A DNA stretch of 64,000 bases, taken from NCBI RefSeq assembly GCF_002797675.1, contig NZ_PGEX01000001.1, positions 1,054,001-1,118,000 on the forward strand. Direction: 5' to 3'. Each line of letters starts with the position of its first letter. Position 1 is the stretch's first letter. The notes below the pieces were generated by a model. It was not told where the DNA came from, did not search any database, and saw only the letters and a list, made by a program, of their open reading frames with translations. Below, piece after piece: positions 1 to 64,000 of the stretch. This DNA comes from Hallerella succinigenes (lineage in GTDB: Bacteria > Fibrobacterota > Fibrobacteria > Fibrobacterales > Fibrobacteraceae). A program made the translations under genes and the position numbers.

Positions 1-2484
1 GCGGGTAAGTTTCGCGCCTTCGGCTATTTCACCTACTAGGTCATATTTTACCGTTGATGAAGATACTGTAGAAGCCTTCTTGCGGACAGTCTTTGTCGCA
101 CCGAACGCATCAACTCCGGTCTGGTCGGCTTCGGTAATCACGTATGTCAGTTCACTCACCATCAAATTGTCATTGATACTCTTGGCGGCCTTTTCCACAA
201 GTTCTGCACTGTCATAATCGACGGTATAGACATACTTGTGATTCAGGCGTTTCCACAAATCCTGAAATTCCTGCTTGTAGTAGTTCGCGTTCAAGACGCT
301 TGCTGGAACTTCGGTCGCATTTCCGTCTTCAACCATCGTTTCGAGCGCAAGTTCCGTATCGAATGTCGCCTGCACGAGTTTATGAATGCTAGTTTCCATT
401 CCGGCCAGTTTACCACCCATCGCAGCAAGCGTTCCGGCATCCTTGTGCATCTTATATCTTTCGGTGACTCGCCCCTTTTCATCGACATAATCGTTGCTGT
501 AAAGGTATGCAAATACAAGGCTTGCTTCGGCATCTGAAAGCGTATGCTTTTCACCACCGACCATTTCAATCGATTTCCCGAAGAAGTAATCCTTGTTGGC
601 CAGCGTCGGCCTATCGCGAAGCGCTTCCCTGATTTCGGACTGCAAACCACTTACAAATGCGGCGTAATCTTCGTTGGCAATGACAGTCAGTTTGTTCAGG
701 TTATGGATGTTTTCACCCAAGACTTCCAAATCCTGGCGATCACCATCCTGATTCACGCAAAGGCGTAACCCACGCCCCACCTCTTGCCTGCGGCGGACAT
801 TGGAACTAGCGTGGCGGAGCGTGCAAATTTGGAACACGTTCGGATTGTCCCAGCCTTCCTGCAACGCGGAATGGCTAAAGATGAACCGCACGGGATTCCC
901 AAAACTGAGCAGGAGTTCCTTATTTTTTAGAATAAGGTCGTAAGCGGAAACATCATCACTCATTCCGTCCAGTTTCTTTTCGGCCTTGCTATCGCAGGCG
1001 TGGCCTTTCTTGTCGATAGAGAAATATCCCTTATGCGTATCTTCGGCAGTAATCCCTTTTAGATACTTTTGATAATCGTCATCGAAAAAAGTCAGTTTTT
1101 CAGAAACAATGTTGTTGTATTCTTCTTCGAACGTTTTCCAGAGGAAACCCTTGACCTCGTCATCGCCTTCATAGCTCTTGTAATTTGCGACTTCATCAAT
1201 GAAAAACAGCGAAAGGCACTTGATTCCCTTCTTGAAAAGCTCTTCTTCTTTTTTGAAGTGGGCTTCGATGGTTTCGCGGATTTGCAAACGCTGCATCGTC
1301 TTTGCATCCGTATCGTTTACGACTTGGCCCTTGTAAATTACTTTACCGTTAGTAAAAACAACCTGGTTTGCGAGCGGATCGATTTCCGCAATGGTGAAAC
1401 CGTCATACGCATTGGTCCCGCTAGCAACGGAAAGCTTATCGCCATATTCAAACTTGCGATATTCCCGGCTGATTCCGGAACCCTTCTTGACTTCAAGTTG
1501 AATTTTTGCAACAGGAGCCTTTTTCGGATCTAGGATAATATCGTCTAGATACAGGTACGCAGCCGTTCCCGCCAAGTTTTTTGCAGTAAGTGTCTTGACT
1601 TGAATTTTCTTCACGAGTTTTTGGCGGTAGGCGTCAAGAGCGTCCAAGGCATAGATGAGATTGTGCTGGATCTTATGCGTTGCGGAGTAGTTCAAGATGA
1701 ACAGCGGCTTGAACGCCTGCATGGTCTTCTGGGTGACAGTTCCTTCAAGTTTCTGAGGTTCATCCAGAATGACAATCGGATGGTTTGCCGCCAGCACGTC
1801 AATGGGCCTACGGCTCCCGAATTCATCGCGCCTGTCAAAAATTTTTCTGTTCGCTTCGGGAATTTTCTTGCCTTCGGCAATTTTCTTCTTGTAATCTTCT
1901 TCGTTGAACGATGATGCAAACGCCTGGGCGTTAATAATCATTACATTGATGCCGGCATCGCTCGAATAGGAATCAATCTGCTGCAAATGGTCGCTGTTGT
2001 AGATGAAATAGCGGGCCTTTTTGCCGTAATATTCCATAAAATGGTCTTCAAGCGTCTGGAAACTCTTATAAACGCCTTCGCGAATCGCCTTACTCGGCAC
2101 AATAACTATGAACTTGCTCCAGCCATACCGCTTGTTGAGTTCGAACATGGTCTTGAGATACACGTAAGTCTTGCCTGTACCCGTTTCCATTTCGATATCG
2201 AGGCGGCAAGCTTCCACGCCGGACTTTACGATGCTTGCAGAGCGCTTGATGTCGCAGATATCCTGCGACTTGTGGATGTTTGCGAGCAGTTCGCTTTCGG
2301 AAAGTTCGATATCGTGGTTACGGAAGCCCGCATCGTCCTGATCGAATACGTTTACTTGACCTTTGCGCTTACCCAAGTCACGGCGATAAACGGTATTGTC
2401 GTAGCAAGGCTGCCCCGCAAAAACGTTTACGGTATTTTCGACAGCATCGGTCTGGTATTGCTGAATCTTGAACTTGAATTTCAT
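1..2484 (-). CDS. res: Type III restriction-modification enzyme, Res subunit (3' end outside window)
   Basis: An uninterrupted minus-strand frame of 828 codons begins at the ATG at 2484 and runs off the left edge, so the C-terminal endonuclease part is not visible. Superfamily 2 helicase motifs are clear: Walker A METGTGKT (residues 99-106), Walker B ILDEPQKL (DEPQ 241-244, the type III Res variant of DEAD), SATH near 270, EGWDNPNVF near 538 and RRQEVGRGLRL near 565. Res subunits hydrolyse ATP, move along DNA with Mod, and cut when two unmethylated sites are engaged. The Mod gene lies upstream on the same strand (3952-5976), but an AAA ATPase gene separates the two, which is unusual because mod and res normally adjoin. 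The gap to the ATPase stop codon is only 15 bp, so co-transcription is likely. Confidence 0.92.
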   Translation of the reverse strand, partial: MKFKFKIQQYQTDAVENTVNVFAGQPCYDNTVYRRDLGKRKGQVNVFDQDDAGFRNHDIELSESELLANIHKSQDICDIKRSASIVKSGVEACRLDIEMETGTGKTYVYLKTMFELNKRYGWSKFIVIVPSKAIREGVYKSFQTLEDHFMEYYGKKARYFIYNSDHLQQIDSYSSDAGINVMIINAQAFASSFNEEDYKKKIAEGKKIPEANRKIFDRRDEFGSRRPIDVLAANHPIVILDEPQKLEGTVTQKTMQAFKPLFILNYSATHKIQHNLIYALDALDAYRQKLVKKIQVKTLTAKNLAGTAAYLYLDDIILDPKKAPVAKIQLEVKKGSGISREYRKFEYGDKLSVASGTNAYDGFTIAEIDPLANQVVFTNGKVIYKGQVVNDTDAKTMQRLQIRETIEAHFKKEEELFKKGIKCLSLFFIDEVANYKSYEGDDEVKGFLWKTFEEEYNNIVSEKLTFFDDDYQKYLKGITAEDTHKGYFSIDKKGHACDSKAEKKLDGMSDDVSAYDLILKNKELLLSFGNPVRFIFSHSALQEGWDNPNVFQICTLRHASSNVRRRQEVGRGLRLCVNQDGDRQDLEVLGENIHNLNKLTVIANEDYAAFVSGLQSEIREALRDRPTLANKDYFFGKSIEMVGGEKHTLSDAEASLVFAYLYSNDYVDEKGRVTERYKMHKDAGTLAAMGGKLAGMETSIHKLVQATFDTELALETMVEDGNATEVPASVLNANYYKQEFQDLWKRLNHKYVYTVDYDSAELVEKAAKSINDNLMVSELTYVITEADQTGVDAFGATKTVRKKASTVSSSTVKYDLVGEIAEGAKLTR

Positions 2485-2499
2485 TTGTTTACAGTTTCA

Positions 2500-3828
2500 C
2501 TAGAGAAAAGGTGTGTAATAAATGGGAAGGCATGTTACGGGACCATCTTTTTGATAATCCTTCGTATAAAGCAAAATTCTTTCGCCAATCCGCGACGAAA
2601 ACTTTTCGCAGAACATATCAAGGGATTTATGAGTCTTGTAACCGGACGATTTTACTTCGATAGGAACAATCTTCTTGCCCTTGGTAAGAAGAAAATCAAT
2701 TTCGTAATTGTGCTTATTTTCCGTAGGGAATGTGTAATAGAAGACTTCGTAGCCCTTCGTTTTCAACATCTGTGCAACAAGGTTTTCATAGACATAGCCC
2801 ATATTGGACTCTAACTTATCTGAAAGTAGTTTTCTATAAATTTCGTTTTCCGTATATAATTTATCCTTAAAAGCGAGAGTTACAAACAGGCCTGTATCCG
2901 CAAGAAACATCTTGTAAACGTTGAAATCAGCGAACATTCCCATGCCTACTTGAGGGTCGTTCGCGTGATGAGCGATTGTCACCGTCTTACTACTTTCTAT
3001 TTCTGCAATCAGCTCTTTGGTCTTATCTGAACTTTGTCGTTTGATAGTCTTTCCGAACTGATATCTCGATGCGTTGCTATTCAACTGGGCTGGGATTGCC
3101 GAAAAAATTTTGGACGCACGGCCAGACGGATCAATACGGAAAAAATCCGATTCATAAATTTCAAGAATTCCACGTTTGACTTCATCCACCGCACTCATGT
3201 CATTCGATTGAAGATAAGCTTCTACCGCTTGTGGCATACCCCCAACCAGCATATAGAGTCGGAGGTCTCGCATCCAGCGACGATGCACTGCCTCGCCCAT
3301 AGGCCGCTTCATCATGAAAGCGTCATGCATCTGTCCAAGAGATACCGTGTTTCCGATAGCCCAGTAGAATTCTTCGAAATCAAGGGGATAAAGCGTTTCG
3401 GCATGTTCTTCACTCGGGATTACAATTCCCTTGATGTTTTTCTTCAGCGACAATAGGGAGCCGGTTTCGATATAGTCGTAACGACCATCCTTCACCAAAT
3501 GCTTTATAGCCTGCCTTGCCAGAGGCTGCATCTGCACTTCATCAAAAATAATGACGGATTCACGCTTGTGCAAAGATACCCCGAAAATGTTCTGCAGACG
3601 CAAGAAGAAAAAGTCCAAATCCATCATGTTGCTAAAAAGGTCGTCGATTTCCTTGGATTTTCTTGAAAAATCCACTAGAATGTAGGATTTATACTCCCTT
3701 TTCGCGAATTCTTCCACCAGAGTAGATTTGCCAACACGGCGAGCCCCTTTCAATAGCAAGGCCGTTTTTCCGGGACGCTTATTTTTCCACTGGAGCATGG
3801 TTGCATACATCTTACGTTTAAAGATCAT
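2500..3828 (-). CDS. AAA ATPase with DUF4143-type C-terminal domain
   Basis: 442 aa. The N-terminal ATPase has Walker A GARRVGKSTL near residue 30 and Walker B VIIFDEVQM near 95, followed by the helical DUF4143 region. The C-terminus has a PD-(D/E)XK-like pattern, EIDFLLTKGKKIVPIEVKS. This family (AAA_14 plus DUF4143) is very common in host-associated bacteria. Its biochemical role is not established, and I do not assign one. It sits between mod and res, and its 123-bp upstream region carries three copies of a 12-mer, so it probably has its own promoter. It may be a separate cassette inserted into the restriction operon, or a true accessory of it. The family call is firm; the role is unknown. 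Confidence 0.85.
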   Translation of the reverse strand: MIFKRKMYATMLQWKNKRPGKTALLLKGARRVGKSTLVEEFAKREYKSYILVDFSRKSKEIDDLFSNMMDLDFFFLRLQNIFGVSLHKRESVIIFDEVQMQPLARQAIKHLVKDGRYDYIETGSLLSLKKNIKGIVIPSEEHAETLYPLDFEEFYWAIGNTVSLGQMHDAFMMKRPMGEAVHRRWMRDLRLYMLVGGMPQAVEAYLQSNDMSAVDEVKRGILEIYESDFFRIDPSGRASKIFSAIPAQLNSNASRYQFGKTIKRQSSDKTKELIAEIESSKTVTIAHHANDPQVGMGMFADFNVYKMFLADTGLFVTLAFKDKLYTENEIYRKLLSDKLESNMGYVYENLVAQMLKTKGYEVFYYTFPTENKHNYEIDFLLTKGKKIVPIEVKSSGYKTHKSLDMFCEKFSSRIGERILLYTKDYQKDGPVTCLPIYYTPFL

Positions 3829-3857
3829 TTCTAGCCTCTTTTTTGCCTAAAATACAC

Positions 3858-3948
3858 ACATTTTACAGAAATCGCAAAATGTTTTAGTTGTAAAACTACA
3901 TAAATCGCAAAATGTTTAAGCAAGAACCAATCATTTTCGCAAAATGTT
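3858..3948. promoter_or_regulatory. Iterated 12-mer upstream of the AAA/DUF4143 gene
   Basis: TCGCAAAATGTT occurs at 3872-3883, 3905-3916 and 3937-3948, spaced 33 and 32 bp (about three helical turns). The leftmost copy also has an opposed half-site, ACATTTT at 3858-3864, facing AAAATGT at 3876-3882, which makes a dyad. Regular phasing just upstream of a start codon suggests operator sites, possibly for autoregulation. That function is inferred. Confidence 0.5.
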
Positions 3949-3951
3949 CAG

Positions 3952-5976
3952 CTAGATAACCTTGCGTTTGGTGGTAGGGCTGTAGTGGACAAAGAGTTGT
4001 TCGAAGTTGTCGAGAACCTTGTCGCTTTCGAGACCGAGATTACGCATATAGAAATAGTAAGGTTTTTCGCTATCGGGAACGTCAATGACCGCTTTGATGA
4101 GTTTTTCGGTGATTCCTTCGTCAAAACAGGCAACAAGGTAATTGCCGTTCACGAAATAGACCGTCTTGCCCTCGATGGTGCGTTCTTCAATCTTGCTGGA
4201 GAGCGGCAGGTTGCATTCGGGCATTACCTGGAAAAGTAAGTCGAGCGGAGTGCGGTCTTCCTTGACGTTGTTTACGTCAAAAATGTCTGCGGAATCTGTT
4301 TCTGCAGGGCTGTAATATACGTCCTTCATGTTGCTATCGGCAAGTTTTAACACACGGAAACCGATGTCGAGGTCCTTCGCCTTTTCGCCAAATTCTTCCT
4401 TGATTTTATTACCTGCACGGCGGATGCGTTCCTTGCCAATTTCACAGATGTTCTTGTAGCCGGCCTTATAGGCCTCGGAATCTTCCGCAGTCGCTTCGGG
4501 GAGCTGAACGCAGATAAATTTGCGTTTGCCACCATCTTCGGCATTGAGTTGCATTACAGCGTGGGCGGTTGTAGCAGAGCCGGAGAAGAAGTCGAGAATA
4601 ATTGAATTGTTCACTTTTTTTACACTTTCGCCTTCTTCATCTTGATAAAAAGTGGTAACCATTTTCATCAAAAAAATCAACAATTCAACAGACTTTGGGT
4701 AATCAAATCCTTTTATTTCTAAATCTCTTATATTTTTATTTCCGTTTGTAGTATAAATATCCGTGATGATATCTTTAACAGCTGTATAATCAAAATCACG
4801 TCTTTTAGAATAAATTTTAAACGAATTATCTTTTTTTATAAATTCCAAATCATTTGACTCTCGAAGTATTTTTTCTTTACTCCAACGATAAGCGTGATAT
4901 TTATGAACGCCATCATTACATGGATGAGGTGGAATTTTAACATATCCGCTGTGTATATGAGTTTCAGAAACAGCTTCTATTTTTATATCTCCATCCGTTT
5001 CTCTATAATAAATATCAAATACAAGTGTTGGACGAGTTTCTTCATTAAATTTAGAATTTCCATTATACAATTCATGTGTTATTATATAGGCTCCCTTTGC
5101 ATCGGTTTTTATATCCGCATTAATCCCATTATAAGAAGATGGCATTATTTGTTGCAACCAATTAGCACTTAAATTATAAACAGTCTGTTTCGTATTATTT
5201 TTTGAGTAAAGCAAAATATATTCATGTGTACCAGCAGCACCAACTCCCGAGATTTGACGTCCTTCTGGTTTATTCAGCCAAACAAAATTATTTAGAAAAT
5301 TCTGTTCCCCAAATATTTCATCACATATTTTCTTCAAATTTTCCTGTTCATTATCATCAATGGAAATAAATATCACCCCGTCATCACTCAGCAAATTCCT
5401 TGCAATCTTCAGACGCGGATACATCATGTTCAGCCAGTCGGTATGGAAACGGCCATTGCTTTCGGTATTTTTCTCGAAGTTCTGCAAAAGCATGTTTCCG
5501 TCTTCGTCATACATTCCGCTCTTGGACTGAAATGATTCCGTATCTTCCTTGAAGTCATCATTATACACGAAGTCGTTGCCCGTATTGTAAGGCGGGTCAA
5601 TGTAAATCATCTTGACCTTGCCCAAATAATTTTCCTGGAGCAGCTTGAGAACTTCAAGGTTGTCGCCTTCGATGTAAAGGTTTTCCGTGTTGTCGAAATC
5701 TACAGATTCCGCTTTGCAGGGGCGCAGCGTCATGTTGGTGGGGGCATTCGCATTGTGGATAGCCTCGCGCTTGCCGGGCCAAGTAAACTGGTAGCGTTCT
5801 TCACCTTCGCCAATGGTGGCATGGCTCAGGTTTTCCTGCAATTTTTCAAAGTCAATAGCGGCCTTGACGTTGCCATTTTCGTCAACGGTTTCGGTGATGC
5901 ATTCCGGGAATAGGCACCCGATTTTCTTGATGTTTTCGTTTACCATATCAAGGCTGTGCATGGTTGCTTTTTCCAT
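3952..5976 (-). CDS. mod: Type III DNA (adenine-N6) methyltransferase, Mod subunit
   Basis: 674 aa. Mod recognises the target DNA and methylates one adenine; with Res it forms the restriction complex. The catalytic DPPY is at residues 127-130 (YIDPPYNTGNDF), and the SAM-binding motif FFSGSATTAHA lies later, near 462, which is the beta-class order typical of type III Mod. Between them (about residues 205-455) is the target-recognition region, whose DNA is visibly more AT-rich than the rest of the gene. I chose the ATG at 5976 because GGAG lies 7 nt upstream; a longer frame to 6135 would overlap the preceding gene heavily. With the chosen start, the overlap with the DUF4391 gene is 29 bp, which suggests translational coupling. 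Confidence 0.94.
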   Translation of the reverse strand: MEKATMHSLDMVNENIKKIGCLFPECITETVDENGNVKAAIDFEKLQENLSHATIGEGEERYQFTWPGKREAIHNANAPTNMTLRPCKAESVDFDNTENLYIEGDNLEVLKLLQENYLGKVKMIYIDPPYNTGNDFVYNDDFKEDTESFQSKSGMYDEDGNMLLQNFEKNTESNGRFHTDWLNMMYPRLKIARNLLSDDGVIFISIDDNEQENLKKICDEIFGEQNFLNNFVWLNKPEGRQISGVGAAGTHEYILLYSKNNTKQTVYNLSANWLQQIMPSSYNGINADIKTDAKGAYIITHELYNGNSKFNEETRPTLVFDIYYRETDGDIKIEAVSETHIHSGYVKIPPHPCNDGVHKYHAYRWSKEKILRESNDLEFIKKDNSFKIYSKRRDFDYTAVKDIITDIYTTNGNKNIRDLEIKGFDYPKSVELLIFLMKMVTTFYQDEEGESVKKVNNSIILDFFSGSATTAHAVMQLNAEDGGKRKFICVQLPEATAEDSEAYKAGYKNICEIGKERIRRAGNKIKEEFGEKAKDLDIGFRVLKLADSNMKDVYYSPAETDSADIFDVNNVKEDRTPLDLLFQVMPECNLPLSSKIEERTIEGKTVYFVNGNYLVACFDEGITEKLIKAVIDVPDSEKPYYFYMRNLGLESDKVLDNFEQLFVHYSPTTKRKVI

Positions 5977-6604
5977 TTTGGTACTCCGTAAGTTGAGATT
6001 CCAAGTCTCGTTTGCGGTTAAAAAATTCCAGTTTGCGGGCGGGTTGGTTTTCGGAGCGAGCCTTCTTTTCAAGGTTCGCAATTTCTTTCTGCAACTTGGC
6101 GATGTGTTCCTGAATATCCAAGTTCTCGGCAACACTCAAGGCATCGCTCCAAAGGTTGCCCGCCACCTGTTTCACAATTCCGTTCCAAACATCATCCAGA
6201 TTGAGGCCGCTAAAGCTGAAGCGAAATTCCCCGGCCAGCACCCAATCCTTTGATACCACGATATGTTCGTCATACTTCAGCGCAAAACGGACCACATCGC
6301 CATAGCTCAAAGCGAGAAGAATGTTCTTTTGTCCAATGCGATGCAGCAGGGTTTCCACATTCTTCGGGTTGAACTGTTTTCGCTTCATCGAGACCCGAGC
6401 CACATAAAAGCCCTTTACGCGGGCGCCCGCTGCTACGGGCAAGCTCTTTGTAGAAACGACGTTTGTAATGACGACTTGTGCAATATCCTCATTAAAAGTC
6501 GCCTTTTGAGATGTAGATGCCGGTGCAAGCATTCCCACGCGTCCCAGCAGGGCATCTTTTGCCACAATCTTTTTAATTTCAGAATCTACAGGAAATCCAA
6601 ACAT
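5948..6604 (-). CDS. DUF4391 domain protein
   Basis: 218 aa, matching the DUF4391 family in overall pattern: an N-terminal alpha/beta part, the segment FSGLNLDDVWNGIVKQVAG near residue 135, and a charged C-terminal coiled coil (about 165-205, rich in K, E and L). It has no signal peptide or membrane segment, so it should be cytoplasmic. It lies 9 bp downstream of a SNF2-type helicase gene and overlaps mod by 29 bp, so all three are probably translated from one mRNA. From memory, this family recurs beside type III mod genes. No biochemical function is known to me; a structural adaptor between the helicase and Mod is a guess. Confidence 0.8.
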   Translation of the reverse strand: MFGFPVDSEIKKIVAKDALLGRVGMLAPASTSQKATFNEDIAQVVITNVVSTKSLPVAAGARVKGFYVARVSMKRKQFNPKNVETLLHRIGQKNILLALSYGDVVRFALKYDEHIVVSKDWVLAGEFRFSFSGLNLDDVWNGIVKQVAGNLWSDALSVAENLDIQEHIAKLQKEIANLEKKARSENQPARKLEFFNRKRDLESQLTEYQNGKSNHAQP

Positions 6605-6613
6605 CGATAAATC

Positions 6614-9600
6614 CTAGCGTACCACCAAAAAGCAAATCAATTCAAAATCGTCAAGACCTTTGACAACTTCACTCTTGAAATCCACAAAGTCGCCATTCAA
6701 GAAACAATCCATTTGCGACTCCTCCTTTTTTGCCACAAGCGAGACAATAGCCTCCCCTAGCAACTTGGAATACTTCTTCATATCGCGACCATCTCGTGTT
6801 TCTTTATTGAACAAACGATATAAGCCAGCGATAGGTTCCGCTTGGTTCCTGCATAAGAGACGCATTTCGTCGAGTAACTTTTTCGGATTCAGATGATTGC
6901 AAACAATGTTGCCGTCATCGGTGATATACACCATGTAAAAGGGATGAATCGGATTACGCTTATCGACATTCACGTCTTTTACACGATTTTTTAGTACGTA
7001 TATCACGCCAGGCGGATTCTCTTTTGTCGCTTGAACCACAGAATGCAAACCTAGCGGAGCGTTTTCAATGTCGGGATGTTTCTTGACGTAATCCAGCAAA
7101 TCCAAATGGAATTCATTCAAGCCTAAATCGGTAATGCTAATGCCACCGTTCATCTCTTCAAGATCCACAACTTCTTCGCGGAGTTTTTGAAGTTGTGACT
7201 TGCGATATTCCAAATCGGCTTTTTCATTTTCATCGATGATATTGTCGTCACCCGTACTGGTCATATCAACGATTTTCATACGCACTTCAACACGTGCTTT
7301 AAGCTGGATATATTCGTCCAAAGTCACGTCGGGCCAAAAATTCACCAGTTGAATTTTATCATTCTTTGAACCAATGCGGTCAATACGTCCAAATCGCTGA
7401 ATAATACGAACCGGATTCCAATGGATGTCGTAATTCACCAAGAAATCCGAGTCCTGCAAGTTTTGGCCTTCACTAATACAATCTGTCGCAATCAACACGT
7501 CAATGATCGCAGTTTCCTTGGATTTCATGGCCGCCTTATTTTTTGAAATCGGAGAAAAACAAGTCAGGACTGTGTTCATGTCACGCTTTTTGAGCTTAGC
7601 AGTGGTGCGGCCTTCTTCGGTTCCCGAAATCATTGCGGTTTCTAAGCCAAATTTCGCTTTTACAAATGCAGAAACATGCGTGTAAAGGTAATCTGCAGTA
7701 TCGGCAAATGCAGTGAATACAATGACTTTCTTGTTACCATCATTGATAGGACTTTCAACTTTATTCTTAATGAGTGAAAGCAATTCTTGCAATTTTCCGT
7801 CGTGTTCAGGCGTCACGACAGATGTCATCGAAAGCAGACTATCTAACAAAGCGGAGTCCGTTGCAAGCGAAGCTCGCCACGAAACATAATCCATGTCAGC
7901 CAAATCAATGCGAAGGTGCTTTTTTACTCCATAAAGAACGTCATCGTTTTGGTCATCCGCATCAAAATCATCTGCAAAATTTCCAGTTGCAAATTCCGCT
8001 AATTCAATTTTTTGATGACTAGTCTTTTGCTTGATAAATCCATCGATTTCCTGAATTTTAGAATCAATTAGTTTTTTAATTTTCTTGACTGTAATGTTAA
8101 ATGAATAGACAGAACTTTCCATACGTTTGAGCAAGTTGATGCTCATTAATCGGCGAATACCCTGTTCACGGCCAGCCTGTGAAAGTGAACGATATTCATC
8201 ATCGGCTAATTCGTATTTTTCTCGGCAACTGGGAAGTATAAAACTGGTCGGCGTATAAACGCTCAGGTCTAATTTGCAGAGAAGCTCATAAACCTTATTG
8301 TAATCGCAAACGCCGGAAACATCGGTCAGCTTTGGACTTTTGCTAATCGGCTTTAAGCGTTCCGGGAATTTGCCGATATCAGCGGTATCGTAATAGCGCT
8401 GGATATGTTTACGGGAACGTGCGATTGTCACTGCATCGAGTACACGGAAAAAATCGCTATCGAGAAGCTTTAACAGATTTTCGGTCGTTCGGTCTTTGGC
8501 TTCAAACTTACTCCACGTGTTATACGCTTTTTGTGCATTTCTGAAAACTTCGCCAATTCCTTTATCTGTCGAAAGTTTGTCATTCATGTTTTCTTCTTTA
8601 CCTTCGTAAGCGAGCGCAAGTTGATTTTTCAAGTCGTTAAAGCGATTGTTCACAGGCGTTGCCGAAAGCATCAAAACTTTTGTCTTTACGCCTTGCTTAA
8701 TTACATTGTTCAAAAGAGTCGCATAACGGTTCATCTTGTCGATTTCGTCAAGTTCGAAATCATCATCGACCATTTTCCCTTTTGACGTTTTGTATTTACT
8801 GCCGTTTCTAAAGTTGTGCGATTCATCAATCACAACTAAATCAAACGCACTCCATTTAATACGCGAAAGGTCCGTTCCATTGGAATCTCCAGATTCTCGG
8901 TTCAAGTCCGTATGAAAAAGAACCGTATAACCGAGGCGATCCTCATAGACAGGATTATCTTCGTAAAAACCTCTGTACGTATTCCAGTTGTTCGCAAGCT
9001 TTTTAGGGCATAGGACTAGTACAGACTTGTTCCTGTTTTCGTAATACTTGATGACCGCTAGTGCCGTGAAAGTTTTTCCAAGACCGACGCTATCGGCTAA
9101 AATGCAGCCATTGTATTTTTCAAGCTTATTGATAACACCAAGAGCAGCATCCTTCTGGAAATTGTAAAGCATATTCCAGATTTTGCTCTGCTTAAAACCC
9201 GATTTTTCATTCGGAAGAGTATCTTCGGAAATGTCTTGCAAAAATTCGCTAAAGATATGGTAAAGCGTGACAAAGTAAATGAACGCAGGGGAATTTTCGT
9301 TATAGGCTGCGGAAATGTTTTCAATGACTGTTTCCGTTACATCTTGCATTTTGCCTGAATCATTCCATAAGGAATCAAACAGTTGCAAAAATTGTGACGA
9401 ATGAGGGGCTTCAAGCTTGGTCACAAAGTTGTAAATATTGTCGCCTCGTTCGCAACCCAAGTCAACTGTTGTAAAGCCTCGCAGTGGAGAATAAGATGTG
9501 GAATCCACGTTCGCAAATCCGAGCATGTGTTCGCTTGTAAAGTTCGATTTAAAACGAGCCTTTTCGCGAATCCATTCCGCACATTCGCGGGCTATTGCCT

Positions 9601-9892
9601 TTTGCGACAATTCGTTACGAAGTCGTACTTCAAAATCTGAGCCGTAAAGACTGCGTTCGCGGTTCAATCGCGGAATAAAGAATTCCTTTTTCTCTTTGGG
9701 AAAACTTTCTGAGATAAATGTCGGCGATGTAAAAATGAAGCGAAGCTCTTCGATATTTTCTAATTGCTTCTTGAGTTCCTGATAAGCATAAATTGAAAAA
9801 CAGGATGCAGCTATCGCGACCTTGCTGCCTTGTTTGATTTCCAAAGCTAGGTCATCGCGTAACTTCTGGTTGATATTGTCTATCAACTTCAT
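6614..9892 (-). CDS. SNF2/superfamily 2 helicase with degenerate PLD-like N-terminus
   Basis: 1,092 aa. Helicase motifs in order: ADSVGLGKTFTA (Walker A, near residue 268), VVIDESHNFRN (DEAH-like, near 356), SATPVNNR (near 408), TDCISEGQNLQ and QRFGRIDRIG (motif VI, near 836). This is the SNF2-like layout of DNA translocases. The first 250 residues resemble the fold seen in PLD-containing helicases (AIAASCFSIYAYQELK, then LRFIFTSPTF), but I see no intact HxK catalytic motif, so nuclease activity there is doubtful. It is the first gene of the minus-strand operon helicase-DUF4391-mod-(AAA)-res. A role in phage defence or in assisting the type III system is inferred from context only. Confidence 0.86.
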   Translation of the reverse strand: MKLIDNINQKLRDDLALEIKQGSKVAIAASCFSIYAYQELKKQLENIEELRFIFTSPTFISESFPKEKKEFFIPRLNRERSLYGSDFEVRLRNELSQKAIARECAEWIREKARFKSNFTSEHMLGFANVDSTSYSPLRGFTTVDLGCERGDNIYNFVTKLEAPHSSQFLQLFDSLWNDSGKMQDVTETVIENISAAYNENSPAFIYFVTLYHIFSEFLQDISEDTLPNEKSGFKQSKIWNMLYNFQKDAALGVINKLEKYNGCILADSVGLGKTFTALAVIKYYENRNKSVLVLCPKKLANNWNTYRGFYEDNPVYEDRLGYTVLFHTDLNRESGDSNGTDLSRIKWSAFDLVVIDESHNFRNGSKYKTSKGKMVDDDFELDEIDKMNRYATLLNNVIKQGVKTKVLMLSATPVNNRFNDLKNQLALAYEGKEENMNDKLSTDKGIGEVFRNAQKAYNTWSKFEAKDRTTENLLKLLDSDFFRVLDAVTIARSRKHIQRYYDTADIGKFPERLKPISKSPKLTDVSGVCDYNKVYELLCKLDLSVYTPTSFILPSCREKYELADDEYRSLSQAGREQGIRRLMSINLLKRMESSVYSFNITVKKIKKLIDSKIQEIDGFIKQKTSHQKIELAEFATGNFADDFDADDQNDDVLYGVKKHLRIDLADMDYVSWRASLATDSALLDSLLSMTSVVTPEHDGKLQELLSLIKNKVESPINDGNKKVIVFTAFADTADYLYTHVSAFVKAKFGLETAMISGTEEGRTTAKLKKRDMNTVLTCFSPISKNKAAMKSKETAIIDVLIATDCISEGQNLQDSDFLVNYDIHWNPVRIIQRFGRIDRIGSKNDKIQLVNFWPDVTLDEYIQLKARVEVRMKIVDMTSTGDDNIIDENEKADLEYRKSQLQKLREEVVDLEEMNGGISITDLGLNEFHLDLLDYVKKHPDIENAPLGLHSVVQATKENPPGVIYVLKNRVKDVNVDKRNPIHPFYMVYITDDGNIVCNHLNPKKLLDEMRLLCRNQAEPIAGLYRLFNKETRDGRDMKKYSKLLGEAIVSLVAKKEESQMDCFLNGDFVDFKSEVVKGLDDFELICFLVVR

Positions 9893-10451
9893 CTTTCAAA
9901 TCGCCCTTTGCACAATCCGTAGCAAAGCGATAAAAGCCGACGGCGTCAGACAAATTACGCAAAACCACAAATCGCACTTTGCGCTCTTGTTCGATGAATT
10001 TACAGGCGGAACAAATAATTCCCGAACTAACGTTTTTTCTTTGGCAACAAGAAAAGGACGCAGGTCGCTGCAATTTATCACGCTGAGGCTCTGCATTGCC
10101 CATGTACGATAAATGCAAACGACCCACGTCCCAAAGCGGGCGACAGAAAACACAGCAAGTTTCGTATAGATTGCTTCTCCCCATTGGGGATAACAAGACT
10201 ACTGCAACAAGTTGCAGAGTCTTGTAAAGCCTTCGGCTCGCAATGACATGCGGAACGTTGCTGTTCTTGTCGAAATACGCCTAAACGAGCCGCATTGCTA
10301 CGGTTCGAAAATCGTATTTACGTGAGCGTTCGCCTTGTCCTCGTACATTGGAAATTTGCAGATTTCAGCGTGAGAACAAGAGCTAATAAACTCGATGCGC
10401 CCCGCATTTAAAATGCGGAGCTATGTCGGTAAGAATTTATAAATTTATCCT
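9893..10451. other. 559-bp gene-poor interval between the defence island and trmO
   Basis: No convincing gene. Two overlapping minus-strand frames (9852-10196 and 9896-10153) have low-complexity, Cys-rich translations without family resemblance, and I reject them. The interval should hold the helicase operon promoter. It also holds a REP-like element (10169-10248) and a perfect hairpin, CCGCATTT-A-AAATGCGG, at 10402-10418 in the probable trmO leader. Confidence 0.5.
10169..10248. repeat. REP-like element with internal hairpin, copy 1
   Basis: On the minus strand it reads TGTCATTGCGAG ... GAAGCAATC. Positions 10169-10231 match 33867-33929 almost base for base (63 bp). The core 10193-10225 folds as ACAAGACT-a-CTGCAAC against GTTGCAG-AGTCTTGT, a 15-bp stem with one bulged base. 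Beside it is the short palindrome CCCCATTGGGG. It is intergenic and non-coding. Confidence 0.75.
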
Positions 10452-11138
10452 ATGCCTCAGGAATTCCGCATTCAAACAATTGCAAAGATTCGCTCCGATT
10501 TCCCGGACAAGTTCGGGATTCCGCGCCAAAGTGGAATCTTAAAGGATCTAAAATCCCAGATTGTGTTTGAGCCGGAGTTCCGGAATGCGGATGCTCTTCG
10601 CGGGCTTGAAGAATTTTCGCACCTGTGGATTGTCTGGATTTTTTCGGAAAATATTCGCAAGGAATTCCATCCGACCGTTCGACCGCCGCGCCTTGGCGGG
10701 AACGTTCGCAAAGGCGTTTTCGCGACGCGCTCCTCTTTTCGCCCGAATCCGCTTGCGCTTTCCGTCGTCAAAATTGAAAAAATCGAAAATTCAAACGAAG
10801 GTCCCGTCATAACCGTTTCCGGTGCCGATCTCATGGACGGAACCCCGATTGTGGACATCAAACCGTACCTTCCTTACGCCGATGCCGTTCCGCAGGCGAC
10901 AGGCGGCTTTACAGATAAAGTAAAATTTGTACCGCTCTCGGTAAACTTCCCAGACGCGGAACTTCAAAAGGTTGCTCCCGAAAAACGTTCCGCGCTTTTG
11001 CGCGTGCTTTCCGAAGATCCGCGCCCTGCGTACCAAAAGGATGCGACCCGTGTTTACGGTTTCCGTTTTGCTTCTTACGAAATCAAGTTTACGGTAAAAG
11101 ATAACACGCTCTGTGTCCAGAGCGTATCTCTTGTTTGA
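10452..11138 (+). CDS. trmO: tRNA (adenine(37)-N6)-methyltransferase TrmO (TsaA/YaeB family)
   Basis: 228 aa. The family uses SAM to N6-methylate t6A at position 37 of threonine tRNAs. Visible family signatures are FGIPRQSGI, then VRKGVFATRSSFRPNPLALS around residue 95 and GTPIVDIKPYLPYAD around 140, followed by the short C-terminal domain with RVYGFRFASYEIKF. Length is normal. It stands alone on the plus strand, with a hairpin-containing leader upstream and a decayed nuclease gene downstream. The assignment is firm. Confidence 0.94.
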   Translation: MPQEFRIQTIAKIRSDFPDKFGIPRQSGILKDLKSQIVFEPEFRNADALRGLEEFSHLWIVWIFSENIRKEFHPTVRPPRLGGNVRKGVFATRSSFRPNPLALSVVKIEKIENSNEGPVITVSGADLMDGTPIVDIKPYLPYADAVPQATGGFTDKVKFVPLSVNFPDAELQKVAPEKRSALLRVLSEDPRPAYQKDATRVYGFRFASYEIKFTVKDNTLCVQSVSLV

Positions 11139-11180
11139 ATCAAAATTTTAGCCATTGCAACGGTCAGAAAACCGACGTTT

Positions 11181-11460
11181 TTACAACTTGCGAATCGTTT
11201 CTTCGGAGAGATGCGTTATTCTAGCTACCTTCTCTACAGAATCACCTTCAGCCAGCATATCACGAGCCATCGCGCGAGTTTTATCAAGGACGCCTTCAGC
11301 GACCTTCGCATTCACTCAGTCTGCGTAGTCTTCTAAGAAGGCCTCGCCCATAACGTTATGGTCCCATCTTTCGTGATGCATTTTTTGGTACACCTCAAAT
11401 TCTTCTTTATTGAAATTAGATACTTTTGAGCTTTCCGTCAAAGCATTCCCCGAAGCAAAA
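11181..11460 (-). pseudogene. Remnant of an Rpn-family (PD-(D/E)XK) nuclease/transposase-like gene
   Basis: The minus strand between 11460 and the TAA at 11181-11183 encodes the typical C-terminus of this family: VYQKMHHERWDHNVMGEAFL, an in-frame TGA, then VAEGVLDKTRAMARDMLAEG and a final HLSEETIRKL, a helix-turn-helix-like tail. The catalytic N-terminal domain is absent and the remaining frame contains the internal stop, so the gene is dead. Rpn proteins are DNA endonucleases linked to RecA-independent recombination and are often present as scattered decaying copies. Confidence 0.65.
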
Positions 11461-11507
11461 CTTATATTAAATCATGTACCATTTAAGACGTTAAACTGGA
11501 TGGGGCT

Positions 11508-13070
11508 ATGAAGGTAAAGTTTTTTCTTTCGTGCATTGCGTTCGCTGTATTTTCGTGTTCTGAAACATCTTCCCAAGCAGAGGGGACCCCTTCCTCTTCA
11601 CAAAAAAGCCTTGTCATCGTTTACGAAAACGACGTTCATTGCAATATGGAAGGCTATGCAAAATTCGCAGGTCTCCGCGATTTGATTGCCGATACAGCCG
11701 CCGTGGCGACCGTTTCTGTCGGCGATTTTTTGCAAGGCGGAGCCTGGGGAAGCATTTCACACGGAGGCTATGTCGTTCCGGTTGTAAATAAAGTCGGTTA
11801 TGACGTTATGGCTCTCGGAAACCACGAGCTCGATTACAAATTTCCGCGCTTGATGGAACTTGTCGATTCCCTGACTCCACCCATCATTTGTTCTAACCTT
11901 GTCCTCAAAGGGACAACGACGCCCCTGTTCAAACCTTACGTTTTAAAACAAATCGGTTCAAAGAAAATCGCCTTTGTCGGGGCGCTTACGCCCAATGCTT
12001 TAGTAACAGAATCTTATGCATTCGAAGATGATTCCTCAAAGGATTCATACGACATTCCGGCAGGCAATGTTTTTCAATTGGTACAAACCGCGGTAAACAA
12101 TGCGCGCAAAGCGGGTGCCGATTACGTGATTCTGCTTTCACATTTCGGAATTGAGCCTCCCTTCACTTCCATGGAATTAATTCAAAATACTTCCGGAATC
12201 AATGCTGTCCTCGACGCCCATTCTCATTCCGTTGTCGCCGAAAAATTTGTTCCCAATTTAAATGGCGATAGTATTCTGGTTTCCCAAACAGGTTCTAAAT
12301 TTCAAAATGTCGGCGTTTTAGACATTACGCATGACGGAAGATTTCATTCCCGATTGATGCCGCTAGACAGTATCACGACCTCAAGCAAATCCGTTTCTGC
12401 GGTCTACGATAGTTTATACGCAATTGCGGTTCAGGACTTGCAACAGGTAATTTCCAGCACAAAGTTTGATTTGAACATCAACGAAGATGACGGGAAACGT
12501 TTAGTCCGCAAAGGCGAAACGAATTTAGCCGATCTCGTCGCCGACGCCTTTCGGAACGCTTTCGAAGCCCAAATCGGTCTAGTGAACGGAGGAAGCGTTC
12601 GCGCCACGATCCCTGCCGGGAACATCTCTTACCAAAATATTTTAGACGTAATCCCGTTTGCAAATGACATGTGCCTTGTCAAAGCGACCGGAAAACAGAT
12701 CAAGTCCGCGCTTTCTGAAGGGGCTTCGCATTTGCCCGATGAATTTGGAGGCTTTTTGCAAGTTTCGGGTATGCGCTACGAAATCGTCATCGATTCCATT
12801 CCGCACATTGAAAACATTCAAGTCGAAACCGACAGCGGCTACGTAAATATGGCAGATGACAAAATTTATACCGTGGGGATGGCTTCTTACCTAGCATACG
12901 CCGGGGCCGAAATCACATCGTTTCGACAAAGTGAAATCGTTATAGACAAAGTGATGACGGATGACGAAGCCGTCATGAAGTATTTAAAATCACTCGGTTC
13001 AGAAATTCCGGAGCTTTACCGCAAGCCTCAAGGGAGAATTTTGGTAACGGCAAGCGAAAAGTCCCGCTAA
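11508..13070 (+). CDS. UshA-like 5'-nucleotidase/metallophosphoesterase lipoprotein
   Basis: 520 aa. A signal peptide ends in a lipobox (VFSC, Cys17), so it is probably anchored in the envelope facing the periplasm. The metallophosphoesterase domain shows ENDVHCNMEG, GDFLQGG, GNHELDY, LLSHFGIE and DAHSHSV, the two-metal ligands of the 5'-nucleotidase family. The C-terminal substrate-binding domain begins near residue 310 (GETNLADLVADAF, NGGSVRATIPAG). UshA-type enzymes strip phosphate from extracellular nucleotides or UDP-sugars; exact substrate specificity cannot be read here. The domain order and length match the family. It lies 21 bp upstream of rhlE and may be co-transcribed. Together with pst and phn it fits a phosphate-scavenging lifestyle. 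Confidence 0.87.
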   Translation: MKVKFFLSCIAFAVFSCSETSSQAEGTPSSSQKSLVIVYENDVHCNMEGYAKFAGLRDLIADTAAVATVSVGDFLQGGAWGSISHGGYVVPVVNKVGYDVMALGNHELDYKFPRLMELVDSLTPPIICSNLVLKGTTTPLFKPYVLKQIGSKKIAFVGALTPNALVTESYAFEDDSSKDSYDIPAGNVFQLVQTAVNNARKAGADYVILLSHFGIEPPFTSMELIQNTSGINAVLDAHSHSVVAEKFVPNLNGDSILVSQTGSKFQNVGVLDITHDGRFHSRLMPLDSITTSSKSVSAVYDSLYAIAVQDLQQVISSTKFDLNINEDDGKRLVRKGETNLADLVADAFRNAFEAQIGLVNGGSVRATIPAGNISYQNILDVIPFANDMCLVKATGKQIKSALSEGASHLPDEFGGFLQVSGMRYEIVIDSIPHIENIQVETDSGYVNMADDKIYTVGMASYLAYAGAEITSFRQSEIVIDKVMTDDEAVMKYLKSLGSEIPELYRKPQGRILVTASEKSR

Positions 13071-13091
13071 ATTTCTACCTTTGTTCGCAAT

Positions 13092-14483
13092 ATGAAATTT
13101 TCCGAACTTCCCTTAGACGAACGTCTGCAGCGTGCAATCGTTGACGCAAAATACACCACTCCGACACCGATCCAAGAGAAAGCGATTCCTCCGGTTTTGG
13201 AACGCAAAGACTTGATGGGCATCGCCCAGACGGGTACCGGAAAGACGGCAGCCTTTGCTCTTCCGATTTTGCAGAACCTGCTCCAAGGCGGAGACTCTAA
13301 AGGCCAAAAGCCGATCCGCGTTCTGGTCCTGCTCCCGACGCGAGAGCTCGCCATTCAAGTTTCGGACTGCTTTGAAAAATATCAGAAGTACACCCGTTTA
13401 ACAAGCGCCTGCATTTTCGGCGGAGTCAGCGATTTACCGCAAAAGAGAGCGCTCTCCCGCGGTGTCGATACGCTGATCGCCACGCCGGGCCGCCTTTTGG
13501 ACCTCATCAATCAACGCGTGGTCAGCTTAAAGAAGCTCGAATATTTTGTTCTCGATGAAGCAGACCGCATGCTCGACATGGGCTTCATTCACGACATCAA
13601 AAAGGTCGTGGCACAGCTTCCGCAAAAACGCCAGAACCTGTTCTTTAGCGCGACGATGCCGCCCGAAATCATAAAGCTCGCCGCATCGATTTTACGCACG
13701 GATCCGGTCCGCGTCGAAGTCACCCCGCAGAGCACGCCCATTGAACGCATTCGCCAGGAGCTTTACCGCATCGACAAACGTCGCAAAGGTGCGCTTCTCA
13801 AGGAAATGCTTTTAGAGCATCCGGAAATGAAAAAGGTTCTTGTCTTTTCGCGGACCAAACACGGCGCAGATAAAATCGTCCGCATTCTCGAAAAGGCAAA
13901 GATTACCTGCGCTGCCATCCACGGCAACAAAAGTCAGAACCGCCGCCAGGAAGCTCTCGGGAACTTTAAAACGGAACAGATCCGCGTTCTCGTCGCCACG
14001 GACATTGCAGCCCGCGGCATCGACGTGGACAATGTGAGCCACGTTTTCAATTACGACCTTCCCGATGTTCCCGAAACCTTTGTCCATCGCATTGGACGTA
14101 CCGCCCGCGCTGGCCGCGAAGGCGTCGCCATTTCTTTCTGCGCCCCGGACGAAGAGCAGGACCTGCGCGCTATCGAAAAATTGACCCGCGTCCAAATTCC
14201 GGAAGGCGACCGCGCGATTTTTGAAAAGCTCCCGCCTCCGCAAAAGGAAACTCCCGAAAGCGAAGCCCGCAACGCTCGCTGGCGTACCGGAAAGTTCGGC
14301 GGTCGCAAAGCGCGCGAGCAAAAAAAGGAATCGGCGAAAAAGGAACCGAGCAAACCTCAGGCGGCTCAAAAGCAAAACGCCGTTCCAACGCCTAAGACTC
14401 ACACGGGCAAGCGCCTCGGCAGCCGCGCACGTCGCCGCTTAAGAGAAGAACAGGCAAAAAGACAGCAGTCGCAAAACGGATAA
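13092..14483 (+). CDS. rhlE: DEAD-box RNA helicase, RhlE type
   Basis: 463 aa. It unwinds RNA duplexes, typically in ribosome assembly and RNA turnover. All motifs are present: PTPIQEKAIP (Q motif), AQTGTGKTAAF (I), PTRELAIQ (Ia), ATPGRLLDL (Ib), LDEADRMLDMGF (II), FSATMP (III), ARGIDVDNV (V) and HRIGRTARAG (VI). The C-terminal tail (about 375-463) is low-complexity, rich in Lys, Arg, Ala and Gln, as is usual for RhlE RNA-binding tails. The next gene starts 14 bp downstream, so the two may share an mRNA. Confidence 0.92.
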   Translation: MKFSELPLDERLQRAIVDAKYTTPTPIQEKAIPPVLERKDLMGIAQTGTGKTAAFALPILQNLLQGGDSKGQKPIRVLVLLPTRELAIQVSDCFEKYQKYTRLTSACIFGGVSDLPQKRALSRGVDTLIATPGRLLDLINQRVVSLKKLEYFVLDEADRMLDMGFIHDIKKVVAQLPQKRQNLFFSATMPPEIIKLAASILRTDPVRVEVTPQSTPIERIRQELYRIDKRRKGALLKEMLLEHPEMKKVLVFSRTKHGADKIVRILEKAKITCAAIHGNKSQNRRQEALGNFKTEQIRVLVATDIAARGIDVDNVSHVFNYDLPDVPETFVHRIGRTARAGREGVAISFCAPDEEQDLRAIEKLTRVQIPEGDRAIFEKLPPPQKETPESEARNARWRTGKFGGRKAREQKKESAKKEPSKPQAAQKQNAVPTPKTHTGKRLGSRARRRLREEQAKRQQSQNG

Positions 14484-14497
14484 AAGAGGAAAAACCT

Positions 14498-15253
14498 GTG
14501 GCAAAGAAAATTCTCATCATGGTCGCAAGCCCCAAGAACGAACGAAGCGGAACGCTCATTCCGACAAAAGCCTTCGTGGACGGAATGCTCGAAAACGGCG
14601 ACTATGAATCGGAATATGTTTTTATAGACCGCTTAAACATCAAACCTTGCCGCGGTTGCCTCACCTGCTGGGGCCGCCCAGACGGAAGCTGTTTCATTAA
14701 AGACGACGATGTTCCGGAGACCCGTAAAAAGCTCGAAGAAGCCGACGTGGTCATTTGGAGTTTCCCGCTGTTCCTCTTTAGCATTCCGGGACAAATGAAA
14801 GTTTTGCTCGACCGTATCGTGGGAATGGTTCACCCTTACATGGGCCAAAAGTTGAGCGGGGGAAATTCTACGCCCGATATGAACAAACCGATGCACGGTC
14901 TACAGCACCAGAAGCCCGGTCAAAAAATCATTCTGCTGTCGAGCTGTGCCTGGATGGACATCGACGTTGTGTATGAACCAATCAAAAAACAGTTCGACAT
15001 CATTCTCGGCAGGGGCAAGTATTATTTGATAGCCTGCCCGCAGATGCGCGCCTTACACCATCGCGGTGGAGAGCGTCGTTTGAACATGCTCCGCAAACGC
15101 TATGCGGCAGGCGGCGCAGAACTTGCAAAAACCGACGCCATTTCCAAGGAAGCGATCGACCTGATGCAGAAGCCGATCTTTGGCGAAGACGCCTACGTTA
15201 CGCTCGTCACGGAATTCGTCACGCACATGTTCGACCGCGACGACAACTTCTAA
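14498..15253 (+). CDS. Flavodoxin-fold NAD(P)H-dependent oxidoreductase
   Basis: 251 aa. The N-terminus has the FMN phosphate-loop region of the NADPH-dependent FMN reductase superfamily (MVASPKNERSGT), followed by a cysteine cluster, CRGCLTCW ... GSCFIKDDD, as in iron-sulfur flavoproteins and related reductases, and SFPLFLFSIPGQMKVLLDR, the typical second strand and helix. Substrate unknown. The start is GTG at 14498, with AGAGGA about 8 nt upstream. It ends 5 bp before the convergent CotH gene, and no terminator is visible between them. Whether the cysteines bind a cluster is open, because the spacing is not the classical CX2CX2CX5C. Confidence 0.83.
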   Translation: MAKKILIMVASPKNERSGTLIPTKAFVDGMLENGDYESEYVFIDRLNIKPCRGCLTCWGRPDGSCFIKDDDVPETRKKLEEADVVIWSFPLFLFSIPGQMKVLLDRIVGMVHPYMGQKLSGGNSTPDMNKPMHGLQHQKPGQKIILLSSCAWMDIDVVYEPIKKQFDIILGRGKYYLIACPQMRALHHRGGERRLNMLRKRYAAGGAELAKTDAISKEAIDLMQKPIFGEDAYVTLVTEFVTHMFDRDDNF

Positions 15254-15258
15254 AAATT

Positions 15259-16503
15259 CTAAAGATTATCTTCAATCCACTGAAAACGTTTTTCCATCCA
15301 CACGGTCATGGAATCGACGGCTTCATCGTGGGAATCGTAGGAATGCCTTAACGCCCAAAGGAAAGCGTTATCAAGAATCGGCCAGCGTTTGAATTCATTC
15401 TTCGCCGCCTTTTCGATTTGCTTTTTGTACAGCGGAATACTGTCGATCAGCGCATGGAAAGTTTCCCGGTGATCTTCCCAGTATTCCTTCGCCCTTTTCG
15501 ACATCCGGTAATCCATTAGAATAAAGCGGTTCCAGCGATAATTGCGAATGAACCAATTTTCGGGCATGCTGTACTGTTTACGGGACTCGTTTCCAAAGCC
15601 CAGGTCAAAGTCCCAAAGCGGTCCAAAGTGGATTTGACCGCCGCGAGTCCAGTAAAAGAAGACGCTTCGGGTGAACTTGCCGTCTTCGTTTTTCGCAAAT
15701 TCCTGAATCCAATAGTACACGAGAAAATCGTGTATGTTCAACCAATTCTCAATGGAATCTTCACCCCAAAAATCTTGCCGGTGCAGATAGGTTTCAAAGC
15801 TGTCCAGGTGCGCCTTTGCCACTTGGATATTTTCTTCGGAAACGCGCTTCGGTTCCTGAATGTGAATCAGGTTCCCGTCCAATGTTTCAAAGAATGGGTC
15901 ATCGACTTTTTTGGAGTCTTCTTTTTCAAATAAAAAGTTCGAATCGTTTTGGGCAAGGTTAATGCGCTTCTTCGAAAACTTGATCGTTTCCGAAAGCATA
16001 AAGACACCTTTGTATTCGCGGTTCAGGTAAACTTCCACGAACTGCATTCTTGGAGTGAAAGGCGCTCCGAGCCAATTCGCAAGGCGCGTCATCATATAGT
16101 CGCGGATTAAAGTCTTATCGCCGTATTTCGAAAGGAGTGCCCAGTCGCGGTTCTTGGGCATTCCGAGAAGCGATGTCTTTTCGGTGAATTCGAGTTTGAG
16201 TCCGTATTTGGGAGTGTGATAGGTCGAGTTTCCGCGCCCGCGTACAGTGAGCTCCAAAATTTCACTCTCTGGAGAATCCTTGCCGTAAATCTGCAAACGG
16301 GCAGGAACCAAGGTTTCGCGATTTCGGATGTCTTTAAAATTTTCCGTTTCAATCACCACGCGCGGAATGTCTGCGTAGGGATATTCCGAATCGTCCAACG
16401 GCAAATATGAAACGTCATCCATTGACGATTCTGTATTTTCCCAAAGGCAACCCGAACAAAAAATCGCACAGGCCGCAAGCATAATCCACGGAAATATTCG
16501 CAT
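15259..16503 (-). CDS. CotH-family lipoprotein (protein-kinase-like fold)
   Basis: 414 aa with a signal peptide ending in a lipobox (CSGC, Cys19). The CotH domain follows: LTVRGRGNSTYHTPKYGLKL near residue 85, LLSKYGDKTLIRDYMMTRLA near 125, VEVYLNREYKGVFMLSETIK near 160 and GPLWDFDLGFGNE near 295, a probable metal-binding DFD-like motif. In spore formers CotH phosphorylates coat proteins; in non-sporulating bacteria such as this, CotH-like proteins are surface or secreted, and some sit with adhesion or cellulose-binding machinery. The substrate here is unknown. It stands alone on the minus strand, convergent with the flavoprotein gene. Confidence 0.87.
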   Translation of the reverse strand: MRIFPWIMLAACAIFCSGCLWENTESSMDDVSYLPLDDSEYPYADIPRVVIETENFKDIRNRETLVPARLQIYGKDSPESEILELTVRGRGNSTYHTPKYGLKLEFTEKTSLLGMPKNRDWALLSKYGDKTLIRDYMMTRLANWLGAPFTPRMQFVEVYLNREYKGVFMLSETIKFSKKRINLAQNDSNFLFEKEDSKKVDDPFFETLDGNLIHIQEPKRVSEENIQVAKAHLDSFETYLHRQDFWGEDSIENWLNIHDFLVYYWIQEFAKNEDGKFTRSVFFYWTRGGQIHFGPLWDFDLGFGNESRKQYSMPENWFIRNYRWNRFILMDYRMSKRAKEYWEDHRETFHALIDSIPLYKKQIEKAAKNEFKRWPILDNAFLWALRHSYDSHDEAVDSMTVWMEKRFQWIEDNL

Positions 16504-16554
16504 AGCTTCAAACTCGTTTAGAATATAACCGAAAAGCCCCCCAAAATCAAGATT

Positions 16555-17454
16555 TTACGGATTAACGGAGCGCTTCTTCTTTTTGCGGCGCAAAATATAA
16601 TGGGTCAGGTAATTGTAAAAGGCTTCCGTTTTAGAATCGCCCTGCTGATTGCGACGAAGCGACACAACGATATCGCGCTTGAATTCCGTATCGGTCACTT
16701 CCAAAAGGCGCACCTTTTTATGGTCCATTTTTCCCCAGGAAAGTTCTGGCCAAAATCCGACGCCGATGCCTGCCGCCACAGCTTCCTTTACCGCGAGAGC
16801 GTTGTCACTTTCAAAGGTGACGTTCGCATTAAAGCCGACACGTTCACAGAGTTCGTTACAGATTTTACGGTACTGCTTAGAGCCGTAAAGACGAATAAAC
16901 TTTTCATCTCGCAAGTCAAAAAGCGAAATGGAATTCATCTTTTTGTAACGGGCAATGTTCGGGACTGCGAGGAAAATCTTTTCAGAATGAACAAAGGTTT
17001 CATCGCTATTCGTGTGATCGAGTTCAGGGCGGTAATTCGCATACGTGCGAACGCAAATATCAAAGACATTCGTTTCTTCGTTCTGGATCAAGTCCACGTC
17101 GATGTCGGAATGCTCTTTTTTATAGTCGATAACAGCGCTTGTAATCAAAGTGGATGCGGCAAGAACGTTCAATTTAATATTGTTGTTCTGCTTTTGAATC
17201 ATCTCTTTCAGCTGGGACGGAAGCAGCATCATGTTTTCATACAGCGGCAAGAGCTTTTCGTAAAAGAACCGGCCCGCTTCGGTGAGCTTAATATTTCGAC
17301 CGACCGTTTTGAACAGCGGAACGCCCAATTCACTTTCGAGCTTGTGAATCGCCTGGGTCAAAGCGGGCTGCACCACATAAAGGTTTTTTGCGCTTTGCGT
17401 CACATGCTCCGTTCGAGCGACTTCCAAAAAATATTTCAGCTGTGTCAATTCCAT
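16555..17454 (-). CDS. LysR-family transcriptional regulator
   Basis: 299 aa from the ATG at 17454 (a TTG three codons upstream is possible; neither has a good Shine-Dalgarno). The N-terminal winged helix-turn-helix is clear: LKYFLEVARTEHVTQSAKNL and VVQPALTQAIHKLESELG. The effector-binding periplasmic-protein-like domain spans about residues 90-290. The gene is divergent from a FISUMP lipoprotein, with a 199-bp AT-rich intergenic region that contains a T-N11-A palindrome, the usual LysR box. LysR proteins commonly regulate the divergent neighbour, so that lipoprotein is the obvious first target. The inducer is unknown. Confidence 0.88.
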   Translation of the reverse strand: MELTQLKYFLEVARTEHVTQSAKNLYVVQPALTQAIHKLESELGVPLFKTVGRNIKLTEAGRFFYEKLLPLYENMMLLPSQLKEMIQKQNNNIKLNVLAASTLITSAVIDYKKEHSDIDVDLIQNEETNVFDICVRTYANYRPELDHTNSDETFVHSEKIFLAVPNIARYKKMNSISLFDLRDEKFIRLYGSKQYRKICNELCERVGFNANVTFESDNALAVKEAVAAGIGVGFWPELSWGKMDHKKVRLLEVTDTEFKRDIVVSLRRNQQGDSKTEAFYNYLTHYILRRKKKKRSVNP

Positions 17455-17522
17455 TTCGGTCAAATATAAGCAAAAAGGGTGTTGTTCCTAGATTTTTTCC
17501 TATAAGATAGTTTGATTATTAG

Positions 17523-17537
17523 ATAATTGTCAATTAT
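17523..17537. promoter_or_regulatory. Candidate LysR box (T-N11-A palindrome)
   Basis: ATAATTG-T-CAATTAT is a perfect 15-bp dyad that fits the T-N11-A rule. It lies between the divergent lysR and FISUMP lipoprotein genes. The surrounding DNA is very AT-rich, so chance palindromes are possible. Confidence 0.4.
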
Positions 17538-17653
17538 AATATCATCTTTAATTAATAATAATTATTGATAAATTGATACAAACAAATTATTAGTCAAAAG
17601 TGATGAATGACTCTACATTTGAACCGTAAAAAAAACCTCAATCAGGAGTCATT

Positions 17654-18172
17654 ATGTCGATCAAGTTCTTCGCCGCTCTTGCTACAGCAGCCCTCGCTCT
17701 CACCGCTTGCCAAAAGGCGAATACCTGCAGCTACAACGAAAATTCAAACGAGCTCGTCTGCGTCGAAAAAACTTACAAGACCGTTAAAACCGGCGGCCGC
17801 ATTTGGATGGCCGAAAACCTCGCCCGTCTGGATCTCACCGGCACAAGTCACTGCTACGGCGATTCCGCAAAGAACTGCGAAATCTACGGCAGCCTTTACC
17901 CGTTTGAAACCGCCACAAAGATTTGTCCAAACGGTTGGACGCTTCCGACCCAGGCGGACTTTGGAAAGGCAGACATAAAGGCTCTGAATGTGGTGAAGGC
18001 CGGCTTCCGCTATTACGACGGAAAGTCCGCTGACCTCGGCACAAGCGCCAGTTTCTGGACCGCAGACGCCTTTGACGATTCCCGTGCCGTTCTCGTCCGC
18101 GTCACCGACACAACCGTGTTCGAACACTTCAACAAAAGCATTTCCGCTTCGATCCGCTGCATCAAAAAGTAG
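17654..18172 (+). CDS. Small FISUMP-domain lipoprotein
   Basis: 172 aa. A signal peptide with lipobox LTAC (Cys19) precedes a compact domain with the Fibrobacter major paralogous domain features: GGRIWMAENLA near residue 50, CYGDSAKNCEIYGSLYP, CPNGWTLPT near 97, SFWTADAFDD near 134 and the terminal SIRCIKK. The function of this paralogous family is not established; the fold is thought to be related to bacterial C-type-lectin-like domains. It is unusually short, lacking the long Ser-rich linker seen in the homologue at 26432-27365. GGAG lies 7 nt before the ATG. It is divergent from the LysR gene. Confidence 0.82.
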   Translation: MSIKFFAALATAALALTACQKANTCSYNENSNELVCVEKTYKTVKTGGRIWMAENLARLDLTGTSHCYGDSAKNCEIYGSLYPFETATKICPNGWTLPTQADFGKADIKALNVVKAGFRYYDGKSADLGTSASFWTADAFDDSRAVLVRVTDTTVFEHFNKSISASIRCIKK

Positions 18173-18222
18173 ATTCCTTTTAGATAGATACCAGAAGCAT
18201 TCCCTTTAACCCAGAAATACTT

Positions 18223-19884
18223 ATGCAATGGTTCATTGATTTATTTACAGGATCTTCGGTCGCACAGCAGGTGGTCGTCCTTTCCTTTACGGCGGCCATC
18301 GGTCTCATGATCGGACGCATTAAGGTCAAGGGTGTAAGCCTCGGCGGTGCCGGAGCTCTCTTCGTTGGCATTCTCTTTGGGCATTTTGGCCTTCGCATGG
18401 ATCCGAACGTTCTGCACTTTATGCAGGAATTCGGTTTGATTTTGTTCGTGTACACAATCGGTATGCAAGTGGGTCCGGGCTTTATCGACTCGATTCGCCG
18501 TCATGGTCTTGTACTGAACATTCTCGCAGTGAGCATTGTGCTGATGGGCGTTTTGATTACGGTCGGTATTTACTTCTTTACCGATATGAGCCAGAACGTT
18601 CCGGTGCTGATCGGTATGCTCTGCGGCGCCGTGACAAACACGCCTTCCCTGGGCGCCGCCAACTCAGCTCTTGCGGCGGCAGGTGCGGACACGTCTCTTA
18701 CCGGTATCGGTTATGCGGTCGCTTACCCGTTCGGTGTAATCGGCATTATTCTGGTGATGCTTCTTGTGCGTCTCATTTTTAGAAAGAAGCCAGAGGCCGC
18801 TGCAGAGGAATACACGGCAGAGCTCGGCAAGACCCGTCAGGACATTGTCTCATGCAGTCTCGCTCTCGAAAACAAGAACCTTTTTAACGCGCGCATCAAG
18901 GACATTCCGGGCATTCGAACGAGCGGTATTGTGATTACCCGCTTGCAGCGCGGCGATGACGTCTCAATGCCGGACGGAAAGGTCGTTTTGCAGGAAGGCG
19001 ACAAACTTCACATCGTCGGATTCCCGAACGATGTCGAGCTGATGGAAAAGCTGATCGGTTCGCGCCTTGAAAAGCCCATTACACAGCTCCATTCGAAGAT
19101 TGAAACCCGCAGCATTCTTGTGACGAACAAAAAGGTTCTTGGCAAAACTCTCGGAACGCTCGCCCTGGAACATTACGGAGTGACCGCAAGCCGTGTCGTC
19201 CGCGGAGAATTCAAGTTCACCGGACGTCTCGATTTGCGTCTGAAATTTGCGGATAAGGTCCTTGTCGTCGGCCCGAGCGAAGGCATTGACGCCGTAGCAA
19301 AGATACTCGGCGATTCCCTCAAGGCTTTGGACCATCCGGAGATCATTCCGGCCTTTATCGGCATTTTCCTCGGCATTATTCTCGGATCGATTCCTATTGC
19401 GATTCCTGGCATGCCGACACCGCTCAAGCTCGGTCTTGCTGGTGGCCCGCTGATTGTTGCAATTCTGCTTTCTCGCAAGCGCAAGCTTGGCCCGCTAAAC
19501 TTCTTTATGGCGGCAAGTGCAAACTTGATGCTCCGCGAACTAGGCATTACGTTGTTCCTTACGTGCGTTGGCTTGAATGCGGGTATTAAGTTCTTTGATG
19601 TTCTTTTGAACGGTGATGGTTTCTACTATATGGGACTCGCCGCCTTGATTACCTTCATTCCGCTGATGATCGCAGGCATTGTCGGAACCCTCGTCTTCAA
19701 GGTCAATTATTTGAGCCTCTGCGGTATGATCGCCGGTTCCATGACCGACCCTCCTGCCCTCGCCTTTGCCAACAGCATGACGAACAGCGAAGCGACAAAT
19801 GTGGGATACGCCTCCGTTTACCCTCTGACGATGCTCTTACGCATCTTAAGCGGACAAGTTCTAGCGATACTCCTTCTCGCTTAA
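18223..19884 (+). CDS. YidE/AspT-family putative transporter with TrkA-C domains
   Basis: 553 aa inner-membrane protein. Two hydrophobic halves of five to six helices each (about residues 1-185 and 375-553) flank a cytoplasmic region with two TrkA-C (RCK-C) domains (about 200-285 and 290-370; note PDGKVVLQEGDKLHIVG and LRLKFADKVLVVG). Each half carries the repeated family signature: GMLCGAVTNTPSLGAANSAL near 130 and GMIAGSMTDPPALAFANSMT near 505. This is the aspartate:alanine exchanger family arrangement. YidE itself has no proven substrate, so none is assigned here. It appears monocistronic, and a REP-like element follows. Confidence 0.9.
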   Translation: MQWFIDLFTGSSVAQQVVVLSFTAAIGLMIGRIKVKGVSLGGAGALFVGILFGHFGLRMDPNVLHFMQEFGLILFVYTIGMQVGPGFIDSIRRHGLVLNILAVSIVLMGVLITVGIYFFTDMSQNVPVLIGMLCGAVTNTPSLGAANSALAAAGADTSLTGIGYAVAYPFGVIGIILVMLLVRLIFRKKPEAAAEEYTAELGKTRQDIVSCSLALENKNLFNARIKDIPGIRTSGIVITRLQRGDDVSMPDGKVVLQEGDKLHIVGFPNDVELMEKLIGSRLEKPITQLHSKIETRSILVTNKKVLGKTLGTLALEHYGVTASRVVRGEFKFTGRLDLRLKFADKVLVVGPSEGIDAVAKILGDSLKALDHPEIIPAFIGIFLGIILGSIPIAIPGMPTPLKLGLAGGPLIVAILLSRKRKLGPLNFFMAASANLMLRELGITLFLTCVGLNAGIKFFDVLLNGDGFYYMGLAALITFIPLMIAGIVGTLVFKVNYLSLCGMIAGSMTDPPALAFANSMTNSEATNVGYASVYPLTMLLRILSGQVLAILLLA

Positions 19885-19893
19885 GTCTAGCGC

Positions 19894-19970
19894 GTCATGG
19901 CGAGCGAAGCTGTACGAAACTAGCCACTTCCGTGACTTAGTTGAGTTATTCTCTTCGAGGAGTAGCGATC
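19894..19970. repeat. REP-like element, diverged copy
   Basis: Begins GTCATGGCGAGCGAAG and ends AGTAGCGATC, diverged forms of the ends at 10169-10248. The interior has its own hairpin (AACTAGCCAC, loop TTCC, GTGACTTAGTT), so the end-hairpin-end layout is kept although the core sequence differs. It lies between the convergent transporter and xth genes. Confidence 0.45.
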
Positions 19971-20716
19971 TAAATTTCAAGACCCACGGGGCAGTGGTCA
20001 CTGCCGAAAACGTCATCGTAGATATACGACTCTTTCACCTTCGGAAAAAGACTTTCCGACACGACGAAATAGTCCAAGCGCCATCCGACGTTGTTGTCAC
20101 GGGCGTGTCCAATGTAACTCCACCAGCTGTAACGCACCGTATCCGGATGCAATTTGCGGAACGTATCGACGAAACCGCTCGCGAGGAGGTCGGTGAATTT
20201 CGCGCGTTCTTCATCGGTAAAGCCTGCGTGTCCGCGGTTCGAACGGGCGTTGTAAATATCGATTTCGTTGTGTGCCACGTTCAGGTCGCCGCAAAGAATC
20301 ACAGGTTTCTTTTCTTCGAGTTTTTTCAGGTACGCCTTGAACGTATCTTCAAAGTGCATGCGGGACTCTAAGCGGGAAAGATCCCGTTTTACATTCGGCA
20401 CATAGGTCGTGACGAGGTAAAAATCTTTGAATTCTGCGGTAATGCTTCGACCTTCATCGTCATACTCGGATTCACCGTAACCATACTGGATGCTCTGCGG
20501 TTCCGTTTTGCTGTAGATCATTGTTCCCGAATAGCCCTTGCGCTTGGCCGGGTAAAGGTATTCCTTGTAACCTTCCGGGTGAAAATCGATTTGGTTCATT
20601 TCCGCTTTGACTTCTTGCATACAAAAGACGTCCGCATCGATCTTTGCGAGAAAATCCGGAAGACCTTTTTTGATGCAGGCGCGAATTCCTGCGACATTCC
20701 AAGAGACAAGTCTCAT
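19970..20716 (-). CDS. xth: Exodeoxyribonuclease III (AP endonuclease, ExoA/XthA type)
   Basis: 248 aa. It cleaves DNA at abasic sites and removes blocked 3' ends in base excision repair. EEP-fold motifs: SWNVAGIRA (N-terminal Asn), CMQEVKAE (catalytic Glu), CGDLNVAHNEIDIYN (Asp/Asn pair), WRLDYFVVS and the terminal GSDHCPVGLEI (catalytic Asp-His). The start at 20716 is supported by AAGGAG about 8 nt upstream; an 18-codon extension to 20770 has no support. The first 60 codons are repeated at 26216-26399, beyond the pst operon, with only synonymous differences. Confidence 0.96.
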   Translation of the reverse strand: MRLVSWNVAGIRACIKKGLPDFLAKIDADVFCMQEVKAEMNQIDFHPEGYKEYLYPAKRKGYSGTMIYSKTEPQSIQYGYGESEYDDEGRSITAEFKDFYLVTTYVPNVKRDLSRLESRMHFEDTFKAYLKKLEEKKPVILCGDLNVAHNEIDIYNARSNRGHAGFTDEERAKFTDLLASGFVDTFRKLHPDTVRYSWWSYIGHARDNNVGWRLDYFVVSESLFPKVKESYIYDDVFGSDHCPVGLEI

Positions 20717-20762
20717 GTGCGAACTCCTTTTTAACAATTCTAGTGGAAAATTAATAAAGAAA

Positions 20763-20788
20763 GTCCCCATTTCCGAAGAAATGAGGAC
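20763..20788 (-). terminator. Terminator of pstS
   Basis: Stem GTCC-x-CATTTC, loop CGAA, GAAATG-x-GGAC (one internal mismatch), followed on the minus strand by a T-rich stretch. It lies 27 bp past the pstS stop. Confidence 0.6.
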
Positions 20789-20815
20789 AGCGTATGGAGT
20801 TCAACGAAGAATCTT

Positions 20816-21697
20816 TTACTTCACCTGATTCCAGAAGCGAATGTTGCCCGTGTAAATGCCGCGCAAATCCGCAAGAGAAATGTTCGAAAGCCGATTCTGG
20901 TTGTTCACCACTACAGCAATACCATCGCGAGCAATCGTCAAACCGGTGAGCACTTCCTTTTCGCTCGCCTTCAAATCGCGACTTGCCATGCCGATGTCGC
21001 AAGTACCTTCTTTTGCGGCAAGCATACCCGAAGAGGAATCGTTTGTTTGAATTTCAATTTCCACATCCGGATTCAAGGCCATATAGGCTTCTTTCAGTTT
21101 TTCCATCACCGGGGAAACACTCGAAGAGCCTGCGATAATGATCTTGCCCTTCATCTTCTTGCTTTCAAAGCGTGCTCCATCGGAAACACCGACATAGCCT
21201 TTTGCTTCAATGATACCCTGGCCATCTGCGCTCATGATGAACTCGATGAAGTTCTTGACAAGAGCGTTGCCTTCACCCTTTGTTGCAATGTTGAACGGTC
21301 TCGAAATCGGATATTTTGCGGCCTTCACATTTTCCTTAGACGGTTCCACGCCATCGACCGAGAGTGCCTTGATCGTATTATTCCAAGAACCGAGCGAAAT
21401 GTAACCGATTGCATATTCGTTTCCGGCGACCGTGCTCATCACACCCTGGGTACCGTCAATCGTCAACGCTTCCTTCGTCGTGATATCCTTTTTCTTTCCG
21501 TTTTCCTTGACAATCGTTCCGACGAGTTCCGTAAACGCATCGCGCGTACCCGAACCCGCTTCACGGGTAATCACAGAAATCGCAGCGGATTTTTCGCTCG
21601 CTTCCATTTGAGTTTTAGGCTTCGATTCGTTGCAAGCGACAATCAGAACCAATGCCATCAAGGCAAAAGAGCAAGCAACTAAAGTGGATTTATTCAT
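20816..21697 (-). CDS. pstS: Phosphate ABC transporter substrate-binding lipoprotein PstS
   Basis: 293 aa. Signal peptide with lipobox LIVAC, so membrane-anchored and periplasm-facing. It binds phosphate and delivers it to PstCA. The binding-protein pattern is clear: TREAGSGTRDAF near residue 40 (phosphate-binding loop), GTQGVMSTVAGNEYAIGYIS, ISRPFNIATKG, and a second lobe with IIAGSSSVSPVMEKLKEAY and QTNDSSSGMLAAKEGTCDIG. The glycine- and serine-rich anion loop thus appears in both lobes, and the order differs from E. coli PstS, suggesting a permuted or PstS-like variant. The start at 21697 has GGAGAAATAAG upstream. It is divergent from the porin-pstCAB-phoU operon. Confidence 0.9.
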   Translation of the reverse strand: MNKSTLVACSFALMALVLIVACNESKPKTQMEASEKSAAISVITREAGSGTRDAFTELVGTIVKENGKKKDITTKEALTIDGTQGVMSTVAGNEYAIGYISLGSWNNTIKALSVDGVEPSKENVKAAKYPISRPFNIATKGEGNALVKNFIEFIMSADGQGIIEAKGYVGVSDGARFESKKMKGKIIIAGSSSVSPVMEKLKEAYMALNPDVEIEIQTNDSSSGMLAAKEGTCDIGMASRDLKASEKEVLTGLTIARDGIAVVVNNQNRLSNISLADLRGIYTGNIRFWNQVK

Positions 21698-21749
21698 TCT
21701 TATTTCTCCTTCATTAGGTTGTTGAATGACGAGCATAAAGTAGACTTGT

Positions 21750-21842
21750 CTTGTAAAGTCCCCACGATTAAGGCCGTAAATTCCTTGTAAAGTTCTACAG
21801 CATACTTTCGCCAGTTTCCAGACTTTTCAAAGACTTTACTTT
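21750..21842. promoter_or_regulatory. Divergent pstS / porin-pst control region with 11-bp-phased repeats
   Basis: GACTTT-TCAAA-GACTTT at 21821-21837 gives two GACTTT units with 11-bp period, the spacing used by PhoB-type regulators. A diverged third unit may precede it (CAGTTTCC, from 21812). CTTGTAAAGT also recurs at 21750-21759 and 21784-21793, 34 bp apart. The sequences do not match the enterobacterial Pho box closely. Control by phosphate is inferred from position. Confidence 0.35.
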
Positions 21843-21920
21843 CCGTCCCCTTTTGATTTTACAATGGCAACTTAACTTGAGAGCGTCATTCAAACAGGGA
21901 CAATCCCAAAGGAGTTTATA

Positions 21921-22934
21921 ATGACATTGAAGAAACACTGTTTGTTCGCCGCTCTTGCCACCTTCGGCATTGCAGCTGCCGCAGAAGAAAAGGTTGCAGA
22001 CAACTTTGAGTTGACCGGCAATATTCAGACACAAGCAGCGAAAGCTTTTTACGATAACGACCAGGACAACACCTTGGACGGTTTCTGGTTCCGCGCAAAC
22101 ATCGGCGGAAGTTACAGTTCTGACAACTTCGACGCAAAAGTGACCATTCGCATGTATGCCCCGAATTTTAACGGCGGCTCCGACAAGTATCAAGCAGATA
22201 CATATTACGGAAATTACAAGTGGAACGATCTCGGTTTGAATGTGAAGTTCGGTCACTGGAAAACAGATACGGAAGGCGCTGGCAACTTCGGTGCTTACCT
22301 CGACAAGAACCTTTCGAAGCGTGGATTCCTTGCCCGCGATTACTCTCATGACGCTTTTGAAGTCGGCTGGAAAAAGGCTTCGAATCAGCTGAACGTGATG
22401 ATTGGAACCGAAGACGGAAATTTCAACAAGGGTTACCTCCGCGTGAACGATGATCTGAAACTCGGAGATGCTCTGAAGATCGGCCTTGGCTACCGTGTAA
22501 ACGTTCTGGACCTGGTTCAGTACGACGCAGTCCTCACGCATGCGATCGATTTTCGCGCCAAGTTCAACATCGCAGAAAAGCTCGCTGTTTACGGTGAAGC
22601 AGCTGCCATCATAACCGGCGAAAACGATGACGTGAACGAAGCCACGATCGAAGCGGGTTCTGCCGCAAAGCCTCTTTACGGCCAGGATTCCAAATACTTC
22701 CCGGTTTACGCGGGTATTGAATTCCCGACCGCAGGTATATTGGACAAGGCGTTTGTCGAAGTGGAATACGTCACCGACCGCGATGAATTGAATGCAGACG
22801 CAGATGAACTCGGCTGGGCCGTGGGTCTTGTGAAAAAGGTCGGTAGCCGTAGCAAAGTGCAGGCAACGGTCTACAGCGAAAACAAAATCTCTGACGTCGG
22901 ATTGAGCGTTCGCCTCACCACGACCATTCGCTAA
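21921..22934 (+). CDS. Outer-membrane porin-like beta-barrel protein of the pst locus
   Basis: 337 aa with a cleavable signal peptide (cut after about residue 20, IAAAA). The rest is a series of amphipathic strands with alternating aromatic and polar residues (FWFRANIGGSYSS, NYKWNDLGLNVKFGHWKT, KIGLGYRVNVLD), ending in an aromatic-poor TTTIR. This composition fits a 14- to 18-stranded porin. I do not recognise a close family and cannot call it OprP/OprO. Being the first gene of the operon leading into pstCAB-phoU and divergent from pstS, it is a good candidate for a phosphate-regulated porin. GGAG lies about 8 nt before the ATG. Confidence 0.65.
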   Translation: MTLKKHCLFAALATFGIAAAAEEKVADNFELTGNIQTQAAKAFYDNDQDNTLDGFWFRANIGGSYSSDNFDAKVTIRMYAPNFNGGSDKYQADTYYGNYKWNDLGLNVKFGHWKTDTEGAGNFGAYLDKNLSKRGFLARDYSHDAFEVGWKKASNQLNVMIGTEDGNFNKGYLRVNDDLKLGDALKIGLGYRVNVLDLVQYDAVLTHAIDFRAKFNIAEKLAVYGEAAAIITGENDDVNEATIEAGSAAKPLYGQDSKYFPVYAGIEFPTAGILDKAFVEVEYVTDRDELNADADELGWAVGLVKKVGSRSKVQATVYSENKISDVGLSVRLTTTIR

Positions 22935-22959
22935 GGATTTCAGCTTCATCCACTCCAAA

Positions 22960-22990
22960 AAAAGGCCTTCCGATTTTCGGAGGGTCTTTT
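22960..22990 (+). terminator. Terminator between the porin gene and pstC
   Basis: A 14-bp stem with two G-U wobbles: AAAAGGCCTTCCGA, loop TTT, TCGGAGGGTCTTTT. It lies 25 bp after the porin stop and 12 bp before pstC. It could make the porin message more abundant than the transporter message, or act as an attenuator. Confidence 0.8.
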
Positions 22991-23002
22991 AAAGAAAAAC
23001 TT

Positions 23003-23875
23003 ATGAAGTTTCAATTTAACACATCATTCAAAGAGAAAATCGCCTCGCATATCTTTTTAGTTTCGGCTCTCGCGAGTATTCTCTTTGTAGCGCTGATTTG
23101 CGTTTTCCTGTTTGCAAACGGTATTCCGGCGATTCTTAAAATCGGCATTTCGGATTTTTTGTTCGGCAAGGAATGGGCGCCTACAGACGAACCTGCCGTT
23201 TACGGAATTTTCCCGATGATTCTCGGCAGTGTTTATGTAACTCTAGGAGCGCTTGCGATTGGCGCTTCGATAGGACTTTTGTCTGCGATTTTCCTTGCGC
23301 GATTCTGTTCCGACAGAATGCATAAGCTTTTGAAACCCGCCGTGGAACTTCTTGCGGGAATTCCGTCGGTGATCTACGGCTTTTTTGGACTTGTCGTCAT
23401 CGTTCCGTTCGTGCGTCAAAATTTTGGCGGCAGCGGTGCGAGCATTTTGACCGCATCGATCCTTCTCGGTATCATGATTTTACCGACCATCATTTCGGTT
23501 TCCGAGGCGGCGCTTCGAGCGGTTCCCAACAGTTATTACGAAGGTTCGCTCGCCCTGGGGGCGACTCATGAAAGGAGCGTCTTCTTTACGGTTCTCCCGG
23601 CAGCGACTTCGGGAATTGTCGCCGGGTTCATTCTTGGATTCGGACGTGCGATCGGTGAAACGATGGCGGTGATCCTTGTCGCCGGTAACCAAGCGCGCAT
23701 GCCGAACGGAATCCTGGGCGGTATCCGAACCTTGACAGCAAACATCGTCCTAGAAATGGGCTATGCAGCGGATTTGCATCGAGAAGCCTTGATTGCAACG
23801 GGTGTCGTCCTGTTCACCTTCATCCTGATCATCAACCTGATGTTTTCCATTCTGAAAAAGAGAGTTATCCAATGA
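23003..23875 (+). CDS. pstC: Phosphate ABC transporter permease PstC
   Basis: 290 aa, six predicted transmembrane helices. Family landmarks are GKEWAPTDEPAVYGIFPMI near residue 52, AGIPSVIYGFFGLVVIVPF near 115, and the ABC-permease EAA-like loop EAALRAVPNSYYEGSLALGA near 165 followed by LGFGRAIGETMAVILVAGN. With PstA it forms the channel through the inner membrane. The stop overlaps the pstA start in ATGA, indicating translational coupling. Length and motifs are normal. Confidence 0.94.
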   Translation: MKFQFNTSFKEKIASHIFLVSALASILFVALICVFLFANGIPAILKIGISDFLFGKEWAPTDEPAVYGIFPMILGSVYVTLGALAIGASIGLLSAIFLARFCSDRMHKLLKPAVELLAGIPSVIYGFFGLVVIVPFVRQNFGGSGASILTASILLGIMILPTIISVSEAALRAVPNSYYEGSLALGATHERSVFFTVLPAATSGIVAGFILGFGRAIGETMAVILVAGNQARMPNGILGGIRTLTANIVLEMGYAADLHREALIATGVVLFTFILIINLMFSILKKRVIQ

Positions 23876-24708
23876 TCAGTTATTACAAACGTTCACCCCT
23901 TTCCCTGGCTCTGAGAATCCTTGTGACTCTCTCCATTGCGATAACAATTTTCGCATTGGGATTTTTGGTGATTTACATCCTTGTGAAGGGAATTCCCTTT
24001 CTCAAGCCGTCACTGTTTTCGCTCACCTACAATTCGGAAAACGTTTCGTTCTTGCCTTCCATTCTGAACACGGTGATCATTATCCTCGGATCGATTCTGA
24101 TCGCAGGGCCTCTCGGCATCTGCGCCGCCATCTATACGGTGGAATATGCGAGCCGCGGAAATAAGATCGTCGGCATTGTAAGGCTCACCACGGAAACGCT
24201 TTCGGGCATTCCCTCGATCATCTACGGTCTATTCGGCATGCTCTTCTTTGTGACCGCCCTGCACCTGGGATATTCCCTCGTCTCCGGTATTCTGACGATT
24301 TCCATCATGATCCTTCCCCTGGTAATGCGTACAACGGAAGAAGCTCTGCGTTCCGTCCCGGACAGCTACCGCGAAGGTTCCTATGGACTTGGCGCAGGGA
24401 AGCTCCGAACCGTTCTCGCGGTGATTTTGCCCGCCGCCATTCCGGGCATCCTTGCGGGCGTCATTTTGGCGGTAGGTCGCGTCGTCGGTGAAACCGCAGC
24501 CTTGATCTACACGGCGGGAACGGTCGCCGATTTTCCGAAGGGAATCTTCTCTTCGGGCAGAACGCTTTCCGTCCACATGTACGAACTTTCTCGCGAAGGT
24601 CTTCACACCGGTGAAGCTTACGCCACATCGGTCATCTTGATCGTAGTCGTCCTTCTCATCAACTGGGCATCTAACAAATTCGCCAAAAAGCTTGGAAAAA
24701 ACTCATGA
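23872..24708 (+). CDS. pstA: Phosphate ABC transporter permease PstA
   Basis: 278 aa, six predicted membrane helices. The conserved run [19 protein letters not shown] (near residue 110), the EAA-like loop [20 protein letters not shown] (near 160) and [19 protein letters not shown] identify PstA. It pairs with PstC. Both ends overlap neighbouring genes by 4 bp (ATGA), so pstC, pstA and pstB should be made in fixed ratio. Confidence 0.94.
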
Positions 24709-25463
24709 CACAAAAAGAAAAAATCACCATTCAGGGCATGGACCTTTACTATGGAAACTTTCATGCACTTAAAAATGTCAGCCTGAACATTCAGCAGAAT
24801 GAAATCATGGCATTCATCGGGCCTTCCGGCTGCGGAAAAAGCACGTTGCTCAAATCCTTGAATCGCATGAACGATCTCGTGGAAGGTTGCAAAATCACGG
24901 GCGACATCCGCTTGGACGGCGAAGACATTTACGGCAAAATGGATCCGAACATTCTCCGCAAAAGAGTGGGCATGGTCTTTCAAAAGCCGAATCCATTTCC
25001 TATGAGTATCTACGACAACATCGCCTACGGTCCGCGAACCCACGGCATTCACAAAAAAGAAAAGCTCGATGAAATCGTCGAGAACTCGCTCAAAAGTTCG
25101 GGCGTTTGGGATGAACTCAAGGACCGCTTAAAAAAGAATGCCCTCGGGCTCTCTGGCGGACAGCAGCAAAGACTTTGCATCGCCCGCGCCCTCGCCGTCT
25201 CTCCCGAAGTCTTGCTGATGGACGAACCCACAAGCGCTCTTGACCCGATTTCGACTTCTAAAATCGAAGACCTGGTTCTTGAACTCAAAAAGGATTACAC
25301 AATCGTCATGGTCACGCACAATATGCAACAGGCGACGCGAGTGTCCGACAGGACCGCCTTTTTCCTCCTGGGGGAAATCATCGAAGTCAATCAAACAGAA
25401 ACCCTCTTCTCGCTGCCCAAGGACAAGCGTACTGAAGATTACATCACCGGGAGATTTGGATAA
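24705..25463 (+). CDS. pstB: Phosphate ABC transporter ATP-binding protein PstB
   Basis: 252 aa cytoplasmic ATPase powering phosphate import. Walker [10 protein letters not shown] near residue 38, Q-loop [19 protein letters not shown] (the PstB-specific sequence after the Q), signature [16 protein letters not shown], Walker [14 protein letters not shown] and the switch histidine in MVTHNMQQA. Length is standard. The stop overlaps the phoU start by one base. Confidence 0.96.
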
Positions 25464-26146
25464 TGAGAAACCGTTTTGATTCCCAACTCGAAATTTTAAG
25501 CAACACAATCGAAGAAATGGGTTCCCTTGTCGAAGATTCTTTAAGGGCCGCCATTGAAACCCTTTCTTCTTTGGACCGCGCCACAGCTAAGCACATTGTC
25601 GCGGCCGACAAGGAAATCGACCAAAAACAAAAAGAAATCGAAGGGCTCTGTCTGCGCCTCCTTTTAAGCCAACAGCCTGTAGCTCGTGACCTTCGATTGA
25701 TTTCCGCCTCCCTCAAAATGGTCGGAGACTTAGAACGCATTGGCGACCAGGCCGCAGATATCGCAGAAATCGTCGCCTACACGGACCCAAGCGATGCACC
25801 AATCCAGCTCGAAGCGATTCCCGCCATGGGCAAGGCAACCCTGCTAATGCTCGGCCAAAGCGTGAGCGCCTTTACCGATAGGGACTTGCACTTGGCTCGT
25901 CACGTCATCGACAGCGACGATACCGTAGACGCCTGTTTTGCCTCTGCCAAAAGAGAGCTCGTTCAAATCGTTAAGAATAACGAAAGCCGTGCCGAGAGCG
26001 CCATCAACTCCATTATGGTTGCCAAATACTTGGAACGCATTGGTGACCACGCGATGAACGTTGCGCAATGGGCAATCTTTGCCGAAACAGGAACGCATCA
26101 CGGTGTAAGCTTGATCAACGGCGCAACGGAAATCGACGACAAATAA
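25463..26146 (+). CDS. phoU: Phosphate signalling protein PhoU
   Basis: 227 aa, all helical, with the two three-helix repeats of PhoU: LSNTIEEMGSLVEDSL, ARDLRLISASLKMVGDLERI and GDQAADIAE in the first, and KYLERIGDHAMNVAQW in the second. The metal-binding E-x3-D motifs are intact in both. PhoU restrains the sensor kinase when phosphate is plentiful and limits Pst uptake. It is the last gene of the operon, followed by a strong hairpin. The nearest PhoR/PhoB-like pair in the window is at 52.4-54.9 kb. Confidence 0.94.
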   Translation: MRNRFDSQLEILSNTIEEMGSLVEDSLRAAIETLSSLDRATAKHIVAADKEIDQKQKEIEGLCLRLLLSQQPVARDLRLISASLKMVGDLERIGDQAADIAEIVAYTDPSDAPIQLEAIPAMGKATLLMLGQSVSAFTDRDLHLARHVIDSDDTVDACFASAKRELVQIVKNNESRAESAINSIMVAKYLERIGDHAMNVAQWAIFAETGTHHGVSLINGATEIDDK

Positions 26147-26168
26147 TCCCTATCCATCCAAGCAAAAG

Positions 26169-26194
26169 TCCGGCAGGCGAAACGCCTAGCCGGA
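26169..26194 (+). terminator. Terminator after phoU
   Basis: TCCGGC-AGGCG, loop AAA, CGCCT-a-GCCGGA: 11 bp with one bulged A, followed by TTTAT. It also has a T-containing tail in the minus direction, so it may serve the truncated xth copy from the other side. Confidence 0.75.
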
Positions 26195-26195
26195 T

Positions 26196-26399
26196 TTATA
26201 ACCTATTAAACAAAAAGCCCTTGCGCTTGGCCGGGTAAAGATATTCCTTATAACCTTCCGGATGAAAATCGATCTGGTTCATTTCCGCCTTGACTTCTTG
26301 CATACAAAAGACGTCCGCATCGATCTTTGCGAGAAAATCCGGAAGACCTTTTTTGATGCAGGCGCGAATTCCTGCGACATTCCAAGAGACAAGTCTCAT
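26196..26399 (-). pseudogene. Truncated 5' copy of xth
   Basis: 26216-26401 repeats 20533-20718, the first 61 codons of the intact xth plus the start region, in the same orientation. Five differences are visible, all in third codon positions and all in the distal 70 bp; the proximal 113 bp is identical. After residue 61 the frame reads FLFNRL and stops. The catalytic C-terminus is missing, so it cannot be an active nuclease. AAAGGA 9 nt before its ATG differs from the site of the full gene, so a 67-aa peptide could still be made. It forms a direct repeat flanking the pst locus. Confidence 0.88.
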
Positions 26400-26431
26400 G
26401 TAAAAATCCTTTCTTTGATAAACCTTGAAAA

Positions 26432-27365
26432 CTAATCTTTGATACAGCGGACCGAAAAGCCCAACTGCTTATTGACCGAACTCGATCCCGTCGCAGAATG
26501 ACTGTTATAAAAGAAATACCATGGGAACGCTTTACTTTTGTCATTCGTTTCTGTTGAACTCCAAAAAGCCGCAACTTCTCCCATTTTCACTACGCCGCCG
26601 TCGTTAAAATATCCCGCAGGCACAATCGAAAATCCATATTGATCATTGCCGTTTCCGCTCGATTCCCAACCGGTTAAAGATTTTAAATACTTCCCAGCCG
26701 AATCGAACGAACCTACAGCTATCGCCAATGTTTTCCATTCATCAAAAGTTGGCAAGTGCCATTCCGCAGGGCATACGGTATCTGCAGCAGCCCAATTGTA
26801 ATACTTTCCGAATTCCAAATGGCCAGTCGCAGAATCCGACGCGTCCGTTGCATAGTTCAAATTTTCTGCGAACCAGATTTGATTGCCTATATTGACCGTC
26901 TTGTAAATTTGTCCGTCACGCTGGTCCCTGTATTCCCCGTAATGAATTTTTGGATTCAGATTCAACCAGGACGCCTTCACGCTGCTTGAACTTGATTCAA
27001 GCAAAAAAAATCTCCGACGACGATGAAGACGCCTCTACCGACGATGACAAGGATTCCGTCGAGGAGGAACTTTCCAAAAATTCCTGCGAAGAAGATTCTA
27101 TAACGGCTTCGCACGAAGACATCCCTTCATTAGAAGACGACATTGCAGAGCTCGATAACAGTTCCACATGACTGCTCGATGAATAAAAAAAGACTTTCTT
27201 TTCCGAAGAAGAAGATCGGGCATCGCTCGAAAATTCTTTTTCGTCTGAACTCGATACACTGCTGCTAAACGCCGACGAAGACTCTTCTTTTAACGGATTT
27301 GATGCCGTATCATCACACGCGACGAAGAAAAGAAGCATTATGCAAAACAAATTCAAAAATTTCAT
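26432..27365 (-). pseudogene. FISUMP-domain lipoprotein, frame broken at an A8 tract
   Basis: Two adjacent frames form one gene. The upstream part (27365-26997) gives a signal peptide with lipobox FVAC and a long Ser/Glu-rich linker. The downstream part (to 26432) gives the FISUMP domain: YKTVNIGNQIWFAENLNY, CPAEWHLPTFDEWKTLA, SLTGWESSGNGNDQYGFSI, AAFWSSTET and LGFSVRCIKD. They are out of register at eight consecutive A (27003-27010; T8 in the coding strand). Seven would restore one 310-aa protein reading EIFLLESSSSS across the junction. The slippage site suggests phase variation, decay or a sequencing error. The intact protein would be a surface lipoprotein of unknown function. Confidence 0.78.
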
Positions 27366-27463
27366 TTGTTAAATGTAGAATTTTCACCTATCGAGTCTCA
27401 ATTATTTTTCTACCCTCTTACAAAAAAGCTATGTTTCAAAAGTAAATATTTTAGGAGAACGCC

Positions 27464-28846
27464 ATGAGCGAAGAAATTCCGTACAAGATTTATCTTTCCG
27501 AAAAAGAAATTCCGACCAACTGGTACAACATCCGTGCCGACATGAAGAACAAGCCGGCCCCTCTGCTGAACCCGGGCACTCTTCAGCCTCTCACGTTTGA
27601 AGAACTCACCCCGATCTTCTGCGAAGAGCTCGTCAAACAGGAACTTGACAACGATACTCCGTGGATTCCTATTCCGGAAGAAGTCCGCAACTTCTACAAA
27701 ATGTACCGCCCGTCGCCGCTTGTTCGCGCCTACTGTCTCGAAAAGGCTCTCGGCACCCCGGCAAAAATCTATTACAAGTTCGAAGGTAACAATACAAGCG
27801 GAAGCCATAAGCTGAACTCCGCCATTGCCCAGGCCTATTACGCAAAGAAACAAGGCTTGAAGGGTGTCACGACCGAAACGGGTGCTGGCCAGTGGGGCAC
27901 TGCCCTTTCGATGGCTTGCGCCTACTTTGGACTGGACTGCAAAGTTTACATGGTGAAGGTTTCTTATGAACAGAAGCCATTCCGCCGCGAAGTGATGCGC
28001 ACCTATGGCGCAAGCGTTACCCCGTCTCCGTCCATGACCACGGAAATCGGTCGCAAGATCAACGCCGAATACCCGGGCACCTCCGGAAGCCTCGGTTGCG
28101 CCATTTCCGAAGCTGTGGAAGCGGCTCTGAATCTGGATGGCTACCGTTATGAACTCGGTTCCGTTCTGAACCAGGTCCTTTTGCACCAGACAATCATCGG
28201 TCTCGAAACCAAGGCCGCCCTCGACAAGTACAACATCGTTCCGGATACAATCATCGGCTGCGCTGGCGGTGGTTCTAACCTCGGCGGCCTCGTTTCTCCG
28301 TTCCTCGGCGAAAAGATACGCGGCGAAAAGGACTACCAGATTATCGCAGTCGAACCGGCATCCTGCCCGAGCTTGACCCGTGGCGTATTTGCTTACGACT
28401 TCTGCGATACCGGTCACGTTTGCCCGCTCGCCAAGATGTACACGCTCGGTTCTGAATTCATACCGTCTGCAAACCACGCAGGTGGTCTTCGCTACCACGG
28501 TATGACCCCAATTCTTTCCCAGGCTTTCCACGATGGCTTTATGGAAGCCCGTTCCGTGGAACAAACCCAGGTGTTCGAAGCCGCTACGCAGTTCGCACGT
28601 GTGGAAGGCATTCTCCCGGCACCGGAATCGAGCCACGCGATTCGTGTTGCGATTGACGAAGCTCTCAAGTGCAAGGAAACCGGCGAAGCAAAGACGATTG
28701 TCTTTGGCCTCACGGGTACCGGCTACTTCGATCTCAAGGCTTACGCAGCATACAACGACGGCAACATGAACGACTACATCCCGACGGATGAAGATCTTCA
28801 GGCAAGCATCAACAAAATCCCGCACTTCCCGGGCAACTTGGCTTAA
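27464..28846 (+). CDS. trpB: Tryptophan synthase beta chain, TrpB2-type
   Basis: 460 aa, longer than classical TrpB (about 400) and matching the TrpB2 subgroup. PLP-dependent; joins indole and serine to make tryptophan. The PLP lysine is in NTSGSHKLNSA, followed by TETGAGQWGTALS, the glycine-rich phosphate loop GCAGGGSNLGG and HAGGLRYHGMTP near residue 345, a TrpB2 feature. No trpA or other trp gene is nearby. Stand-alone TrpB2 proteins are thought to salvage indole or work without TrpA. AGGAG lies 7 nt before the ATG. Confidence 0.92.
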   Translation: MSEEIPYKIYLSEKEIPTNWYNIRADMKNKPAPLLNPGTLQPLTFEELTPIFCEELVKQELDNDTPWIPIPEEVRNFYKMYRPSPLVRAYCLEKALGTPAKIYYKFEGNNTSGSHKLNSAIAQAYYAKKQGLKGVTTETGAGQWGTALSMACAYFGLDCKVYMVKVSYEQKPFRREVMRTYGASVTPSPSMTTEIGRKINAEYPGTSGSLGCAISEAVEAALNLDGYRYELGSVLNQVLLHQTIIGLETKAALDKYNIVPDTIIGCAGGGSNLGGLVSPFLGEKIRGEKDYQIIAVEPASCPSLTRGVFAYDFCDTGHVCPLAKMYTLGSEFIPSANHAGGLRYHGMTPILSQAFHDGFMEARSVEQTQVFEAATQFARVEGILPAPESSHAIRVAIDEALKCKETGEAKTIVFGLTGTGYFDLKAYAAYNDGNMNDYIPTDEDLQASINKIPHFPGNLA

Positions 28847-28899
28847 TCCGTCCGCGGTGTCATAACGAGCCGAAGGCGTGATTATCACAACGACATATT

Positions 28900-28931
28900 G
28901 AAAAAGGCGACGCTCTGCGCCGCCTTTTTTT
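28900..28931. terminator. Bidirectional terminator between trpB and the convergent outer-membrane gene
   Basis: AAAAAGGCG-a-CGC, loop TCT, GCG-c-CGCCTTTTTTT: a long GC-rich stem with an A-tract on one side and a T-tract on the other, so it can work in both directions. Half of a REP-like end (GTCATAACGAG) lies 30 bp upstream. Confidence 0.88.
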
Positions 28932-28946
28932 ACACCTTCAGACTTT

Positions 28947-29522
28947 TTAACGATAGCTGACGTTACACTTCAAACCGACCATGTTGCCGGTCCATTCGCT
29001 ATAGTCGTCTTCCGTCGCCGCGTGCTGGTAGTAAAGTTCCACGCCGATACCGCCACGAGAACCGATGGTCCAATCCTTACCCGCCGAAATACGGAAAGAG
29101 AATCCGAAGTCATCGGTAAAGACTGCATTTTCATAATTAAAACGACCTGCACCGATCGAGCCTCCGACAAAAATATCCATCGGGAACCAATAAGAAGCGC
29201 CACCGCCCACATACAGGAACGAGATATTTTCATCGGTCATCGTCGCATCGGTCGAAACCGCGCCAATACCATAAACAGCCAAGTTCGGGATAATCGAGTA
29301 GCCGAGCTTCAAGTCAAACGCAAAGCCTTGCAAACCCTTGGATTCCACACCGGCATCGTCTATGCCAAGCGTTTCCAAAAAATTCGTAGCCGTATTCGAA
29401 CCTTCCGTGCTACCGAACTGCAAACCGGCGCCGCCACTTGCATAAATGCCCGTGCGACCTTCACCAGCAAAAGCAAGAGATGCGCTCAAAAGCAATCCCG
29501 CAACCAAACCAATCATTTTCAT
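28947..29522 (-). CDS. Small outer-membrane beta-barrel protein
   Basis: 191 aa from the ATG at 29522, which gives a clean signal peptide (MKMIGLVAGLLLSASLAFAG). The mature part alternates short beta strands and Gly/Asp turns (GIYASGGAGLQFGS, LKLGYSIIPNLAVYGIGA, YVGGGASYWFPMDIFVGGSI, GVELYYQHA) and ends LKCNVSYR, in the style of eight-stranded OmpA/OmpW-like barrels. The specific family is not recognised. Upstream GAGGG can serve as ribosome-binding site. A strong terminator follows on the 3' side. Confidence 0.65.
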   Translation of the reverse strand: MKMIGLVAGLLLSASLAFAGEGRTGIYASGGAGLQFGSTEGSNTATNFLETLGIDDAGVESKGLQGFAFDLKLGYSIIPNLAVYGIGAVSTDATMTDENISFLYVGGGASYWFPMDIFVGGSIGAGRFNYENAVFTDDFGFSFRISAGKDWTIGSRGGIGVELYYQHAATEDDYSEWTGNMVGLKCNVSYR

Positions 29523-29596
29523 AAGTTTATATTCCCTCTCATTTAAAACGAGGGCGTCATTGCCCCCGCCGGCGCAATAAACTAGAAAAGGATTTT

Positions 29597-30640
29597 TCAA
29601 TGGGTGAACGTCAATTCAGAAAGACGCGACCGAAAAGCGTTAATTCTCGACGCATTGTCTTCTCTTTTGGGGTAAGTGAAGTTGCTGAGCAGCACCACGG
29701 CCTTCTTTTTTTGCGCATCCGCGACAATGCTTGAACCTGTAAAGCCCGTTTTGCCGAACATGTGCGAGTTGTGGACGCTTCCCATGAACTTTTCTGCATC
29801 GAGTTCCCAACCGAGAGCCGTACATTCCCCTTGCACTCGACCATCTAAAGCATTCGAAGAAACAAGGCTTAAAACGCCCGCAGGCATCACGCGCTTGCCT
29901 TCGAATTCCCCATCGTTCAAGATCATCGTCACGAATTTCAAAAGGTCCGGCACCGTGGAGAACATTCCCGCACTGCCGACCGGAAAGAACTTGCGCAAAA
30001 CAAAGGCGCTTTCGTCGTGAATTTCGCCCTGAATCATTCGACCGCGCCAGTTATCTTCTTCGGTCGCCACGACTTCTTCTTTCTGCACACGAGTCAGCGG
30101 ATCCCAGCCGGAACGCGTCATGCCAAGCGGCTTAAAAAATTCTTCTTCGCCCTGAGCCTGCAAACTTTTACCGCCCGAAATTCGCATTAGAACAAGCCCA
30201 AGCAAAATGCTCGCCGGATTGCCGTAATTGAAAATAGTTCCCGGTTGTTGTTTAAAGCGATACTGAAAAAGTGAATCCAATATCTGCTCCGGCGGAAGGC
30301 GCTTTAAGGAACTCATCGGTACTCGATAGTCGAGGCTGTGCGTCAGCAAATGACGCACTAGAATTTCGTTCCTGTAATTTGTACGCAATTCAGGAAGGAA
30401 CTCGATGACTTTCGCATCTAAATCCAATTCTCCGTTTAAAACGCGTTTTAATGCAAGCGTCGATGTCGGGCAAACTTTTGTGACCGAAGCAATATCAAAC
30501 ACAGAATCTTCCGATGTGCCATAGGCACGAATCTCCATGCCTTCTTCCGATGTGAATCCGACAACCGCTTTAGAGAACACTCCACTTGCAATTGCACTTT
30601 CAAACAGGGTATTTAAGGATTTTTCAAATGCTTCGTTCAT
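29597..30640 (-). CDS. Serine hydrolase of the class C beta-lactamase family
   Basis: 347 aa. The three catalytic boxes of the penicillin-binding-protein fold are present: SVTK (nucleophile Ser and general-base Lys, near residue 52), YGN (near 140) and the KTG-like GKTG (near 305). There is no signal peptide, so it is probably cytoplasmic and more likely an esterase or peptidase than a beta-lactamase. HLLTHSLDYRVP and RSGWDPL are family features. The neighbouring outer-membrane gene follows 75 bp downstream on the same strand. Substrate unknown. Confidence 0.85.
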   Translation of the reverse strand: MNEAFEKSLNTLFESAIASGVFSKAVVGFTSEEGMEIRAYGTSEDSVFDIASVTKVCPTSTLALKRVLNGELDLDAKVIEFLPELRTNYRNEILVRHLLTHSLDYRVPMSSLKRLPPEQILDSLFQYRFKQQPGTIFNYGNPASILLGLVLMRISGGKSLQAQGEEEFFKPLGMTRSGWDPLTRVQKEEVVATEEDNWRGRMIQGEIHDESAFVLRKFFPVGSAGMFSTVPDLLKFVTMILNDGEFEGKRVMPAGVLSLVSSNALDGRVQGECTALGWELDAEKFMGSVHNSHMFGKTGFTGSSIVADAQKKKAVVLLSNFTYPKREDNASRINAFRSRLSELTFTH

Positions 30641-30687
30641 ATAAATAAGATAGATTTTCAGCTAAGGGAAAAAATGGGAGAAACCAA

Positions 30688-31215
30688 ATGGAAGAACAGA
30701 TTGACGTTTTAGACAGCACCGGACAAAAGACCGGAGAAATTTGCCCGCGTAGCGAAGTCCACAAGCGAGGCCTTTGGCATCGCACGGTTCACATTTGGCT
30801 AATCGATAAAGCGGGCAAGATTCTGTTCCAGCTTCGCGCCCACGACAAAGAAAACAATCCGGGGCTTTACGATACCAGTTGTGCAGGACATATTTCCGCA
30901 GGCGATTCGAGCATCGACTCCGCCATCCGAGAAATTCGCGAAGAACTGGGGCTCAAAAAAAAGCCCGAAGATCTCACGTTTATTTTTGAAGCCGTCCACA
31001 CAAGCGTTCTGAACGGCGGTTCTTACATCGACAACGAATATTACGACACGTACAAAGCGTTTATTTCCGAAGAAGAAAAATCACAGCTCGTACCGCAACC
31101 GCATGAAGTCGATGACTTCAAATTTTTCTCGGTGAAAGAGCTTCAAGAAGCGTTAGAAAAAACGCCGCAGAACTTTGTCTGTCATCCAAAAGATTTCGAC
31201 TACCTGCTGCATTAA
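30688..31215 (+). CDS. NUDIX hydrolase, IPP-isomerase-like (YfcD type)
   Basis: 175 aa. The Nudix box reads [20 protein letters not shown] followed by LGL; the canonical GX5E Glu is Asp here. The N-terminus ([27 protein letters not shown]) is that of the YfcD/isopentenyl-diphosphate-isomerase-like subgroup. Such proteins hydrolyse nucleoside diphosphate-linked compounds or isomerise IPP. Its neighbour ispF makes IPP precursors, but the genes are convergent and overlap by 4 bp, so they do not form an operon. The substrate cannot be told from sequence. Confidence 0.85.
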
Positions 31216-31700
31216 ACCATCTTGCTTACAGTCGCCACGGCCTCTGAAGCGATGCCTTCTCCGCGACCGGTAAATCCTAGCTTTTCGCTCGTGCTCGCCT
31301 TCACGCCGATGCATTCTACAGGAATCTGCAATACGCGGGCAATGTTCGCCTTCATTTCTTCGCGATGCGGATTTACCTTCGGACGTTCGCAAATCACGAC
31401 GCTGTCGAGGCTTTCAATTTTGCAGCCCGCCTTCACCACTTCTTCGCGGACGCGTCCGAGAAGAACCAAACTGTCAGCGTCCTTAAAAGCGGGATCGGTA
31501 TCCGGGAAGTACGTGCCGATGTCCCCAAGGCCTGCGGCTCCAAGCAAGGCATCGCTAATCGCATGGAGCAAAACGTCCGCGTCGCTGTGGCCAAGGAGTC
31601 CCTTTTCATAAGGGATATCCACGCCGCCGATAATGCACTTGCGACCTTCCACGAGTTTATGAACATCAAATCCGATACCGGTGCGGAAAATCTTTTCCAT
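31212..31700 (-). CDS. ispF: 2-C-methyl-D-erythritol 2,4-cyclodiphosphate synthase
   Basis: 162 aa. Catalyses the fifth step of the MEP isoprenoid pathway, releasing CMP and forming the cyclic diphosphate. Metal ligands are visible in GIGFDVHKL (Asp and His near residues 11-13) and [20 protein letters not shown] (His near 45). The C-terminal [16 protein letters not shown] is diagnostic. Length is normal for a stand-alone IspF. Its 3' end overlaps the convergent NUDIX gene by 4 bp. Confidence 0.97.
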
Positions 31701-31770
31701 TTTAAATCCTTTATTTTTGACTTTTTAAGCCAATATAAAATATTCGCCCAAACAAAAAGCGCTTCCAAAG

Positions 31771-31804
31771 AGCCATCGTGAGCCCCAAAGGGTCGAAGCA
31801 ATCC
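31771..31804. repeat. REP-like element, short copy
   Basis: AGCCATCGTGAGCCCCAAAG runs into GGTCGAAGCAATCC: the two REP ends joined by a small CCCCAAAGGG hairpin, without the long internal hairpin of the large copies. It lies right after the stop codon of the downstream tandem secreted paralogue. Confidence 0.5.
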
Positions 31805-31806
31805 AA

Positions 31807-32739
31807 TCACTTCAGCAGGAATTGCGCTCCATTTTCAAGTTTTAGAATCACCGGATGCGCTGGCGTGTTCACCACTCCCCCGCTTTTCAATTTTCCCGAT
31901 TTCAAAACCTTGCCGTTCAAATCAAAAAGCTGGAAAGACGTTTCGGAAGCAAGACCGGAAATCGAATATTGGGACGGCGAATTTTTAGAGACTTGAATCG
32001 AAGGGATGACATTTATTTTTGGTGTCGAAACGAAAGATCCGTCACAACTTCCATACGACCCGAACTTGGTTAACTTGAAACTGCCCGTAGCTGCGGAATC
32101 GCTCCAAAAAACAAGATGTACGGCGTTGTTATTTTGCAGTTCATCATACTTCGTTCCGGACAATTTAAATGTAAGATACCAAGAAAATTTTTCCCACGGA
32201 ACGTTTATAACGGTAAGCGAATCCGAAGCCGGTATGGTTGCATATAAATCTATAGTTTCTATGGAGAACCCGTATTCCTTCAACCGGATGTCAAAGCGCA
32301 TCGTAGAGGAATATTCCATGCAAAAGCCATTCCAAGCGGAAATGTCCACACTCTCTTGATCCCAATTCCAGGTGTTAAAACCGATGCCTACGCTATACCG
32401 CGAGCAACCGCCCCTCCCACTTGTGTCGACCTCAATCTGTTTTCCCAATATAAATTCTCCCACAATGCCTCCGTAAGCCCGCGTCAACGTCCCAAAGAAG
32501 TCTCCATAAATATCTTCTTTGACATCAGAAGGCCAGATCAAATCCGAATTTTCAACTTCAGTGCAATCGTCATACGAACCTTTGCCAAGTTCATACCAAT
32601 ACCCAGAACTTTCATCCGTTGATCCGGTTATCACACGGCCGGTTGTATCGACAGTAGCGTCCCAAAGAAATGTCGGATTCACTTCACGGGCATACAAAAC
32701 CGAACAGACAACAAACAAAGCGATCGCTACAAATTTCAT
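31807..32739 (-). CDS. Secreted carbohydrate-binding-like protein with sorting-type C-terminal domain
   Basis: 310 aa. Signal peptide (MKFVAIALFVVCSVLYA), then a beta-sandwich-like domain (about 25-215) resembling the CBM11/CBM30 type by its pattern: WDQESVDISAWNGFCMEY and VPWEKFSWYLTF, ending GSFKLTKFGSYG. The C-terminal 70 residues (ISGLASETSFQLFDLNGKVL ... GGVVNTPAHPVI) look like the tail domains of secreted Fibrobacter enzymes that direct surface sorting. There is no catalytic domain. A degenerate paralogue lies directly upstream. Binding to plant polysaccharide is inferred; the CBM family needs a profile search. Confidence 0.68.
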   Translation of the reverse strand: MKFVAIALFVVCSVLYAREVNPTFLWDATVDTTGRVITGSTDESSGYWYELGKGSYDDCTEVENSDLIWPSDVKEDIYGDFFGTLTRAYGGIVGEFILGKQIEVDTSGRGGCSRYSVGIGFNTWNWDQESVDISAWNGFCMEYSSTMRFDIRLKEYGFSIETIDLYATIPASDSLTVINVPWEKFSWYLTFKLSGTKYDELQNNNAVHLVFWSDSAATGSFKLTKFGSYGSCDGSFVSTPKINVIPSIQVSKNSPSQYSISGLASETSFQLFDLNGKVLKSGKLKSGGVVNTPAHPVILKLENGAQFLLK

Positions 32740-32786
32740 TTTTCCTCCATGCTAAAATGCGCAATGGCTGTTCCAAGTTTTTGACC

Positions 32787-32815
32787 GTGTCATCGCAAAC
32801 GAAGTGAAGCGATCG
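32787..32815. repeat. REP-like element, minimal copy
   Basis: GTGTCATCGCAAACGAAGTG followed by AAGCGATCG: the two REP ends with almost nothing between them. It lies immediately after the stop of the second tandem paralogue, as the copy at 31771-31804 does for the first. Confidence 0.5.
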
Positions 32816-32816
32816 A

Positions 32817-33723
32817 TTACTTCAGCAGGAATTGCGCTCCATTTTCAAGCCTCAAAATCGCCGGATGCGTCGGAGCATTCACCACTCCTCCGCTTTTCAA
32901 CGTTCCCGATTTCAAAACCTTGCCGTTCAAATCAAAAAGCAGGAAAGACGTTTCGGAAGCAAGGCCGGAAATCGAATATTGAGACGGCGAATTTTTAGAG
33001 ACTTGAATCAAAGGGATGACATTTATTTTTGGTGTCGAAACGAAAGATCCGTCACAACTTCCATACGACCCGAACTTGGTCAACTTGAAACTGCCACTGG
33101 TTCCAGGATCTCCCATAAAAACAAGTCTAACTGCAGAATTATATTGAAGAGCGTTCTTCTATTGTTGAGCGACGATTCGGTCCCCAAAGAGTAAATCTAA
33201 ACTTATCCCATGCGACATTTACAGTCACCAAAGAATCCGAGGCTTTCATCGAAGTGTAAATTTGCAAACACTCCTCGTCTTCATACAAACGTATTACAAA
33301 ATCCATGGATGCAAAATACTCAATACAAAAACCACCCCATGCCGAAATGTCCACCTTTTGAAAATCCATATCCCAAGGATTAAAAGCGATACCGATATAT
33401 GGTTGCTGTCCATCTTCCGGTGTAGATTCTTCGAGCCATTGCCCTATTACAAAATCACCTTGAATTGCTCCATAAGCTCTTGTCAAAGGGCCAAAAAAAT
33501 CTCCTGTCGAATCTGTTTTTACATCTGACGGGAAAATCCATCTAGAAGATCCCCCAGCCCATTCGTCTTCCAATACATGCCAATACCCAGAGCTTTCATC
33601 CGTTGATCCGGTTATCATACGGCCCGTTGTATCGATGGTAGCATCCCAAAGAAATGTAGGATTCACTTCACGGGCATACAAAACAGAAAAGGCAACAAAC
33701 AAAGCGATCGCTACAAACTTCAT
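32817..33723 (-). pseudogene. Frameshifted paralogue of the carbohydrate-binding-like secreted protein
   Basis: The first frame (33723-33139) gives a signal peptide and beta-sandwich (VDISAWGGFCIEY, VAWDKFRFTLWG), then runs out of frame and ends GPNRRSTIEERSSI. A second frame resumes with ALQYNSAVRLVFMGDPGTSG, aligning with DELQNNNAVHLVF of the neighbour, and ends at 32817 with the same tail domain. One single-base indel between about 33140 and 33185 explains this. The N-terminal 50 and C-terminal 85 residues are nearly identical to the neighbour, while the middle is strongly diverged, which suggests exchange at the ends or diversification of the binding domain. Confidence 0.75.
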
Positions 33724-33816
33724 TTTCCCTCCATGCTAAAATGCATACCTCACCGACCGTAACAAAATTATAAGTTGCTTTTTATAATATAGCACATTTA
33801 CCAGGGAAGACTCTAG

Positions 33817-33850
33817 GAAAAAAGGAACCCGCCGGCATAGCCAGCGGGTT
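33817..33850 (-). terminator. Terminator of the nuo operon
   Basis: On the minus strand: AACCCGCTGGC, loop TAT, GCCGGCGGGTT (11 bp, one mismatch), followed by CC and six T. It lies about 100 bp past the nuoN stop, beyond a REP-like element. Confidence 0.88.
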
Positions 33851-33866
33851 TGAAACCTTTCAAGTG

Positions 33867-33947
33867 GATTGCTTGTCCCCATTGGGGATAACAAGACTAC
33901 TGCAACAAGTTGCAGAGTCTTGTAAAGCCTATGCCCTCGCAATGACA
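33867..33947. repeat. REP-like element with internal hairpin, copy 2
   Basis: Near-identical to 10169-10231 over 63 bp, including the ACAAGACT-a-CTGCAAC / GTTGCAG-AGTCTTGT hairpin and CCCCATTGGGG. On the minus strand it starts GTCATTGCGAG and ends AAGCAATCC. It sits between the nuoN stop and the operon terminator, so it should be transcribed into the nuo 3' UTR, where it could stabilise the mRNA end. Confidence 0.78.
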
Positions 33948-33952
33948 GTGTC

Positions 33953-35353
33953 TTAGAATGTCTTCACCTGAAAAAGGATCGGCTTTAAAGCAAGGCACAC
34001 GAGTGTAATCGACGTCACCGTCACGCCCAAGCGGAGCAAGAAGTACGTCGAAGAGCTCAAAGCGTTTTCATTCTTAGCGTCATCCGTCTTTTCTGCCGGA
34101 GCAAAGATCGAAATCGCCACGCGCAAGTAATAATAAATGGCAACGATTGAGAACACAAAGCCGAATGCCGCGAGAGCGACAAAGCCCGAGCTCACCACGC
34201 CCGAGAACAAGACGAACTTGGCGAGGAATCCAGAAAGCGGCGGAAGGCCAGCAAGGCTTGCGAGGCAAACCACAGCCGCGATGCCTTCGAGCGGACGGCG
34301 ACGGCCCTGACCGCGAATGTCATCCAGATTTTCCTTTTCGTCGTTCTTGCCGCTAAAGGCAGAGATCGCAGCAAGCGCACCAGCAGAACCCAGAGCGTAA
34401 GTCACCAGGAAGTAGTACATTGCACTCAAATCCTTGCTCACAAGGCCGAGCACCATAAAGCCCGCGTTCATCACCGCCGAGAATGCGATAATGCGACGGA
34501 TCGACTTCTGGGCAATTCCCGAAAGCGAACCGATCACAATCGAAAGAATCGCCACGACAATCATTACCGGGGCAAGCTTTTCCACGCCGGAACGCATCCA
34601 AAGAGCACCGAGGGCCGCGAGAGCGCCGACCTTCACGACAGCCGCCATGAAGCCCGTGACCGCAACAGACGCACCCGAATAGACATCTGCCACCCAGAAA
34701 TGAATCGGAGCGGCGCCCGCCTTGAAGAGGAGCGCAAAAGACGAAAGCAGAACACCCGCGGAATAAAGGAGTTCGCGACCAGCGAGCACCTTACCGCCAA
34801 AATGAGTCGTTCCCGTTGCACCGTAGATTAAAGACATACCGTAAAGGAAGACAACGCTAAAGACAGCGCCCGTCACAAAGTACTTGAACGTCGCTTCGTT
34901 CGCATTGCGATCCTTGCGGCGCAAGCCGACAAGGCCGTAAATCGGGTAAGCAGCCAATTCCATTCCGACAAAAAGCGGAATGAAATCCACCGACTGCACC
35001 ATGATCAGCACACCGACCGTTGCGAGAAGCGCAAGGCCATACGGTTCACCCGCCGGATACTTTTCACGTGCAAGCGTTACCTGCAACCCTCCGATACCAA
35101 GGAATGCGCAAAGCAACACGGCAAGGGAAAGGACCATGCGGAGCGCGCCCATTTCAAAGAATCCGAAAAGCGGAGCGGCATCCACTTTCACAAATACAAA
35201 CGAGATTGCAGAAAGCACAAGGAACGCGCTTGCAACCCAAGGAAGCACCTTCTGCTTGTTTTTATCTGCAACAAACGGTTCCGTAGCGATGCAAACCATG
35301 GCGCCAAACGCAACGATTGCCATCGGAAGGAGATTCACAAAACTAGCGGACAT
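33953..35353 (-). CDS. nuoN: NADH-quinone oxidoreductase subunit N
   Basis: 466 aa, about 14 membrane helices. Antiporter-like proton-translocating subunit of complex I. The conserved lysine and proline helices are recognisable in YPIYGLVGLRRKDRNANEAT, LLFKAGAAPIHFWVADVYSGA (near residue 215) and SIRRIIAFSAVMNAGFM. Last gene of the operon. Its start overlaps the nuoM stop by 11 bp. Confidence 0.93.
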   Translation of the reverse strand: MSASFVNLLPMAIVAFGAMVCIATEPFVADKNKQKVLPWVASAFLVLSAISFVFVKVDAAPLFGFFEMGALRMVLSLAVLLCAFLGIGGLQVTLAREKYPAGEPYGLALLATVGVLIMVQSVDFIPLFVGMELAAYPIYGLVGLRRKDRNANEATFKYFVTGAVFSVVFLYGMSLIYGATGTTHFGGKVLAGRELLYSAGVLLSSFALLFKAGAAPIHFWVADVYSGASVAVTGFMAAVVKVGALAALGALWMRSGVEKLAPVMIVVAILSIVIGSLSGIAQKSIRRIIAFSAVMNAGFMVLGLVSKDLSAMYYFLVTYALGSAGALAAISAFSGKNDEKENLDDIRGQGRRRPLEGIAAVVCLASLAGLPPLSGFLAKFVLFSGVVSSGFVALAAFGFVFSIVAIYYYLRVAISIFAPAEKTDDAKNENALSSSTYFLLRLGVTVTSITLVCLALKPILFQVKTF

Positions 35354-36989
35354 CTTCAGCCTCCACTTGTTTTACTTCTTGTTCAGCCGTAGCCGTTTCT
35401 GCTACAGCCTTTTCTTCGGCTTCCGTCACAACCTGCGCTTCGACAGCGGCCGTATCCGCAGAAACCGGTTCAGCCGAGACCTGCTCAGTCATTTCGGCTA
35501 CAGCGGCCGGCTGGGAAGCGGCTTCGATTGCAGCTTCAATTTCTGCCTGCTGATCTTCCGTCACGCGGGTATAATCAAGCGAGCTTGTGATCGGCAGCGG
35601 GAACACGCCGAAAACGATCAAGAGAATCAAAAGCGGCGCCGTCGCCACCGCATCCGCAATCGGGAAGCGGAGCTTCTTTTGGTCTTCCGAGATTTCACCC
35701 GGTTCGCCGAAGAGCACCTTCTGAATCAAACGCAACATGTAAACACCGGTCAAGATGATGCAAAGACCAGCGACAACCGCCGCGACCTTGCTCACACCCC
35801 AAAGACCGAGGAGTACAAGGAATTCTCCGACAAAGCCAGCCGTACCCGGAATTGCAATCGCGAGAATGCTTGCCACGCCAAAGAAGAAGCCGAACACCGG
35901 ATAACGGCTCGCAAAGCCGCCCATCTTGTCGAGGCAGCGGTGACCTGCGAAACGTTCCGCAGAGCCCGAGAGAATGAAGAGGGCAGAAGCAGAAAGTCCG
36001 TGTCCAACAAGCATCACGAGCACCGCCGGGAACACTTCCACGTTAAGCGTAAAGATACCGGCAATCGCAAGACCCAAGTGACCCATGGAGCTAAATGCAA
36101 GGAGCTTTTTGATATCCTTGGCACGCATCGCCATAAAGGCGCCGTACACAGCCGTCAAAAGGCCGAATCCGAGAAGAAGCATGCCGTTCTTGAAAGCGAC
36201 TTCCGGGAAGATCGCAATCACCCAGAAGTAGAAGCCGTAAACGCCAGCCTTCGACATGGCACCCGTCAAAACAGCGCTCAGGCTTGCCGGAGCTTCTGCA
36301 TAGGTCTCTGCCTGCCAACCGTGCAACGGGAAGAGCGGAGTCTTTACCCAGAACGCAGCGGCAAAGCACCAGAAGAGAATCGTCTGCGTGGATTCCGGAA
36401 GAGCCTGCGCGGCCTGTGCAACCGGGAGCACGTAAGAAGATCCTGCAATGGAAATCAAATACCAGAGAGCGACTGCCATCGGAGCAGAACCGATGAGCGT
36501 GTAAAGGGCAAAGTTCGCTGCCGCTTTACGACGTTCAGATCCTCCGTAAGAACCGATGAGGATTGCTGCCGGGAGAACGAGCGCTTCGAAGAAGAAGAAG
36601 AACAGCACCGCGTCCGAAGCGAGGAACGTACCGTTCAAGGCTCCGAGAAGTGCGAACATTCCAATGGCGAAGTTGCGGTAGTTACCGCCCGTCGTCTTTC
36701 GAGCGCTGATTAAAGCAGCCAGCGTAATGATGTTAGCGAGGAACACCATCCAAGCGGAGAATCCATTCACCGCAAAGGAGAGCGTTACCGTTATGCCCGC
36801 GCCAGGGATCGTAAACCATTCCATCGGAGTGGTGTTGTAATCTCCTGCAAGGAGAAGCGTCAAGCTTCCGCAGAAGAGCGTCGCCGCAAGAATCACCGCA
36901 AGGCGAGATGCCGAACGGGCATCCTTACCAGAAGCGGCAACCATGAAAAGGGCGGCGAGGAACGGAGCAAAAACCAGTGCGTATAACAT
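35343..36989 (-). CDS. nuoM: NADH-quinone oxidoreductase subunit M with acidic C-terminal tail
   Basis: 548 aa. Antiporter-like membrane subunit; landmarks are FFFFEALVLPAAILIGSYG, FWVKTPLFPLHGWQAETYAE (near residue 215) and DIKKLLAFSSMGHLG. After the last helix (PLPITSSLDYTRV) an unusual 73-residue tail follows (about 476-548), rich in Ala, Glu and Val and almost free of basic residues. Such a tail is absent from typical NuoM. It looks disordered or weakly helical and should face the cytoplasm or periplasm depending on helix count. Its role is unknown. The start overlaps the nuoL stop by one base. Confidence 0.93.
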   Translation of the reverse strand: MLYALVFAPFLAALFMVAASGKDARSASRLAVILAATLFCGSLTLLLAGDYNTTPMEWFTIPGAGITVTLSFAVNGFSAWMVFLANIITLAALISARKTTGGNYRNFAIGMFALLGALNGTFLASDAVLFFFFFEALVLPAAILIGSYGGSERRKAAANFALYTLIGSAPMAVALWYLISIAGSSYVLPVAQAAQALPESTQTILFWCFAAAFWVKTPLFPLHGWQAETYAEAPASLSAVLTGAMSKAGVYGFYFWVIAIFPEVAFKNGMLLLGFGLLTAVYGAFMAMRAKDIKKLLAFSSMGHLGLAIAGIFTLNVEVFPAVLVMLVGHGLSASALFILSGSAERFAGHRCLDKMGGFASRYPVFGFFFGVASILAIAIPGTAGFVGEFLVLLGLWGVSKVAAVVAGLCIILTGVYMLRLIQKVLFGEPGEISEDQKKLRFPIADAVATAPLLILLIVFGVFPLPITSSLDYTRVTEDQQAEIEAAIEAASQPAAVAEMTEQVSAEPVSADTAAVEAQVVTEAEEKAVAETATAEQEVKQVEAEDVR

Positions 36990-38947
36990 TAGGAAAGCCC
37001 TCCGCAGAGATAGACCACAATGCCAATGACCGCAACACCTGCGATGCTCAACGCGACCTGCAGGCGAACATTGCGAACCTGAAGGGAACGCAGACCGTCA
37101 CCCACGATGAACACGAGCGAGCAAACCATCCATTGCAAAATCTGAACGAACTTGTCGATGACCATATCCGTCACCAGGGCAAGGAAGTTAAAGACCTTGA
37201 TCACAATATTGTGGATATAGTCGAAGAAGAACGTCCAATCGCGAGCGCCGCCGACCGGAGTCGTGTCCGCATTTTTCTTGAGCTGCGGGATGCGCTTGTT
37301 CATGAAGATTTTATAGCCAACAGCTGCACCGACAATCGCCGCAGCCGTACCGAGAGCGGCAAAGAAAAGTGCAGACGGCATAAACGCCGGGGCCTTTTCC
37401 AAGAAGTGCGCCATCTTTTGAGCATAACCGACAGCCGGAGCAAGCCACTGTTCAAACCAGTTGGCGCCGTTCACGAACACGTTCCAGAAGTAGCCGGAGA
37501 ATGCCGAACCAATCGCAAGAACGATCATCGGGAATGTCATGGAGAACGGAGCTTCATGGATCTGATCGTCACGCAGTTCGCCACGGTACTTGCCAAGGAA
37601 CACGAGAACCATCAGACGGGTCATGTACACAGCCGTAATCACCGCGGTCAAAAGGCCTACGCCGTAAAGGACCGGGCCGAGAACCGGGGAGAATTCAAAG
37701 ACGCGTTCGAGAATCAAATCCTTTGAGAAGAAGCCGGAGAATCCCGGAAAACCGATAATCGCGAGGTATGCAAAGAGCATCGTTAACGCGGTAATCGGAG
37801 TCTTCTTCAAAAGACCGCCCATCTTGCGCATATCCTGTTCGCCGGCAAGAGCGTGCATCACAGCACCTGCGCCGAGGAAGAGCGTCGCCTTGAAGAAGGC
37901 ATGGGTGAACACGTGGAAAATCGAAACGTCGAAGGCCGAAACGCCAGCCGCCATGAACATATAGCCGAGCTGGGAAATCGTCGAGTAGGCGAGAACCTTC
38001 TTGATGTCGTTCTGGAGAAGACCTGCGACAGCTGCCCAGAAAGCGGTCAGCATACCGACAAGTGCAATCACCGGAAGCACGCCCGGAAGAATCACAAAGA
38101 ACTGAGAGAGACGGGCCACGAGATAAACACCAGCCGTCACCATCGTTGCAGCATGGATCAACGCAGAAACCGGAGTAGGACCCGCCATTGCATCCGGGAG
38201 CCAGGTGAGGAGCGGAATTTGAGCGCTCTTTGCCGTGCAAGCCCAGAAGAAGAGAAGTCCAGCAGCCGTGAGGAGCGGAAGGCTCGTCGTAATCATTTCT
38301 GCCGAAGCCGGATTCACGATCCAAGCGAGAAGATCCGTGTAATTCAAAAGGCTCGAACCGCCGACCGTCACGAGAGCGGCCATACCGAGAAGGAAGCCGA
38401 CGTCACCGACACGGTTCACGAGGAATGCCTTGTTAGCAGCCTTGCAGTTCTTCAAATCCTTGTTCCAGAAACCGATGAGGAGGTAAGAGCAAAGGCCCAC
38501 ACCTTCCCAACCGAGGAACGTGAGAACCAAGGAGTCCGAAAGAACGAGCACGATCATGCTGAACACGAACAGGTTGATGTAAGCAAAGAACTTGGCAAAG
38601 CCGCGATCCTTGTGCATGTAACCCGTCGAGTACATCGTGATGAGCGTCGCAATGCCCGTGATGAAGAGAAGCATTGTACGGGAAAGCCCATCAAAGAGGA
38701 ATCCGAAGTGTGCCTGGAACAACGGAGTGTCGATCCAGTTGCAGAGAGTTTCGTGAATGCCTTCTGCCGGCATATTCCAGCCGATGAACGCTGTCGAAGC
38801 AAAGGCAAGGAGCGGGAAGATCACGGAGATCGTGCCCACAAGACCTTCATCAGGACCCTTTTCACTTTCAGAAGAAGCGAGAGCGATAAGCGTAAGCACC
38901 ACCACGCCAACGAGAGGGAAAAGAGGAATTAACCAAAGAGGAATCAT
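36989..38947 (-). CDS. nuoL: NADH-quinone oxidoreductase subunit L
   Basis: 652 aa. The largest antiporter-like subunit, with the lateral helix that couples proton channels. Signatures include FVFSMIVLVLSDSLVLTFLG with the following WEGVGLCSYLLIGFW, KAFLVNRVGDVGFLLG, AKSAQIPLLTWLPDAMAGPT (near residue 230), SALIHAATMVTAGVYL and KKVLAYSTISQLGYM. Length is close to the usual 610-620 plus a modest C-terminal excess. The stop lies one base from nuoM and the start is 6 bp from the nuoK stop. Confidence 0.94.
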   Translation of the reverse strand: MIPLWLIPLFPLVGVVVLTLIALASSESEKGPDEGLVGTISVIFPLLAFASTAFIGWNMPAEGIHETLCNWIDTPLFQAHFGFLFDGLSRTMLLFITGIATLITMYSTGYMHKDRGFAKFFAYINLFVFSMIVLVLSDSLVLTFLGWEGVGLCSYLLIGFWNKDLKNCKAANKAFLVNRVGDVGFLLGMAALVTVGGSSLLNYTDLLAWIVNPASAEMITTSLPLLTAAGLLFFWACTAKSAQIPLLTWLPDAMAGPTPVSALIHAATMVTAGVYLVARLSQFFVILPGVLPVIALVGMLTAFWAAVAGLLQNDIKKVLAYSTISQLGYMFMAAGVSAFDVSIFHVFTHAFFKATLFLGAGAVMHALAGEQDMRKMGGLLKKTPITALTMLFAYLAIIGFPGFSGFFSKDLILERVFEFSPVLGPVLYGVGLLTAVITAVYMTRLMVLVFLGKYRGELRDDQIHEAPFSMTFPMIVLAIGSAFSGYFWNVFVNGANWFEQWLAPAVGYAQKMAHFLEKAPAFMPSALFFAALGTAAAIVGAAVGYKIFMNKRIPQLKKNADTTPVGGARDWTFFFDYIHNIVIKVFNFLALVTDMVIDKFVQILQWMVCSLVFIVGDGLRSLQVRNVRLQVALSIAGVAVIGIVVYLCGGLS

Positions 38948-38953
38948 TTTCTG

Positions 38954-39262
38954 TTACCCCCTCATATTGGAATAGTTATCAACATCCGCGCTATCCTGAT
39001 TTCTAAAAATCAAGATGATGATCGCAAGGCCGACGCAAGCTTCTGCCGCTGCGACCGCAATCGTAAAGAGCGGGATAATCTGACCGGTAACGCTCACCGT
39101 ATCGGCAAACGTCTTCGAGAATCCGACAAGGCTCAGGTTCACCGCGTTCAGCGCAAGTTCCACGCCCATCAGAACGAAGAACACGTTACGCCGGCAGAGA
39201 GCCGTGGCGATACCGAGGGACATGAGGATCAACGCCAAAATTTGAACGTACATCGCGTGCAT
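38954..39262 (-). CDS. nuoK: NADH-quinone oxidoreductase subunit K
   Basis: 102 aa, three membrane helices. The two conserved glutamates of the proton path are in FVLMGVELALNAVNL (helix 2) and VAAAEACVGLAIII (helix 3). Length is standard. The start overlaps the nuoJ stop by one base. Confidence 0.95.
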   Translation of the reverse strand: MHAMYVQILALILMSLGIATALCRRNVFFVLMGVELALNAVNLSLVGFSKTFADTVSVTGQIIPLFTIAVAAAEACVGLAIIILIFRNQDSADVDNYSNMRG

Positions 39263-39807
39263 TAGTGAACCTCCTCAAGCTTCGCATTCTCCGAATCCGA
39301 AGCGATACGCTTACGGGCGAGAATGACAGCCGTCGCCATTGCAGAAAGCAGCACAAGGCCGATCGCAAGGACAATCAGATAATAGCCGTTGCCGTCAGCG
39401 CTTACGTTGAAAAGCGCCTTCGCCGTGACATCAACACCGCCACGCACCGTAGCCGGGTTAAAGTCGAACGAAGCATGGCAAAGCACGATCGAAGTGAGGG
39501 CAGCCACCGCCAAAACGGAGAACAGCACAAAAATCGAAACCTTGTCGAACCGTTTTGTCGTATTGTCACGCGAGCCGTTCAGCACAAGAATGATGAACAT
39601 GAGGAGCGTCATGACAGCGCCTGCATAAACCATGATCTGGACAGCTCCGACGAAAGGGCTTCCCAAAAGGCCGTAAATGCCGGCCAGGGAAAGCATCGTC
39701 GTGACCATCGCAATCGAAGCATAGAGCGGATGCTTCGTGAAGAAGATGCAAAGGGAGCATCCCACCGCGATCACCGCCAAGATAATGAAGTAAATGAGAG
39801 CTAGCAT
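39262..39807 (-). CDS. nuoJ: NADH-quinone oxidoreductase subunit J
   Basis: 181 aa, five predicted helices. GSPFVGAVQIMVYAGAVMTL with the following LMFIILVLNG (near residue 50) is the diagnostic pi-bulge helix region of NuoJ. A loop of about 45 residues (FDFNPATVRGG ... NVSADGNG) separates helices 4 and 5. It overlaps nuoI by 7 bp. Confidence 0.94.
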   Translation of the reverse strand: MLALIYFIILAVIAVGCSLCIFFTKHPLYASIAMVTTMLSLAGIYGLLGSPFVGAVQIMVYAGAVMTLLMFIILVLNGSRDNTTKRFDKVSIFVLFSVLAVAALTSIVLCHASFDFNPATVRGGVDVTAKALFNVSADGNGYYLIVLAIGLVLLSAMATAVILARKRIASDSENAKLEEVH

Positions 39808-40370
39808 TTGACTTCTCCCCAGACTTCGAGAGCCTGCTTATTTTGTGTTCCGCCCGGAGCTACCTGGCTCTGCGGGTCATCCGGATAATCCTTCGGATTC
39901 CAGCTTGTCAAATCCGTAAGGTTCACGATGAAGTCCTTACGTTTCGGATGGACAAAGCTCGTTTCGCAGGTATCCATGCGAAGAGCGTCAACCGGGCAAG
40001 CTTCCACGCAAAGGCCGCAGAAGATGCACACGGAATGGTCGATTTCAAAGCGAGAAGCCTTCTTTTCGATACGTCCGTCCGTGGACTGCGCCGCTTCGAT
40101 AAAGATGCAGTGAGCCGGGCAAGCCGATGCGCACATAAAGCATGCAACGCAACGCGGCGAACCATCCGGGCGCACCATTATTCGATGCTTGGCACGGTAG
40201 TCACGCGGAATGTAAGGCTTAACTTCCGGATAACCAGTCGTCGGGAGCGTTTCGTAGCGGAAGAAACCGCGTAAAAAGTGCTTGATTGTCGTGTAGAGAC
40301 CGCGGAACGCTTCGAAAATGTAGAGGCGTTCGATCAAGTTCATTTCTTTGTGTTTAACAACGCGAACCAT
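39801..40370 (-). CDS. nuoI: NADH-quinone oxidoreductase subunit I (two [4Fe-4S] clusters)
   Basis: 189 aa. Carries clusters N6a and N6b: CVACFMCASACP near residue 75 and CIFCGLCVEACPVDALRM near 115, each the CX2CX2CX3CP ferredoxin motif, with cross-pairing between them. It relays electrons from NuoG to NuoB. The N-terminal amphipathic part (YIFEAFRGLYTTIKHFLRGF) anchors it on the membrane arm. The start overlaps the nuoH stop by one base. Confidence 0.95.
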   Translation of the reverse strand: MVRVVKHKEMNLIERLYIFEAFRGLYTTIKHFLRGFFRYETLPTTGYPEVKPYIPRDYRAKHRIMVRPDGSPRCVACFMCASACPAHCIFIEAAQSTDGRIEKKASRFEIDHSVCIFCGLCVEACPVDALRMDTCETSFVHPKRKDFIVNLTDLTSWNPKDYPDDPQSQVAPGGTQNKQALEVWGEVKC

Positions 40371-41731
40371 TAGTTGCCTCCCATGACGAGTTTAGCGATA
40401 ACGGCAGTCACCACCAAGTTCAACAGGGCAATGTTCAAAAGGATCTTCCAGCCGAGATGCATAATCTGGTCGTAGCGGAAACGCGGGAGCGTCCAGCGGA
40501 CCCAAATCCAGATCCAGCAGAAGAACACCGTCTTAATCATCAAAACGAGGAACTGCACAGCGGCAGTACCGAGAGCGGTACCGATGCCATAAACCGGAAG
40601 GCCATTCACGATCGTCGATTCCGGATGGACAAAAAGTCCGGAAAGAACAGCCAGAGCGATGAACACAGGGACAGCGATCCAAGCGATGATCTTGTAAAGG
40701 AGATATTCCTTGTTGATTTCATCCTTGTTCGAAGCTTTACCCTTGTTGAATTCGCGGAGCCAGCGGTAAACCATGTGAAGGAATGCGAGGGCGAGGAAGG
40801 CGCAGATGCCGAAAAGAACGGCAAGGACAGTGCCAAAGTTCGCCTGCACATCGGCAGTCGTCATGAACGGAATCGAATAGCCGCCAAGGAAGAGCGTTGC
40901 CATGAGAATACTGTTGATTCCCACATGGCCATATTCTCCCATGTAGAACATACCGAACTGCATTGCGCCATATTCCGTATGATAACCAGCGACAAGTTCC
41001 GGGTCGCCTTCCGAAACGTCGAACGGAGGACGTCCTGTTTCGGCAATCGCAGCCAAAAGGAAGCAGAAGAACGCCACCGGCTGGACGAAAATGCCCCAGA
41101 CGTGCGTTTCCTGCCAGTTCACAATTCCTTCGACATTGAACGTGCCTGCAAGCAGGACCATGCCCATCATCGAAAGGCCAAGGCAAACTTCATAACTGAT
41201 GCTCGTAGCCGTTGCACGGAGAGCGCCCAGGAGCGGGAACTTCGACTTGGAAGCCCAACCCGAAAGCACCGTACCAAAAACCGAGAGCGAAGAAAGACCG
41301 AACATAAGCAGAATGCCGATGTCCGTATCCACGTTCGCAGCCGGAATGTGCACCACCGTATCGCCGAACGTAAAGTTCAAGGAAGCGAAGTACGGAAGAA
41401 CACACGGCGTAAGCAGCGTGAGCCCAAACGGGATGGCCGGAGCGAGCGAGAATAGAACCTTATGAACACTCTTCGGTTCATAAATTTCCTTGAAGAAAAG
41501 CTTCAAGCCGTCGCAGCAGTTTTGGATCCAACCAAAGGCGCGAATCTTTCCGAAGAACGGAATCTTGATGTAGGAGCGGTTCGGGCCTTGACGGTCCTGA
41601 ATGAAACCTGCACCACGGCGTTCCATCGGAATCAAGAGAAGAATGAAGAGCACTGGGATGAAAGCGAGCGCGAGCTTCGCAATCGTCAGAAGCCATTCAA
41701 TCCAAGTTTTGGATTCAATCAATTCCATCAT
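40370..41731 (-). CDS. nuoH: NADH-quinone oxidoreductase subunit H with extra membrane segment
   Basis: 453 aa; typical NuoH is near 325-350. Family landmarks are intact: MERRGAGFIQDRQGPNR (near residue 37), QNCCDGLKLFFKE, ETGRPPFDVSEGDPELVAGY (near 232), the following HTEYGAMQFGMFYMGEY and the C-terminal WVRWTLPRFRYDQIMHLGWK. The excess lies between LMATLFLGGYSIPF and the last helices: about 110 residues with two or three additional hydrophobic segments and a charged loop (FNKGKASNKDEINKEY). NuoH forms much of the quinone chamber. The stop codon region overlaps nuoI and the start overlaps the nuoG stop by 4 bp. Confidence 0.93.
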   Translation of the reverse strand: MMELIESKTWIEWLLTIAKLALAFIPVLFILLLIPMERRGAGFIQDRQGPNRSYIKIPFFGKIRAFGWIQNCCDGLKLFFKEIYEPKSVHKVLFSLAPAIPFGLTLLTPCVLPYFASLNFTFGDTVVHIPAANVDTDIGILLMFGLSSLSVFGTVLSGWASKSKFPLLGALRATATSISYEVCLGLSMMGMVLLAGTFNVEGIVNWQETHVWGIFVQPVAFFCFLLAAIAETGRPPFDVSEGDPELVAGYHTEYGAMQFGMFYMGEYGHVGINSILMATLFLGGYSIPFMTTADVQANFGTVLAVLFGICAFLALAFLHMVYRWLREFNKGKASNKDEINKEYLLYKIIAWIAVPVFIALAVLSGLFVHPESTIVNGLPVYGIGTALGTAAVQFLVLMIKTVFFCWIWIWVRWTLPRFRYDQIMHLGWKILLNIALLNLVVTAVIAKLVMGGN

Positions 41732-43335
41732 ACGGCAGCATCTCCATCGAGCAATTCGCCCGTGCTATGAATGGCATCCAAAGAGAACTTCGCAAGCTTC
41801 GGAGCGAACTCGCCCGCCTTTTTGAAGGCGATAGCCGCACTCGTTACATCTTCACCGGCAAGGGCGAAGAGAACAGAGAACAGCGGAGCAAGTTCTGCAT
41901 CCGGAGAAGTCGGAGCCGCATTCAGCTTTTGAAGGATCGAATTCACGTTCACCATGGATCCGCTTACTTCGGACCAGTGGTTGACGCCGTAAACCGTCGA
42001 AGACTTCTTTGCCGTTTCATCGTTCTTTGCAGAAATCGAAACGCGGTTCGGAATGACTTCAAGAGACTTTGCCTTCGAAGCGTCGCTACCCCACAGGTCT
42101 GCGGAAAGCGAAACGAGCGTCTTAAATTCGGAAGCGCGCTTGGCGAGGTCTTCTGCCGTCTGGGTAAAGCCAAACAGGGCGAAGCCTGCGCGGTTTGCCA
42201 CCGGGTCCCCGCTCTTCGAAAGTCCGTCTGGAGTTCCTACCGGAGCGAAGGTTCCGACAAAGACTTCGGCGCGAGCCCCGAGCTTGTTCACAAGCGTCTT
42301 GAGGGCCAGAGCGTCTTCGTTCGTTGCACTTCCACCGAGGACGAATGCGATCTTGCCTTCGCCTTCGAGAGCCTTCTTCAAGGCGTCCAGGTTACCGACC
42401 GGCAAACGGTCCTTGGTAAACTGCTGGAAAGCGAGACGGCTCGTATTCGAAATCCAGGTGCGGTTCACTTCCGGATTGCAGCGCGGCATCACGCGCCAGA
42501 TATATCCGTTGTTGTGATCGAGCCAGATGTTTGCGCCAAGGGAATCATCCATGGAGATGGTCGCCGTGCGAGAAAGCATCCAAACGCGCTGCTGGAAGCG
42601 GAAATACTTCGCAGTCATTGCGCCGGTCGGGCAAACGTCCGAGACGCAAAGGTCATATTCGTGATCGAGTTTGCGACCCGGGAATGTGGTGATGTAAGTC
42701 TTGTCGGCACGGAGCGCGAGCTGCAACTGTTCATCGCCGGCGACATCGCGCATGAAGCGGACGCAACGGTCACACTGCACGCAGCGTTCTTCATCGAGGA
42801 AGATCCGCGGGCCAATGTCCACACGCTTACCGCCACGGAGCTGACCCTTGGTGTCGTAGAACTGATGATCCGGATTGCCGTGGTAGTTTTTACCGACTTC
42901 TGGGTAAAGGCGGCTCGTATCCTTGCCCGCTTCCACGTAGTTTTCCTGGAGCGTGCATTCACCCGCCTTGTCGCAGATTGGACAATCGAGCGGATGGTTC
43001 AGCAGCATAAATTCGGAGACTGCTGCACGAGCGTTCTTCACGCGTTCGCTAGAACGCGGTGTCGAAATTTTCATTCCTTCCTTCACCGGGGTGAAACAGG
43101 AAATGATCAGAGCCTTTCCGCGCGGACCTTCCGTTTCGACGAGGCACTGGCGACAGTTACCAGAGACCGGCAAATACGGATGATAGCAAACGTGCGGGGT
43201 TTCAATGCCGACAGCTTTCAAAGCTTCGAGCAGGTTAGTATCGCCCGGCACTTCCACATTCTGACCATCGACCTCGATTGTAACTCGAGGACTCTTGGCA
43301 GTCGGAAGATGAGGCATGTTGTAATGATTGCTCAT
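41728..43335 (-). CDS. nuoG: NADH-quinone oxidoreductase subunit G (short form)
   Basis: 535 aa, against about 690-910 in many bacteria. The N-terminal cluster-binding part is complete: [2Fe-2S] CYHPYLPVSGNCRQC and ISCFTPV, then HPLDCPICDKAGECTLQ (N4/N5 region) and the [4Fe-4S] cluster CVQCDRCVRFMRD with CVSDVCPTGAMT. The remainder is a much reduced molybdopterin-oxidoreductase-like domain (about 260-535). It receives electrons from NuoF and passes them to NuoI. It overlaps nuoH by 4 bp and lies 4 bp from nuoF. Confidence 0.92.
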   Translation of the reverse strand: MSNHYNMPHLPTAKSPRVTIEVDGQNVEVPGDTNLLEALKAVGIETPHVCYHPYLPVSGNCRQCLVETEGPRGKALIISCFTPVKEGMKISTPRSSERVKNARAAVSEFMLLNHPLDCPICDKAGECTLQENYVEAGKDTSRLYPEVGKNYHGNPDHQFYDTKGQLRGGKRVDIGPRIFLDEERCVQCDRCVRFMRDVAGDEQLQLALRADKTYITTFPGRKLDHEYDLCVSDVCPTGAMTAKYFRFQQRVWMLSRTATISMDDSLGANIWLDHNNGYIWRVMPRCNPEVNRTWISNTSRLAFQQFTKDRLPVGNLDALKKALEGEGKIAFVLGGSATNEDALALKTLVNKLGARAEVFVGTFAPVGTPDGLSKSGDPVANRAGFALFGFTQTAEDLAKRASEFKTLVSLSADLWGSDASKAKSLEVIPNRVSISAKNDETAKKSSTVYGVNHWSEVSGSMVNVNSILQKLNAAPTSPDAELAPLFSVLFALAGEDVTSAAIAFKKAGEFAPKLAKFSLDAIHSTGELLDGDAAV

Positions 43336-43339
43336 AAGA

Positions 43340-44650
43340 TTACCAGTATGCTCCCAGACGAACGGTCGGTCTCAAGCGGGGTTCCGCATGATTCGGGTTC
43401 TTCGCGATATATTCCTCAAAGTCAGCACGATACTTTCTCGTGTAAACATTCAGCGGGCCACCGAGAGAAATCGAAAGCGGACAGATAGTCGTTCCGCCGA
43501 AACCAGCGGAAATTCCCTGCAACAGTTCGATATCCCCATCATGACCTTCGCCGCGCATGATCGCATCGAGAACGCGCTTGGCAAAGCCTGTACCTTCACG
43601 GCACGGCGTGCACTGACCACAGGATTCATGTGAATAGAAATGACCGAGGACATCCAGAATGTCGACCGCGTTATGCGTATCGTTGAACACGATAATTGCA
43701 CCCGAACCGAACATGGTCTTCAAAGAGGCCATACATTCGTAGTCGAGAGTTGCATTCTGGCATTCTTCGGGAAGGAGCGGCGGGCAGGATGAACCACCCG
43801 GAATCACACCCTTCAGGTTACCGATAATTCCCTGACAGTATTCTTCGCTCGTGAGCATTTCCATAAGCGGCGTACCGAGAGGCGCTTCATAAAGGCCCGG
43901 ACGTTTCACGTCACCGGAAACGCAGAACACCTTTGTACCGTGAGCACGCGGAGTGCCCATCTTCGTGTATTCTTCCACCGGATGGGAGAAAATCCACGGA
44001 AGCGACATGATCGTTTCCACGTTGTTCACGCAGGTCGGAGAAGCCCAGGCGCCAGCGACCGCCGGGAAAGGAGGCTTCAAACGCGGCTGGCCCTTTTGAC
44101 CTTCGAGCGAGTTGATCAGAGCGGTTTCTTCACCGCAAATGTAAGCGCCAGCGCCACGGTGCACAAAGATATCGAAGCTGAACTTCGTACCCATGATGTT
44201 TTCACCGAGATAACCGGCAGCATAAGCTTCATTCAAAGCCTTGTTCACGCTTTCGATGCACGGGAGGAATTCACCACGTGCATAGATATAAGCCGTACGA
44301 GCGCCGAGAGCCCAGCCCGCAATAATCAAACCTTCGATCAAGCGGTGCGGATCTTCCAACAGAAGGAAGTGATCCTTGTACGTACCGCCTTCGCCTTCGT
44401 CAGCGTTCACCACGATATACACAGGCTTGCCCGTGTTACGCGGAACGAAGCTCCACTTCATGCCGGTCGGGAATCCCGCACCGCCACGTCCGCGGAGACC
44501 GGCGCGCTGAACGCGATCAATCACTTCGAACTGAGACATTTCGAACAGAGACTTGGAAATGGTGGAATAGCCGCCGAGCTTCTTGTAAGCGTCGATGCTC
44601 TGAGCGTGCTTTCCAAAGTTTCCAGTGCAAACCTTCATCGAATCTTGCAT
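43340..44650 (-). CDS. nuoF: NADH-quinone oxidoreductase subunit F (NADH- and FMN-binding)
   Basis: 436 aa from the ATG at 44650, three bases after the nuoE stop. The NADH-oxidising flavoprotein: LRGRGGAGFPTGMKW (FMN/NADH glycine-rich loop, near residue 55), NADEGEGGTYKDHFLLLEDP, GAGAYICGEETALINSLEG, and the N3 [4Fe-4S] ligands ESCGQCTPCREGTG plus a later Cys in TTICPLS. Length is normal. The presence of NuoE, F and G shows a full NADH-oxidising module rather than a ferredoxin-type complex. Confidence 0.95.
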   Translation of the reverse strand: MQDSMKVCTGNFGKHAQSIDAYKKLGGYSTISKSLFEMSQFEVIDRVQRAGLRGRGGAGFPTGMKWSFVPRNTGKPVYIVVNADEGEGGTYKDHFLLLEDPHRLIEGLIIAGWALGARTAYIYARGEFLPCIESVNKALNEAYAAGYLGENIMGTKFSFDIFVHRGAGAYICGEETALINSLEGQKGQPRLKPPFPAVAGAWASPTCVNNVETIMSLPWIFSHPVEEYTKMGTPRAHGTKVFCVSGDVKRPGLYEAPLGTPLMEMLTSEEYCQGIIGNLKGVIPGGSSCPPLLPEECQNATLDYECMASLKTMFGSGAIIVFNDTHNAVDILDVLGHFYSHESCGQCTPCREGTGFAKRVLDAIMRGEGHDGDIELLQGISAGFGGTTICPLSISLGGPLNVYTRKYRADFEEYIAKNPNHAEPRLRPTVRLGAYW

Positions 44651-44652
44651 CG

Positions 44653-45759
44653 TTAACCCGCCTTCTTTGCTGTTGCAGGAGCTGCTGCAGGAGCTTCCGG
44701 TGGAGGAGGGGGAGGAGGCGCAGCCTTCGCCTTGCAAACCTGGGACGGCTTGGCAGTGCGAGTTCCGCTGACCGCAATCATGCGGTATTCATCCCCGATC
44801 TTACCTTCGGGATCCACGAACTGTTTGTCTTTGACACCCGGCTTACCCACTTCGGTCCAGGTTCCGTTCGTATTCTTTTCTACGGTGATTTCCGTAAATT
44901 CAGGAGCGCCCTTCCAAGTGAGGGTAGCGCCATTGTCGTCGACGAGAGCATTTACGCCGAGCACCGGAGAAGGCGGGGCGTAATCGGAAACCTGCGGCTT
45001 TGCCGTTGCGCCCGGAGCACCCGGGTGCCCGCCGTGGCCCTTTACCATGCCGCCGAGAACTTCACGCGGAGGTTCCTTTGGATACTTGGCAGCACGATCT
45101 CTGCACCACTGCAGAATCTTGTCGAGACGTTCCGGAGTGAGGCATTCACCCGGTTTCAAAGTCAATTCGCCGTTTTCGACGTTCGTTGCAAAGTCGTCGT
45201 TCACAATCATCGCCGGAGCGTTACCGCAAGCGGCAAGGCATTCGACTTCGACGATCGTAAAAAGGCCGTCCTTGGTCGTTTCACCCGGCTTCAAGTCGAG
45301 CACGCGGCGTGCATACTGAAGCATGCTTTCGGCGCCACGCAAGTGGCAGCTGATGTTGTGGCAGAACTGCAACAGGAATCTTCCCGTCGGAGCGTGCTTG
45401 TACATCGTATAGAACGTTGCAACGCCGTAAGCGTGTGCCGCAGAGCATTTGCAAACGTCGGCAGCCCAACGGATCGCTTCGTGCGGAAGCCAGCCGATTG
45501 CATCCTGGGCAACCCAGAGCACTTCGAGAAGAGCGCCCTGCGCGACCGGATAACGGGAGAGCAAATCCGCGATGCGGATCTTGACTTCAGCCGTTTCGAG
45601 CAGCGGAGCGATTTCGCCCCAAGTCGGCTGCTTTTGAATCTTGTTCGCATGACCGCACTGGTCCACTGCGCCCGGAAGAACTTCAACTGGGGACGGACCT
45701 TTGGAATAAGAAAGAATGTTATTCGCAACGTCCTGAATTGCACCGGTAATATGACTCAT
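44653..45759 (-). CDS. nuoE: NADH-quinone oxidoreductase subunit E fused to an FN3-like domain
   Basis: 368 aa, about twice the usual NuoE length. The thioredoxin-like [2Fe-2S] domain occupies about residues 45-240, with ligands Cys133, Cys138 (CHNISC), Cys174 and Cys178 (CLAAC). A glycine-rich linker (GHGGHPGAPG) follows, then a segment at about 262-343 with the strand pattern of a fibronectin type III domain (SPVLGVNALVDDNGATLTW, ITVEKNTNGTWTEVG, EYRMIAVSG), and a Pro/Ala/Lys tail with seven consecutive prolines. The start at 45759 overlaps the nuoD stop (ATGA). An FN3-like module on a cytoplasmic electron-transfer subunit is odd; docking or scaffolding is a guess. Confidence 0.92.
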   Translation of the reverse strand: MSHITGAIQDVANNILSYSKGPSPVEVLPGAVDQCGHANKIQKQPTWGEIAPLLETAEVKIRIADLLSRYPVAQGALLEVLWVAQDAIGWLPHEAIRWAADVCKCSAAHAYGVATFYTMYKHAPTGRFLLQFCHNISCHLRGAESMLQYARRVLDLKPGETTKDGLFTIVEVECLAACGNAPAMIVNDDFATNVENGELTLKPGECLTPERLDKILQWCRDRAAKYPKEPPREVLGGMVKGHGGHPGAPGATAKPQVSDYAPPSPVLGVNALVDDNGATLTWKGAPEFTEITVEKNTNGTWTEVGKPGVKDKQFVDPEGKIGDEYRMIAVSGTRTAKPSQVCKAKAAPPPPPPPEAPAAAPATAKKAG

Positions 45760-46949
45760 CTGTCCAATTCTCCCGCGATAATGTTGATGCTCGAAAGGCA
45801 TGCAATCGAGTCTGCAATCATGCCGCCTTCCACGAGTTCATGGAACGCAGCGAACTGCGTAAAGCAAGGCGGACGCACCTTCACACGCCAAGGATGACCC
45901 GAGCCATCCGAAACGAGGGTGAAGCCGAGTTCGCCGTTAGCCGTTTCCGTTCCGCAGTAATATTCACCCGCCGGAACGCGAATGCCTTCGAAGACACTCT
46001 TGAAGCGGCCAGCCAAAGCTTCCATGTCTTGATAAACACGTTCATGAGACGGAACGCGCACGCGCGGATCTTCGACACTCACAGGACCCGGAGCAAGACG
46101 CTTCAGAGCCTGGCGAATGATCTTCAAAGATTCTTCCGCTTCGGCGAGACGGACCATAAGGCGGTCATAGACGTCACCACGGGTACCGGTCACCACGTTC
46201 CAGTCATAAGTTTCATAATCCCAATACGGTTCGTCCTTGCGAACATCACTGGCGACGCCCGTTGCACGAAGGCATGGTCCCGTCCAGCCGTAGCTGATCG
46301 CCTTTTCCGGCGTCATGCAGCCGACGTTCACCGTACGATCGAGGAAGATACGGTTGCGGTCAAAGCAAGCGTGCACATCGTGCAGGTTCTTCTCGACCGT
46401 CTTGCAAACCGCGAGAACATCTTCTTCAAAGCCTTCGTAAGTGTCGCGATAAAGTCCGCCGATACGGCCGTAGCTGTTCGTGAGACGAGCGCCGGTCAAT
46501 TTTTCCCAAATGCGCATCGTCTGTTCACGGGAATCGAACAAGTAAAAGAAGCCCGTCGTCGAGCCCAAGTCCTGGGCCGCAGCAGCGTCACAAATAAAGT
46601 GATCCGCGATACGGGAAAGTTCGTTCACAATCACGCGGATAACCTTTGCACGTTCCGGGATTTCGATGCCGAGCATCTTTTCCACAGCACGGCAGTACGC
46701 GAAGTTGTTCATCATCGCGGAGCAATAGTCCAAGCGGTCGGTAAGCGGCAAAACCTGTTGCCAGGTTCCGCGTTCCGCCATCTTTTCAAAGCCGCGGTGC
46801 AAGTAACCGATTTCACCGACAGAAGCAGCGATGTTTTCACCGTCCAAAGCCGTAATGTAGCGCAAGCATCCGTGCGTCGCACCATGCGACGGACCGATGT
46901 TCAACACCATCAAATTCTTTTCTTCGCCTTCAGGAGTCAGCACTTTCAT
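45756..46949 (-). CDS. nuoD: NADH-quinone oxidoreductase subunit D
   Basis: 397 aa. Homologous to the large subunit of NiFe hydrogenases without the metal; with NuoB it forms the quinone site. LNIGPSHGATHGCLRY (quinone-site His region, near residue 20), IGYLHRGFEKMAE, DRLDYCSAMMNN and the C-terminal SSINIIAGELDR are diagnostic. It is separate from NuoC here, not fused. The start overlaps the nuoC stop by 4 bp. Confidence 0.95.
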   Translation of the reverse strand: MKVLTPEGEEKNLMVLNIGPSHGATHGCLRYITALDGENIAASVGEIGYLHRGFEKMAERGTWQQVLPLTDRLDYCSAMMNNFAYCRAVEKMLGIEIPERAKVIRVIVNELSRIADHFICDAAAAQDLGSTTGFFYLFDSREQTMRIWEKLTGARLTNSYGRIGGLYRDTYEGFEEDVLAVCKTVEKNLHDVHACFDRNRIFLDRTVNVGCMTPEKAISYGWTGPCLRATGVASDVRKDEPYWDYETYDWNVVTGTRGDVYDRLMVRLAEAEESLKIIRQALKRLAPGPVSVEDPRVRVPSHERVYQDMEALAGRFKSVFEGIRVPAGEYYCGTETANGELGFTLVSDGSGHPWRVKVRPPCFTQFAAFHELVEGGMIADSIACLSSINIIAGELDR

Positions 46950-47599
46950 TTTTTAATACTCCCTTGCAGATATTCTTCTTCAGACGGATTGATTTCTTCC
47001 GGGCGCTCGAGAATACGGTAGCCCTTGGACTCCAAACGTTTTTCCAAAGTCGGATACAGGTAGTCGTTCGTCGAGAGCCATTGACGACGGTGAGCCGGGT
47101 AGTCCTTGCGGAGCGGATGGCCCACGAATTCTACGTGGTTCAAAATACGGCGCAGGTCCGGATGACCTTCAAAGATCACGCCGTACTGGTCGTAAACTTC
47201 ACGTTCCTGCCAGTTGGCAATGGCGTAAAGATCCGAAATCGTCGGGACCTTCAGGTCGGCTTCTTCGACAAGAACCTTGACCATCATGCGCTTGGCTGGT
47301 TCGTAAACGCTCTTGAAAACGTATTCGACCGCAAAGCGAGGTCCGACATAATCCTTAAAACCGAGATAGTCGATGCCGACGACATCCATCAGCATGTCAA
47401 GTCCGAGTTCGTCACGAATAGCAAGCACCGTCGCATGCAAATTGCAACGGTCCACCACTACCGTCAGTCCCCACGGATTCTTTTCAGACCGAACGGCTCC
47501 GAACTTTTCGAGAGCCTTGAGCGCAGCTTCTTCGAAAGCCTGACGAGCTTCCGGAGTCGCGACGATCGGCTCTTTCACGTTGTCTAGAGATGTGGCCAT
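46946..47599 (-). CDS. nuoC: NADH-quinone oxidoreductase subunit C
   Basis: 217 aa from the ATG at 47599, which overlaps the nuoB stop (TAATG). The 30-kDa subunit signature is WQEREVYDQYGVIFEGHPDL with RRILN following, then FVGHPLRKDYPAHRRQW near residue 170. A longer frame reaching into nuoB has no ribosome-binding site and is rejected. It belongs to the hydrophilic arm near the quinone site. Confidence 0.94.
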   Translation of the reverse strand: MATSLDNVKEPIVATPEARQAFEEAALKALEKFGAVRSEKNPWGLTVVVDRCNLHATVLAIRDELGLDMLMDVVGIDYLGFKDYVGPRFAVEYVFKSVYEPAKRMMVKVLVEEADLKVPTISDLYAIANWQEREVYDQYGVIFEGHPDLRRILNHVEFVGHPLRKDYPAHRRQWLSTNDYLYPTLEKRLESKGYRILERPEEINPSEEEYLQGSIKK

Positions 47600-48240
47600 T
47601 ACGGATTCTCCTTCCAAAATTCCGCTTTGCGGATAGCGGTATTCTTTAAGCATTCCGCCTTTTCCTTGAGCTCCAATACCTTTGCACGGGAGTATTCCGA
47701 AAGCTCCTGCTTCGCCTGAGCGGTCTTCGCCTGGAGCAGTTCCCACTGTTCCTTCAGGCGTTCCTTACGTTTTGCCATGTAGGATTCATCCGAAACCTTC
47801 TTCTGGATTTCGAACATCGCATCGAAGAAGGCTTCCGGACGGCTCGGGCAGCCGCCGATATAAACATCGACCGGAATAATGTTATCGATACCCGGGACTG
47901 TGCAGTAGCAGTCGTATACACCGCCGGACGTTGCACAGGCACCCATCGCAATCACCCACTTCGGTTCAGCGAGCTGTTCGTAAATACGCTTCAGAATCGG
48001 AGCCTGTTTGTAAGTAATCGTCCCCTGAACGGCCAAGACGTCGGACTGACGCGGCGTAAAGCGGACGTATTCAGAGCCGATACGCGAAAGGTCGTAGGGG
48101 CTTGTTTCTGTACTCATGAATTCAATAGCGCAACACGCCGTTCCGTAAGGAAACGGCCACAGGGAATTTTTACGTCCCCAGTTGACTATGAAGTCAAGTT
48201 TCGTTGTGAAGAAATTGGCTTCTTGGGCTTCAACTGCCAT
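47599..48240 (-). CDS. nuoB: NADH-quinone oxidoreductase subunit B with C-terminal helical extension
   Basis: 213 aa from the ATG at 48240. Carries the terminal cluster N2: tandem Cys36-Cys37 (GTACCAIEFM), Cys102 (GACATSGG) and Cys131 (GGCPSRPEA). The core ends near 146; residues 147-213 form a highly charged helix or coiled coil (YMAKRKERLKEQWELLQAKT and onward) that ordinary NuoB proteins lack or have only in short form. First gene of the operon; no nuoA precedes it within the window. Confidence 0.94.
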   Translation of the reverse strand: MAVEAQEANFFTTKLDFIVNWGRKNSLWPFPYGTACCAIEFMSTETSPYDLSRIGSEYVRFTPRQSDVLAVQGTITYKQAPILKRIYEQLAEPKWVIAMGACATSGGVYDCYCTVPGIDNIIPVDVYIGGCPSRPEAFFDAMFEIQKKVSDESYMAKRKERLKEQWELLQAKTAQAKQELSEYSRAKVLELKEKAECLKNTAIRKAEFWKENP

Positions 48241-48604
48241 AGAACGATACCTCGTAAATGTCGGTTTGAAAGATAGAAATTGAATTTGAGGGGAGTACCG
48301 ATTTCCCTTCAAAAGCACAAAAATGAAAGTTTAAGGACCCATTTTGACCTCAAAAAACGCCCTTTCGGATTAAATTAAGCAAATTAGTCGGAATTAATCG
48401 AACTCAGACGACCCGTTTTTCGTCCGTTTTAAAAGCAAAGTGTTTTAGTCGGAATTAAACGCACGTTCAAACAAAACCGCGCTTTTTGGATTCATTCCCT
48501 TGACGCATTTATTAGAGATCTCGAACTTCATTTTTTAGCAACACCTAACTTCCATCCTCGTAAATGAGGCTTCGGCTAAATCAAGTTGAGGCATCCAGAA
48601 AAAT
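48241..48604. promoter_or_regulatory. nuo leader region with a 14-bp direct repeat; no nuoA
   Basis: No frame resembling NuoA (about 120 aa, three helices) is present. TTAGTCGGAATTAA occurs at 48384-48397 and 48445-48458, 61 bp apart in the same orientation, both followed by a CG two bases on. Within an AT-rich stretch upstream of the first nuo gene, they may be regulator-binding sites. No regulator is identified. Confidence 0.4.
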
Positions 48605-48627
48605 AGACCCGGTTTCGTCTGGGGTCT
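48605..48627 (-). terminator. Terminator of the pectate-lyase-fold gene
   Basis: Minus strand: AGACCC, an 11-base loop, GGGTCT, then ATTTTT, 6 bp after the stop codon. The plus strand also ends in six T, so it may work in both directions. Confidence 0.65.
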
Positions 48628-48632
48628 GTTTT

Positions 48633-50078
48633 TTACCTCGGAGGATTGTAGGGCATTTCCTCTGAGATTTCCCGATGTCCGATCATGGACGCCCTCACGC
48701 GTCCTTTTTCTTTGGTCGAAAAGCGGAATTCCGGTCCGCGGAAAATCACGTTTTGCACAGTCGCAAGACCCGAGCCTTGAACGATCAAATGTTCAAAAGT
48801 ACGGGCGTCGTAACGGCCCGTGTCGGGAACAGCAAAGACGGTGTTGCTGAGCTGCAAAACGCCACGGACGTTAAAGATTTTTCCGCGCCACGGAGCTTCT
48901 TTCGAAATTCCTTCCGGAAAGTTCAGCACTTCGGAATTTACAATTTGGAGCGTCGCATGCTTCCCCACCGTGAACTGGTCCTTTTCTACGTCCGCACCGG
49001 TCACGCCAAAACTAAAGAAAGCATTTGTAAAGCGAAGCGATCCGTAACAGCTGTCGCCGAGAATCACGCGTCCGAGCAAGTTGCTGTTTGAAAAATTAAC
49101 CCCGACGCCCGTGTTCACAAAATTCGCTTCGACAGCTACATTGCAAAGGTCACAGCCGCTGTTCGAAATATCGAACGAGGGCAGCGCCCGAGTGCCGAAC
49201 TCCCACTGCGAAGAATCCGCTGCGGTCATGGATTTTTCAAAGACAAAGCCTTTGTTCGCATAGATAATAAACACCTGATTCAGCCAGCCCCAATCGGCCC
49301 TGTGAAATTCAATGCCCGTCATATTTTCGAGGTTCTGTTTAGCAAGGAGTTCCGCCTTCGCATGGTCCGAAGCCTTTATCCCGTAGAACGGCCAGCTGTA
49401 CTGATTGTGAATATTCACATTCTGAATCACCCCGAGCGATGTAATGCCGTCGAGAACCATTCCCTTTTTAAATACAGACATGTTCACGCCGCTGATAAAA
49501 TGGTCGTTCGCACTCCAGCGCATAAAGATGCCCGCATAAGAATTCACCAGAGTCGTATTCACGACCGCGCAATGGGAAATCTCCCGTACCTGGTGGTTTT
49601 CATCGTAATCGTTGTTGCAAAAAACAGTCCAGGAATACGGCACCGGATTCCAAACGTCCGCCTGCTCCGGGTAAACGAGGTTCACCCCGTCGAGAGTCGC
49701 CGAACCTAAAAGGGTCACGCAGGATTCATACTTCCAAGGTTCCTTGTCGATATCTGCGGCACGCCCTACGTAACATTCGATTGTCGTGCCGGCACCTTCC
49801 AAATCCGCACGTTCCGCGATATGCGGACGCGTATATGTCCCCTTAAGAGTCAAACCGCGCGGCACATAGATCGGCTTTTCAAATTGCCAACGGCCCGCCG
49901 GCAAAAAGACCCCCTGCGCATTCTGCTTCGCCGCTTCTTCAAACGCGCTTTGCAAAGCGACATCATCCGAAGCTCCGTCATTCGGGAATCCGCCAAAATC
50001 CTGCACGTTCAAAAACACTTGAGCGAAAGCACTCGAAGTCCAAATCCAGAACAGGGTAAAGGTCAAAAAGGCGCGCAT
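48633..50078 (-). CDS. Secreted pectate-lyase/GH28-fold beta-helix protein
   Basis: 481 aa from the ATG at 50078, which gives a good signal peptide (MRAFLTFTLFWIWTSSAFA). The mature N-terminus VQDFGGFPNDGASDDVALQS with the following AFEEAA is the start of the Pectate_lyase_3 right-handed beta-helix seen in polysaccharide lyases and phage tailspike-like proteins; ISGVNMSVFKKGMVLDG and repeated N/V/F ladders follow. I see no certain GH28 catalytic Asp triad, so activity is not assigned. It is divergent from rarA with only 44 bp between start codons, so their promoters must overlap. A longer upstream frame reading into rarA is rejected. Confidence 0.75.
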   Translation of the reverse strand: MRAFLTFTLFWIWTSSAFAQVFLNVQDFGGFPNDGASDDVALQSAFEEAAKQNAQGVFLPAGRWQFEKPIYVPRGLTLKGTYTRPHIAERADLEGAGTTIECYVGRAADIDKEPWKYESCVTLLGSATLDGVNLVYPEQADVWNPVPYSWTVFCNNDYDENHQVREISHCAVVNTTLVNSYAGIFMRWSANDHFISGVNMSVFKKGMVLDGITSLGVIQNVNIHNQYSWPFYGIKASDHAKAELLAKQNLENMTGIEFHRADWGWLNQVFIIYANKGFVFEKSMTAADSSQWEFGTRALPSFDISNSGCDLCNVAVEANFVNTGVGVNFSNSNLLGRVILGDSCYGSLRFTNAFFSFGVTGADVEKDQFTVGKHATLQIVNSEVLNFPEGISKEAPWRGKIFNVRGVLQLSNTVFAVPDTGRYDARTFEHLIVQGSGLATVQNVIFRGPEFRFSTKEKGRVRASMIGHREISEEMPYNPPR

Positions 50079-50122
50079 AAGCTTCCGAAAGACGATTCGA
50101 AATAAATGTATATTAAACGGCG

Positions 50123-51424
50123 ATGAACGATGCAAACACAAGACCGCTCGCTGAACGTTTACGTCCAACATCCCTGGATGAATTCCTGGGACAAAATAAG
50201 ATTTTGGGCGAAAGCAGCATGCTCCGCCAGAGCATTGAAGCGGACACGGTTCCAAGCATGATCTTTTGGGGACCTCCGGGCTGCGGAAAGACGAGCCTCG
50301 CAAACGTCATCCATCTGAACACTCAAAAGCGCTTCGTCGCCCTTTCCGCCGTGGAATCCGGTGTGAAAGATGTGAAGGCGGTTCTTGCAGAAGCGAAGAC
50401 CTACCAGAACCTCGGCAAAGGTACGATTCTTTTTATCGATGAAATTCACCGTTTCAACAAGAGTCAGCAGGACGCTTTGCTGAAAGCGGTGGAAGACGGT
50501 ACGGTGACGCTGATCGGCGCGACGACCGAAAACCCGGGATTCGAAGTGAATTCCGCTCTCCTTTCCCGATGCCAGCTGATTCTCTTTGGACCCCTTTCAA
50601 CAGAAGATCTGTCGCATTTGGCAAAGCTCGCCCTTAAGGAACACCCCCGCGGAATGCAGCTTTCGGATGTGGAAATTTCGGACGAAACGCTTTTGAAGCT
50701 CGTTTCGCAGGCAGACGGCGACGCACGCTTTTTGCTGAACCAGGTCGAATGGATTGCGAAGAACCTGAACGGTAAAAAAGTCATCGACGCCAAGCTTTTG
50801 GACGCGATCCAGTACAAGAAACCTCTCCGTTACGACAAGTCGAACGAAGAACATTACAACCTGATTTCTGCATTGCACAAGTCGGTCCGCGGAAGCGATC
50901 CCGATGCCGCCGTTTACTGGTTGCACCGCATGATTCAAGGCGGCGAAGACCCGCGTTTTATCATTCGCCGTTTGATGCGCATGGCGATGGAAGACATCGG
51001 GCTTGCCGATCCAAACGCCCTGCTCCTTGCGACCGCCGCGCGACAGGCCTTTGACTTTATGGGCGTCCCGGAAGGCTTGATAGGCCTTGACGAAGTGGCG
51101 ATTTACCTCGCTCTCGCCCCCAAGAGCAACAGCGTGGAACTCGCCGGCATGAAAGCGGACGCGGTGATTAAAAAGACAGGTACGCTACCCGTCCCCCGCG
51201 CATTCCGCAATTCCGTGACAAAAGTCGGCGAACAGCTCGGCTACGGAAACGGCTACATGTACGATCACGACAGTCCAGGCGCCTATTCCGCCCAGGAACA
51301 TTTGCCGAAGGAACTCGTCGGCACGGAAATCTACAGCCCGACCGAATACGGCAGGGAAAAGAAGCTCGCCGAACGCCTCGCGGAGCTGAAAGCGATCAAG
51401 GCTTCGAAAGTTTCTGACAAGTAA
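50123..51424 (+). CDS. rarA: Replication-associated recombination protein A (MgsA/RarA)
   Basis: 433 aa clamp-loader-like AAA+ ATPase that acts at stalled replication forks. RPTSLDEFLGQ at the N-terminus, Walker A GPPGCGKTS (near residue 52), Walker B LFIDEIHRFNKSQQD, sensor GATTENPGFEVNSALLSRC (near 135) and the tetramerisation region with MRMAMEDIGLADP. Length and motif order are normal. It appears monocistronic. Confidence 0.95.
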   Translation: MNDANTRPLAERLRPTSLDEFLGQNKILGESSMLRQSIEADTVPSMIFWGPPGCGKTSLANVIHLNTQKRFVALSAVESGVKDVKAVLAEAKTYQNLGKGTILFIDEIHRFNKSQQDALLKAVEDGTVTLIGATTENPGFEVNSALLSRCQLILFGPLSTEDLSHLAKLALKEHPRGMQLSDVEISDETLLKLVSQADGDARFLLNQVEWIAKNLNGKKVIDAKLLDAIQYKKPLRYDKSNEEHYNLISALHKSVRGSDPDAAVYWLHRMIQGGEDPRFIIRRLMRMAMEDIGLADPNALLLATAARQAFDFMGVPEGLIGLDEVAIYLALAPKSNSVELAGMKADAVIKKTGTLPVPRAFRNSVTKVGEQLGYGNGYMYDHDSPGAYSAQEHLPKELVGTEIYSPTEYGREKKLAERLAELKAIKASKVSDK

Positions 51425-51597
51425 CCAAAACTTACTTTCTGCTTACAACATTTACTTTTTAAAGAAAACGTTCCTTTTTGAACGCTTGATGCGTCCCATT
51501 TCATTGATTTTGAAGCGTTTAGGGCAAATTCGGATAAAAACATATCCGTTTTATAGCTTTTTAATATAGTTTGGGAGAAAACTGAAGGAGTCCTTTC

Positions 51598-52392
51598 ATG
51601 AATTTCAAATTGCTTGCCGCAGCGGCTGCTTTGTGCATTTCGCCGTCTTTTGCTATCCTCGGCATTGGTTTTCAATACGCCCCGAACTTTGGAACTAGTC
51701 TCGACAAGACTTCTAACGAAGAAATCGCAGGTTTAAGCTCTGGCGATCTTCAACTCGGCAAGGTGGAATACCGCCACGGTTCCTTCAGCGGTATGCAGGG
51801 CTTCGGTCTTAAGCTTTGGATCGACATCCTTCCGATTATCGACATCGAAGCGACTTACAACCTTCAGTGGGGCTCTTACTCTTCGACTTTGACCGTCACC
51901 GGTCTCGATGGCAAGGCGATCGAACGCGACATCGAACTTGAATTCGACGGTGTTCCGTTCGGCAAAACGACTCCGAAGTTCGTCGCCATGAACGGAGATG
52001 TTTCTATTACCTATCCGATTACTTCCCTTCCGATTATCCGTCCGTATATCGGCGGTGGTCTTACCTACTACTTGAGCACTCCGGTGATGAGCGCAAAATT
52101 CATCAACAGCTATATGGAAGTTCTCGAAGGGGAACTCAAAGAAGCTCTCGTTTCCGGCACGATGAGCGAAAAACAGGCGAAAGAACTCGCAAACAAGCTT
52201 TCCGATAAATTGCAAGATGACGGTCTGAACACAAATCTCGGCGGTCATATCATTGTGGGTCTTCGCGCCAAGTTGCCGATTATCCCGATTGCAGCCTATG
52301 TAAACGGCAAGTATTACTTCGGCATCGACTACGATGACGAAATTGACGCATCCTCGTTCGTTTTGGAAGCCGGTGTCGGCTTTGCTCTTTAA
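51598..52392 (+). CDS. Outer-membrane beta-barrel protein upstream of a two-component system
   Basis: 264 aa. Signal peptide MNFKLLAAAAALCISPSFA, then strands with Gly/Tyr-rich turns (IGFQYAPNFGTSL, IEATYNLQWGSYSS, YIGGGLTYYLSTP, LEAGVGFAL at the C-terminus), as in outer-membrane barrels. A helical insert (about 175-215, EVLEGELKEALVSGTMSEKQ) interrupts the barrel and may form a plug or periplasmic element. No family recognised. GGAG lies 7 nt before the ATG. The response regulator starts 26 bp downstream, so the three genes 51598-54937 probably form one unit. Confidence 0.65.
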   Translation: MNFKLLAAAAALCISPSFAILGIGFQYAPNFGTSLDKTSNEEIAGLSSGDLQLGKVEYRHGSFSGMQGFGLKLWIDILPIIDIEATYNLQWGSYSSTLTVTGLDGKAIERDIELEFDGVPFGKTTPKFVAMNGDVSITYPITSLPIIRPYIGGGLTYYLSTPVMSAKFINSYMEVLEGELKEALVSGTMSEKQAKELANKLSDKLQDDGLNTNLGGHIIVGLRAKLPIIPIAAYVNGKYYFGIDYDDEIDASSFVLEAGVGFAL

Positions 52393-52418
52393 TTCGATCT
52401 GATTTGGGAGTTTTTCGC

Positions 52419-53132
52419 ATGGATAAGAAAAACACGAACATTACAATTCTCGTCATCGAAGACGAAATTGCAATCGCAGAAGGTCTCGTCGATCTTCTGG
52501 AATTCCAGGGTTATCACGTTAAGCATGTCGCAGATGGCATTTCGGGCCTTACCGAAGGTCTCAGCGGCAAATACGGATTGATCCTTCTCGACTTGATGCT
52601 CCCGGGCATGGACGGTTTTACTGTTTGCGACAAGATCCGTGAAAAAGACAAGGACGTCCCTATCATTATCCTTTCGGCCAAGAATACCGACAAGGATATT
52701 ATTGACGGTTTGAAGTACGGCGCAGACGATTACGTTCCAAAGCCGTTTGCCGTTCCGATGCTCCTCGCCCGTATCGAAGCGGTTCTTCGCCGTTCCCGTC
52801 AGTCGATGGAAGGCGACGGCAAACTCGCTGCAGGCAATCTGCGCGTGAACTTCCGCGAATACAGCGGCTTCCGTGGCACCGAAAAGCTTTCCTTTACCCG
52901 TAAGGAAATCGAAATTCTCGAATATCTGTGGAACAATCGTGACCGCGCCGTTCCACGTGCAGAACTTTTGAATAAGGTCTGGGGTTACGAAAACGCGGAA
53001 ACCGTCGATACCCGTACGGTGGACATCCACATTACCAAGCTCCGCAAGAAGATCGAAGACGACCCGTCTCATCCTTGCCTGCTCGTCACGTTCCGCGGTG
53101 AAGGATACCAGCTCAGAGAAACACCGGACTGA
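52419..53132 (+). CDS. OmpR/PhoB-family response regulator
   Basis: 237 aa from the ATG at 52419 (GGGAG about 9 nt upstream). Receiver domain: VIEDE acidic pair, phosphorylated Asp in LLDLMLPGMDGF (near residue 54), Thr/Ser switch in ILSAKNTD and Lys in VPKPF. The DNA-binding winged helix has LSFTRKEIEILEYLWNNRDR, VWGYENAETVDTRTVDIHIT and FRGEGYQL. It overlaps the kinase gene by one base. PhoB-like in architecture, but the partner gene and barrel neighbour point to envelope sensing as an alternative to phosphate control. Confidence 0.93.
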   Translation: MDKKNTNITILVIEDEIAIAEGLVDLLEFQGYHVKHVADGISGLTEGLSGKYGLILLDLMLPGMDGFTVCDKIREKDKDVPIIILSAKNTDKDIIDGLKYGADDYVPKPFAVPMLLARIEAVLRRSRQSMEGDGKLAAGNLRVNFREYSGFRGTEKLSFTRKEIEILEYLWNNRDRAVPRAELLNKVWGYENAETVDTRTVDIHITKLRKKIEDDPSHPCLLVTFRGEGYQLRETPD

Positions 53133-54937
53133 TGAATCGGCTCAAGCTGATTTTTACGTTTCTTTTCTTAGTGATCGCGATTCCCGTCGCGATCCTTTTA
53201 GTCAATTCCTACAAACATTTTCAAACGGAGTCGCAGTACGCCTATAAAGAACAGGCGTATTTCATTCTGCAGATGCTGAACCAGCGCATCTATGACGACC
53301 TTGCCGTCGAAGAACAGCGCTCCTATTCGGAATACCGATTTATCCGCGCTGTGCCTATCATCGGGGGTGAAGAAGTCACGATTTCCAAACTCGCCGAGCT
53401 TCCGATCCGCAGCCATTACGGTGGAATGATCGGCTATTTTCAGTTGGACCCGGACGGCGGCATGCACACTCCGGTACTCCCCGATGGCATCCTCGAAAAG
53501 ATCCCGGTGGAAGACCGTTCCAAGCGTGAAGTCATCCGCGACAGCATCCAGAACGTTCTGAAGCAGCTCGATATTCACAACGAAGGTTTAAGCCGCAACC
53601 AAGTTCAGGCTAGTACCCAAGACAGTCTGGACAGGCTCTACGGCAAAAACTTGAAACTCGCCGTCAAGCTGAACGACAACAAAAAGTTCCAGCGCCGCTA
53701 CGAACAGAGTTCCAAAACGGAAACTTTCCTCTTTGACGTGGAATCCGCCCGTATCCTTCGCATTTCGGAAAACGGCAAAGAAGACGAAAACGTGTACGAT
53801 TCGATCGAAGTTCCGAACCTGCTCGAAGTGGAAATCGATCCGTTCCAGGCGAAATTCGACAGCAATTACATCGTTTACTACCGCAACGTTTGGCGTAACA
53901 ACGAACAGTTCATTCAAGGTTACGCAGTGCGACTGCGCAACTACCTTGAAAACCTTGTCTTAAACGAATTGCAGTTCAACCCGGTGGAACAGGGCATTAC
54001 GCTCGCCTTCGGTACAAAGGAAAACGACTACGTTACATTTGGAAGCATCGTGAATTCAAAAGGCGAGCTTTTGAACATTCCGTTGCAGTTCCCGTTGAAC
54101 GACATGATCTTGACCGTTTATTTGACGGAAGAAGAAAGCAGCTCGAGCCACATGATCCTTGTGCTGATCGCGATTATCATGTTCGTCGCTCTCGCCGGCG
54201 GATTCTTTGCGGTTTACCGTTCGACGAAAAGCCAGATCCTTTTGGCGAACAAACGTCAGGACTTTGTTTCGGCGGTGAGCCATGAACTGAAAACGCCTTT
54301 GACCGCCATTCGCATGTATGCGGAACTGCTCCAGAATTCCTGGGTGGCGAACGAGACGAAGCGTCAAAAGTATTATGCGCTGATCGTCAACGAAACCGAA
54401 CGTCTTTCCCGTTTAATCCAGAACGTGTTAAACCTTTCCAAGCTCGAACGCGGCAACTGGAACGTGCAATTCAGCAAGGAAAATCCGAAGACGATTCTAG
54501 ATACTTTCGTTGCCACGTACACGCAGAACATTGAAAAGCACGGCTTTGACTTGACTGTCACAAGCGACATTTGCAATCTGCAGCTGACTCTCGACAAGGA
54601 TGCGGTGATGCAGATTCTTACAAACGTCGTGGACAATTCGCTCAAATTCGCGAGAAATTCGACATATAAGATGATTGCCCTGGAGCTGCGCGTTTCGGAA
54701 CATGATGTGTATTTTGTGGTACGCGACTACGGTCCGGGCATTCCGCAAAAGGAAATCAGCCACGTCTTCGAAGAATTTTACCGTGTAGGCAATGAAATGA
54801 CCCGCACGACCGCAGGCACAGGCATTGGCCTTTCCATGGTCAAAAAGCTCTGCGACATGACAAATATGAAGATCGAAATCGAAAATGCGAATCCGGGGCT
54901 TCGCACAAAGTTGCATTTGCCACTGTTAAATATCTAA
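53132..54937 (+). CDS. Membrane sensor histidine kinase with large periplasmic domain
   Basis: 601 aa. Helix 1 (about 6-26) and helix 2 (about 340-362) enclose a periplasmic region of some 310 residues with no recognised fold. HisKA follows almost directly: FVSAVSHELKTPLTAIRMYA (phospho-His near 387), then N box NVVDNSLKFA, G1 DYGPGIP, F box FEEFYRV and G2 GTGIGLSMV. I do not see a HAMP domain between helix 2 and HisKA, which is unusual for this class. The kinase end resembles PhoR/WalK. It is coupled to its response regulator by a one-base overlap. The signal is unknown. Confidence 0.92.
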   Translation: MNRLKLIFTFLFLVIAIPVAILLVNSYKHFQTESQYAYKEQAYFILQMLNQRIYDDLAVEEQRSYSEYRFIRAVPIIGGEEVTISKLAELPIRSHYGGMIGYFQLDPDGGMHTPVLPDGILEKIPVEDRSKREVIRDSIQNVLKQLDIHNEGLSRNQVQASTQDSLDRLYGKNLKLAVKLNDNKKFQRRYEQSSKTETFLFDVESARILRISENGKEDENVYDSIEVPNLLEVEIDPFQAKFDSNYIVYYRNVWRNNEQFIQGYAVRLRNYLENLVLNELQFNPVEQGITLAFGTKENDYVTFGSIVNSKGELLNIPLQFPLNDMILTVYLTEEESSSSHMILVLIAIIMFVALAGGFFAVYRSTKSQILLANKRQDFVSAVSHELKTPLTAIRMYAELLQNSWVANETKRQKYYALIVNETERLSRLIQNVLNLSKLERGNWNVQFSKENPKTILDTFVATYTQNIEKHGFDLTVTSDICNLQLTLDKDAVMQILTNVVDNSLKFARNSTYKMIALELRVSEHDVYFVVRDYGPGIPQKEISHVFEEFYRVGNEMTRTTAGTGIGLSMVKKLCDMTNMKIEIENANPGLRTKLHLPLLNI

Positions 54938-55003
54938 AATGTACTTACCCATCTAGGTCTTCGTTTTCTAAATTCTTTAGTGTAAACTCAAGGTGAGGCC
55001 CAT

Positions 55004-56356
55004 ATGACTAGAGAAGACATTCTTGAAAATCCGGACAAATACGATCTTTCGATTGAAACCGTAGGCAAGTGCACTTTGAATTCTCCCATGAAGGGTTTGA
55101 AGTTCGTCAACGACACAAAGCAGATCAGTCTCACGACTGATGTCGCCACCATCGAAAAATTCGCCAAGATGGGCAAGCCGATTCCCGCTCTCGAAGCGGC
55201 AGGCCCGCGTGAAATGATTTACCACGATCCCTCCTGGACGCGTGCGGCCATCGTCACCTGCGGCGGTCTTTGCCCGGGCTTAAACAACGTCATTAAAAGC
55301 CTTGTCCGTGTGCTGTGGTTTGATTATGGTGTACGCAATATTTTCGGTATTCCGTATGGCTACCGCGGACTGAATCCGGATTACGGCTATGCGCCGAAGA
55401 TTCTTGACCCGGATTACGTGGATAACATTCAGGAAGACGGCGGCACGATCCTTGGAAGCTCTCGCGGTCAGCAGTCCGCAGAAACGATGGTCGATACGCT
55501 GATGCGTTTGAACATCAACATCTTGTTCTGCATCGGCGGCGACGGAACCCTGCGCGGCGCCCGCGACATTGCACACGAAGTCAAGCGCCGCCACCAGCCG
55601 ATTTCTGTCATCGGTATTCCGAAGACAATCGACAACGATTTGAACCTCGTCGACAGAACCTTCGGTTTCGAAACGGCAGTGCTTGCCGCTTGCGACGTGA
55701 TTACGAGCGCCCACTGCGAAGCAAACGGTGCATACAACGGTCTTGGCCTTGTGAAGCTTATGGGCCGCGACTCGGGCTTTATCGCTGCGGACGCCGCTCT
55801 TGCAACGACCGTGGCAAACTTCTGCCTGATTCCGGAAGTTCCGTTTGAACTCGAAGGCGAAGGCGGTCTCTTTAGCGCTCTTGAAAATCGTTATGCAATC
55901 GGCAAGACGCACGCGGTGATGGTCGTTGCCGAAGGCGCTGGACAGCACTTGTTCAAAGGTCTCCCAGAACGCAAGGACGCATCGGGCAACATTCTCAAGT
56001 ATGATATCGGCGACTATCTTGTCGAAAAGATCAACGAGCACTTTAAGACGATCGGAATGGAAATCAACATCAAGTATTTCGATCCGAGCTATACCGTGCG
56101 CAGCATCCCGGCAAAGGGTACGGATGCGATCTTCTGTTACCAGCTCGCCGAAAATGCGGTTCACGCTGCCATGGCCGGCAAAACGAACATGGTCGTCGGC
56201 AGTATGAACGGCAAGTTTACCCATGTTCCTATCGACTTTGCTGTTAGCGAACGTCGCAAAATCAAGCCGGATAGCCCGCTGTGGCACGCCGTGCTCGGTT
56301 CTACTCGCCAGATGGATTACTTCTCTGGCAAATATGCGAAACGCAAAAAGCAATAA
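55004..56356 (+). CDS. pfkA: 6-phosphofructokinase, long TP0108/plant-like type
   Basis: 450 aa. Phosphorylates fructose 6-phosphate in glycolysis. CGGLCPGLNNVI (near residue 88), GGDGTLRGARDIA (near 177), GIPKTIDNDL (near 206) and KLMGRDSGFIA (near 250). GGDGT has the Gly that normally marks ATP use (PPi enzymes have Asp there), while PKTIDND carries the Lys common to PPi enzymes and to the plant-like ATP enzymes. ATP use is therefore likely but not certain. An N-terminal extension of about 80 residues is typical of this subgroup. It may share an mRNA with the small gene that follows. Confidence 0.9.
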   Translation: MTREDILENPDKYDLSIETVGKCTLNSPMKGLKFVNDTKQISLTTDVATIEKFAKMGKPIPALEAAGPREMIYHDPSWTRAAIVTCGGLCPGLNNVIKSLVRVLWFDYGVRNIFGIPYGYRGLNPDYGYAPKILDPDYVDNIQEDGGTILGSSRGQQSAETMVDTLMRLNINILFCIGGDGTLRGARDIAHEVKRRHQPISVIGIPKTIDNDLNLVDRTFGFETAVLAACDVITSAHCEANGAYNGLGLVKLMGRDSGFIAADAALATTVANFCLIPEVPFELEGEGGLFSALENRYAIGKTHAVMVVAEGAGQHLFKGLPERKDASGNILKYDIGDYLVEKINEHFKTIGMEINIKYFDPSYTVRSIPAKGTDAIFCYQLAENAVHAAMAGKTNMVVGSMNGKFTHVPIDFAVSERRKIKPDSPLWHAVLGSTRQMDYFSGKYAKRKKQ

Positions 56357-56403
56357 TTACAAAAGTAAATCCTGGAATTTTTTTTTCTAGGTTAAGGATA
56401 GTT

Positions 56404-56547
56404 ATGCTGAAAAAAGAAGAAAAAGTTATTATTCGCACCGCATTGATGGAATATCGAAACCTTCTTTTCAAGGCATTCCATGGAACAGACGAAGAAAAAG
56501 AAAGAATTGCGACAGTGAACAAGCTCCTTCAAACTTGGAAAATCTAA
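56404..56547 (+). CDS. Small 47-aa protein downstream of phosphofructokinase
   Basis: Starts at the ATG at 56404 with AAGGA 6 nt upstream. The product is charged and helical (KEEKVIIRTALMEYRNLLFK, then a second helix EEKERIATVNKLLQTWKI). It starts 47 bp after the pfk stop and ends 12 bp before the next gene. No homologue recognised. The good ribosome-binding site and amphipathic composition favour a real gene; a longer frame from 56281 would overlap pfk and is less likely. Confidence 0.55.
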   Translation: MLKKEEKVIIRTALMEYRNLLFKAFHGTDEEKERIATVNKLLQTWKI

Positions 56548-56559
56548 TTTGATAGAGTG

Positions 56560-57312
56560 ATGTTCCGCGTTTTTATTTTTCTTTTTTTGTTGGGGAGTTT
56601 AAGCTTTGCCAACAAAGACCTGGACGAGGGAGAGTACTGGTTTAAAAACCGTGCCCGGAATTCCAAGAATGACCATGCGGATTCCTTGATTGTCGAAAAG
56701 ATGATCCATGCGTACAAACGCGCGCTCCAAGACTCTACTGCCGAAGAAAAGGCTGCGGAGCGTCTTTTGTATGCCTACTACTTTAAAGGCTGTTACGTCA
56801 TTGATTACCAGAATCACGATGCGCGTCTTCAACTTTTTGCCATTTCCAAAGACTTCGGCGAAAAGATGCACGCGAAGTACCCGAAGAACCATACAATTTC
56901 TTCGCTTTACGCCCAGAATCTTTCGCTGTGGTCTCAGGAATACGGTGCCTTGCAAGCAGTCAAGGAAGGCATCGCTAAAAAGATTCGGGACCTTTCTACC
57001 GAAGCCGAGAACTGGCAGTTCCTAGGCCGTGCCCATCAGCTGCTCCCCTACATTCCCATTATTTTGAACTGGCCCGACAAGGACCTTGCCGACAAATATT
57101 TGACGCGGGCGCACAAGCAAGATCCCGCCGACTTGAATACGATTCTCTTTTTAGCGGAACTTCGCCTGGACCAAAATCGTTACAAAGAAGCCCTGAAGCT
57201 CGTCGAAGACGGTTTGAACCGCGGTATCCGCAACACTTACACGGTCGAAGACAAGCGTTCCCGTTGGAAGCTCAAAGACTTAAAGGAAAAGATCAAGAAG
57301 GCGATGAAGTGA
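56560..57312 (+). CDS. Periplasmic TPR-like protein
   Basis: 250 aa from the ATG at 56560 (a GTG lies directly before it). Signal peptide FRVFIFLFLLGSLSFA. The rest is helical and tetratricopeptide-like: ALQDSTAEEKAAERLLYAYY, the aromatic segment YKGCY-like FKGCYVIDY, WQFLGRAHQLLPYIPIILNW and a clear repeat DLNTILFLAELRLDQNRYKE with ALKLVEDGL after it. The layout recalls TatT-type proteins of TRAP systems, but no partner gene is nearby. Function unknown. Its 3' end overlaps the convergent ppx by 20 bp. Confidence 0.65.
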   Translation: MFRVFIFLFLLGSLSFANKDLDEGEYWFKNRARNSKNDHADSLIVEKMIHAYKRALQDSTAEEKAAERLLYAYYFKGCYVIDYQNHDARLQLFAISKDFGEKMHAKYPKNHTISSLYAQNLSLWSQEYGALQAVKEGIAKKIRDLSTEAENWQFLGRAHQLLPYIPIILNWPDKDLADKYLTRAHKQDPADLNTILFLAELRLDQNRYKEALKLVEDGLNRGIRNTYTVEDKRSRWKLKDLKEKIKKAMK

Positions 57313-58237
57313 GTTCCGAGCTCAACTCCTGAATAATGCCGTCCGCAAGTCCAATCGTCGGAACGATGATTTCCGAAGCACGCGTCGCCCGTGCAATCGA
57401 AAGAAAGATCTGTGCAGCAGGAACAATCACGTCGGCACGATTCGGGCGCAGATTAAACTTTTCCATGCGTTCCGCGTAATCGATGGACGAAAGTTGGCGG
57501 TAAAGCCCATCCAACTGCGCCACGGTAAGACGATTGGTGCGACGCACTTTTTTCGGAACCAAACGGTAAAGCTTGTTGATGTTTCCGCCCGATCCGATTA
57601 TCGCCACACGTCCCTTGGTACCGACCATCTGACGGATTTCATCGCTCATGTCATCGACGGAATCCAAGTCGACAAGGTCGCTCAACAGTCGAAGGGTGCC
57701 CACATTAAAACTGCGACTGCCCATAAATTTATTTTGAGCGATAACGCTGATTTCTGTAGAACCGCCGCCGACATCAACGCATAAAAAGATGCACTCCGAC
57801 TTGCCATTCTTTTCGGAAGACGAAAGGAACTTTTCGGTATGATTGTCGTAGATGATTCGGGCTTCTTCGTCCCCGGAAATCAGTTCAATGTCAATCCCTG
57901 TGCGACGACATATGTGACGCAACACTTTACGTCCATTCTTGGCGTCGCGCAGGGCAGAAGTCGCACAGGCGCGGTATTTGGAGACTCCGTAAATAATCAT
58001 GAGCTGTTTAAAAGCTTTAATCATTCGCAAAAAAAGTTGTTCCCGTTCTTCGCTAATTTTTCCATTTTGAAAAACATCGATTCCAAGGCGAAGCGGAAAC
58101 CGGATAAACTGTTCCTTTTGAAGACTTAACGAACCGTCCCGTTGAAAGGTAGCCGTTTTAATCAACAAGCGAGCCGCATTGGAGCCGATGTCGATTGCGG
58201 CTAAGCGGACTGGATTTTTCGGGGCTTTATTTTTCAT
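57293..58237 (-). CDS. ppx: Exopolyphosphatase / pppGpp phosphohydrolase (Ppx/GppA family)
   Basis: 314 aa, the short two-domain form. ASKHA-fold motifs: LAAIDIGSNAARLLI (near residue 14), CATSALRDAKN, ELISGDEEARIIY (catalytic Glu region), CVDVGGGSTEISVI (near 155) and IIGSGGNINKL. Removes terminal phosphate from polyphosphate or pppGpp. The start overlaps the ppk stop by 11 bp, so synthesis and breakdown enzymes are coupled. The 3' end overlaps the convergent TPR gene. Confidence 0.92.
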   Translation of the reverse strand: MKNKAPKNPVRLAAIDIGSNAARLLIKTATFQRDGSLSLQKEQFIRFPLRLGIDVFQNGKISEEREQLFLRMIKAFKQLMIIYGVSKYRACATSALRDAKNGRKVLRHICRRTGIDIELISGDEEARIIYDNHTEKFLSSSEKNGKSECIFLCVDVGGGSTEISVIAQNKFMGSRSFNVGTLRLLSDLVDLDSVDDMSDEIRQMVGTKGRVAIIGSGGNINKLYRLVPKKVRRTNRLTVAQLDGLYRQLSSIDYAERMEKFNLRPNRADVIVPAAQIFLSIARATRASEIIVPTIGLADGIIQELSSELTSSPS

Positions 58238-60302
58238 TCGTGTTTTCCAGAGCCTTGTAGTGTTTATAAAGTTCTTCTTGCGATCGGAAGGTGCGGTAAT
58301 GATTGCGCATGCCTTGTTCCACGATCAAGCGGGCTTCCCGTTTAATGGCTGGATCATAGACCGGAGAATAAACTTCAATGCGGTGATCCAAATTTCGAGG
58401 CATCCAGTCGGCAGAGCCGATAAAGACTTTGTATTGATGGTAGCGGCCGTCTTCTTCGCCGACATCTAGATGTCCCAAATCCACACCATTCGCAAAAATC
58501 AAGATGCGTGAATGTTCTAAGTAGCGGTCGATAATCGCATTCACGCGCAGATTTCCGCCGAGTTCCGGTAGCGAAGGAACAAGCGAGCAGTTGCCTCGTA
58601 CCAAAAGATCCACTTTAACACCGGCGGCGGCCGCTTCGTAAATCTTTTTCACCATCTTTTCATCGGTCACATGATTGAGCTTGCAAAGAATATACGCCGG
58701 GTACCCCAACTGGTGATTGCGAATTTCTTGCTGGATCAACTGATTCAACTCTCGGCGCAAATCGTTGGGAGAAACCATCAGTTCCTTAAACTTGACCGAC
58801 ATATAAGGCTTTTCGATAAATTCAAACAAGCGTTCGATATCCTTGACGATCGGCAATCGTGCCGTGAACTGCAAAAAGTCCGTATAAGCACAAGCGTTCC
58901 CTTCATGGAAATTTCCCGTGGAGATACAAGCGACGTTTCCTTTTTTTGCGATAATGAGTGTGACCTTGGAATGGATCTTTAAGCCTTCCACTCCCATGAT
59001 TACATGGATGCCCGCATCCGCCATCTTTTTGCACCAATCGATATTCGATTCTTCATCGAAGCGCGCAAGCAGTTCTATAACGACGGTCACCTTTTTACCG
59101 TTGCGAGCCGCGGCGATCAACGCTCCGACAACCTTCGAATCCTTGGCGATCCTGTAGAGGGTCGTTTTGATTTCTTTCACTTCCGGATGAATGGCGGCTT
59201 CCCGTAAAAGATTGATGTAGCCGTCAAAGGATTGATACGGCACGTGCAAAAAGCGATCTCTTTCACGGATCACGTCTATGAGAACCGGCTGCATGGTCCA
59301 TTCCGGGCGCATCGATGGCCAACGAGGATATTCAAAGGTTTCTCCATTGGGAGAATCAAAACGCGGGAACTTCATCAAGTCCTTGTGATTTTGATGGCGA
59401 CCCGAAGGAAGTGTGGCGTCCACAGAGGAAAGCTTCAACTGCACCAGCAATTTTTTCAGCAGTTCACGGGGCCTCTGTTCGTCATAAATGAAGCGGACAG
59501 GCTGACCATTCTTGCGATTTTTTACTCCGCGAGCAATCTTTTGCAAGGTGACGCCTTGAATGTTGCTGTCGAGTTCCATTTCCGCATCTTTTGTCACTTT
59601 AAAAGACCAAGCTTCCACTTGATCAAAATCCGAGCCTGGAAACAAATATGGCAGCGCACAACGGATGACGTCATCTAAATACATCACATAATGATGCACC
59701 ACCGAGCGAAACTTTTCATCGGGGAGCTGCACAAAACGTCCAAACTTTTTCACCGGGATTTCAACGATGGCGTAACTTTTATGGGAACCCTTCTTTTGCC
59801 CATCCCCTTTCATCAAGCGGATGACGAAATGAATGGAATCGTCCGAAAGGCTGGTAACGCCTTTGATCGAAGAAAGCCATATCGGGGAAATATTACCGAC
59901 GAGATTCGAAAGGCAATATTTTTTTACCGCTTCTTTCTGGGACGCGTTCAGCTCTTTTTCAGAAAGCAAATGAATGTGCTTTTGGCGGAGTCCTTCGAAA
60001 ACATCCGAAACCGTTTTCTTGAAAACCTGCGAATATTTCGCGTTGAGTTCGGCGATCGTATGCAGTGTCTGTTTGCTGCGCTGTCGCAGTTCTTTTGAAT
60101 TTTTTCCAACATAGTCCGAGATGCGACTTAGAGTAGCGACGCGGACGCGGTAAAATTCATCCAAGTTGTTGCTGTAGATTCCCAAAAAGTGCAGACGTTC
60201 CATCAGCGGGATTTCTGTTCGTTCCGCCTCGGCGAGGATGCGCCTGTTGAACAGCATCCACGATACGTCTCTTTCGATGTAGTTTTCTTCTGTCAATTTC
60301 AT
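58227..60302 (-). CDS. ppk: Polyphosphate kinase 1
   Basis: 691 aa from the ATG at 60302 with AGGAG 6 nt upstream (a GTG two codons earlier is possible). Makes polyphosphate from ATP. NRRILAEAERTEIPLMERLH and SNNLDEFYRVRVA are the PPK1 N-terminus. The phosphorylated His is in GLKIHSKVTLI (near 430) with STGNFHEGNA following; the second active-site segment is RYLEHSRILIFANG and SADWMPRNLDHRIEVYSP (near 620). The gene follows the phnE stop by only 24 bp on the same strand, with no terminator, so it likely belongs to the phn transcript. Confidence 0.95.
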   Translation of the reverse strand: MKLTEENYIERDVSWMLFNRRILAEAERTEIPLMERLHFLGIYSNNLDEFYRVRVATLSRISDYVGKNSKELRQRSKQTLHTIAELNAKYSQVFKKTVSDVFEGLRQKHIHLLSEKELNASQKEAVKKYCLSNLVGNISPIWLSSIKGVTSLSDDSIHFVIRLMKGDGQKKGSHKSYAIVEIPVKKFGRFVQLPDEKFRSVVHHYVMYLDDVIRCALPYLFPGSDFDQVEAWSFKVTKDAEMELDSNIQGVTLQKIARGVKNRKNGQPVRFIYDEQRPRELLKKLLVQLKLSSVDATLPSGRHQNHKDLMKFPRFDSPNGETFEYPRWPSMRPEWTMQPVLIDVIRERDRFLHVPYQSFDGYINLLREAAIHPEVKEIKTTLYRIAKDSKVVGALIAAARNGKKVTVVIELLARFDEESNIDWCKKMADAGIHVIMGVEGLKIHSKVTLIIAKKGNVACISTGNFHEGNACAYTDFLQFTARLPIVKDIERLFEFIEKPYMSVKFKELMVSPNDLRRELNQLIQQEIRNHQLGYPAYILCKLNHVTDEKMVKKIYEAAAAGVKVDLLVRGNCSLVPSLPELGGNLRVNAIIDRYLEHSRILIFANGVDLGHLDVGEEDGRYHQYKVFIGSADWMPRNLDHRIEVYSPVYDPAIKREARLIVEQGMRNHYRTFRSQEELYKHYKALENTNEK

Positions 60303-60326
60303 GTCCACTCCTGACTTACTTTTGAA

Positions 60327-61145
60327 TTACCAAGTTCGCTGTTTGGATTTAATCCAGATAAAAGCGCGTTCAATACAGAACGCAATGGCGAATACGCTAA
60401 AGATGGCGAGCCCCGCTGTTCCATATTCATAGCCTTCGATATGAGTTGAAATCACATATCCGATGCCGCCTGCGCCTACCATACCGAGAATGGCGCATTC
60501 CGAAAAATTGATTTCAAAGCGCATACCCGTCCACGCGATGAGTTCCGGGATTGCCGAAGGCAAAATCGCATTCAAGAAGACAGAAACTTTGCTTGCGCCG
60601 GCCGACTGTAGCGCTTCTATCGTTTCGGAAGGAACCGCTTCAAAGCTTTGAGCGAATGCGCGGGTAAAGAACGCCGTGGTATGGACGCAAAGTCCCGCAA
60701 TTCCCGCCGAAGGCCCCATTCCAATGCAGATCATCATGAAGAGGACCCACACCGGAGTGGGCACCGCACGGAGAAATGTGAAAAAGGCTTTCACCGCAGA
60801 CGAAAGGATTCGGCATTTGAAAATATTTTCCGCCGCAAGCATCCCAAAAAAAAGGGAAAGAATCAGACTGTAAATCGTCGAAAGAACCGCTATGGAAATC
60901 GTTTCCAAAAGCGCCGATCCGATCAGGTCAAAATTGGAAAACTCAAAATGGCCGAGCTTCCAAAACACAAGCCCCATTTGCGGAACTCGGGCAAGCATCT
61001 TGGACCATGGAATATCCAAATAGATAAGCCCGAGCATAGAGAGCAGTGCCATTCCAATCAAAAAGAAAATAGCGGAACGATTCTTGTCGATACAATCTAT
61101 CCGCATTTTCCCCGAGGCGGTTCTGCGAATTACAGCTTCTGTCAT
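60327..61145 (-). CDS. phnE: Phosphonate-type ABC transporter permease PhnE (second copy)
   Basis: 272 aa with about six helices. The PhnE EAA-like loop is ETIEALQSAGASKVSVFLNA (near residue 170), followed by LPSAIPELIAWTGMRFEINF and GMVGAGGIGYVI. Forms an inner-membrane pore with the adjoining PhnE copy. The start overlaps the preceding phnE stop (ATGA). Phosphonate, phosphite and organophosphate importers share this family, so the substrate is not fixed by sequence. Confidence 0.9.
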   Translation of the reverse strand: MTEAVIRRTASGKMRIDCIDKNRSAIFFLIGMALLSMLGLIYLDIPWSKMLARVPQMGLVFWKLGHFEFSNFDLIGSALLETISIAVLSTIYSLILSLFFGMLAAENIFKCRILSSAVKAFFTFLRAVPTPVWVLFMMICIGMGPSAGIAGLCVHTTAFFTRAFAQSFEAVPSETIEALQSAGASKVSVFLNAILPSAIPELIAWTGMRFEINFSECAILGMVGAGGIGYVISTHIEGYEYGTAGLAIFSVFAIAFCIERAFIWIKSKQRTW

Positions 61146-61945
61146 TCTAAATCCAACTCCTTTCGCAAATAATTGGTAAGAGCATCCACCAGCAACACCA
61201 TCACAGCGATTGCGAGGATAATCGTGAAAGACATGTTATACTTGAACCCTTTCAAGTACGAAAGCAGCACAAGGCCAATTCCCCCGCCTCCGACCATGCC
61301 GACGACCGTCGAAGAACGCAAATTCACTTCAATGCAGTATAAGAACCAAGAAATAAACCCTCGCAAGCAAGACGGCAGAATTCCGTGAAACACAACCTGA
61401 ATAAACGAAGCTCCTGCCGCTTGCAAGCTTTCCAAATTATCTTGGGAAATATCGTCGATCGTTTCGGCAAAGGCTCGCACCATAAAAGCGTAACTGCTGA
61501 TACAAAGCGCGACAAAGCCCACACCTGTGCCGATTCCCAAAGACGAGAAAAGAATAAAGGCCCAAACGAGCGCCGGAATGTTCCGAAGGAATGTGGCAAA
61601 GCCTCTGACAAACTTGGGCGATTTTTGAATCGGGGAAACGCGCTTGCTTGCAAAAAGGGCTGTCACAAAAGCGAGTACCGCTGCGACCGATGTCGAGGAA
61701 AGCGCCATACAGATCGTCGTCAAGATCCCCTGAAAAATCGCTTTCAGCTTTAAGCCTGTCGGAACAGCCGGCGGAAAGAAATCATCAACGACAAACGAGC
61801 GGAAATTTTCCATGTTGAAGAAAATTTCAAAGGGGTTGTAGCGAGCAAAACAAGTACTTGCCACAAAAAGCCCCACAATGCTAAAAAAGAGAATGGTAGT
61901 CAACCGCTTTTCAGACTGCATAGGCTTGCTGCCAATCCTTTTCAT
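61142..61945 (-). CDS. phnE: Phosphonate-type ABC transporter permease PhnE (first copy)
   Basis: 267 aa from the ATG at 61945, which has GGGAG 7 nt upstream but overlaps phnC by 35 bp; a second ATG at 61921 would reduce the overlap to 11 bp. Six helices; loop DNLESLQAAGASFIQVVFHG, LPSCLRGFISWFLYCIEVNL and VGMVGGGGIGLVLLSYLKG are PhnE features. Pairs with the second permease to give a heterodimeric pore, as in several phn loci. Confidence 0.9.
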   Translation of the reverse strand: MKRIGSKPMQSEKRLTTILFFSIVGLFVASTCFARYNPFEIFFNMENFRSFVVDDFFPPAVPTGLKLKAIFQGILTTICMALSSTSVAAVLAFVTALFASKRVSPIQKSPKFVRGFATFLRNIPALVWAFILFSSLGIGTGVGFVALCISSYAFMVRAFAETIDDISQDNLESLQAAGASFIQVVFHGILPSCLRGFISWFLYCIEVNLRSSTVVGMVGGGGIGLVLLSYLKGFKYNMSFTIILAIAVMVLLVDALTNYLRKELDLE

Positions 61946-62735
61946 CGGAAACTCCCGCAACCAAATTTGAAATAGACGTGCCATAGATGCGTTCCAGTAC
62001 AGAATCCGAAAGGGATTCCGGTTCTCCGTCAAAAACGATTTCCCCGGCATGCAGCCCGATGATTCTTGTCGAATAGCGCATGGCGACATCCACCTGATGC
62101 AAATTGACGAGACAAGGGATGCCCCGTTTTTGCGCGGTCGATTTCAGAAGATCCATGATGACTTTTGCACTGGACGGATCCAGGGAAGCAATCGGTTCAT
62201 CGCACAAAAGAATCTTTGGATCTTGGATGATCGCACGGGCGATTCCCACGCGCTGTTTTTGTCCACCGGAAAGGTTTCCTGCTTTGTTGTAACCGAATTT
62301 TTCAAGACCCATTTCTTCTAAAAGAGTCCAAGCCTTTTCCTTGTCCGCTTCCGGATACAGACCTAAAATTCCGCGGATACCGCTCATGTGCCCCAAGCGA
62401 CCGTGGAGCACATTCTGCAAAACGGAAAGATTGTAAACCAGATTGTAATTCTGAAAAATCATTCCGATTTTAGAACGGTTCTTGCGAAGCTTGCCGCCAC
62501 GAAGGGCCGAAACATTTTCGCCATCAAAAAAGATGTTCCCTTCGGTCGTGGAAATTAATTTGTTGATTGAGCGTAAAAGGGTAGATTTTCCCGATCCCGA
62601 AGGCCCGATGATGGAGATAAATTCTCCAGGGCGAACGGAAAGGGAAACGTCTTTCAAGGCACAAACTCCATTCCCATAGCGTTTCGTCACATGGTCAAAG
62701 GTTAAAATCGATTCCATCTGATTTTCCAAAAGCAT
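61911..62735 (-). CDS. phnC: Phosphonate-type ABC transporter ATP-binding protein PhnC
   Basis: 274 aa. Walker A GPSGSGKSTLLRSINKL (near residue 43), Q-loop MIFQNYNLV (the PhnC hallmark), signature NLSGGQKQRVGIARAI, Walker B LLCDEPIASLDP and switch His in NLHQVDVA. The ATG at 62735 overlaps the phnD stop (TAATG). It powers the PhnE pair. Confidence 0.94.
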   Translation of the reverse strand: MLLENQMESILTFDHVTKRYGNGVCALKDVSLSVRPGEFISIIGPSGSGKSTLLRSINKLISTTEGNIFFDGENVSALRGGKLRKNRSKIGMIFQNYNLVYNLSVLQNVLHGRLGHMSGIRGILGLYPEADKEKAWTLLEEMGLEKFGYNKAGNLSGGQKQRVGIARAIIQDPKILLCDEPIASLDPSSAKVIMDLLKSTAQKRGIPCLVNLHQVDVAMRYSTRIIGLHAGEIVFDGEPESLSDSVLERIYGTSISNLVAGVSDEKDWQQAYAV

Positions 62736-63668
62736 TATTGGTTGATGTTGTGATTGAGAGTCACGATGGCTTCGTAATCTTCTTTGGATGTCGGAACAAA
62801 TCTTGCACCGGGAACTTTGATGACCTTTGCAAAGTACGCTGCGTTATCGTATGTCGTCAAAAAGCGGACAAGCTTTGTTTTGAGTTCCGGAGAAACCGTT
62901 TTGCCGATGATCATCGCCTCTGCAGGAATCGGTGATGAAGAATGGATAATCTTGACAGCACCTTCTTTCGCATTGCCGTTTGCAATTTCCGAAGCGAGAA
63001 TCTGGTCGGAAATCGGGACTACATCGACGTCCCCCTTGATAACCGCCTGCAGACCTGCCTGATGTTTGCCGGAGAAGCTGACCGCTTCAAAGAATTCCCC
63101 GTTCGTATGAATGATGTCGGAATTCAACTTTTCTGCGGGGAATGCGTTCATGATTTCCGATGTCGGTACCAGATTTCCCGATGTCGAGTTGGGATCGACA
63201 AAGGCGATCTTTTTACCCTTGGCATCGCGGAGGGTGTTGATCCTTTCATTGTCGCTTTTCGCGATAAAGACGGAGCGGTACGTGGCGAGCTTTTTGTCTC
63301 CGTTGGGAGCCTTCATTACGATCGGTTCCGCGTTCGCACGTTCCAATGGCAAGGGCGACGGAAAGTGCTCCGAGATAAGCCATATCAGCCTTGCCCGTGC
63401 GAAGTGCTTCGATGATTGCGTTATAGTCCGAAGCCTGAATTTCCTTCACTTCCATTCCGAGAGCCATACCGAGGTCTTTCGCAAGACCGTTGCGCGCATC
63501 GGTACTCTGTTCCGTGGATTCGTTCGGAGCATAAGCAATAGTGAACGTTTTTTTCGCGGACGCTTCACTGCAACCGTAAATCGAGAAGATGCAAGCCGCC
63601 AAAATGATTGTCGATTTCAGCAGGAAGATGGCGAACAGTTTTAATTGGGTAATGGGATTCAAATTCAT
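62735..63668 (-). pseudogene. phnD: Phosphonate-type substrate-binding lipoprotein PhnD, frameshifted
   Basis: Two frames make one PhnD. The first (from the ATG at 63668, AAAGGAG 7 nt upstream) gives a signal peptide with lipobox IYGC and then FTIAYAPNESTEQSTDARNG and KADMAYLGALSVAL. Near 63346-63352 the register changes; the second frame continues ERANAEPIVMKAPNGDKKLA, FVDPNSTSGNLVPTSEI and VVPISDQILASEIANG, ending at 62735. One extra or missing base explains the break, and there is no homopolymer at the site. Without correction the transporter would lack its binding protein. The 309-residue repaired protein would be normal for the family. Confidence 0.82.
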
Positions 63669-63671
63669 CGT

Positions 63672-64000
63672 TTACTCCTTTATCCTGTTGAGGATTTGTA
63701 AAACGTTTTCGGTTGTGAGTGGAATAGGGTTGTTATCCGCGCGCCCCCGGGTCATACTTTTTTCCGCAGCTTCCTTTAAGGATGCGTCTGTTGCCCCCCA
63801 TTTGGAAAGTCGTGTTTCAAAACCCGCTGCGGAGAGGTACTTTTCAATCAAAGGCTGAATTTCGTCGATCGATTCGACGCCAAAACTTTCCAAAAGACGA
63901 GGAAGGTTTGAAATCATCGGCTCGTTCAATTTGAAAACCCCACCTAAGAGCAGAGCCACGGCGACTCCGTGCGGAATGTGATAAAGCATCGTCAGCGGAT
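63672..64000 (-). CDS. Iron-containing alcohol dehydrogenase, C-terminal part (runs off right edge)
   Basis: The minus frame is open from the window edge to the stop at 63672, about 109 codons. PLTMLYHIPHGVAVALLLGG is the family's C-terminal iron-binding region (His in IPHG). The stop lies 3 bp before phnD, whose ribosome-binding site is inside this gene, so they are co-transcribed. In phosphonate loci such dehydrogenases often act as phosphonoacetaldehyde reductases; that reading is inferred from context, since the catalytic N-terminus is not visible. Confidence 0.8.
   Translation of the reverse strand, partial: PLTMLYHIPHGVAVALLLGGVFKLNEPMISNLPRLLESFGVESIDEIQPLIEKYLSAAGFETRLSKWGATDASLKEAAEKSMTRGRADNNPIPLTTENVLQILNRIKE

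Follow-up and report, generated by a model that had tools for sequence, protein, structure and literature searches.

A gene-less 51-nt two-hairpin module nested in REP-like repeats of Hallerella succinigenes and related Fibrobacterota

Introduction

Transposons of the IS200/IS605 type insert seamlessly, carry imperfect subterminal hairpins and depend on single-strand chemistry. Some of the palindromic elements of Rickettsia lie inside genes, in frame. Several insertion sequences, namely IS1397, ISKpn1, IS621, ISPpu9 and ISRm22, use REPs as targets; the last of these inserts at the axis of the palindrome and its copies have direct repeats (PMC1525189). REPINs are small hairpin replicators that have no gene of their own, multiply within a genome, carry GTAG tags and are tied to a RAYT gene (PMC3116915, PMC2817692, PMC8266576). 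CGTC-tagged REPs are widespread and, according to those who described them, have no known transposase (PMC3733652). They bear a CGTC, TGTC or CCTC tag at one end and have a stem of 8-9 bp that starts with AT, a short loop of 4-5 nt and no dedicated transposase, and head-to-head dimers predominate among them; five phyla are listed for them, and RPE-4 and RPE-6 of Rickettsia are counted among them (PMC3733652). The word 'fibrobacter' has 0 occurrences in the main text of that paper, and the main text of a 2025 REP survey names no Fibrobacter (PMC12306157).

Here we analyzed REP-like repeats of Hallerella succinigenes in a window of 64,000 nt, that is, the whole stretch from position 1,054,001 to 1,118,000 of contig NZ_PGEX01000001.1. 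The genome is a single contig of 3.13 Mb. Coordinates are those of the window unless given in kb or with a genome handle, and ^ marks the joint at which a module is, or would be, located.

Results

CGTC-type REPs lie in the window at 10169..10247 (minus strand, GTCATTGCGAGCCGAAGGC...GAAGCAATC), 33867..33946 (minus strand, GTCATTGCGAGGGCATAGGC...CAAGCAATC) and 19894..19970 (plus strand, GTCATGGCGAGCGAAGC...GTAGCGATC). The first two have the tag TGTCAT and the third CGTCAT, with AT at the foot of the stem. As judged from sequence, these repeats, with ends of the form GTCATTGCGAG...GAAGCAATC, are in keeping with the known superfamily of CGTC-tagged REPs; they share with it the tag, the AT-starting stem and the lack of a dedicated transposase, and broadly also the short loop (PMC3733652). 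Stems of 8-9 bp with loops of 4-5 nt are present in the empty sites ATCCCCGC^GAAG and ATCCTCGC^GAAG, and the ATTGC/GCAAT stem of the window is shorter and imperfect. The repeats resemble REPINs as small gene-less hairpin replicators copying within a genome but, unlike the GTAG-tagged and RAYT-linked REPINs, have CGTC or TGTC tags, no GTAG or GGAG tag and no RAYT over the cut-off (PMC3116915, PMC2817692, PMC8266576).

An earlier interpretation made from the letters alone, here called the sequence-only reading, had proposed a dispersed REP-like family with recurring ends, shared by at least five sites of the window. The dispersed family was borne out by genome-wide counts, with 21 occurrences of GTCATTGCGAG and 22 of the pattern TTGCGAGN{2,32}GCAATC and none for either reversed control pattern. 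When the latter pattern was applied to 167 Fibrobacterota genomes, 156 had matches; in many of these genomes the matches were few, at roughly the frequency seen with the reversed pattern. Within the window, the exact GTCATTGCGAG ends are found at 10169-10248 and 33867-33947, which have a 73-nt block of 93% identity in common, and are absent from two of the five sites, 31771..31804 and 32787..32815 (both plus strand). These two are weak, degenerate REP-like sequences without a module. At the looseness that the first one requires, the end motif is at chance level: allowing up to 2 mismatches, the window holds 24 occurrences against 21.3 expected, and 31 of 100 shuffles reached as many, so there is no enrichment. 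The second keeps the ATCGC/GCGAT pairing and precedes the second copy of a tandem duplication. Since the two sequences stand directly before the duplication copies 31806-32105 and 32816-33115, respectively, they may be one relic that was duplicated. The region 31806-33744 contains tandem paralogous genes with blocks of 90-92% identity (300 and 169 nt), each preceded by the degenerate REP-like sequence on the plus strand.

Inside the three CGTC-type REPs lies a module of 51 nt of the form TATACGAnACT-hairpin-AGTnGAGTTAT-hairpin-A, with two hairpins and no gene. At 10169-10248 it occupies 10178..10228 (minus strand) between GGC and GAAGC; the covariance model R1, described below, matches 10173-10230 with 72 bits and an E-value of 2.9e-16, this copy being itself a seed sequence of the model. 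The module at 33876..33926 (minus strand; R1 match 33871-33928, 66.5 bits, E 9.2e-15) is the same in 51 of 51 nt. The identical 33-nt core noticed earlier in these two repeats does occur exactly twice in the genome, at 10169 and 33867; the core that they share is in fact 51 nt long. The site 19894-19970 had been thought to hold a different hairpin. It proved to contain a diverged copy of the same module at 19911..19961 (plus strand; R1 match 19909-19966, 70.7 bits, E 6.5e-16), one of the 14 seed sequences behind R1.

A core-free site in a sister species, a check suggested with the sequence-only reading, exists in G142. Its counterpart of 10169 (L426/L078) aligns over 402 nt with 96% identity and has a REP like that at 10169 from which exactly 51 nt are absent; the flanks are joined as GTCATTGCGAGCCGAAGGC^GAAGCAATC and there is no target duplication. 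The proposed non-autonomous behavior of the repeats is likewise supported. Two related repeats in G143 have no module and one in G140 has a different interior. The REP at 33867 has an orthologue in G142 (L057/L069) that keeps the same module. As this module is common to G142 and, minus one base, to the G143 copy L068, it is the older one. The bases that touch the module at 10169 are those of the recipient (CCGAAGGC, GAAGC, as in G142), unlike those at 33867 (GGCATAGGC, CAAGC). The identity of the two modules together with the retained recipient bases indicates that the module alone was copied while the donor stayed in place, and 33876-33926 is the probable donor. By parsimony over few genomes, the direction of the change would be gain rather than loss. 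The places orthologous to 19894 in G142, G143 and G144 are free of the module and are occupied by other REP-like sequences.

Eight further sites were queried, and a REP minus the module was found at two of them alone, L209 and L227, both in the sister genus. The L209 site is filled in G136, while G115, G104 and G066 have GTCATCCCCGC^GAAGGCGGG(G/A)ATC and G108 has no module and a changed loop; the alignment there covers 200 nt of the left flank and merely 16-39 nt of the right one. L227 is filled in G069, and G103 holds GTCATCCTCGC^GAAGGCGAGGATC. R1 found no module at E ≤ 1 in the tested empty loci. For L138, L211 and L228 the relatives were without the whole REP or had another REP, and L207 and L226 could be followed in most relatives by the left flank alone. 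L228 and its orthologues (L362-L367, L369, L371, L372, L378, L385 and L386) have differing REP types or none at one and the same place, which lies inside a gene reading like a NUDIX hydrolase; this part of a coding region is a hotspot at which REPs are exchanged.

In the folded module, P1 is the top of the host stem, P2 a covarying stem with a 1x2 internal loop, and P3 a further stem. The core pattern of the right half gave 20 matches in 14 of the 167 genomes, in unrelated surroundings, and the reversed control gave 0. In an alignment of 14 sequences, which was made by sequence, was ungapped in 13 of the 14 and was the one on which the structure was chosen, 97.9% of cells form pairs, and changes on both sides are seen in 7 of 17 pairs. 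A larger alignment brought together 97 matches, 71 of them distinct, which came from the window and from 80 named loci; 95.9% of its cells pair, in a set fitted to R1, which favours the R1 structure, with some matches repeating seed sequences. Among the 71 distinct sequences, both sides change in 12 of the 17 pairs, and the covariation value is 0.429, compared with 0.123 for shuffled and at most 0.097 for slid controls. G-T cells (39, of which a single pair provides 26) outnumber A-C cells (9), which favours one folded strand. Part of the covariation may stem from hairpin-templated mutation and not from selection.

With R1 at E ≤ 0.05, E-values being rough, 89 of the 167 Fibrobacterota genomes were matched, with many different stems. 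These are all 6 genomes of the own genus, 77 of the 80 sister-genus genomes (rows counted) and 6 others, whose matches are mostly weak; for the two genera together, a hand sum of the table, in which up to 33 candidates per genome were scored, gives at least about 980 matches. A scan of named contigs returned at least 120 stretches with the module, and among the 80 matches listed most are from Fibrobacter. Three of these 80 (L264, L275 and L304) are short metagenome contigs labelled Omnitrophota, Bacteroidales and Paludibacteraceae, labels that probably reflect misbinning. At E ≤ 1 the source genome yields 23 matches, of which the strong ones amount to 10 loci; nine of these lie below 1.1 Mb (27-1088 kb) and one at 2508 kb. 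GC skew places the origin at ~1.29-1.45 Mb and the terminus at ~2.9-3.05 Mb; counted by hand on this basis, 6 of the 10 loci are on the lagging-strand template, which is no clear bias. Hairpins, strands and flanks were counted in a fixed 51-nt frame that tolerated up to 6, 3 or 4 mismatches, depending on the count, across 26 conserved positions; loci (short ones and weak matches) in which the expected offset held no module were left out. In such a frame, which under-counts length variants, the inner P2 hairpins are of 39 different kinds among 187 distinct module copies. Constant ends with exchangeable cores had been postulated for these repeats; the comparison of genomes shows the opposite, a constant module within varying ends.

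The host sequences include GTCATTGCGAGCGAAGC^GAAGCAATC, GTCATCCCCGC^GAAGGCGGGGATC, GTCATCCTCGC^GTAGGCGAGGATC, GTCATCCTGAGC^...GAAGTCGAAGGATC, GGACGCC^GTAGGCGTCC and ACTTGAGC^GAAGCGAAAGTACA, and also GCACTTT^AGTGC, which is the loop in a related type of module; on the left side of the module there is no fixed tetranucleotide. The two flanks of a module pair better than re-paired flanks do: 127 distinct pairs had a mean of -8.86 versus -7.48 (sd 0.25; lowest of 100 re-pairings, -8.17). With tandem copies subtracted, 117 distinct flank pairs remained, and upon removal of the module the junction fell into the apical loop of a stem of at least 5 in 30 of them, whereas controls gave means of 5.5 (re-paired flanks, maximum 11) and 7.8 (shifted junctions, maximum 12). 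Hairpin tips are therefore favoured. In the other 87 pairs, the REP stem is degenerate, the context is a direct repeat (GACGAGA) or the hairpin stands next to the joint and not around it.

Modules also occur in tandem and within one another. Five lie in tandem with a 51-nt period and 99% match at about G000:211545-211799 (L064), where they are read through in an open frame as 17-residue repeats; the orthologous stretch in G144 has no tandem modules. The open frame at L064 has 699 residues and resembles a TonB-dependent receptor. At L093 in G140, two different modules follow each other in tandem, and the related place L220 holds a single one. Modules were found inside other modules and within the P2 loop of another type of module. 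This related type B has the form GGACAGC-ACT hairpin AGTGCGCATGG (L215, L399, L172 and L175), and the 51-nt module sits in its hairpin loop in several genomes (L106, L238, L266, L294, L339, L342 and L352). The carB-like fragments at G000:698140 and G000:701811 (L134 and L154) and at L106 carry larger composites of a left arm of ~65 nt and the module, and an uninterrupted carB-like stretch is located at G000:711959-712221. An in-frame insertion into carB was considered and rejected, because the 698-kb copy causes a frameshift and the carB-like stretches appear to be fragmentary.

We searched for a gene that could account for the spread. A RAYT transposase had been proposed as the mover, and the five Y1 matches of the source genome turned out to be four full IS200-type copies and one fragment. 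The RAYT model exceeded its curated cut-off in 7 of 167 genomes, all of other genera, and in no genome of the genus or the sister genus; the nearest miss was G140, with 73.5 bits versus a cut-off of 80, and G069, which has a filled site, gave no match to the model at E ≤ 0.001. The resident IS200 was rejected as the mover, its ends being unrelated to those of the module (the best short matches cover 8-13 nt, with E-values no better than 0.43). The best R1 match in the IS200 loci had an E-value of 0.37, and no REP ends flank the four full copies. Three of these (L045, L046 and L047) adjoin a further, two-ORF element resembling an IS3-type transposon, and at L048:1423-1700 a REP-like sequence, GTCATTGCAAG, directly follows a truncated IS200 transposase gene. 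Among the 1,128 ORFs of 148 module loci, no neighbour gene recurred in five or more loci. An autonomous parent was rejected after a search with half modules gave degenerate copies alone, and so was a phage origin, with 0 stretches in viral_contigs.

Discussion

The module has a conserved fold, sits in many host stems and is present or cleanly absent at three filled/empty sites. These findings turn the sequence-only reading round: what had appeared as an exchangeable core is the constant, separately mobile part. We consider it likely that two elements are nested here, an outer CGTC-tagged REP and an inner, gene-less module of 51 nt that spreads by itself. With one of its strands, the module would form a two-hairpin junction (P2 and P3); it would spread by copying, with exactly 51 nt pasted in and neither duplication nor loss at the target. 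Landing would often take place at the tip of an existing hairpin, in a REP loop at GC^GAAG or in that of a further module; at their ends, modules could stack in tandem. Seamless and exact ends in unrelated hosts argue that an enzyme or the fold sets these ends; since many unrelated hosts have the same ones, we infer that an enzyme acting in trans may define them, and the folded single strand is presumably the form that is recognised.

The same observations could also arise from template switching or short-tract gene conversion, in which the loop of a different REP hairpin serves as template for a hairpin stalled during replication and the module travels as a passenger with no dedicated enzyme. 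We regard this as unlikely on balance, although it is the alternative that fares best. The modules sit in hairpins, many hosts share a left-hand GC and a right-hand GAAG, AGGC stands to the left of the module both in the 33867 donor and in the 10169 recipient, and neither an enzyme nor a linked gene was found. However, the right end at 10169 is without shared bases (donor A|CAAGC, recipient C|GAAGC) and the junction is exact all the same. Moreover, the module ends recur in unrelated stems, and differences of the donor REP were not carried over to 10169.

A transcribed regulatory RNA duplicated throughout the genome, such as a terminator, a riboswitch or a small-RNA site, would explain why the conserved junction and the covarying stems resemble a structured RNA and why most module copies lie at the 3' ends of genes. 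With ORFs called by a simple script, 108 module places were divided into 31 convergent, 39 codirectional, 10 divergent, 24 inside an ORF and 4 at an edge. Relative to the adjacent gene, however, 50 modules are in sense and 51 in antisense orientation, and such equal counts speak against a cis-acting RNA. Rfam gave 0 gathering-score matches in the whole window and 0 matches at E ≤ 1 around 10169, one further match being at chance level, and at 10169 the module alone moved. We therefore consider this explanation improbable.

Even less credit can be given to precise loss, that is, to a module that was ancestral in the REPs and was cleanly excised, for example as a hairpin during replication. A clean difference carries no direction in itself, and tandem units do vary in number, as between L093 and L220. 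Slippage between flanking GAAG repeats, however, would leave another joint, the module is absent at 10169 from G142 and two G143 repeats and at L209 from four relatives, and identical modules in different stems mean copying. The original model, in which REPs with variable interiors are moved whole by a RAYT, is the least credible and is refuted for the interior at 10169: whole REPs do come and go (L211 versus L387/L368; different REPs at L228), but no RAYT exceeds the cut-off in either genus, the interior is one conserved family within many different ends, and at 10169 it changed alone.

The module has parallels among known elements. It shares seamless insertion, the lack of a target-site duplication, hairpins and a presumed single-strand chemistry with IS200/IS605 transposons and differs from them in having ends unrelated to the resident IS200 and no fixed left tetranucleotide. 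It resembles the REP-targeting IS elements in using a REP as insertion target; those elements carry a transposase gene, whereas the module has 51 nt, no gene and no target duplication (PMC1525189). Like the module, the palindromic elements of Rickettsia lie in frame within genes in some cases. They are counted among the elements of the CGTC kind (PMC3733652). Unlike in Rickettsia, the in-frame unit at L064 is the 51-nt (17-codon) module, present five times in tandem. No module in the REP loop is described for CGTC-tagged REPs in the available text of PMC3733652. Among the openly accessible papers listed for sequence-string, Fibrobacter-repeat and nested-hairpin topics, none was found to describe the module. 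The REPs are of a known kind, and the module is a small non-autonomous palindromic DNA for which we found no description.

Tentatively, the module might stand for a class of copy-paste DNA: a gene-less folded cassette that takes hairpin tips as its target, has no target duplication, terminal repeats or transposase of its own, nests in itself and in unrelated REP families, and would be served by a single-strand enzyme of Fibrobacter and its sister genus. The clean filled and empty sites, the likely donor and the constrained fold make the spread of gene-less hairpins testable. For these genomes, the module would add a second layer, small mobile hairpins for which REPs serve as landing pads, and its length of 17 codons means that it can enter reading frames.
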